The translations under genes were made by a program, and so were the position numbers. The notes beneath the pieces are model-generated. The model saw only the letters and a list, made by a program, of their open reading frames with translations. It was not told where the DNA came from and did no database searches. Shown piece after piece: positions 1-22,950 of a DNA stretch of 22,950 nucleotides. Numbering within the stretch: the stretch's first letter is position 1; each line of letters starts with the position of its first letter. This stretch comes from a virus, in the IMG/VR virus record IMGVR_UViG_3300042922_000164, positions 1-22,950 of that record, one strand, 5' to 3'.

Positions 1-1211
1 TTATATAGTTTCGACTGCAAAATGTCTAAAACCTGTTTATTACCATAATAAACGACTCCAACAGCAAAACGATAATTAGAAGTATAAGTTGGAGTAAATG
101 GAGTATAGGTGGTTGCCACAACTTGGGAACCGTAGGCACTTCCGCTACCATAAGCAATACCTGCACAATTGGATGATACATAGAAAGTTGAATCAATATA
201 AAGATTTACGTCAACCTCATATATTCCTGCTCCTGTTTGAGATATCTCGAGTGTTCGGTAAAGTTGAATAGTGCCATCACCTAGATCTTTATATATGCGC
301 AAATTTCCACTGCCGGCAGCCAATAATTTATATTTTAGCGTCTTAACATAACCGGACCTGAACGGAAAAGAAACTAACCAATTTGAACCATCGGCTGATG
401 TTGTCAATGTTGAAAAATCAATTTGATCGATTTCTTCAATTTCGGTCAATGATTTATAGCCTACAGAACCATCAGCAATTCCAGTGTTTTGGTACACGTT
501 TCCTGCTACCCATGCTGATCCATTCCAATAATATAAATATCCATACTGATATCCTGGTTCAGATCCTAGATACACATAATTCCTTGTGTTGTCTGTCAAT
601 TGACTAGCCAGCGTTACAGGTCTTGGAGCCCCACTGGACAATCCCGCTATCTGGGATGTATGAATAGCGATGGCATTTGTATTAGCTGCCACGTTTACGT
701 TTGTGTTGTCAAGCGACACTTGAGCTGCCTTTAGCGCAATTTGTTCTTCTGTGTTCTCCAACTGTTCATCAATCTGCTGAAACTTTGCTTGAATCGCAAC
801 ATTTGAAATTTGCGATGTAAGAGAAGGATCGAGGTGTATGCCCTGTACAGCTGCTTGTTGAATGGTTCGGCTACTCACAGCATTATTAGCCATCTTCGGC
901 TCCGTAATGGCCGCTGCAGCGACTTTATCCGTAGTCACCGAACTTGCACCTATCTTGTTTACTGTAACGGCTCCTGTGGCAAGTTTAGGCTCTGTCACAG
1001 CTCCGTCCCGGATCTTGGAAGTGGTCACCGAACCGTCTGCATGGGGAAGTGTGGTTGCTGCTGTATGGGCGTTAAATTCTGCATTACGTTCGTCCACGTA
1101 ATCATAAACATTTTCCACGACTGCTTCTAACACTGGGGCATCTGAGACTTCGCCATTTACTAGATTGGTTTGCGCCGCGGTTAACGGAGCACGATTAATA
1201 GGGCTTCCCAT
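1..1211 (-). CDS. Tail fibre / receptor-binding-type structural protein, partial (3' end outside window)
   Basis: The frame is open from an ATG at 1211 down to base 1, so at least 403 codons, and the C-terminus lies outside the window. GGGGAGGT sits 5 nt before the ATG, and the gene starts 4 bp after the stop of the 520-aa gene upstream. Residues about 1-50 form a short N-terminal region that could attach to the tail. Residues 59-118 are six decapeptide repeats of the form x-G-A-V-T-x-x-K-I-x. Residues about 125-185 are Gln/Asn-rich and helical-looking, ending in NTNAIAIH. The rest is Gly/Ser/Tyr-rich and beta-like, including a SGNLRIYKDLGDGTIQLY segment. Repeats of this kind plus a beta-rich C-terminus are usual in trimeric phage tail fibres. 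The position after the head and adaptor genes fits. No enzymatic motif is visible, and host-receptor binding is inference. Confidence 0.75.
   Translation of the reverse strand, partial: MGSPINRAPLTAAQTNLVNGEVSDAPVLEAVVENVYDYVDERNAEFNAHTAATTLPHADGSVTTSKIRDGAVTEPKLATGAVTVNKIGASSVTTDKVAAAAITEPKMANNAVSSRTIQQAAVQGIHLDPSLTSQISNVAIQAKFQQIDEQLENTEEQIALKAAQVSLDNTNVNVAANTNAIAIHTSQIAGLSSGAPRPVTLASQLTDNTRNYVYLGSEPGYQYGYLYYWNGSAWVAGNVYQNTGIADGSVGYKSLTEIEEIDQIDFSTLTTSADGSNWLVSFPFRSGYVKTLKYKLLAAGSGNLRIYKDLGDGTIQLYRTLEISQTGAGIYEVDVNLYIDSTFYVSSNCAGIAYGSGSAYGSQVVATTYTPFTPTYTSNYRFAVGVVYYGNKQVLDILQSKLY
858..1037 (-). repeat. Six in-frame 30-bp repeats coding decapeptides in the tail fibre
   Basis: Residues 59-118 of the fibre align in six consecutive decapeptides: DGSVTTSKIR, DGAVTEPKLA, TGAVTVNKIG, ASSVTTDKVA, AAAITEPKMA, NNAVSSRTIQ. 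The V-T-x-x-K-(I/L/V) core is kept while the DNA has diverged. That points to an old repeat maintained for protein structure, such as a coiled or beta-helical shaft, rather than a recent expansion. Confidence 0.85.
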
Positions 1212-1214
1212 GGT

Positions 1215-2777
1215 TTACCTCCCCGACACGCGACCAATGGCCGAGTAATCATATAACTCACACGGCTCGTCGCGGTTGTTTCTGAATCTGATTTGGAAAT
1301 AGACGGATCGTTTTTTGAGTACAAGCCTCTTGGGTTTACCCACCAGTTCGGAGAAGTCCGGGTTATACCACCCCGCAATTCCCCATGTACCGAGTCCCCA
1401 TATCATGATTTCATTGTTTATGGCATTTTCATATTCGACGCTGGAAGTCAGCGCCCGAACTTCTACGTCAATGGATGATGGGATATCATACTGTTTGGAC
1501 GACACTACCAGGTAATCCAGGTAGGACGCATAGCCGGACTTTTCGAAGGCTATTAGGTCCGTTAAACAGTCCCAATCCACGATAGTTCCGGTGGTCTTGG
1601 CTACCTCGTTCCAGTCACGGTACAGCATTGTGTCGAACTTATGCAGATGCCCTGTTTCTCCAGCGTAGTAGAGTGCGTCTGTCCTCACCAATCCATTGGC
1701 CCGGATGTTGGTCCAGAGGTACCACTCACCATTTCGTGTGTCGAATCCGAACATCAGGCGTTGGGTATCCCGGCTGATACAGAGCATGTACATGTAGTTT
1801 TGGGGGTCATAGTAGCTCGATGCCGCGGACTTTTCGGCATCCGTGAATCCGATCCCCGTAAAGTCAATGATATTTGCCATCTTGCTACGGGTGGAGTAAC
1901 GCCGGGAGCCTACGTCCAGGTATCCGGTATCGTAGATTTCATATACCCCATCATCAGATAAAAAAAGAACGGTCTGCGAACCGTTCGGGTAGGTGACTTT
2001 TTGGATTGATCTTGGAGCGATGCATCCGTTTGAGGTGTTCAAGAACAGATTTCCTTCAATGTCGTCAAAGTCTTTTCCGGTGAGGATACCCCAACCTTTA
2101 CGCATGGGCAACAGCACAACATTATCGAACACCACGCCATTACCTGTAAAGTAATCGTTGTTCCGCACCCAGCGTTCGAACTGTGTCTCCGGGAAATAGT
2201 CGTATTCATAGGGTTTGGAGTAATACCAAACGTCCTTGCCATCACTCAGGAAGACTTGGCCAAAGTACGTAAAGATGTATTTCGGACCTTTGGCGTTGAT
2301 ATCAGCAAGTGCATTTCCGGGTGCAGGGTCTGGATCATCTGCAGCCGGTGTTACTGCGGAAACCGTATGTGTCGCCGCGTTGTACTCTTTGAAACTCCCA
2401 CCATCTGCAATCAGCTTGCGACTGTCTAGGTCAGCATTGGTAAAGTCCACGTCTTGGATGTCTGCGCTCGTTAATGACCCTGTAGCCGCGCTCCAGGCGC
2501 TGGAGTCATATTTGTACAAGCTTGTGCCTGACGTGCCTAGAATCGTCTCTGACGCGCCGCTACGGTAAACGGTTAGGTGCTTGATCAATGCACCCAACGC
2601 GGTGTTGGTGACGGGTGCGCTGCCAGGGCGCTTGGTGGAGGATCCTATCTTGTTTTGGTAGGCGTTGATTTGGTAGCGCCAACGACCTTTTGCGAGAGTG
2701 GTTGGAGCCGATGCCGTGTCCGTTCCCAACAGAGGGGAAACTTTGACTTCGAACGGTTGGTACTGATTGTTCGCCAT
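1215..2777 (-). CDS. Beta-rich tail nozzle / DNA-plug-like structural protein (P22 gp10-like by position)
   Basis: 520 aa. The ATG at 2777 overlaps the stop of the upstream gene (TAATG), and GAGGGGG lies 6 nt before it. The protein is rich in Gly, Tyr, Thr and Asp, with repeated short strands separated by turns such as YKYDSSAW, FLSDDGVYEIYDTG, MFGFDTRNGEWYLW and YYAGETGHLHKFD. This spacing of about 40-60 residues suggests a beta-propeller-like core at roughly residues 60-400. No signal peptide or membrane segment is seen. It lies between adaptor-like genes and the tail fibre, where short-tailed phages encode the nozzle or packaged-DNA-stabilising protein (P22 gp10, about 470 aa; T7 gp12). 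A role as tail nozzle or plug is inferred from size, composition and order. Another virion surface protein is possible. Confidence 0.6.
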   Translation of the reverse strand: MANNQYQPFEVKVSPLLGTDTASAPTTLAKGRWRYQINAYQNKIGSSTKRPGSAPVTNTALGALIKHLTVYRSGASETILGTSGTSLYKYDSSAWSAATGSLTSADIQDVDFTNADLDSRKLIADGGSFKEYNAATHTVSAVTPAADDPDPAPGNALADINAKGPKYIFTYFGQVFLSDGKDVWYYSKPYEYDYFPETQFERWVRNNDYFTGNGVVFDNVVLLPMRKGWGILTGKDFDDIEGNLFLNTSNGCIAPRSIQKVTYPNGSQTVLFLSDDGVYEIYDTGYLDVGSRRYSTRSKMANIIDFTGIGFTDAEKSAASSYYDPQNYMYMLCISRDTQRLMFGFDTRNGEWYLWTNIRANGLVRTDALYYAGETGHLHKFDTMLYRDWNEVAKTTGTIVDWDCLTDLIAFEKSGYASYLDYLVVSSKQYDIPSSIDVEVRALTSSVEYENAINNEIMIWGLGTWGIAGWYNPDFSELVGKPKRLVLKKRSVYFQIRFRNNRDEPCELYDYSAIGRVSGR

Positions 2778-3439
2778 TAGTTCCCCCTCGCTTTCGAGAT
2801 ATCGTTATCACCCAACGGTTGTCCGGTGCTGCCGGTTCCCCGGGCGCTGATGGAGCCTTGGGCCAGATTGGCGTAGGAACTTTTGGCTTGTGCCTCGAAA
2901 TATTGCGCATCCGAAAAGCTGTTCTTGCTGTATTTGATACGGGCTGACACGTTGTTGATGATCGCCCCATAACCACTCGGTGGGAAGTCCGGGTAATCCG
3001 TGTCTACTGTGACGGGATTGGGGTATCTGAGGTATTTCAGTTTGTACAGTCCCGGTACAAGCTTGGTCGTGTTGGCAATGTTGAATCCTCGTACATGGAT
3101 ATCCTGGGTTTCTGCCTCTCTCCACCAGCCCAAAGGCGCTTCATCTGCTGTCCGTTTTAACATTTGCTGACCACTTGGCATGTATATTGCCATAGGTTCG
3201 AACATGTTGGTGATAGGGCTACCGGACTGGGTAAAGGTCACAAACCCATCGGCGTCAATTTCGATTTCATCCGAATACACAAGACGAAACGCCAGCCTCG
3301 CCAGTTCCCACAAGGCCAGATTGATATAGCCGTAGATGGTTGCCTTCTGCGCCGCGAGGTTTCCCAGGTCCTCAATATCCATGGCGTTCTGTGTAATGAT
3401 TTTTTGGGCCATTTCAGAGGCTGTCCAGAATTGATTCAT
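2777..3439 (-). CDS. Virion-associated protein, probably head-tail connector/tail adaptor
   Basis: 220 aa with the ATG at 3439. I chose this start over an in-frame ATG at 3475 because GAAGGTGAG lies just before it and it forms an ATGA overlap with the 70-aa gene, while the upstream ATG has no ribosome site. Residues about 5-60 look helical (SEMAQKIITQNAMDIEDLGN, then an Ala/Leu-rich segment). Residues 60-160 are beta-like and include GWWREAETQDIHVRG and GLYKLKYLRYP. The tail is Gly/Ser-rich and disordered. The helical N-terminus followed by a beta domain, and the position between a head-tail adaptor-like gene and the nozzle-like gene, suggest a neck or tail-tube component. I do not recognise a specific family. 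Confidence 0.6.
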   Translation of the reverse strand: MNQFWTASEMAQKIITQNAMDIEDLGNLAAQKATIYGYINLALWELARLAFRLVYSDEIEIDADGFVTFTQSGSPITNMFEPMAIYMPSGQQMLKRTADEAPLGWWREAETQDIHVRGFNIANTTKLVPGLYKLKYLRYPNPVTVDTDYPDFPPSGYGAIINNVSARIKYSKNSFSDAQYFEAQAKSSYANLAQGSISARGTGSTGQPLGDNDISKARGN

Positions 3440-3648
3440 GCTCTCACCTTCTTTATGCACTTCCCAATCCGGCATTTGTTTTCTTTGCAGAATTCGATGG
3501 TTTCCGGTCGGCTTAGCGCGTCTTCAAAGCTTGCTGCGGTGATGGTAAAGGTCAGTTTCGGGATTTCAAACAGGTGACCATCCCAAGCTGTGCCGGGTGC
3601 TTCGATGCGTGAGGATAGCGTAAAGGTAAAGGTGGTCAACGTCCCCAC
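3436..3648 (-). CDS. Small virion-region protein of unknown function
   Basis: 70 aa, GTG start at 3648 inside the last 13 bp of the upstream 195-aa gene, and a stop forming ATGA with the downstream gene. The N-terminal half is beta-like (LTTFTFTLSS, PKLTFTITAASFEDAL). The C-terminal half is basic with two cysteines (FCKENKCRIGKCIKK). An alternating TFTFTL / LTFTIT pattern followed by an amphipathic helix is plausible for a small neck protein. The ribosome site is weak, so translation is probably coupled to the upstream gene. Function unknown. Confidence 0.6.
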   Translation of the reverse strand: MGTLTTFTFTLSSRIEAPGTAWDGHLFEIPKLTFTITAASFEDALSRPETIEFCKENKCRIGKCIKKVRA

Positions 3649-4223
3649 ATCCCATCTATCGTAGTGGGCTCGTCGCTCAGGGAATAATACGAAATCACTT
3701 GATTTCGCATGTTGTTGTACATGGGCAAGTACAGTTCAGCCATCTTCCGCGCCTGAGCCTCGCCCATTTTGACCAATACCTCAGGCATGTTGTAATACTT
3801 CCAGAATCCGTAGAAGGTATATACCGTGGATAGGCGGTCCGGGATGTCAATCACATCGGCTTCCGTCTCGAAATAGGACAGGTGCTTGTAGTAATCAATA
3901 ACCAATTCGTCAGGTGCAATCCAGAGTATCCGCGGCAGAATGATTTTTCCGTTATAGATGCGGTACGGTGTGGTAAATTCAATGTCCAGGTTCTGGTCAA
4001 TCCAACTCTGCAGGCGAAGACGGTTGATTACCTTTAAATCAGCCGGCAGCGTGTATTCCAGATCGGTGGGTGTCAGTGTAATGGATACGGGTTCTGCGGG
4101 AATGTTGATGTTTGTTCCGATATCCGCGTTGACTTCGTTGGCCCAGTTGACCATTTCCTGATTCTCGATGTTGTCTTTTACTTGCTTTTCTATGATATAG
4201 CGCAAGTCCAAGAGGGTAGCCAT
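3636..4223 (-). CDS. Phage head-tail adaptor-like protein (P22 gp4-like position)
   Basis: 195 aa with GAGGGGG 7 nt before the ATG. The layout is typical of small phage adaptors: an N-terminal helix (residues 1-30), a beta portion with the phrase TLPADLKVINRLRLQ (about 57-71), a strand pair around IYNGKIILP, and a helical C-terminus with DIPDRLSTVYTFYGFWKYY (about 125-143) and an amphipathic helix KMGEAQARKMAELYLPMYNN. In related adaptor families a 'P-x-D-x-x-x-v-x-x-L' turn followed by an 'I-P-D-r-y' helix is common. Such proteins sit under the portal and join head to tail. Assignment rests on this architecture and on gene order; the exact family is not certain. Confidence 0.6.
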   Translation of the reverse strand: MATLLDLRYIIEKQVKDNIENQEMVNWANEVNADIGTNINIPAEPVSITLTPTDLEYTLPADLKVINRLRLQSWIDQNLDIEFTTPYRIYNGKIILPRILWIAPDELVIDYYKHLSYFETEADVIDIPDRLSTVYTFYGFWKYYNMPEVLVKMGEAQARKMAELYLPMYNNMRNQVISYYSLSDEPTTIDGMWGR

Positions 4224-4228
4224 TCACT

Positions 4229-4573
4229 CTACCCCCTCGGCCCTAGGTATCCACTCAGCCGGAACGAGGTCGTAGGTGTTGCTCCATTGGTGTACCGTAC
4301 CCGGATCCATTTGCAGTACAGGATTTCATCAAACTTGGACGGTGTTCCGCCTGTTACTGTAATGCTGGTCAATTGATCCCAACCCGTGGACGGTGGCTCC
4401 CCGGTTCCGTCATCATCAGCATGTTCAAAGACCAATGTTCCGCCCTGATCCGATGCCACTCTTCCCGTGAATCTGCCGTATTTCTCACCGTTTACCGCAT
4501 CACTCAGGAACACCCCGGCGTTTCCGAGGTTTGCGGTCGTGTACACTCTCCGGGGCCTGATCTCGATTCCCAT
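4229..4573 (-). CDS. Small virion-region beta protein, function unknown
   Basis: 114 aa, with GGAGGG 8 nt before the ATG at 4573. Its sequence is beta-like throughout (RPRRVYTTANLG, GGTLVFEHADDDG, ILYCKWIRVRYTNG) and Gly/Thr-rich, ending FRLSGYLGPRG. The acidic EHADDDGTGEPP loop and the terminal 'W-I-R-V-R-Y-T-N-G' strand are common in small head-fibre or carbohydrate-binding-like phage proteins. It lies between capsid genes and the adaptor gene and is probably a virion component. The ribosome site is inside the upstream 57-codon gene, so the two are likely coupled. Confidence 0.65.
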   Translation of the reverse strand: MGIEIRPRRVYTTANLGNAGVFLSDAVNGEKYGRFTGRVASDQGGTLVFEHADDDGTGEPPSTGWDQLTSITVTGGTPSKFDEILYCKWIRVRYTNGATPTTSFRLSGYLGPRG

Positions 4574-4673
4574 TGGCTAATCCCTCCAATAACTCAATAA
4601 TCCGCTTGTTTTGCACAATCAATATTTCATTTTGCTCACTCTGCTTTTTGAGTTCTGCCAAGTGTAAGGGCAT
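4500..4673 (-). CDS. Small helical protein, 57 aa
   Basis: This frame was read directly from the gap. It has ATG at 4673, TGA at 4500 and a near-perfect GGAGGTG 4 nt before the start. Residues 1-35 are a strongly amphipathic helix (LAELKKQSEQNEILIVQNKR, then IIELLEGLA). Residues 36-57 are basic (DRKPRKRRG). Short coiled-coil proteins of this type are common near phage head genes. The last 74 bp overlap the next gene in another frame. It follows directly after a terminator, so it would begin the next transcription unit or depend on read-through. Function unknown. Confidence 0.6.
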   Translation of the reverse strand: MPLHLAELKKQSEQNEILIVQNKRIIELLEGLANGNRDQAPESVHDRKPRKRRGVPE

Positions 4674-4686
4674 AGCGCACCTCCAT

Positions 4687-4714
4687 AAAGAAAAAGAGGA
4701 GCCGAAGCTCCTCT
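4687..4714 (-). terminator. Intrinsic terminator after the capsid gene block
   Basis: On the minus strand an 8-bp perfect stem AGAGGAGC / GCTCCTCT closes a TTCG tetraloop and is followed by TTTTCTTT. It lies 2 nt after the stop of the 59-aa gene. This is a textbook intrinsic terminator. Confidence 0.9.
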
Positions 4715-4715
4715 G

Positions 4716-4895
4716 TCATTTGTTCTCCATGCGGCCCAAGATAATCAGGTCCGCGCGCATTTCGTTGAACCGTTTTTCCTTCTCATCCTCCGGAAGTTTG
4801 CTAAATACTTTCCAGGTGGATACATACTCCAGTTTCTTGTCTGCCGTTTGGGGGGAGGCACCTCCCCCGATTCTCCAAGGCGAAGTTTCCGGCAT
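4716..4895 (-). CDS. Small protein of the head gene block, 59 aa
   Basis: This gene was read from the sequence between the 117-aa gene and the terminator. ATG at 4895 has GGAGGG 6 nt upstream and starts 1 bp after the stop of the upstream gene. The N-terminus is PETSPWRIGGGASP. The C-terminal two thirds are charged and helical (YVSTWKVFSKLPEDEKEKRF, then NEMRADLIILGRMENK). The strong ribosome site, tight spacing and terminator immediately downstream make it a real last gene of this operon. Function unknown; a minor head or assembly protein is possible. Confidence 0.8.
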   Translation of the reverse strand: MPETSPWRIGGGASPQTADKKLEYVSTWKVFSKLPEDEKEKRFNEMRADLIILGRMENK

Positions 4896-4896
4896 A

Positions 4897-5250
4897 CTAC
4901 ACCCTCCGTGTCACGACATAACCCCAGGTCCCAGAAGCGAGGTCAACCGTACCAGAATTACAGCTTGTGAGGGAAATCGTGATGTTGTCTGCTGCCTGTA
5001 CAGATGCTTGATAGATGATACCTTGGGTATCGTAAGGAGGGTACAGAGTGACGCTGTCTCCCAGCGCCACACCCGTTAATTCAACATCCGATTCCGCAAA
5101 AGCACCAGTCGTCAAAGACACCGGATTGAACGTAAATGTTCCTGACAATACCACAGCAGGGGCCTTTGCTACGCTACCGATCACAAACCCATCAGCCCGA
5201 ACAATTCCCTTGCCATTATTGGATGTGTAATCTGCTCCATATTTGCTCAT
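4897..5250 (-). CDS. Small head protein, probably capsid decoration or head fibre
   Basis: 117 aa with AAGGAGG 6 nt before the ATG. It is all-beta: a Gly-rich start (SKYGADYTSNNGKG), then GSVAKAPAVVLSGTFTFNP and, at about residues 60-115, ALGDSVTLYPPYDTQGI, QAADNITISLTSCNSG and DLASGTWGYVVTRR. The phrase 'I-T-I-S-L-T-x-x-x-x-G-x-x-D-x-A-S-x-T-W' is common to small phage structural beta-sandwich proteins. It sits directly downstream of the major capsid gene, where decoration or head-fibre proteins are often encoded. The virion role is inferred from composition and place. Confidence 0.65.
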   Translation of the reverse strand: MSKYGADYTSNNGKGIVRADGFVIGSVAKAPAVVLSGTFTFNPVSLTTGAFAESDVELTGVALGDSVTLYPPYDTQGIIYQASVQAADNITISLTSCNSGTVDLASGTWGYVVTRRV

Positions 5251-5261
5251 GTCACGCCTCC

Positions 5262-6254
5262 TTAGGACGATGCGTTAGATCCGATGATCCAGGACCAGTC
5301 GATAAATCCCTTGCCCCACAGGCCAACAACAGCATACTTGAAGATTTCGGTATCAAAGTCAGTTTCGTTCTTGAAGTCCGGCTTGCGGAACTCGTTCCAC
5401 TTGTTGTACCGACGCATCCGGGACTTGTTCATGGCGAACCAGTTGTACGCATTGGGCAGGTACGGATTGACGATAACGTCAAACGTGCCGCGATAGATGT
5501 TCAAGGAGAAGTTTGCCTGTTCCGGCACATACAGGGCTTGTGCGTTTTCAGCTTTCTTCGCGTTCATCCCGGCCAGTTGGTAGGCAATCGACATGAGTCG
5601 AGGAGATACCATCAGGCAATCGAACATAACCGGCATCAAATTGCTCTTGGAATCAACCCAGTTTTGCCCCATAACTTGCACTTCATGCCAGGAGTCATAG
5701 TCCAGGGACAGCGAAATCAAGTTGCTGTTCGTTTGGCTGGAGTTGGTCGGGCTCAGGGGGTGGTCTGTGGCGCACAGAGCCTTACCGTCAGGGCCTGCGG
5801 TGCCACCGATGACTGTAATGCCACGGTAATCCGTACCGCTTGCGGTAAAGGCATTCTTGAACGTCTCAATGCCTTGGTATTGACGGGTTTGATACACCGC
5901 ATCGGACAACTTGATTACTTCATCCTTGATGTCCTGATGCTTGTTGAAGTCAAACCACTCCCGGTCGATTTGCGTACCCAAGGAGTATTTCACCTGCGGA
6001 ATGCTGGAAGGGAACAATTTTTCCCGGTCTTCGTAGTAAACAGCCTTACCGGTGGAACCCCACGGCTGCATGAGGCCTTGGGCGCCCACGCCTTCATAGT
6101 GTTCGCGTTCCTTGGTGGTCTTGCCCATGTTGTACATCAGGGGCAGGTAATCGGTTTGTTCTGCTGTGGCTTGGGTGAACACCTCTCTTACTACTGGCTC
6201 AAAGATGGTGTTCAGTTCCCGCATGGATCTATAAGTGCCTGCATTAATGGTCAT
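5262..6254 (-). CDS. Major capsid protein
   Basis: 330 aa, the usual size for an unprocessed major head protein. AAGGGGG lies 8 nt before the ATG. Residues 1-60 hold an N-terminal helix (MRELNTIFEPVVREVFTQA) and a basic or charged stretch. Residues 95-140 form the long helical spine (DREWFDFNKHQDIKDEVIKL, then DAVYQTRQYQGIETFKNAF). At 143-167 is RGITVIGG followed by LCATDHPLS; the (S/T)xHPLS-type phrase is frequent in phage major capsid proteins with the HK97 fold. The C-terminus holds beta strands and a capsid-like ILxxP segment (FDVIVNPYLPNAYNWF). It is preceded by scaffold and decoration-like genes, as expected. The call is firm as to role; the subfamily is uncertain. Confidence 0.88.
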   Translation of the reverse strand: MTINAGTYRSMRELNTIFEPVVREVFTQATAEQTDYLPLMYNMGKTTKEREHYEGVGAQGLMQPWGSTGKAVYYEDREKLFPSSIPQVKYSLGTQIDREWFDFNKHQDIKDEVIKLSDAVYQTRQYQGIETFKNAFTASGTDYRGITVIGGTAGPDGKALCATDHPLSPTNSSQTNSNLISLSLDYDSWHEVQVMGQNWVDSKSNLMPVMFDCLMVSPRLMSIAYQLAGMNAKKAENAQALYVPEQANFSLNIYRGTFDVIVNPYLPNAYNWFAMNKSRMRRYNKWNEFRKPDFKNETDFDTEIFKYAVVGLWGKGFIDWSWIIGSNASS

Positions 6255-6268
6255 TTATGTTCGCCCCC

Positions 6269-6697
6269 TTAGCTGAATTGGCGGTTCTTGATCCGCACAA
6301 TGGCCTTTGATTTGGATGTGATGAGAGACAGGATAGAGCACGGGCCGCCCGTTACGTCAGCAGCGTTCAAAGTAAGTCCGCCGGAAGAAATATCTGCAGT
6401 TGCTTGTCCGGGCAAGAATGTTGCGTCCGGGGTACCGACATAATCCGCGGTGTACTCGTCTCCTGCTTGGGCCTCAATCACTTCCGGGTATACGTCCGGG
6501 CTTGCAGGGGTTGTTACTGTAGGTCCATTGTAAATACCGCCAATGGGACCGCCTGCTACAGCTGTTACCCACTTCCCGGTGCTGCTGGAGACGATCAGGG
6601 CTTGACCATAGGTGAAGGTGGTGGAAGCCGTAAACGCAATATTGGTGATGAATTTTGGCTGTCTCGATGTGCTGGACTGATGCCACACAAATGCCAT
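6269..6697 (-). CDS. Capsid decoration-like / head stabilisation protein
   Basis: 142 aa, with AGGAGGT 8 nt before the ATG. It is small, rich in Gly, Ala and Thr, and beta-like, with the phrases TTFTYGQALIVSSSTGKWVT and GGPIGGIYNGPTVT, then DVYPEVIEAQAGDEYTADYV. This 'start-up strand, then GxW, then GGxxxGI' pattern resembles capsid-decoration proteins of the lambda gpD type and similar head-stabilising beta-barrels. It lies between the scaffold and the major capsid gene, the usual place for such a protein (for example lambda D beside E). Function is inferred. Confidence 0.65.
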   Translation of the reverse strand: MAFVWHQSSTSRQPKFITNIAFTASTTFTYGQALIVSSSTGKWVTAVAGGPIGGIYNGPTVTTPASPDVYPEVIEAQAGDEYTADYVGTPDATFLPGQATADISSGGLTLNAADVTGGPCSILSLITSKSKAIVRIKNRQFS

Positions 6698-6702
6698 ATG
6701 TG

Positions 6703-7647
6703 TTACCTCCTATTTTGGATCATTTTTTGTTGCTGCTTCACGCCTTTTGTCGATACCCCGTAGAGTTCGGCCAAGGCGACTTGCTCCGGTAAGAGGTCAT
6801 TCGCCTCCGGTTCCGGTGCGCCGCTGCCCTCAACTTGGGAACGCGCGCCTAACTGTTGCTGTTTGATTAATTTTTGCTCAGTGTCTTTTTTGGTCTTGGC
6901 CTGAATCTGGTCCCGGAACAGGTGTTCATAGACCAATAGAGGCCGATTCCCCTCTTGCACCATGCGCTCGAAATCTCCGCTAAACCATTCCACTGGCGCA
7001 CCGTTTGACTTTTGTACCTCGTCCCATAGGTTGGGGTACTTCTTGTACAACTCCCCCCAACGGTCACTCTCAGCGGCTTTCTGATCAGCTACACGCTGAT
7101 TTTCCAGCGCTTCCCGTCCTGCCTTGAACGTAGGATGATTCTCGATCCACTTTTCAGCGGATTCACGGTCAATGCCGTTAGCTTCAAGTTGGTCCAACAT
7201 ATCAGTTTTCATGTTGTCCAGTTCGCTCTGCCGCTGTTTTTGCTGCTGTTCTCGGAGTTTTGGTAGGTTTTCAATGAGATCCGCGTGGTTCTTAAACCCT
7301 TGAAGCACCGCTACCTCATCCAATGCTTTTTCCTGGTCCTGTAAACGTTGCTGCACCTTGTCATAGTTCATTCCCTTTTGGATCAAGGTGGGGGCTTCGT
7401 CTTCGCTGACCAGTTTTTCCTCGCCGTTATACTTGACCTTGATGCCTTTGGTCGGTTGTTCCTGGGCTGTGGTGGGTGCAGGTTCTTCCGTTTCCTCGGT
7501 TTCCGGCTCTTCGGTAACGGTGGGGAATTCGATTTCTTTCTTCTCTGCCTTCGGAGCCAGTCCAAATGAGGCATAGACTGCTTCCGTTGCGGCGTCCATT
7601 TGAATCTCGGGTGATTCCTCGCTATGGTTGGCGATTTCTTCACTCAT
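6703..7647 (-). CDS. Scaffolding protein
   Basis: 314 aa from ATG at 7647, with AAGGAG 9 nt upstream. A GTG at 7656 overlaps that ribosome site and is not used here. It is highly charged and helical: an acidic Glu/Pro-rich region at residues 40-65, then at 72-98 KYNGEEKLVSEDEA..IQKGMNYDKV, the conserved opening of many Gram-positive phage scaffolds. Gln/Glu/Lys-rich coiled coils follow at about 98-160, and the C-terminus is basic (KGVKQQQKMIQNRR), suited to binding the coat protein. It acts inside the procapsid and leaves before DNA packaging. Directly upstream of the decoration and capsid genes, as in P22-like and many other phages. A terminator lies 50 bp upstream of the gene. Confidence 0.85.
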   Translation of the reverse strand: MSEEIANHSEESPEIQMDAATEAVYASFGLAPKAEKKEIEFPTVTEEPETEETEEPAPTTAQEQPTKGIKVKYNGEEKLVSEDEAPTLIQKGMNYDKVQQRLQDQEKALDEVAVLQGFKNHADLIENLPKLREQQQKQRQSELDNMKTDMLDQLEANGIDRESAEKWIENHPTFKAGREALENQRVADQKAAESDRWGELYKKYPNLWDEVQKSNGAPVEWFSGDFERMVQEGNRPLLVYEHLFRDQIQAKTKKDTEQKLIKQQQLGARSQVEGSGAPEPEANDLLPEQVALAELYGVSTKGVKQQQKMIQNRR

Positions 7648-7695
7648 AGGTAACACTCCTTATGATCGAATGCGGCGTGGTGACCGCTAGAAATG

Positions 7696-7731
7696 GGCAA
7701 AACAAAGGCGCTAGGATTCTCACCTAACGCC
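7696..7731 (-). terminator. Intrinsic terminator between the 107-aa gene and the scaffold gene
   Basis: Minus-strand stem GGCGTTAGG / CCTAGCGCC (9 bp with one G-T pair) has a 7-nt loop and is followed by TTTGTTTTGCCC. It starts 11 bp after the stop of the 107-aa gene. Only about 50 bp separate it from the scaffold start, and I see no convincing promoter in that space. It may be a partial terminator or attenuator. Confidence 0.85.
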
Positions 7732-7741
7732 AGGTTCAATT

Positions 7742-8065
7742 TTAGTTAAGCATGATAATACTTGGAGCCTCTGTTCTTGCGATATTGGGAATGACTTTCC
7801 CAGACTCCTTGTCGAGATACAATGTTTCCGCAGCACATACATAGTCTGGTGAATACTCGTTGTACTCCGCAGCTTCCAAAAACATATTCCCTAACTTGCG
7901 AAGTCCATCTGCTGTTACGTAGATTTGCAGATGGTTGGTCAAATGACCGAAGTGAGACGCCTGAATGTTGATGGTCGGGCCTTGTTCATTTGTCACACAA
8001 AGCGATATTCCGCCATTGTTAATATGATTATAGATTCCGTTAACCACTGGACTGTTTTTGTCCAT
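7742..8065 (-). CDS. Unknown protein, possible moron between portal and scaffold
   Basis: 107 aa. The ATG at 8065 directly abuts the portal stop (TAAATG); the ribosome site is a poor GGGGGCTAGG inside the portal 3' end, so translation is probably coupled. The protein is a mix of beta strands (residues 18-50, including NIQASHFGHLTNHLQIYVTA) and an amphipathic helix (DGLRKLGNMFLEAAEYNEY). Three cysteines are scattered and no metal motif is evident. I do not recognise a family. A gene placed between portal and scaffold that has its own terminator fits a moron, that is, an extra gene carried in a late operon, but it could also be a head protein. Confidence 0.7.
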   Translation of the reverse strand: MDKNSPVVNGIYNHINNGGISLCVTNEQGPTINIQASHFGHLTNHLQIYVTADGLRKLGNMFLEAAEYNEYSPDYVCAAETLYLDKESGKVIPNIARTEAPSIIMLN

Positions 8066-10186
8066 TTACCTAGCCCCCATCATGGCTGTTTTCCGTTCAT
8101 CATTCTCCATCTTTCTTACTTGCATCTGCCGGTTGAATTGCTGTTCATCCTGCTTTTGCAGCAATTCTAGCGATTGATTGGCTGCGGTCATATCATTTTG
8201 CTGCGTTTGCTGAATCTGTTGGGAAGCCTGCCCCAATTGTTCTTGCAGCATAGCGTTTTCCTGCTGGAGTTGCTGCATCATCATCATTTGTTGTTGCGCC
8301 ACCTTCATGCGTTCCTCAATGACGCTCATTGGTTCCATGCGGCCATTTTCCAGCGTGTACTTTACCGCCTTGGCATCAATCATAGGCATCTGCGTCATGG
8401 GGTCCATAGTCTGCAGCAGGTTCATAGCCGTTTGGATGTAATACTCCCGGTCGCGCGGCTTTTCTACGCCGATATTGACTTTTACATCAAACCTGGGCAC
8501 ATACTCTTCCATAACCGGAATCTCTTCCGGTATTTCTTCGCCTGTCGCTGGGTCAATGGTCATCTCCCCTGTCTCGTATTTGGTTTGTGCGGTGCTGATG
8601 ATAGATTCGCGGCTAAATGTTACGTCCTTACCCGTTATCCGGGCCACACGCTCGGTGCTGTAAAATTGAGCACATAACGAAATGTACTGCTCGATGGACT
8701 CTTGTACGGCGTCCTCAATCAGTTCAGCCGCGTTGGACAATCGCCCCTGCGCAGCTGCGATAAGCGACTCAGATTGGCGACCGCTGGTTACATTGGGGTT
8801 TGCTGAACCATTGGCAGAATCGAACATGCCTGGGATCTTCTGCAGCATTTCAAGAAAGTGCTGAATGTACTGGTAGATGCCCGGATTAGGCGGAACGCCC
8901 TGCAATTCCTTGACCTGGTTAACATCGCCTTGGAGTGGGAGCATGGCCCCCGGCTTGCTGCGGAATCTCTTCCAAATGGTCTTGAATGCCTCGGTAAGGC
9001 TGGCCCCTGTACCGTACACAATCACGCTATTGCCCATCTTGGCTGTGATCTCAATCGCCAGCTCCACGAACCGGTTGTAAAACGTCTGCGGAGCAATCAT
9101 ATCTCTTGCATATCCCTTGCCCCATGGGTTGTTTTCCTCTGGGAACAATGTCCGCGCGATGATCGGGTATTGACCATGATCGTACACATACGCCTTATGC
9201 TCCAGGAACACACCGTTTGTAGTGACATACAGGCAATGAATACCTTTGGCTTTGCCCTTGGATTTTTGCATATTCTCCATAGGGTCTTTGCCTTCCAGCA
9301 GCTGCTGATCGGCCAACTCCTTGAATATCTTGGTGTCCTCGCTGCTCATGTACTTGGGTGTTCCCTTGTACCAATACTCCAGGACATTGACGGTTGTTCG
9401 ATTGTCCTCGGTCTGGACGGTGTTGCCGACAACCGTATCACTGTCCCGGTCAAAGATTTCCGTGTCGCTGGATTGATTGTCCGCCTGCACCTTTACACCT
9501 TGTTTGGGCCATCTTTCCCGGATGTAATCCAGCGTCAACAGATTATTGATGATGTGCGCTCTGCCCTTTTGCAGGTCGATGAAGTCCTTTACTGCAGGAT
9601 CCGGGAAGAATGATCCGAAGTTGACCGGCAGGATATCATTCTGACCAATGTACCGGTTCATGCCCTTGCCACCGTTGACCGTAGGGTCATAGATGACCTT
9701 ATAAATAATCGGCCCATGGATGACCATGCGCCGCACTGCTCGAATATGCTTTTGTTTGAATTTGATCTGATTCAATTCCCACGGAATGAACACATTCAGG
9801 AGTGCGGCCTTTTGCTCGTCCCCAGGCTCCGTAGGTTCAAAATCTGGTGTCGGAACCCATCCTGTCAGACGCGCTACAATGGACTCTAATTGGCTCCATG
9901 CGTAGTTACCGACATACTCCATGCGCTCCGGGTATGGTCCGTTATCGGGCGGCCTCAGTCCCTTCCAGTGGTCGCCTGCCCATAACTGCTGTTCCTTGCG
10001 CCATAACTCTTCCCGGCCTGATCGCTTCTCCTTAAAGACGGTGTAATCTTGCTCTACCATCTTCACCAGTTTTTCCTCATCTGGTGTGTTAATCTCATCT
10101 TTGTTTGGCTCCGGTGGTTCGGTGGAATTGAATATTCCCTTGACCTCTCCGAACATTTGAGCAGCTTTATCCAGCATCTTTGCCAC
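8066..10186 (-). CDS. Portal protein, P22-like size class
   Basis: 706 aa. The GTG at 10186 has AAGGGGTG 5 nt before it. The portal forms the ring at the DNA-entry vertex through which the terminase packs DNA. An N-terminal helix and acidic start lead to the conserved portal-like stretch from about residue 60 (REELWRKEQQLWAGDHWKGL). A conserved middle follows with AVRRMVIHGPIIYKVIYDP at about 155 and NFGSFFPDPAVKDF at about 195. The clip and stem region includes NPNVTSGRQSESLIAAAQGR near 480, a very typical portal phrase. Residues from about 620 are Gln/Met-rich coiled coil, like the C-terminal barrel or crown extension of long portals such as P22 gp1 (725 aa). Length, order between TerL and scaffold, and these motifs make the role firm. 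Confidence 0.9.
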   Translation of the reverse strand: MAKMLDKAAQMFGEVKGIFNSTEPPEPNKDEINTPDEEKLVKMVEQDYTVFKEKRSGREELWRKEQQLWAGDHWKGLRPPDNGPYPERMEYVGNYAWSQLESIVARLTGWVPTPDFEPTEPGDEQKAALLNVFIPWELNQIKFKQKHIRAVRRMVIHGPIIYKVIYDPTVNGGKGMNRYIGQNDILPVNFGSFFPDPAVKDFIDLQKGRAHIINNLLTLDYIRERWPKQGVKVQADNQSSDTEIFDRDSDTVVGNTVQTEDNRTTVNVLEYWYKGTPKYMSSEDTKIFKELADQQLLEGKDPMENMQKSKGKAKGIHCLYVTTNGVFLEHKAYVYDHGQYPIIARTLFPEENNPWGKGYARDMIAPQTFYNRFVELAIEITAKMGNSVIVYGTGASLTEAFKTIWKRFRSKPGAMLPLQGDVNQVKELQGVPPNPGIYQYIQHFLEMLQKIPGMFDSANGSANPNVTSGRQSESLIAAAQGRLSNAAELIEDAVQESIEQYISLCAQFYSTERVARITGKDVTFSRESIISTAQTKYETGEMTIDPATGEEIPEEIPVMEEYVPRFDVKVNIGVEKPRDREYYIQTAMNLLQTMDPMTQMPMIDAKAVKYTLENGRMEPMSVIEERMKVAQQQMMMMQQLQQENAMLQEQLGQASQQIQQTQQNDMTAANQSLELLQKQDEQQFNRQMQVRKMENDERKTAMMGAR

Positions 10187-10197
10187 AGTCTCACCCC

Positions 10198-10431
10198 TTA
10201 GTCATCCCGTATGTCTATCGTCTCTCCTGACCATGCGCTGTAACGCTCATATTTTGGTTCTGGCGCTTCCTTTCCGACTTCCTGATAGGTTACAGGCTCA
10301 CGGTTTATCAAACGTTTGATGGTGTCTTGCTGGATGTATATCACTTTCTGCAATCTTTCATAAGATCGCACCAAATACCACGTAAGCGACAGAAGGGAGA
10401 CTCCCAAAAACAATGCCACTACTGTCATCAT
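10198..10431 (-). CDS. Small single-pass membrane protein of the packaging operon
   Basis: 77 aa, with two consecutive ATGs at 10431 and a GGGGGTGATG ribosome site. Residues 2-21 are a hydrophobic segment (MTVVALFLGVSLLSLTWYLV) followed by RS and Lys/Arg, so it is predicted to insert with the short N-terminus outside and the charged tail in the cytoplasm. The tail is polar (QQDTIKRLINREPVTYQEVG). It lies between TerL and portal, 6 bp after the TerL stop. Function unknown. It is too short and simple to be called a holin. Confidence 0.7.
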   Translation of the reverse strand: MMTVVALFLGVSLLSLTWYLVRSYERLQKVIYIQQDTIKRLINREPVTYQEVGKEAPEPKYERYSAWSGETIDIRDD

Positions 10432-10437
10432 TGTTCA

Positions 10438-11970
10438 TCACCCCCACGCGCTGCCGTAATCTGTCTCTGCAAAGTCGTCATATCCATCAAGCTTCGGATT
10501 TTCAATACGCTGATCAGGTGTTGCATTCCACGGGTTAAAGTCCATCCCTATTGCTGGAGCAAGCTTGGCTAAGGCTTGGCTCATGGCGTCTACTTGGTCT
10601 TTGTATGTGCCATTCGGGAAACTGGCGCATTCCTCAACAAATTCCCCGGCCCATTCTGTATTGCGTGGCAACCACACATTTCCAGATTCGATCCAAGGGG
10701 ACACAGCGGATACCCTTGCCTCTTTACCACCTGTGCCAGAGTCAGCACTAACCGGAATAAACCCACCTATTTTAAGATTAAGCACGTTAATTATGGCGCT
10801 TCCGTTGGCCTTGTCCTCAATGTACTTTGCGCTAATATCCGGGTGTTTGCGGAGCATATTGATAATGGCCTGTATGGTCGTTACAAAGTCCATACGAGCT
10901 GTGTTATTGTCCAGGAAGTAAATATATCCATCTCGCCTACCCCATACTTGTATAGAGCACTTGGCGCTGTCTGATGTGTCCTTGAAACTGGCATCCACGG
11001 ATAAAATGGTGATATCCATCTTTGACGGTGTATCATACCACTTCCACCAATCTCGTTTCAGCATATTGCCTTCTTGCGCGGTTGGCCTCCCTTGGTACAA
11101 CGCATTAAAAGATGCGGGATAAGCTTTCCGCACCTCAATGAATTTGTATCCGTAATGATCCGGCCACAGTGGTTCCCCTACATTCCTGCCAAGCAAATCA
11201 AACTCTTCCGCTTCCAGGGGCAGGTTAATAATGGTCCATGGTAATGGTGGCGCATATTCTGGATTTCGCAGCCTCCCGCATAAATCATCCTCGTGCCATC
11301 GTGTCATAATGATGATTACAATCGCGCCGGGATGTATCCGAGAGGACATGGAGTCCATCCATTCCGACCAGTGCTTGCCTCTTATAGTCTCGGAATTGGC
11401 TTCCTCGCGGTTTTTAATGGGGTCATCGATGATAATGCAGTCTCCCAAGCTTGACCCTGTCACACCCGACATGATGCCGCGCGATATCATTCCTCCACGG
11501 GTCTTTTTCCCATCTTTTGAAATGGACCATTCACTCTTGGACTTGGAATCCCCGGCAAGCTCGATGCTGAACAACTCTTTACCAAACTGGTTGACCTTGT
11601 CTTTATTCCGTCCGCCGAACTTCTCAGCGAAACCCTCGTTATAACTAACCTCAATTACGCCATGGTTCGGAAACTTACCCAGGAAGTAACTCGGAAATGT
11701 CTCTGTGATGTGCATGGACTTCCCGTGTTGAGGAGGCATGGAAATCTGGAAGTATTGCTCCTCCATCGGGATCTCGCCTTTAAACATTTTTTCTCGTTTG
11801 ATCACCGCTTCATTCAGCAAGCGGCATATATATTCGCCATGCTTGGTGTAACCGTACATGTCTGCATGGACGTATTTGACATATTCATAGTAATCGTTGG
11901 CCGCTTGGTGCTTTTCCTCGATTTCAAGAAGCTGGAGGAGTTCCATTTCCTCTCTTTCGGTTAAGCTCAT
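10438..11970 (-). CDS. terL: Terminase large subunit (packaging ATPase and nuclease)
   Basis: 510 aa. ATG at 11970 has GGAGGGCGAG before it, and the gene overlaps TerS by 47 bp. The N-terminal ATPase has a Walker A of PPQHGKS (79-85), Walker B CIIIDD (178-183) and the TRWHEDD coupling motif (223-229). The C-terminal RNase H-like nuclease shows the acidic residues D326 (SVDASFKD), E385 (YIEDKANG) and D458/D461 (KDQVDAMSQA). All catalytic positions look intact. The enzyme couples ATP hydrolysis to DNA translocation into the procapsid through the portal and cuts the concatemer. The Q in the P-loop in place of the common G or R is a mild variation. The call is very secure. Confidence 0.97.
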   Translation of the reverse strand: MSLTEREEMELLQLLEIEEKHQAANDYYEYVKYVHADMYGYTKHGEYICRLLNEAVIKREKMFKGEIPMEEQYFQISMPPQHGKSMHITETFPSYFLGKFPNHGVIEVSYNEGFAEKFGGRNKDKVNQFGKELFSIELAGDSKSKSEWSISKDGKKTRGGMISRGIMSGVTGSSLGDCIIIDDPIKNREEANSETIRGKHWSEWMDSMSSRIHPGAIVIIIMTRWHEDDLCGRLRNPEYAPPLPWTIINLPLEAEEFDLLGRNVGEPLWPDHYGYKFIEVRKAYPASFNALYQGRPTAQEGNMLKRDWWKWYDTPSKMDITILSVDASFKDTSDSAKCSIQVWGRRDGYIYFLDNNTARMDFVTTIQAIINMLRKHPDISAKYIEDKANGSAIINVLNLKIGGFIPVSADSGTGGKEARVSAVSPWIESGNVWLPRNTEWAGEFVEECASFPNGTYKDQVDAMSQALAKLAPAIGMDFNPWNATPDQRIENPKLDGYDDFAETDYGSAWG

Positions 11971-12418
11971 CTATTCTCGCCCTCCGTTCATCGGGTGAGA
12001 GTCCGGTTAAGTCGGTTGTTGTATTGTCTAATCCTCCGCTCACGCCAAACTGACCTGTTTTGCCTCCGGTCATCAGCGCGTGCTTGTCGTACATGGTTCC
12101 GTAGAATGTGGAAATGTGATTCAGTGGGATGTCTCTCTTCTGATCGAGAGCCTCTTGAATCATGCGATCTCCCAATGTAGCAGCCTTCGTCATGCTTTCC
12201 CAAATTCGATCAATCATCTGCTGCCTTTTATCCTCTCGAAGCTTCTCGTATTTCTCGTTTTCATCAGGATTGCTTTTTACTTCCTTGGCAATCTTTTGCA
12301 CGGTTGACCACGAGACCTTTAATGTCTTGGCTATTTCATTCCAGTTGTCGCTTATCACAAGAGCAGCACGAATGCGCTCCTTCAACTCGTCATCAAGCTT
12401 CTGCCCTTGCTTAGCCAT
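11924..12418 (-). CDS. terS: Terminase small subunit
   Basis: 164 aa, with GAGGAGGT 8 nt before ATG at 12418. Residues 19-46 form a helix-turn-helix (ALVISDNWNEIAKTLKVSWS, then TVQKIAKE). A central helical oligomerisation region follows (about 50-115), and the charged C-terminus ends in SPDERRARIDELNRKRGNG, a typical TerL-interacting tail in Gram-positive phages. The protein binds the pac or cos region and hands DNA to TerL. The location directly upstream of and overlapping terL supports the call. Confidence 0.85.
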   Translation of the reverse strand: MAKQGQKLDDELKERIRAALVISDNWNEIAKTLKVSWSTVQKIAKEVKSNPDENEKYEKLREDKRQQMIDRIWESMTKAATLGDRMIQEALDQKRDIPLNHISTFYGTMYDKHALMTGGKTGQFGVSGGLDNTTTDLTGLSPDERRARIDELNRKRGNGTPPAS

Positions 12419-12494
12419 ACCTCATAACCTCCTCACTGTTACATTGTGTATCTATCATGCTTATACTGGTACGGTAATGATGAAACATAACGTA

Positions 12495-12704
12495 TCAATC
12501 ACCACTATGACAACTTCCTGCCTCATCGGATTCCATCTCTCGCAGAATGGCGTTAGCTGCAGCAAATAAGTTGGCTACTGGAATAGCATATCTCGGATGA
12601 AAGTTGCTGTAATGAAGCTCTAACGCCTTATCCCTCAATTTCTTCATATCATCAATCGTAAACAGTGTTTCGGCTTCTCCATTCGATACCTTGATCAAGT
12701 TCAT
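12495..12704 (-). CDS. Unknown small phage protein
   Basis: 69 aa. The ATG at 12704 forms ATGA with the 95-aa gene upstream, and GAGGCGGTGG serves as ribosome site. It has one short N-terminal beta part and a helical middle (IDDMKKLRDKALELHYSN; PVANLFAAANAILREMES). No motif is recognised. A 76-bp gap without an evident gene separates it from terS. Confidence 0.65.
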   Translation of the reverse strand: MNLIKVSNGEAETLFTIDDMKKLRDKALELHYSNFHPRYAIPVANLFAAANAILREMESDEAGSCHSGD

Positions 12705-12988
12705 TCTTCCACCGCCTCATACGTTTTCTCGAATATATCCGGCTTGCATGGGTAAATTTCACCATTTACACCTCGGATGATATAGTCTCCGTAATTTCCA
12801 CGCATGGTTCCTTCCAACGTATAGATCATGCAATAGATGTTGGTGCTGCGTTCAAATGGATCGTTAATCGGATCATCCGTAAACGTCATGATGTCGTTGG
12901 TAATGTGTTTGTCGTGAAACCATTCCGGCCAACCGTCAATGCCATAACGGAATGCTTCTACCTCTGCCGGTTTCTTACGATATTTCAT
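12701..12988 (-). CDS. Conserved phage protein with KYRKKP / GEIYPCKPDIFEKTYE signature
   Basis: 95 aa, with a strong AAGGAGGT before the ATG. It shows the two signatures of a widespread small phage family: MKYRKKPAEVEAFRYG at the start and GDYIIRGVNGEIYPCKPDIF then EKTYE near the end. The fold looks like a small beta barrel (residues 55-90). The family occurs in phages of many Gram-positive and Gram-negative hosts and has no known function. Recognised by motif only. Confidence 0.8.
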   Translation of the reverse strand: MKYRKKPAEVEAFRYGIDGWPEWFHDKHITNDIMTFTDDPINDPFERSTNIYCMIYTLEGTMRGNYGDYIIRGVNGEIYPCKPDIFEKTYEAVEE

Positions 12989-12993
12989 GCTCT

Positions 12994-13254
12994 TTACCTC
13001 CTTCTCTCCCAGAACATAATCTCAAATAACGCCCACGGTACGGGGTAGCATATCCCTCCATGTTTGGTTTGGTCCCAGATGATCACATCCCCGGGATACA
13101 CGGTGTAGGTGCCTCTTAAGCCGGGTAGCGTGAGGGTGTGGTCTTCGTTGAGTGTGGCGCGCTTACGGGTGAGGCTGTGGATCCGTTCAAAGTTTTTCCC
13201 GGTCCATTCCTCATATTCTATGGGTCTTTCTCGGTAGGCGTATTGGTATCGCAT
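12994..13254 (-). CDS. Unknown small phage protein, beta-like
   Basis: 86 aa from ATG at 13254, where AAAGGAAAG supplies a ribosome site. An in-frame ATG at 13335 has none. It begins RYQYAYRERPIEYEEWTGKN, resembling in style the neighbouring KYRKKP protein. GLRGTYTVYPGDVIIWDQTK and PWALFEIMFWERRR follow. The 'Y-P-G-D-V-I-I' turn recalls the 'GDYIIRGVNGE' part of the 95-aa protein next to it, so the two may be distant paralogues. Function unknown. Confidence 0.65.
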   Translation of the reverse strand: MRYQYAYRERPIEYEEWTGKNFERIHSLTRKRATLNEDHTLTLPGLRGTYTVYPGDVIIWDQTKHGGICYPVPWALFEIMFWERRR

Positions 13255-13355
13255 TCTTCTTTCCTTTCGATACTGCGTAATGCTGCTTTGGCTAAGAGTC
13301 GGTATAGGATAAATAGCATGAGTATGATAGACCATTGAATCAGTGATGTAACCAT
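13218..13355 (-). CDS. Possible 45-aa single-pass membrane protein
   Basis: This frame was read directly and overlaps the next gene by 37 bp in another frame. ATG at 13355, TAG at 13218. Residues 3-20 are strongly hydrophobic (TSLIQWSIILMLFILYRL), followed by a positively charged helix and an acidic, Thr/Pro-rich tail (ECDTNTPTEKDP). The only ribosome-site-like sequence is ACGGGGGC, which belongs to a repeated module (13357-13370). The membrane profile and its place upstream of the next gene argue for a real gene. The weak ribosome site argues against. Confidence 0.45.
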   Translation of the reverse strand: MVTSLIQWSIILMLFILYRLLAKAALRSIERKEECDTNTPTEKDP

Positions 13356-13356
13356 G

Positions 13357-13403
13357 GGTACGGCCCCCGTCCTACCGGACTGGGTTGTTCGGTCGTCTCG
13401 ATG
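13357..13403. repeat. Repeated intergenic modules (copy 1)
   Basis: GGTACGGCCCCCGT at 13357-13370 matches 13 of 14 bases at 14452-14465. TTCGGTCGTCTCGATG at 13388-13403 is identical to 20607-20622. Both lie outside recognised genes, between the terminator and the small membrane protein. Confidence 0.75.
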
Positions 13404-13410
13404 CAGGGAT

Positions 13411-13458
13411 AAAACAAAAGAAGCACCGGCTGCTCTCGTTAGCGGCTAGTGCTTCTTC
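13411..13458 (-). terminator. Strong intrinsic terminator upstream of the late operon
   Basis: Minus strand: AGAAGCAC and GTGCTTCT (13449-13456 and 13419-13426) form an 8-bp outer stem around a GC-rich inner part, followed by TTTGTTTTATCC. It lies downstream of the tRNA-like element and upstream of the packaging and head genes, so transcripts that start at the 13.68-kb promoter would stop here unless they read through. Confidence 0.85.
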
Positions 13459-13467
13459 TTATGTGAT

Positions 13468-13501
13468 GCTCCAATTGCGGTACAACCGCGGCGGCAGGAG
13501 C
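13468..13501 (-). other. Hairpin between the tRNA-like element and the terminator
   Basis: Minus strand: GCTCC / GGAGC outer stem (13497-13501 with 13468-13472) and a perfect inner GCGGT-TGT-ACCGC hairpin (13477-13489). It has no T-tract. Together with the element upstream and the terminator downstream it forms a continuously structured leader. Confidence 0.6.
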
Positions 13502-13515
13502 TTGTCACCTTGTTA

Positions 13516-13628
13516 AACGTGGGCAAGGATTTGCACCTTGCATAATGCACCTCCGCACCGCTACCGGATTTCAGGTCCGGGCGTTTGCATCTTAATACCA
13601 TAGCGTCTACCTATTCCGCCACCACGTT
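13516..13628 (-). ncRNA. tRNA-like RNA element, noncanonical (Leu/Ser-type D arm)
   Basis: 113 nt on the minus strand. The ends AACGTGG and CCACGTT pair perfectly as a 7-bp acceptor stem. The next bases TGGCGGAATAGGTAGACGC are a textbook class II (Leu/Ser) D arm. Before the 3' acceptor strand is GCAAGG-TGCAAAT-CCTTGC, a T arm with 6 instead of 5 pairs and UGC in place of the usual UUC. Between D and T arms are 61 nt, nearly twice the normal length. They lack a good anticodon stem around ATTAAGA, while ATGCA / TGCAT and CCGGA-CCTGAAA-TCCGG pair internally. No CCA is encoded and the discriminator would be U. It could be a decayed tRNA-Leu, a tRNA mimic or a structured leader. A candidate promoter lies about 50 bp upstream and a terminator 58 bp downstream. 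Confidence 0.6.
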
Positions 13629-13679
13629 AACATATTTGGGAGTGCGTTGGAAGCTTCCTCTTAACTACCCCACACTACT

Positions 13680-13710
13680 AATATAACAAAATGAAACGGT
13701 AATGTGTCGG
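13680..13710 (-). promoter_or_regulatory. Candidate promoter upstream of the tRNA-like element (extended -10)
   Basis: Minus-strand TGTTATATT at 13688-13680 matches an extended -10 (TGnTATAAT with one change). A CCGACA at about 13710-13705 could be a weak -35, but the spacing of 19 is long. It lies just downstream of the ArpU-like regulator gene, where the late promoter is expected in phages with such regulators. The predicted start would be near 13673. Confidence 0.45.
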
Positions 13711-13725
13711 TAAATAAGCGGTAAA

Positions 13726-14178
13726 TTACACCGGAATTCGATCTAAAATCAGCTCAAAACTCACTTTTCCGTCCAAATTCTCGATTTCCGGCTCCTCAAT
13801 GAACTTGAGAGCGAGTGTAAGTTTTTTCAACGCCCGTTTGTGGATGGTGCGAACTGTCTTTTCGCTCAACCCTTTACGCTCTGCAATCTTCTCCAGGGTG
13901 ATGGTGTTTCGGTTCATATACTTCAACTCGATCACATCACGCTCGGAATCATCCAGCACATCAGCCACAGCCCCATCGATAGCCTGTACAACGCGCTTAT
14001 AGGCCCGGTAGTCCAGTTCACTGGGATAGGTTGTCCCTCGTCCTAGACGCGGCATTCTGGGTCCGTAGCCACCGCATCCGATGCCAATTTCCCCTTCCTC
14101 GTATGGGGCGATTCCGTTTGATACGGCATAGCGGTAACTGCGGTAATTTTTGAGCATACGGGTTACTTTCTCATTCAC
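13726..14178 (-). CDS. ArpU/RinA-type late transcription regulator (sigma-4-like)
   Basis: 150 aa from GTG at 14178, chosen because AGGCGGTGA lies before it and it nearly abuts the upstream 40-aa gene. An ATG at 14157 or 14238 is possible, but neither has a clear ribosome site. Residues 8-60 carry a Gram-positive-phage signature (MLKNYRSYRYAVSNGIAPYE; GYGPRMPRLGRGTTYPSELD). Residues 75-120 form a sigma-region-4-like helix-turn-helix (DDSERDVIELKYMNRNTITL; EKIAERKGLSEKTVRTIHKR). ArpU/RinA-like proteins switch on the late operon by acting at a promoter near their own gene and usually sit just upstream of terS. Here the terS block follows after the 370-bp control region. DNA binding is supported by the motif. 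The late-activator role is from the family and the context. Confidence 0.75.
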   Translation of the reverse strand: MNEKVTRMLKNYRSYRYAVSNGIAPYEEGEIGIGCGGYGPRMPRLGRGTTYPSELDYRAYKRVVQAIDGAVADVLDDSERDVIELKYMNRNTITLEKIAERKGLSEKTVRTIHKRALKKLTLALKFIEEPEIENLDGKVSFELILDRIPV

Positions 14179-14293
14179 TGTTTTCACCGCCTGTTTTGTA
14201 TTTCTTGAAAAATTCCCTCCACATCTGTTTTTGTTCATCTTTTTTTCGTTGTTCCTTGGCTATCTTTCGCTTCCATACATCTATTTTTTTCAT
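14171..14293 (-). CDS. 40-aa highly basic helical protein
   Basis: This short frame has ATG at 14293, GAGGG 9 nt upstream and TGA at 14171, so it overlaps the start of the late regulator by 8 bp. The sequence KKIDVWKRKIAKEQRKKDEQ and then KQMWREFFKKYK is a very basic amphipathic helix with about one third Lys and Arg. Such peptides may bind nucleic acid, but nothing specific is recognised. The good ribosome site and the overlap with the next start favour a real, coupled gene. Confidence 0.6.
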   Translation of the reverse strand: MKKIDVWKRKIAKEQRKKDEQKQMWREFFKKYKTGGENSE

Positions 14294-14309
14294 TCTTGTT
14301 TACCCTCTT

Positions 14310-14402
14310 TCAGCCCCATATTAGCCAGCCGATCAATGCACCCAGCACGACACACACGATGAAACAGAATATAATCGCCTTGCTCATTCCGTTGAATTCC
14401 AT
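14310..14402 (-). CDS. Possible 30-aa membrane peptide
   Basis: ATG at 14402 reads MEFNGMSKAIIFCFIVCVVL and GALIGWLIWG: a short polar start and one hydrophobic segment. AAGGAGGGG lies 11 nt upstream. The same frame extends upstream to an ATG at 14525 (71 aa), but that extension crosses a repeated module and looks noncoding. Small phage membrane peptides of this kind are common and often unannotated. The reading is uncertain. Confidence 0.4.
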   Translation of the reverse strand: MEFNGMSKAIIFCFIVCVVLGALIGWLIWG

Positions 14403-14451
14403 TCTCTTCTTATCCCCTCCTTGGGAGAGAGGGTCCAGACCAATAAATACT

Positions 14452-14506
14452 GGTTCGGCCCCCGTTATCACTGGGATTATTCTGTCGGACGATGCCCTTC
14501 GGCCTA
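14452..14506. repeat. Repeated intergenic modules (copy 2)
   Basis: GGTTCGGCCCCCGT at 14452-14465 matches 13357-13370 in 13 of 14 bases. GATGCCCTTCGGCCTA at 14491-14506 matches 20619-20634 in 15 of 16 bases. The second module ends exactly on the TAG stop of the 68-aa gene. Confidence 0.75.
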
Positions 14507-14710
14507 GGAGAAACTTTTCATCCATTCATCCTCAGTTGTTTCCATCCAATTGACTGCTGAGGATTCATCCCTTCCAACAGGTACAAGGTCAGAACGTTGA
14601 TTTGATTCTGCAATCAACGCCTTTCCCCACATGGTTGTTTCAAGTTCTCCGCGTATCGCCATCATTTCTCCTGTCGTGTGGCGGTAGTACTTACCGATTT
14701 CAAACACCAT
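14504..14710 (-). CDS. Conserved small phage protein of unknown function
   Basis: 68 aa, ATG at 14710 with GGAGGT 7 nt before it, placed inside the 3' end of the 352-aa gene. The sequence FEIGKYYRHTTGEMMAIRGE then LETTMWGKALIAES, LVPVGRDES, VNWMETTEDEWMKSFS matches a recurring small phage protein type with a beta N-terminal half and a short C-terminal helix. No biochemical function is known to me. The TAG stop lies in the repeated GGCCGAAGG module. Confidence 0.75.
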   Translation of the reverse strand: MVFEIGKYYRHTTGEMMAIRGELETTMWGKALIAESNQRSDLVPVGRDESSAVNWMETTEDEWMKSFS

Positions 14711-15769
14711 TTACGCTACCTCCACATCGATCATGTCAGCAAATACACGGGCCTCTAACGCTTCGATCCGTCGGAAGGCTTCTTCCAGTGTTTGCGGTGC
14801 CACCTCTCCAACAGGGGATGTGTCCATTCCTTCATCGTGTCGTACTTCACTGTCTTCCGGGCGAAACTGTTCCACGGTCACAATCTCCGGAATTACCAGT
14901 GGGTTATTTTCATTAGCACTCGCTTGGTTTTCTGCCAGAGATTCGGCACGAAATCGTTCGGCTTCTTCTGCCGACACCACCCTGTACATATTTTCGTTCA
15001 GCCGGTTAAATTTGATGGTTGTTCCAGCTGCGCCTGCGTCACAATCCTCGACCAATTCAGCCAAATAAAACTGCTGCCGGATCTCATCTTCCCAACGCTT
15101 GTTGGTGATTTTCGGCTTGGCTGCTTGCTTGGCTGCTTCTTCTGCAACTGCCTTTTGTGATTTTATTTCCTTGGCCTGATCCATCAATTTCTTTAATTCA
15201 TATTCATCGGAAATATCCACGATTTGTCGTGCGGTAGGTGCCGGAGCATTGGCAAGTTGCTGCTGCAATTCGGATTCACGACGCTTCAACCTGGCTATTT
15301 CTTGCTCGTGTTCAGCCAATTGTGCGGCAGCTGCTTCAAACCGATGCTTGTAGTCCTCATTTTCAAGTTTATATTGACCCAAGCTGGAGTTTGTTTCCTG
15401 CAGACTTTTGTTTTGGAAAGTGAGGTTCGTGACCGTCTCTTCCAAGCCACTAATGGTGTCTTCATGCTGCCGGATTTGGAGTTCATATCCCGTGGACACT
15501 TTCTTAAACATCAGGGCAGCGATTTGGTTCAGCATCCCTGTTCCGGCATTGGCGTCAAAGTCGAATCCGATGTCCTGGACAAAGCTGGCGGTTATCGTTT
15601 CTTGTTCGGCTGCTTCCTCCGGCGCCTTCTCTGCCAGGGCGTTCACGACAATGTTGTATTTGTCCACGTCCAGCTTTTCCGCGCTCTCCAATTCCTTCTT
15701 GGCTTCTAGCAGTTCGTGATATCCCAAACCGATCAATTGCGAATCCGTCAACTCCAGATATTGGCTCAT
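14711..15769 (-). CDS. Large coiled-coil protein of unknown function
   Basis: 352 aa, with GGAGGAT 10 nt before the ATG. Residues 1-60 are helical and acidic. Residues 95-190 are a long coiled coil (LQIRQHEDTISGLEETVTNL; LAEHEQEIARLKRRESELQQ). A second coiled stretch (about 200-235) is Ala/Lys-rich. Residues 235-300 resemble a small alpha/beta domain (EDEIRQQFYLAELVEDCDAG). The tail is acidic with a final helix. No catalytic motif is visible. It lies first in the segment driven by the promoter at 15.82 kb, far from structural genes, so it may be an early or middle protein rather than a virion part. This is the longest unassigned gene in the accessory region. Confidence 0.7.
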   Translation of the reverse strand: MSQYLELTDSQLIGLGYHELLEAKKELESAEKLDVDKYNIVVNALAEKAPEEAAEQETITASFVQDIGFDFDANAGTGMLNQIAALMFKKVSTGYELQIRQHEDTISGLEETVTNLTFQNKSLQETNSSLGQYKLENEDYKHRFEAAAAQLAEHEQEIARLKRRESELQQQLANAPAPTARQIVDISDEYELKKLMDQAKEIKSQKAVAEEAAKQAAKPKITNKRWEDEIRQQFYLAELVEDCDAGAAGTTIKFNRLNENMYRVVSAEEAERFRAESLAENQASANENNPLVIPEIVTVEQFRPEDSEVRHDEGMDTSPVGEVAPQTLEEAFRRIEALEARVFADMIDVEVA

Positions 15770-15819
15770 ATGTGTTTTATCCTCCGATATTGCGCCGAAA
15801 ACGGCGATTTTATAGTATT

Positions 15820-15848
15820 ATTATACCATATTTCTCGGTTTTACGCAC
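15820..15848 (-). promoter_or_regulatory. Promoter with perfect extended -10 upstream of the coiled-coil gene
   Basis: TGGTATAAT on the minus strand (15828-15820) is a perfect extended -10. The -35 region 17 bp upstream is poor (GTGCGT). A 5-bp hairpin CGCCG-TTTT-CGGCG at about 15792-15805 lies in the leader and could be an operator. The start would be near 15813, about 45 nt before the 352-aa gene. Confidence 0.65.
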
Positions 15849-16033
15849 TAATTTCTCCCGTTTTCTCCGGTTTTCGAGTACCGTTCAATGTACTTGATTT
15901 CGTTGTCCACCTCATGCAATCGCCTGACCACTTTGTCTCTACCATCAGACCGGACGTTCAAAAACTGCAGCCTGTCTTCCAATCCATGCTTTTCCTCGTT
16001 TAGCTTGACGATGGTTTCATGTAGGATGCCCAT
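15848..16033 (-). CDS. Small coiled-coil protein
   Basis: 61 aa, with GAGGAGGTGA upstream. Almost wholly helical and charged (HETIVKLNEEKHGLEDRLQF; KVVRRLHEVDNEIKYIERYS), consistent with a coiled coil. Its ribosome site lies inside the 3' end of the DUF1064 gene, so the two are probably coupled. Function unknown. Confidence 0.65.
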   Translation of the reverse strand: MGILHETIVKLNEEKHGLEDRLQFLNVRSDGRDKVVRRLHEVDNEIKYIERYSKTGENGRN

Positions 16034-16036
16034 GGG

Positions 16037-16378
16037 TTAACTCACCTCCTCGATTAGGATCCCGTATTTGGCTTCGATCAGCTTCTTTTTCAGCTTGTAT
16101 ATGGGTGTTTTCATGCCCTTGACGTCCTCAACCGTGACCTTCCCGTCCTTCCAAGTTATCCGAAAGTCTGCTTTGTAATAGGCCGCGCGGATCTTTTCCC
16201 CGGTTACGGGGTGCTGATAGGATGGAATAATTTCGAATGATGGCTGCAATTCAAGGTTTCTAATCTCCCCGGCACGCTGGAGCAATTTCAGCTGGCTGTA
16301 TCGATTGGCCTCGGCCTGAGAATCAAACGTTATTCCATCCACAACCGTCTTTTTAGCTCCGAATTTGTTTCTTCTCAC
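16037..16378 (-). CDS. DUF1064-type phage nuclease, PD-(D/E)XK-like
   Basis: 113 aa with a GTG start (AGGAGGTG 5 nt upstream). The sequence opens KFGAKKTVVDGITFDSQAEA then NRYSQLKLLQRAGEI, and closes with KADFRITWKDG...VEDVKGMKT, the signature of the DUF1064 family. Catalytic-type residues are E23 (QAEANRY), D71 (ADF) and E84-x-x-K87 (EDVKG), the pattern of PD-(D/E)XK enzymes. In Gram-positive phages this protein is regarded as a Holliday-junction-resolvase/endonuclease-like enzyme of replication and recombination. The fold and residues support a nuclease; the natural substrate is not proven here. Confidence 0.8.
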   Translation of the reverse strand: MRRNKFGAKKTVVDGITFDSQAEANRYSQLKLLQRAGEIRNLELQPSFEIIPSYQHPVTGEKIRAAYYKADFRITWKDGKVTVEDVKGMKTPIYKLKKKLIEAKYGILIEEVS

Positions 16379-16439
16379 GCCTTCACCTCCTAACAGCGTT
16401 TTTGGAACCCTTCTTGCGACCTCTGCGCGGTCTTTGGTC

Positions 16440-16613
16440 TTAGTTGATAGTTTGATAGGTTGGATACGTCAACTCTCTTAAATCGGCTATTGCAAGCCTC
16501 TGCGTGGATATGATGTTTTTTTCTTTCATGTCGTGTAATGCAAATGCGGCTTGGTCGTGGTTGGTATGTCTGGATATGGGACGTTTGGAGTCTACGTGGT
16601 AGATGACTATCAT
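16440..16613 (-). CDS. Small unknown protein, 57 aa
   Basis: Not previously obvious because it is under 60 codons. ATG at 16613 forms an ATGA overlap with the zinc-ribbon gene, with GGAGGCC 5 nt before it, and TAA at 16440. It starts IVIYHVDSKRPISRHTNHDQ and continues with a helix AAFALHDMKEKN, then LAIADLRELTY. Five His/Asp/Tyr residues lie in the first 20 positions; whether they bind metal is unknown. About 60 bp of unassigned sequence follow. Confidence 0.65.
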   Translation of the reverse strand: MIVIYHVDSKRPISRHTNHDQAAFALHDMKEKNIISTQRLAIADLRELTYPTYQTIN

Positions 16614-16858
16614 TGTTCGGCCTCCTGGCTATCGCCCTGCGCGGATTCGTTCGATTCGTTGGCCTTCGGCTTCAAACAAAAATCATGACCACTGCCAATA
16701 TTGGGATCGAAATACAGGTGCCATGCATCGGTTACCATCTTCCCACATACCACGCATGTATATTTATCTGTGTAACAATCGTCACACATTCCTCTTATTG
16801 CACCTTCGTCTGTGATTTCTTTTACCTTCCCACACTTTGGGCAAGTTCCTGTCCTCAT
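16610..16858 (-). CDS. Zinc-ribbon protein
   Basis: 82 aa with GGAGG 6 nt before the ATG. Cysteines occur as CPKC (6-9), CDDC (25-28) and CVVC (35-38), giving three CxxC knuckles, enough for one or two zinc sites. A His and an isolated Cys follow (HLYFDPNIGSGHDFC). The tail is acidic and Ser/Glu-rich (ESNESAQGDSQEAEQ). Small phage zinc ribbons often interact with transcription or repair machinery, but no partner is evident. ATGA-coupled to the 57-aa gene and overlapping the Nmad1-like gene. Confidence 0.75.
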   Translation of the reverse strand: MRTGTCPKCGKVKEITDEGAIRGMCDDCYTDKYTCVVCGKMVTDAWHLYFDPNIGSGHDFCLKPKANESNESAQGDSQEAEQ

Positions 16859-17142
16859 ATCTTTTCCTCCGCATGGGCCGCGCCCAGTATTCCATAGCCG
16901 ATGATGTCCCGGTATGGGGATTCTCCAAATGCATCCTTATCCGTGGCAATTCGCATTTGCTTGTCAAAGATTCGGATTAAGCACAAGGCGTCGCGGTATT
17001 GCTCTGGATGGATCCCCTCAGGGTACAGTAACCGCAGGAATTCACCTGATTTGGCGAATGAGTCACCGTAGGCCGCGTTCTTTTCGGCTACCATTTGGCC
17101 CATTTTGTTGCTGATTTCTTCAAATCGCTTCGGATCATGCAT
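16855..17142 (-). CDS. Nmad1 (DUF1599)-like protein, possible nucleotide-modification helper
   Basis: 95 aa from ATG at 17142 (AAGGAG upstream; a TTG at 17172 is less likely). It shows the family phrases KNAAYGDSFAKSGEFLRLLY (21-40), LIRIFDKQMRIATDKDAFGE (55-74) and SPYRDIIGYGILG (75-87). The family, named nucleotide modification associated domain 1, is often found in phages beside DNA-modifying genes and is all-helical with conserved acidic and Arg residues (R57, D60, K61, R64, E74, R78, D79). Here the nearest modifying enzyme visible is the methyltransferase 4 kb away. Family assignment is by motif; the biochemical role is unknown. Confidence 0.65.
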   Translation of the reverse strand: MHDPKRFEEISNKMGQMVAEKNAAYGDSFAKSGEFLRLLYPEGIHPEQYRDALCLIRIFDKQMRIATDKDAFGESPYRDIIGYGILGAAHAEEKI

Positions 17143-17356
17143 TTTCCACTTCTCCTTTTGCCCAAGATGCAAAACTTGGCATCGAAATTACAGTTATTTC
17201 CCCTTTGTACCGTCCTTCTATTTGTTCAAATCTGACACCGTCATTGAAACCACTGTACTTTACATTCTGGGCAAGGACTTTTCGGGCGCTATAAGATCTA
17301 GGGCCCTCCTTTCCATTGTGATATACCTTGCCAACTTCAATTTCATTTGGGCTCAC
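17135..17356 (-). CDS. Unknown small beta protein
   Basis: 73 aa with a GTG start at 17356 overlapping the upstream stop (GTGA) and a GGAGG ribosome site. The sequence EIEVGKVYHNGKEGPRSYSA then RKVLAQ, VKYSGFNDGVRFEQIEG and RYKGEITVISMPSFASWAK alternates short strands with turns, like an SH3-type barrel. In phages such 'VGKVYxNGK... GxxxVISMxSFASWAK' proteins are frequent and uncharacterised. Confidence 0.65.
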   Translation of the reverse strand: MSPNEIEVGKVYHNGKEGPRSYSARKVLAQNVKYSGFNDGVRFEQIEGRYKGEITVISMPSFASWAKGEVENA

Positions 17357-17598
17357 CGTTCATTCCTCCATTTCCCCACCACAGGTGGCTTTGGCGCGGG
17401 TTTGATCTTTTCAAACATCTGCTCGATGCGGATTCGCTCCGGGTGATTGGGTGACAGCTGCTTGTAGTTCCACTTCTCTACCTCGCTTGCCCCATGGCAT
17501 TCTGGCATGTACAACACCGCAACCCGGGATGTCTTGATGGGGCATGGATTCTTTACGCTACGCTCCATGGTTATTTTTTGGCTGTGTCGGTTTCGCAT
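17353..17598 (-). CDS. Unknown small protein
   Basis: 81 aa; the ATG at 17598 has AAGGAGA 7 nt before it, and the gene overlaps the coiled-coil gene by 28 bp. It is basic overall with single Cys residues (NPCPIKT, PECHGAS) and a Pro/Lys-rich C-terminus (KIKPAPKPPVVGKW). No family is recognised. The strong ribosome site and GTGA overlap with the next gene support it. Confidence 0.55.
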   Translation of the reverse strand: MRNRHSQKITMERSVKNPCPIKTSRVAVLYMPECHGASEVEKWNYKQLSPNHPERIRIEQMFEKIKPAPKPPVVGKWRNER

Positions 17599-18098
17599 GG
17601 GGTGTCTCCTTCCTTTGGATAACGGGAGAGGAATGCATGCACATATTCATGTAACGGGGATGTGTCATACTCAATGATTGTTAGCTGAAATTCGATTTCC
17701 TCAATCGCTTCCCGCATAGCGGTATTGGCTTCAGTTAAGGTGGTGTTTCTTGCCCATAGTTCATTCCTAACCCCTTTACCTAATTGAGCTATATCCCGTT
17801 CCCGTTCTACCTGCTGGAGTTTATCAAGCAATGATATCTCCGATTCTCGATACTCATCGTTCCGCTTGACCTGATACTCTACTTCTTTTGTCAGTCGATC
17901 GTTATCGGATCGTATGGATTCGATCTCCTCCAGATCAACAGAACATGCCAATTCTTTAAGACCTTCAATCATTATCCGTATTTTTGGCGTTTTTGTTTTA
18001 TAGATATAAGCACTGCCTCTTAATTCGGCAACGTCTGATAGATCTTCTAACATTTGAATTGCATCGTTAAGAGAATCTCTCACCTGTTTATCTGTCAT
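17571..18098 (-). CDS. Helical coiled-coil protein of unknown function
   Basis: 175 aa. Start ATG at 18098 (GGAGGAAG 7 nt upstream) is preferred to an in-frame ATG at 18149. It begins TDKQVRDSLNDAIQMLEDLS and is helical throughout, with a coiled coil at about 70-140 (VDLEEIESIRSDNDRLTKEV; SLLDKLQQVERERDIAQLGK). Phage proteins built this way, with heptads and no catalytic motif, are usually scaffold-like or of unknown role. It overlaps both neighbours by about 11 and 28 bp. Confidence 0.65.
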   Translation of the reverse strand: MTDKQVRDSLNDAIQMLEDLSDVAELRGSAYIYKTKTPKIRIMIEGLKELACSVDLEEIESIRSDNDRLTKEVEYQVKRNDEYRESEISLLDKLQQVERERDIAQLGKGVRNELWARNTTLTEANTAMREAIEEIEFQLTIIEYDTSPLHEYVHAFLSRYPKEGDTPCETDTAKK

Positions 18099-18276
18099 TG
18101 GATACTTCCTCCAACTCATCATGAAAGAAAAATGTCCCAGGATACTCAACCATCGTGTATGTGTATCTGACCATGTGTTTTCCTGGTCCGTGTGACAATG
18201 ACCACTTCTTCACTGTTACTGTTTCCTGTTGCTCCTTTATACGCACTGTTTCCCCATCTTCAAAGTGTTCTCTCAT
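18088..18276 (-). CDS. Small conserved phage protein (EHFEDGETVRIKE type)
   Basis: 62 aa, ATG at 18276 in an ATGA overlap with the upstream gene, with GGGAGGTC upstream. The sequence REHFEDGETVRIKEQQETVT followed by HMVRYTYTMVEYPGTFFFHD is beta-rich and matches small phage proteins I have seen without assigned function. A longer start at 18297 lacks a ribosome site. Confidence 0.6.
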   Translation of the reverse strand: MREHFEDGETVRIKEQQETVTVKKWSLSHGPGKHMVRYTYTMVEYPGTFFFHDELEEVSNDR

Positions 18277-18458
18277 GATTTTATGACCTCCCGGCAATGT
18301 TCGTTGGCGAATTTGCTGTCAATGTCACACACTGATTTTTTTCCCTTCATCAGGGTAAGTTCGCCTTCCCATCTTCCGACAGTAAGGATATCGCCAACTT
18401 GTGCAGATGTTTCCCAACCTTCCGGGATATCCTTGATTACTTCAAACGTTCTCGCCAT
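18273..18458 (-). CDS. Unknown small beta protein
   Basis: 61 aa from ATG at 18458 (GGAGGT 6 nt upstream). An ATG at 18479 is in frame but overlaps the upstream gene end. It shows ARTFEVIKDIPEGWETSAQV then GDILTVGRWEGELTLM and VCDIDSKFANEHCREVI, a small beta barrel with two Cys. The phrase 'I-P-E-G-W-x-T-x-x-x-G-D' is common in such phage proteins. Function unknown. Confidence 0.6.
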   Translation of the reverse strand: MARTFEVIKDIPEGWETSAQVGDILTVGRWEGELTLMKGKKSVCDIDSKFANEHCREVIKS

Positions 18459-18471
18459 CCCCTTACCTCCA

Positions 18472-18690
18472 TCATCCATATTGTTTTTTCGCTCCCGGCT
18501 TAATCCCCTCGTCGATACCGCCTCTGACTTGATCCATCTGCAGCGCTTGGTAGGCCTCTACACGCAATCCCTTATACTGTCCGTCCAATATGCGGTAACC
18601 GCCTGTATGAGTCTCTACATGTAACGTGGAGCCGCTAACAATCTTTCCTATGCCGGGGTAGGTGATGTTTACCTTGGCTTTGATGAGCAT
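18472..18690 (-). CDS. Unknown small beta protein
   Basis: 72 aa from ATG at 18690, with AAGGAGTG 6 nt upstream. A start at 18714 (80 aa) is possible but lies before the ribosome site. It is beta-like (LIKAKVNITYPGIGKIVSGS; GGYRILDGQYKGLRVEAYQA) with a polar end (QVRGGIDEGIKPGAKKQ). Resembles its neighbour in style; both may come from one small-barrel family. Confidence 0.6.
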   Translation of the reverse strand: MLIKAKVNITYPGIGKIVSGSTLHVETHTGGYRILDGQYKGLRVEAYQALQMDQVRGGIDEGIKPGAKKQYG

Positions 18691-18695
18691 GGGTA

Positions 18696-18887
18696 TCACT
18701 CCTTCCTGGGCCATTGATTAATCTCGGAATTATCAATAATGTCAAAAATCCACGCTTTCACTTTTGTCGTAAGGCTGGCTTTCTGAGCCTTTGTAATAAC
18801 TCCATGTTCCTGCATTTGACGAATCGCCATGAGCCAATAGTCCACGTGTTCTTCCGCTTGAATGGTTGTCAGCGCCTTGTCTGACAT
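18696..18887 (-). CDS. Unknown small helical protein
   Basis: 63 aa, AAGGGGG 8 nt before the ATG. Almost all helix: TTIQAEEHVDYWLMAIRQMQ, then a turn (EHGVITKAQ) and a second helix KASLTTKVKAWIFDIIDNSE. No motif is recognised. Confidence 0.65.
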   Translation of the reverse strand: MSDKALTTIQAEEHVDYWLMAIRQMQEHGVITKAQKASLTTKVKAWIFDIIDNSEINQWPRKE

Positions 18888-18890
18888 GCT

Positions 18891-19205
18891 TTATTCCCCC
18901 TTTAGTGTCATATACGCTGCCTCTGCCCTCTGACGGGGAGTGGCGGTGAGCAGGAGTGCGATTACATCGTTTTCCCACTCAATGTCCCAATTAATTGATT
19001 TTGGATAATACCCTGCAGCAACTCCAGTTAGATTGTTTAAGAATTCATCCCTGTCTCTGGCTATCGCCGCTGTCTGTACCTCCAGGGATGCGGAAGGGTC
19101 GGTACAATATTTGGGAACAGGTCCCGGAAGTCTTCCCGGCCAACTGGTAAAATACCATATGTGATGCGCCAACTCCTCGTCGGTCATCTTGCTTACCTCT
19201 GACAT
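18891..19205 (-). CDS. Phage ABA-sandwich-like protein
   Basis: 104 aa from ATG at 19205 (GGAGG 7 nt before). It resembles the phage ABA sandwich domain: an N-terminal helix with MTDEELAHHIWYF, a middle with PKYCTDPSASLEVQTAAIAR, and an end ALLLTATPRQRAEAAYMTLK. In that family the 'S/T-x-D-x-x-A-x-x-x-x-x' segment and the C-terminal 'TAP-r-A-x-C-x-A-A-L' helix are typical, and here both have recognisable counterparts. The domain is common in phages and has no defined function. Confidence 0.6.
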   Translation of the reverse strand: MSEVSKMTDEELAHHIWYFTSWPGRLPGPVPKYCTDPSASLEVQTAAIARDRDEFLNNLTGVAAGYYPKSINWDIEWENDVIALLLTATPRQRAEAAYMTLKGE

Positions 19206-19420
19206 GGTTGGGCCTCCATTATTTTGGATTGACATGAAAAACAGTAATTCTTAAATACACTGCCTTCCTGTGTAAAGGAGTATCCGTTTTGTAAAGCTCC
19301 ATTCATTCGGTTGTCAAATCCAATCGGCTCCTTGGTTTCTGCGATTACTTTTTTGCTTCCGCAGTCGTCGCAAATGACAACAGTTTTGTACGTTTTGACT
19401 TCTTCCGTCCAGTATGCCAT
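19193..19420 (-). CDS. Zinc-ribbon-like small protein
   Basis: 75 aa, with GAGGAGG 8 nt before the ATG. The pairs CDDC (17-20) and C-FSC (60-63) are set about 40 residues apart around an insert with GFDNRMNGALQNGYSFT. This is one four-cysteine zinc site of ribbon type. The last residues overlap the ABA-sandwich-like gene. The specific role is unknown. Confidence 0.7.
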   Translation of the reverse strand: MAYWTEEVKTYKTVVICDDCGSKKVIAETKEPIGFDNRMNGALQNGYSFTQEGSVFKNYCFSCQSKIMEAQPCQR

Positions 19421-19440
19421 TGGTCTTGCCTCCTCTCCTA

Positions 19441-19674
19441 TTAGCCCCAGTGGTAGTGACGCTTCATGATTTCAATTACTTCCGGCGCATAAGGTTCATC
19501 TGTGTTGATAATCAGATGGGTGTGATCATTGGACAAACCGTCACGCTTCCGGCCCCGTTTGATTTCGGTGAATAATTCCTCAAATAACTCAAATTCAACG
19601 TCATCAAGGTACTTGCCGGCGTCTTCCCACTTGAACATTCCGAATTTCATTTTCATGCCTTCCGGCTGTGACAT
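19441..19674 (-). CDS. Unknown small acidic protein
   Basis: 77 aa, with GGAGGAGAAGG before the ATG. Residues 10-45 are acidic and helical (FKWEDAGKYLDDVEFELFEE; LFTEIKRGRKRDG). The C-terminus is beta-like with HTHLIINTDEPYAPEVIEIM. The DHTHLIINTDEP and final HYHW hold several His, but no known metal motif. Function unknown. Confidence 0.65.
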   Translation of the reverse strand: MSQPEGMKMKFGMFKWEDAGKYLDDVEFELFEELFTEIKRGRKRDGLSNDHTHLIINTDEPYAPEVIEIMKRHYHWG

Positions 19675-19732
19675 CCTTCCTTCTCCTCCTTATCCCCCAG
19701 TGGGGTGTGGTATCGTCGAACTACGCAATTCG

Positions 19733-20149
19733 TTAACTGCGGAAATCTTTTTCGATATACATGTTAATTGCCATTTCTGCACAATACTTCAACATGTCTG
19801 CAATCCATTCGTTTACTGCTTCCCGGTCACTTTCGCTTAAAATGTCCAGGCAGGAAGGATCTGTGAATTGGTCATCGTCGTAATGGTTTATATCCGCGCA
19901 ATCTTCAGTAATACGGTCCATTTGCTGCTGCTCCCGCAATAATTCATCAGGTGTCTTGCTGTCTCTGATTACCTTTTCACGGTGATGGTAGTTGAGTGCA
20001 TCAAGGATAAGGTGGATGCGGTCAAGCTTCTGGTAGTCATCCAACTCTTTGTCGTGCCGGACGGCCCCAATCAATCCTATGGCACGTCCGTCTTTCTTTG
20101 AATCATGAGCTTTACCGATGATTTCTTTGTAACGTTCAAGCATGTTCAT
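19733..20149 (-). CDS. Unknown helical protein
   Basis: 138 aa from ATG at 20149 (GGAGGAATG upstream). Almost wholly helical, with an acidic middle (QMDRITEDCADINHYDDDQF) and a C-terminal helix ESDREAVNEWIADMLKYCAE. No recognised family. It sits alone with about 45 bp on one side and 58 bp on the other. Confidence 0.65.
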   Translation of the reverse strand: MNMLERYKEIIGKAHDSKKDGRAIGLIGAVRHDKELDDYQKLDRIHLILDALNYHHREKVIRDSKTPDELLREQQQMDRITEDCADINHYDDDQFTDPSCLDILSESDREAVNEWIADMLKYCAEMAINMYIEKDFRS

Positions 20150-20194
20150 TCCTCCATTCATTTTTTTGGCTTAGCCACGTACTGTACAACAGCC

Positions 20195-20482
20195 TTACCC
20201 TCCCAAGGGATCATAGTCATTGGGATGATCATTAAACTCCTTCACTTCAGGGTACTTTTCAGAATATTGATCTTCGTCCTCTTTCCCCAACTCCCGTTCA
20301 TAAGCAGTATCCTTAAGGATATACTTAGATACGGCATAGTCCTTACCATCAATAAAAGCAAGCATCACATAATACTGGATAGATGCCCATTGCTCATCTG
20401 TTAAATCCTTGAATGACATGCTCTCTTTCATCAATTTCACAATATTAGAGATTGCTTTTTCTCTATCTTCCTGATTAGTCAC
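20195..20482 (-). CDS. Unknown acidic helical protein
   Basis: 95 aa from GTG at 20482 (AAGGAGTG 6 nt before); an upstream in-frame GTG overlaps the ribosome site. The sequence NQEDREKAISNIVKLMKESM then LTDEQWASIQYYVMLAFIDG is two helices, and the C-terminus is acidic and disordered (EDEDQYSEKYPEVKEFNDHP). The upstream 150 bp are noncoding with repeats. Confidence 0.65.
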   Translation of the reverse strand: MTNQEDREKAISNIVKLMKESMSFKDLTDEQWASIQYYVMLAFIDGKDYAVSKYILKDTAYERELGKEDEDQYSEKYPEVKEFNDHPNDYDPLGG

Positions 20483-20517
20483 TACAATCACTCCTTCGCA
20501 GTTTGCGTCTACTCTGT

Positions 20518-20535
20518 GAGGAGGGTGTCCTCCTC
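20518..20535 (-). other. Perfect hairpin with ribosome-site-like stem
   Basis: GAGGAGG-GTGT-CCTCCTC has a perfect 7-bp stem and a 4-nt loop. On the minus strand it reads GAGGAGG-ACAC-CCTCCTC. It has no T-tract, so it is not an intrinsic terminator. It sits in the leader of the 95-aa gene and contains a GGAGG, so it could regulate translation or protect the mRNA end. Confidence 0.6.
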
Positions 20536-20582
20536 TAACTCTATACGGCCTCCGCCTTACGGCTAAGCGGATTCAACCCTTA

Positions 20583-20634
20583 TTCGGCCTCCGCTGCGCT
20601 AGGTGATTCGGTCGTCTCGATGGCCTTCGGCCTA
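20583..20634. repeat. Repeated intergenic modules (copy 3)
   Basis: TTCGGTCGTCTCGATG at 20607-20622 is identical to 13388-13403. GATGGCCTTCGGCCTA at 20619-20634 matches 14491-14506 in 15 of 16 bases and ends on the TAG stop of the methyltransferase gene. TTCGGCCTCCG at 20583-20593 and TACGGCCTCCG at 20544-20554 resemble the modules at 13.36 and 14.45 kb. Confidence 0.75.
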
Positions 20635-21381
20635 AATGTCCATTACCTGCTGATAGCAGGATAACCTCCGCTCTGATTTACGGGCCATGTCGGCATCATT
20701 TTCTATCGCTATCGGGTTTCTCCCGGTTCGGAATGCTGCCAAGGAGATTGATGCGCTGCCAGAGCAGTTATCCAGAACCGTGTCCCCTGTGTTGGTATAG
20801 GTGCGAATCATGTACTCGCACAGCGGAACCGGCTTTTGGTTGGGATGGATGCGCTCCGGGTCATCGTTATTGACAACCGGGAAGTGCAGGACGCTGCGCG
20901 GATGCCGATCCGTCTTTCCGGATTCGGTTGACCAGTTTACTCCGCCTCCATACACCGGGGAATTATGATTGTTTGTTGCGGCATTCATGGGTTTGTGCCC
21001 CTGGGACATCTGCGGGTTGTAGGTCGGCTGCTCTTTGTAAAAGACCATTAGCAGCTCGTGGGCCTGCATCGGCATGTGTCCGGCGTTCAAGTGGCCGCTG
21101 GCCTTGTTTTTCTCCCAAACCCAGTCATAGCGATAAAGCTCCGGCTTGCTGTTGTACAGGATCTTGTCAAAAGGCGGTTTGGCAAAAAGGACTATAGCTC
21201 CATTGGGCTTGATGATCCGCTCGTATTGCTCCCATAGTTGCTTAAAGGGGACGATTATATCCCACGGGCTGCGCGTGGTGCCATATGGCAGGTCACAAAA
21301 TATCATGTCCACCGATTCCCTTTTTATCTGCGGCATGACCTCTAGACAATCTCCTATGATGATAAAGTGATCATTTTTCAT
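20632..21381 (-). CDS. DNA methyltransferase, beta class (adenine-N6 or cytosine-N4)
   Basis: 249 aa; ATG at 21381, with only a weak AAGAAG ribosome site, and 11 bp overlap with the upstream gene. Motif IV DLPYG is at residues 30-34, and the SAM-binding motif I LDNCSGSAS is at 203-211, preceded by HPNQKP (179-184). Motif IV before motif I marks the beta class. The family methylates adenine N6 or cytosine N4 within a short site; DLPYG, like DPPY, does not settle which. Motif I has GSAS where GSGT or GSGS is usual, a mild change. No restriction gene is adjacent, so it is an orphan enzyme, which in phages often protects the DNA from host restriction. The recognition site cannot be read from the sequence. 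Confidence 0.92.
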   Translation of the reverse strand: MKNDHFIIIGDCLEVMPQIKRESVDMIFCDLPYGTTRSPWDIIVPFKQLWEQYERIIKPNGAIVLFAKPPFDKILYNSKPELYRYDWVWEKNKASGHLNAGHMPMQAHELLMVFYKEQPTYNPQMSQGHKPMNAATNNHNSPVYGGGVNWSTESGKTDRHPRSVLHFPVVNNDDPERIHPNQKPVPLCEYMIRTYTNTGDTVLDNCSGSASISLAAFRTGRNPIAIENDADMARKSERRLSCYQQVMDI

Positions 21382-21520
21382 TTTTAATCGCTTCTTCTTG
21401 ATGTACTTTTGACTTCAAACAATTCGGACAAACCTTAACCGAGATAAAACCCGCTGACATGGTTGCCAATTTCCTTCCTGTCCATCCACACTCTTCATTT
21501 TCGCAGACCCACATTTTCAT
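21371..21520 (-). CDS. Small zinc-binding protein, 49 aa
   Basis: From ATG at 21520 (GGAGGGGAT 7 nt upstream); a 71-aa version is less likely because its start lies inside the preceding gene. Cysteines are C6 and C11 (WVCENEECGW) and C32/C35 (VKVCPNCLKS), a compact four-Cys zinc ribbon. The end is basic and acidic helix. Coupled to the methyltransferase, which starts within it. Function unknown. Confidence 0.65.
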   Translation of the reverse strand: MKMWVCENEECGWTGRKLATMSAGFISVKVCPNCLKSKVHQEEAIKNEK

Positions 21521-21525
21521 TTTGT

Positions 21526-21684
21526 CTATCCCCTCCTCCTGATCTTGACCTGTACCCTCTCCCACACCGGACGGGTACGCCTCCATAGCTCTGCTTGGGC
21601 CTCCGAGCGCTCCTTTATCGTGGCTGTGGGATCATCCCAGCAGATGACCGCTAATTGTTGGTAGGTGGCTGATTGGTAGTTCAT
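21526..21684 (-). CDS. Small basic protein between the helicase loader and the zinc protein, 52 aa
   Basis: Read from the gap: ATG at 21684 with AGAGGAG 8 nt before it, 4 bp after the stop of the loader gene, and TAG at 21526. It runs MNYQSATYQQLAVICWDDPT then ATIKERSEAQAELWRRTRPV, WERVQVKIRRRG. The C-terminal half is strongly basic and helical. Small proteins of this pattern are often found beside the helicase loader in Gram-positive phages; no function is known to me. Confidence 0.7.
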   Translation of the reverse strand: MNYQSATYQQLAVICWDDPTATIKERSEAQAELWRRTRPVWERVQVKIRRRG

Positions 21685-21688
21685 AGGA

Positions 21689-22579
21689 TCACGCTCCTCT
21701 GTTTCCCATACGGTTCATGGCCTTTTCGATTCGGTAGGATGATCCATTGTTCTCCAGCACGTCACAGCTTCCTAGTATTCGGTCTATCAATCTTCCCTTT
21801 ACGTCCAGCGGCTGCTTGTATTTGTCCACGGATAGCCATTGCTGCAGCTCGTCTAGGTCCAAGTTCGTGGTTCCGTTTGTGGTCTTCCCTTGGCGACCGT
21901 TGATGATGGTAAACAGCACATCATATTCATCGCTTGTGATCTTCCTGCAACCAAGCTCGTCTAACGTCAGTAAATCGGCTCCTACGGCTCCGTTCACCAC
22001 ATCGGCTATATTTATCTTGCTGGAGTATTTGGACGCGTCTGAGACAATCTGGAACAGCCTAGAGCAGTCGATAAACAAGCTGGTGTATCCTTGGTTGTCC
22101 ACGTGATGGTGAACCGCGGCGAAAAGGTGGCTTTTCCCGTTCCCTGGATTCCCGTAACCGATGATTCCGATTTGTCCCGGTGTGAAGGTTTCTGCAAATC
22201 TCTTTGTCTCCCGGTAGATGGTTTCTGTTCCCGGGCGGACCATGAAGGTTTCGAATCTCGCGGCCTCTAAATCTTCGTTCATGATGTTGGCCCGGAAGGC
22301 TTTGTCCAATCCATTTCGGATCATCCGCCGCTCATTCGCTTCTTCTTCTTTTTGCCGTTCTGTCGATGGACAGTCGCAGCAGGCCCACACGATTTTATTT
22401 TGCTTGGTTGCAAATGGTGATTTTAAAACCGTCCAGTGTGCTTCCTTCCGGCATTTCAAACATGTATACCGTCCCATATCAAGGTTGTGCTCGTCGGGCG
22501 AACTGCTCGGTGAGTGATTTCGGTTTTCCTTGAGCAATTGGAACAACATTTCCTCCATCCCCTGCGCCAGTCCATTCAA
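21689..22579 (-). CDS. DnaC/IstB-like helicase loader
   Basis: About 296 aa from a TTG start at 22579 (AGGAGGT 7 nt before). A GTG at 22588 lies inside that ribosome site, and an ATG at 22558 is also possible. Numbering from 22588: an N-terminal zinc site CxxC (43-46) and CCDC (70-73) within a Cys-rich domain (about 40-75), then an AAA+ core with Walker A GNPGNGKS (146-153), Walker B LLTLDELG (206-213) and a sensor-1-like TTNLD (240-244), ending in a basic helix. Proteins of this type load the replicative helicase at the phage origin, together with the initiator encoded just upstream, which overlaps it by about 100 bp. The order initiator-then-loader is classical in Gram-positive phages. The call is firm for an AAA+ loader. 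Confidence 0.88.
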   Translation of the reverse strand: MNGLAQGMEEMLFQLLKENRNHSPSSSPDEHNLDMGRYTCLKCRKEAHWTVLKSPFATKQNKIVWACCDCPSTERQKEEEANERRMIRNGLDKAFRANIMNEDLEAARFETFMVRPGTETIYRETKRFAETFTPGQIGIIGYGNPGNGKSHLFAAVHHHVDNQGYTSLFIDCSRLFQIVSDASKYSSKINIADVVNGAVGADLLTLDELGCRKITSDEYDVLFTIINGRQGKTTNGTTNLDLDELQQWLSVDKYKQPLDVKGRLIDRILGSCDVLENNGSSYRIEKAMNRMGNRGA

Positions 22580-22950
22580 CTTGTTCACCTCCTGTCTGTG
22601 GTTTTTCTTTTTCCTTATCCAGCCTGCACCATTTTGTAATGGATAAATAGGCGCTGGCCGTTTCCTGTTTCTTCTTGGGCTGTTTTAAGATCCATTCTGC
22701 AAAGGAGTAAAGTTTGGTCATAACCTTGTCTTCTGATCCAATAAGTGCGGTTAGTTTTTCAAATTCGTTCTTGGTGATTCTGACATGAGGCATATCTTCT
22801 AAAAAGATATAATCTCTTTTTTCCTTGTTATCTTTGTTTACTTTGTTACTACATTGTTCTTTAGTGGTTGGCTGATGGTTGGCTGATGGTTGGCTGATGG
22901 TTGGCAGTTGGTTGATCTGATGGTTGGCATCGTCTTCAAACCATTGCTGT
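22479..22950 (-). CDS. Replication initiator, C-terminal part (N-terminus outside window)
   Basis: The frame is open from the window edge to the stop at 22479, at least 156 codons; it extends well past an internal ATG at 22793. The C-terminal part reads HVRITKNEFEKLTALIGSED then VMTKLYSFAEWILKQPKKKQ and ASAYLSITKWCRLDKEKEKP. This matches the C-terminal domain of Gram-positive-phage replication initiators, in which 'V-x-l-T-x-e-E-y-x-K-L' opens and a 'Y-x-x-I-x-x-W' helix closes. Before it lies a Gln/Asn/Pro/Thr-rich linker (INQLPTISQPSANHQPTTKE) coded by tandem repeats. The missing N-terminus probably carries a winged helix for binding the origin. Overlaps the loader by about 100 bp. Confidence 0.75.
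   Translation of the reverse strand, partial: QQWFEDDANHQINQLPTISQPSANHQPTTKEQCSNKVNKDNKEKRDYIFLEDMPHVRITKNEFEKLTALIGSEDKVMTKLYSFAEWILKQPKKKQETASAYLSITKWCRLDKEKEKPQTGGEQVEWTGAGDGGNVVPIAQGKPKSLTEQFARRAQP
22794..22864. other. AT-rich stretch beside the iterons (possible unwinding element)
   Basis: About 71 bp with very low GC content inside the initiator gene, including an approximate inverted repeat AAAAAGATATAATCTCTTTT. It lies directly next to the tandem repeats. Such a combination is typical for a replication origin, but activity is inference. Confidence 0.5.
22865..22931. repeat. 11-bp tandem repeats (candidate origin iterons)
   Basis: TGGTTGGCTGA occurs as three perfect, adjacent copies at 22865-22897, then degenerate copies at 22898-22908 (TGGTTGGCAGT), about 22909-22920 and 22921-22931. 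Phage initiators often bind such repeats inside their own gene. Eleven bases are about one helix turn. Confidence 0.7.

What the first reader, a model, noticed from the sequence alone, without database searches (positions are those of the whole stretch)
13516..13628. Noncanonical tRNA-like RNA in the late control region
A perfect 7-bp acceptor-like stem and a textbook class II D arm flank 61 nt with no good anticodon arm, and the T loop is UGCAAAU with a 6-bp stem. A normal leucine tRNA would be about 85 nt. The central part folds on itself (ATGCA / TGCAT, CCGGA / TCCGG). UGC T-loops are known in special, non-translating tRNAs such as staphylococcal peptidoglycan tRNA-Gly, so this may be a tRNA mimic or decoy, or a decayed tRNA. 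It has a candidate promoter and a terminator of its own.
Basis: partly seen in the sequence, partly recalled or inferred. Interest (0 to 1): 0.65.

Follow-up and report, generated by a model that had tools for sequence, protein, structure and literature searches.

The report
Phage tRNA-like RNA with swappable payload
Next to the late-gene switch of this phage is a small gene for an RNA that is built like a tRNA at both ends but has an interchangeable, non-tRNA domain where the anticodon should be; the same overlooked RNA recurs in hundreds of phage records from Gram-positive bacteria, so it is probably a real non-translating phage RNA of unknown partner rather than a broken tRNA.

Summary
It is one member of a large family of phage RNAs that is absent from Rfam, mostly unannotated, and not found in the papers I could search. 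About 180 dissimilar examples share a 7-bp acceptor stem that changes by compensatory substitution, a leucine-tRNA-type D arm, U48 and a T arm with a 6-bp stem and loop UGCAAAU. The anticodon and variable arms are replaced by a payload of 0-230 nt, usually closed by its own helix. A covariance model built without the window finds it at E=1.2e-18. Ordinary tRNAs within 500 nt are always on the same strand (56/56), some directly abutting, so tRNA-type 5' and 3' processing is likely. Near-identical loci carry unrelated payloads, and identical payloads occur in unrelated loci. In the window the gene follows an ArpU-like late activator, three 11-bp-spaced TTTACCG/ATTACCG repeats and a TATATT box, and ends at a strong terminator. 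Best reading: a non-translating tRNA chassis carrying a fast-evolving trans-acting domain. What the payload binds is not shown; a counter-defence or decoy role is a guess. Ordinary or decayed tRNA is rejected. Relatives include PSA, A511, phi3T/SPbeta types, EFDG1, LP65 and plasmid pTEF1.

The parts
13516..13628 (-). whole tRNA-like RNA (113 nt, 5' end at 13628)
   Evidence: Sequence; covariance model R1 built without it hits exactly this span, 82.2 bits, E=1.2e-18
13622..13628 (-). acceptor stem, 5' strand AACGTGG
   Evidence: pairs with 13516-13522; 7/7 pairs covary in relatives
13516..13522 (-). acceptor stem, 3' strand CCACGTT; no CCA encoded (next bases TAAC)
   Evidence: 2 of 180 relatives encode NCCA
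13620..13621 (-). U8 G9 equivalents
   Evidence: invariant in 114/114 relatives
13603..13619 (-). D arm GCGGAATAGGTAGACGC (leucine-tRNA type, with A14, A15, G18, G19)
   Evidence: near invariant; the same D arm occurs in ordinary tRNA-Leu genes
13592..13602 (-). linker after D stem; in some relatives it pairs with the payload (pseudoknot-like)
   Evidence: 18/172 relatives with a 6-nt match vs 5.8 expected; no such match seen in the window itself
13544..13591 (-). payload domain in place of the anticodon and variable arms; closing helix 13586-13591 with 13544-13549
   Evidence: anchored closing helix >=6 bp in 53% of relatives vs 17% of swapped controls; compensatory changes with L007/L022
13564..13580 (-). 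central hairpin-like stretch CCGGA-CCTGAAA-TCCGG (alternative pairing in the MFE)
   Evidence: CCTGAAAT conserved in L007 and L022
13542..13543 (-). AT before the T arm (T = U48 equivalent)
   Evidence: T in 114/114, A in 101/114 relatives
13523..13541 (-). T arm: 6-bp stem GCAAGG/CCTTGC, loop TGCAAAT
   Evidence: 5 of 6 pairs with changes on both sides; loop TGCAAAT 118/125
13697..13725 (-). three activator-site-like repeats TTTACCG, TTTACCG, ATTACCG, 11 bp apart
   Evidence: 0/300 shuffles
13680..13685 (-). TATATT, -10-like box; start of transcription inferred near 13673
   Evidence: sequence, inference
13411..13459 (-). intrinsic terminator (12-bp outer stem, then UUUUGUUUU)
   Evidence: -23 kcal/mol, z -5.1
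13726..14238 (-). ArpU/RinA-like late transcription activator gene
   Evidence: PHROG 36 and 248, E about 1e-10

Best explanation
A phage gene for a stable, non-translating tRNA-like RNA. SHOWN by sequence: conserved tRNA acceptor, D arm, U48 and T arm; no anticodon arm; an exchangeable payload closed by its own helix; tRNA-cluster or late-control location; same strand as neighbouring tRNAs; frequent own terminator. INFERRED: it is transcribed with late genes or tRNA clusters, its 5' and 3' ends are cut by host RNase P and RNase Z (CCA, if any, added later), and the elbow fold (U8-A14, A15-U48, G19-C56, U54-A58) makes it stable. The 13-bp acceptor/T helix and G55 keep it off EF-Tu and out of translation, and the payload, not the arms, is the working part that meets a host-specific or phage-specific partner in trans. 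GUESS: because payloads are swapped wholesale between otherwise near-identical loci, the partner is probably one under arms-race pressure (a tRNA-directed or RNA-directed defence factor, for which the RNA is a decoy or inhibitor). I put about 0.3 on that last step.
For: Compensatory change in 12 of 16 core pairs, covariation 0.701 vs 0.168. ~180 dissimilar members. A held-out model finds the window, and ordinary tRNA-Leu genes score at most 41.6 bits. Payload swap with flanks kept: L188/L109 flanks 97% and 100% identical, payload 10%; L167/L158; L048/L042. Same payload in unrelated flanks: L023/L006, L163/L066 (62 pairs counted, but not independent since many repeat one Listeria payload). 56 of 56 ordinary tRNAs within 500 nt on the same strand. 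Abutting junctions, e.g. L228 tRNA-Lys ...CCA directly followed by the acceptor stem, and EFDG1 tmRNA ending within ~2 nt. Intrinsic terminators within 300 nt downstream in 60/156 loci vs 23 upstream and 26 antisense. Late-activator-like gene just upstream in at least 13 of 74, and in PSA, phiFL2A, JNU_P10, BtpYZU01 and D6E.
Against: No expression, end-mapping or binding data were available. Pairing percentages are partly pre-selected (finder required >=6/7 and >=5/6 pairs), though pair-type diversity and slid controls are not. Payload complementarity to the phage's own transcripts is not above chance (11 nt vs mean 9.6, max 13), so no target is identified. EF-Tu exclusion is inferred from geometry. 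The arms-race reading rests only on payload turnover.
Confidence: 0.55

Rival explanations
1. Cis-acting processing punctuation, like the tRNA-like mascRNA at the 3' end of MALAT1: RNase P cuts at the acceptor to release or trim neighbouring RNAs (ROOL, tRNAs, late mRNA). The excised RNA itself is a by-product.
For: Direct abutment to tRNAs and to a tmRNA; ROOL ends 14 nt before an element in L066 and lies on the same strand in L202 and LP65.
Against: A pure processing signal does not need a structured, swapped payload of 50-230 nt. Many members stand alone between an activator gene and a terminator. Ordinary tRNAs would do the job.
Confidence: 0.17
2. Cis regulator of the late operon: the element folds in the late leader and controls read-through of the terminator that follows it (attenuator or antitermination site).
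For: Position between ArpU-like activator and late genes in many temperate phages; strong terminator about 57 nt downstream in the window.
Against: Lytic phages keep it inside tRNA clusters far from late operons (Lenus, LP65, EFDG1, A511, Grass); no conserved alternative pairing with the terminator was sought or seen.
Confidence: 0.1
3. Aminoacylated non-translating tRNA: LeuRS charges it and it donates leucine or blocks tRNA-sensing enzymes, as staphylococcal peptidoglycan tRNA-Gly does for glycine.
For: Leucine-type D arm, shared exactly with ordinary tRNA-Leu genes; UGC T loop recalls the staphylococcal tRNA-Gly isoacceptor (own knowledge; PMC4810233 describes that isoacceptor as poorly used in translation).
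Against: The discriminator base is not fixed (A 99, T 46, G 18, C 17 of 180), although LeuRS needs A73 (own knowledge). The window has T there. It would not explain payload turnover.
Confidence: 0.07
4. Decayed or interrupted tRNA-Leu (pseudogene, or tRNA with an intron).
For: D arm matches tRNA-Leu; tRNA genes do decay in phages.
Against: Compensatory evolution of arms across the family, conserved non-canonical T loop and 6-bp T stem, no anticodon arm in any consistent place, payload length 0-229 nt.
Confidence: 0.02
5. Not an RNA gene but a DNA site: recombination or integration hot spot whose conserved ends exchange cassettes.
For: Clean payload replacement between conserved ends.
Against: Conservation follows RNA pairing with acceptors of different sequence, which a DNA site would not require; integrase neighbours in only about 2-4 of 74.
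Confidence: 0.04

Closest known systems
Ordinary tRNA-Leu (class II)
   Same: 7-bp acceptor, U8, identical D arm in some tRNA-Leu genes, U48, T loop positions 54, 56, 58
   Different: no anticodon arm, payload instead of variable arm, T stem 6 bp not 5, loop UGC not UUC, not found by ARAGORN or Rfam tRNA model
Bacteriophage T4 small stable RNAs C and D (species 1 and 2)
   Same: 119-139 nt RNAs next to phage tRNA genes; RNA C ends in a tRNA-type T arm; no function that I know of
   Different: T4 RNA C has a canonical TTCGAAT loop, no leucine-type D arm; model R1 does not match it; different host group
Staphylococcal non-translating tRNA-Gly (peptidoglycan)
   Same: UGC in place of TPsiC in the T loop (own knowledge)
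   Different: has an anticodon arm and normal size; chromosomal, not phage
ROOL and GOLLD phage RNAs
   Same: phage ncRNAs of unknown function beside tRNA islands (PMC12286853); ROOL lies next to members here
   Different: about 570 nt or more, no tRNA chassis
tmRNA
   Same: tRNA-like ends around a non-tRNA insert; one abuts a member in EFDG1
   Different: tmRNA has a reduced D arm, tag reading frame and pseudoknots; the window matches no tmRNA model
MALAT1 mascRNA
   Same: tRNA-like RNA with no translation role, cut by RNase P and RNase Z (own knowledge)
   Different: eukaryotic, about 60 nt, no payload
Bacillus cereus pseudo-tRNA tRNA-Other
   Same: tRNA-like RNA outside translation in a Bacillus (PMC3399842)
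   Different: has a Trp anticodon, flanks a chromosomal island, different origin

Membership tests
canonical tRNA | anticodon arm with 5-bp stem and 7-nt loop in the standard place | tested here: not met
   ARAGORN and Rfam RF00005 negative; 61 nt between D stem and T arm
canonical tRNA | acceptor, D arm and T arm with tertiary-core bases | tested here: met
canonical tRNA | T loop UUC (TPsiC) and 12-bp acceptor/T helix | tested here: not met
   UGCAAAU in 118/125, T stem 6 bp in 119/125, acceptor 7 bp in 111/125
the phage tRNA-like RNA family described here | found by a model built without it | tested here: met
   82.2 bits, E=1.2e-18
the phage tRNA-like RNA family described here | payload closed by a helix next to the AT before the T arm | tested here: met
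the phage tRNA-like RNA family described here | processed, stable RNA | not testable with these tools
   only indirect: abutting tRNAs, terminators
tmRNA | match to tmRNA models, tag peptide | tested here: not met
   no match over the RNA itself (one search gives only a 13-nt chance hit elsewhere)
ROOL / GOLLD | Rfam match | tested here: not met
   none in the window
T4 RNA C / RNA D | sequence or model similarity | tested here: not met
   R1 gives no hit in the T4 cluster
non-translating tRNA (EF-Tu-excluded) | does not bind EF-Tu | not testable with these tools
   inferred from 13-bp helix and G55
LeuRS substrate | A73 discriminator | tested here: not met
   T in the window; A in 99/180 relatives

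The most novel reading that the evidence does not exclude
A previously undescribed class of phage RNA in which a tRNA body, hidden from translation by a 13-bp acceptor/T helix and a UGC T loop, carries exchangeable effector domains. It would be an RNA counterpart of anti-defence cassettes, spread over temperate and lytic phages of Bacilli and Clostridia and over enterococcal pheromone plasmids.
Probability: 0.3. Interest if true: 0.93.

Novelty: new variant of a known kind. Interest (0 to 1): 0.8.

Why it matters
It turns a single odd sequence into a large RNA family that sits, almost always unannotated, in well-studied phages (PSA, A511, phi3T/SPbeta types, EFDG1, LP65) and on pheromone plasmid pTEF1. 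It offers a handle on an old question, why phages carry stable tRNA-like RNAs with no translation role (T4 RNAs C and D). The payload swaps give natural allele pairs, at otherwise near-identical loci, with which function can be tested directly. It also warns that tRNA finders and Rfam miss tRNA-like genes of this kind.

Tried and rejected
Rfam at permissive thresholds over the locus: only chance hits. Plus-strand reading: acceptor pairs but D/T consensus runs on minus. Antisense to own phage transcripts: longest match 11 nt, within the range of shuffles. Internal second T arm as a general feature: only 4 of 180 (though 0.18 expected). Five-prime hairpin after the D stem as a general feature: weak (24 vs 12 expected). 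B. cereus tRNA-Other: has a Trp anticodon. Integration site: few integrase neighbours. Prevalence in chromosomes: strict pattern in 1 of 399 further Bacilli and 0 of 390 further Clostridia genomes, so not a housekeeping RNA. A look-up of the Villet 2007 tRNA-Gly paper failed (not held). No paper describing the family was found in ten searches, but only open-licence papers were searched.

Full report
OBSERVATION. The window is a 22,950-bp phage record whose terminase is nearest, at 54% identity, to Bacillus megaterium phages. ARAGORN and Rfam report nothing. A lone fold is only z -2.0.

FAMILY. Blastn against phage records returned short perfect matches to the D arm and T arm in Listeria, Enterococcus, Lactobacillus, Leuconostoc, Brochothrix, Bacillus and Paenibacillus phages, mostly without annotation. 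Reading eight of them showed the same plan each time: a 7-bp acceptor of different sequence, the D arm, a middle of 0-134 nt, and a T arm with a 6-bp stem and UGC loop. Of 120 loci found by the D arm alone, 84 carry the element. Of the other 36, 11 are ordinary tRNA-Leu genes that ARAGORN recognises, which serve as a natural control; most of the rest are divergent or truncated members.

STRUCTURE. On 40 sequences with the payload cut out, 99.2% of core pairs form, 12 of 16 pairs show changes on both sides, and the covariation score is 0.701 (shuffled 0.168 +/- 0.015; slid pairings 0.06-0.10). My finder required 6 of 7 acceptor pairs and 5 of 6 T-stem pairs, so the pairing percentage is partly selected; the variety of pair types and the slid controls are not. 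Nearly invariant bases are those of the tRNA core: U8, A14, A15, G18, G19, U48, U54, C56, A58 in tRNA numbering; position 55 is G. The acceptor/T helix is 13 bp, as in tRNA-Sec (own knowledge), not 12. A covariance model built from 42 relatives without the window or its nearest kin finds 13516-13628(-) at 82.2 bits, E=1.2e-18; ordinary tRNA-Leu genes reach at most 41.6 bits.

PAYLOAD. The middle has median length 72 nt (0-229). In 53% of members a helix of at least 6 bp closes it directly before the AT that precedes the T arm, against 17% when 3' strands are swapped between members. In the window this is GATGCA/TGCATT, and the two nearest kin keep it by compensatory change. The linker after the D stem pairs with the payload in 18 of 172 members (5.8 expected), a pseudoknot-like contact. 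Payloads turn over as cassettes: L188 and L109 have flanks 97% and 100% identical but payloads 10% identical, and further pairs behave likewise. Conversely L023/L006 and L163/L066 share a payload in unrelated flanks. The 62 pairs counted in that second class are not independent.

CONTEXT. In temperate siphophages the gene often follows an ArpU/RinA-like late activator and precedes HNH or terminase genes. In lytic phages it sits in tRNA clusters (Lenus, LP65, EFDG1, A511, Grass). All 56 ordinary tRNAs within 500 nt are on the same strand. Some abut exactly: in L228 the CCA of tRNA-Lys is followed at once by the acceptor stem, which implies RNase P cleavage there (inference). A phage tmRNA abuts a member in EFDG1, and ROOL RNA ends 14 nt before a member in L066. 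CCA is encoded in 2 of 180 members but in 50 of 136 ordinary tRNAs of the same loci, and only 1 of those 136 has a UGC T loop. Terminators follow within 300 nt in 60 of 156, against 23 upstream and 26 antisense. Members also occur in PSA, A511, SPbetaL6, Grass, a B. paralicheniformis plasmid and pTEF1 of E. faecalis V583. Hosts by title are mostly Bacilli, then Clostridia, and the strict pattern is rare in chromosomes.

WINDOW ANATOMY. Directly after the activator gene (13726-14238) come TTTACCG, TTTACCG, ATTACCG at 11-bp spacing (13725-13697; 0 of 300 shuffles), then TATATT (13685-13680), the RNA (13628-13516) and a -23 kcal/mol terminator (13459-13411). This is a complete small transcription unit of about 260 nt, probably switched on by the late activator (inference).

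MECHANISM. The best-supported account is a non-translating, tRNA-processed RNA whose stable body displays a fast-changing domain to a partner in trans. Steps shown: fold, family, payload exchange, context. Steps inferred: expression, processing, EF-Tu exclusion. The partner is unknown; payload exchange suggests conflict with the host, so a decoy or inhibitor of tRNA-directed or RNA-directed defence is my first guess (about 0.3). Cis processing punctuation (0.17) and late-operon attenuation (0.10) are the main rivals.

COMPARISON. It is not a tRNA (no anticodon arm), tmRNA, ROOL, T4 RNA C/D or B. cereus tRNA-Other by the tests made. In kind it resembles T4's small stable RNAs and, in processing, mascRNA. 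I found no description of the family in ten literature searches, which covered open-licence papers only, so prior description elsewhere cannot be excluded.

Noticed in passing
L241:2145-2492 (Enterococcus phage EFDG1): An unannotated, complete tmRNA (Rfam 140.6 bits; ARAGORN tag AKNEELLAVA) encoded by a lytic phage, ending a few nt before a member of the family.
   Followed up: partly
L066:667-1248, L202:1831-2432, L244:3862-4436: ROOL RNAs on the same strand as, and in L066 14 nt upstream of, a tRNA-like element.
   Followed up: partly
L318:1434-1528 (plasmid pTEF1, E. faecalis V583): A degenerate member lies between sea1 and a DUF5406 gene (a PrgU-type regulator by my own knowledge), upstream of the aggregation-substance gene; 134 Enterococcus plasmid records match the T arm.
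   Followed up: partly
L037, L217, L013, L105, L202: Loci with two elements, in L037 and L217 close together in tandem.
   Followed up: no
L238, L092, L148, L282: Payloads that contain a second, canonical TTCRA T arm (4 of 180 against 0.18 expected); L026, L128 and L112 share a further motif AACCACRGYGRAATAGCY.
   Followed up: partly
L259, L272, L299, L249, L313: Payload subgroup with CTA-loop-TAG after the D stem whose loop is complementary to the payload (e.g. TCTCG/CGAGA, TATCG/CGATA, ACACG/CGTGT), read by eye.
   Followed up: no
L031, L049, L081, L116, L127: D-arm matches whose terminal T loop carries insertions (GGTGAC...), apparently a divergent branch of the family.
   Followed up: no
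L202:2471-2553: An 83-nt stretch scored by the tmRNA model (51 bits) with most of the middle missing; perhaps another shortened tRNA-like RNA.
   Followed up: no
L239:2461-4185 (phi3T-SPbeta hybrid): A 1.7-kb stretch without annotated genes that holds the element and an Rfam DUF3800-VIII motif.
   Followed up: no
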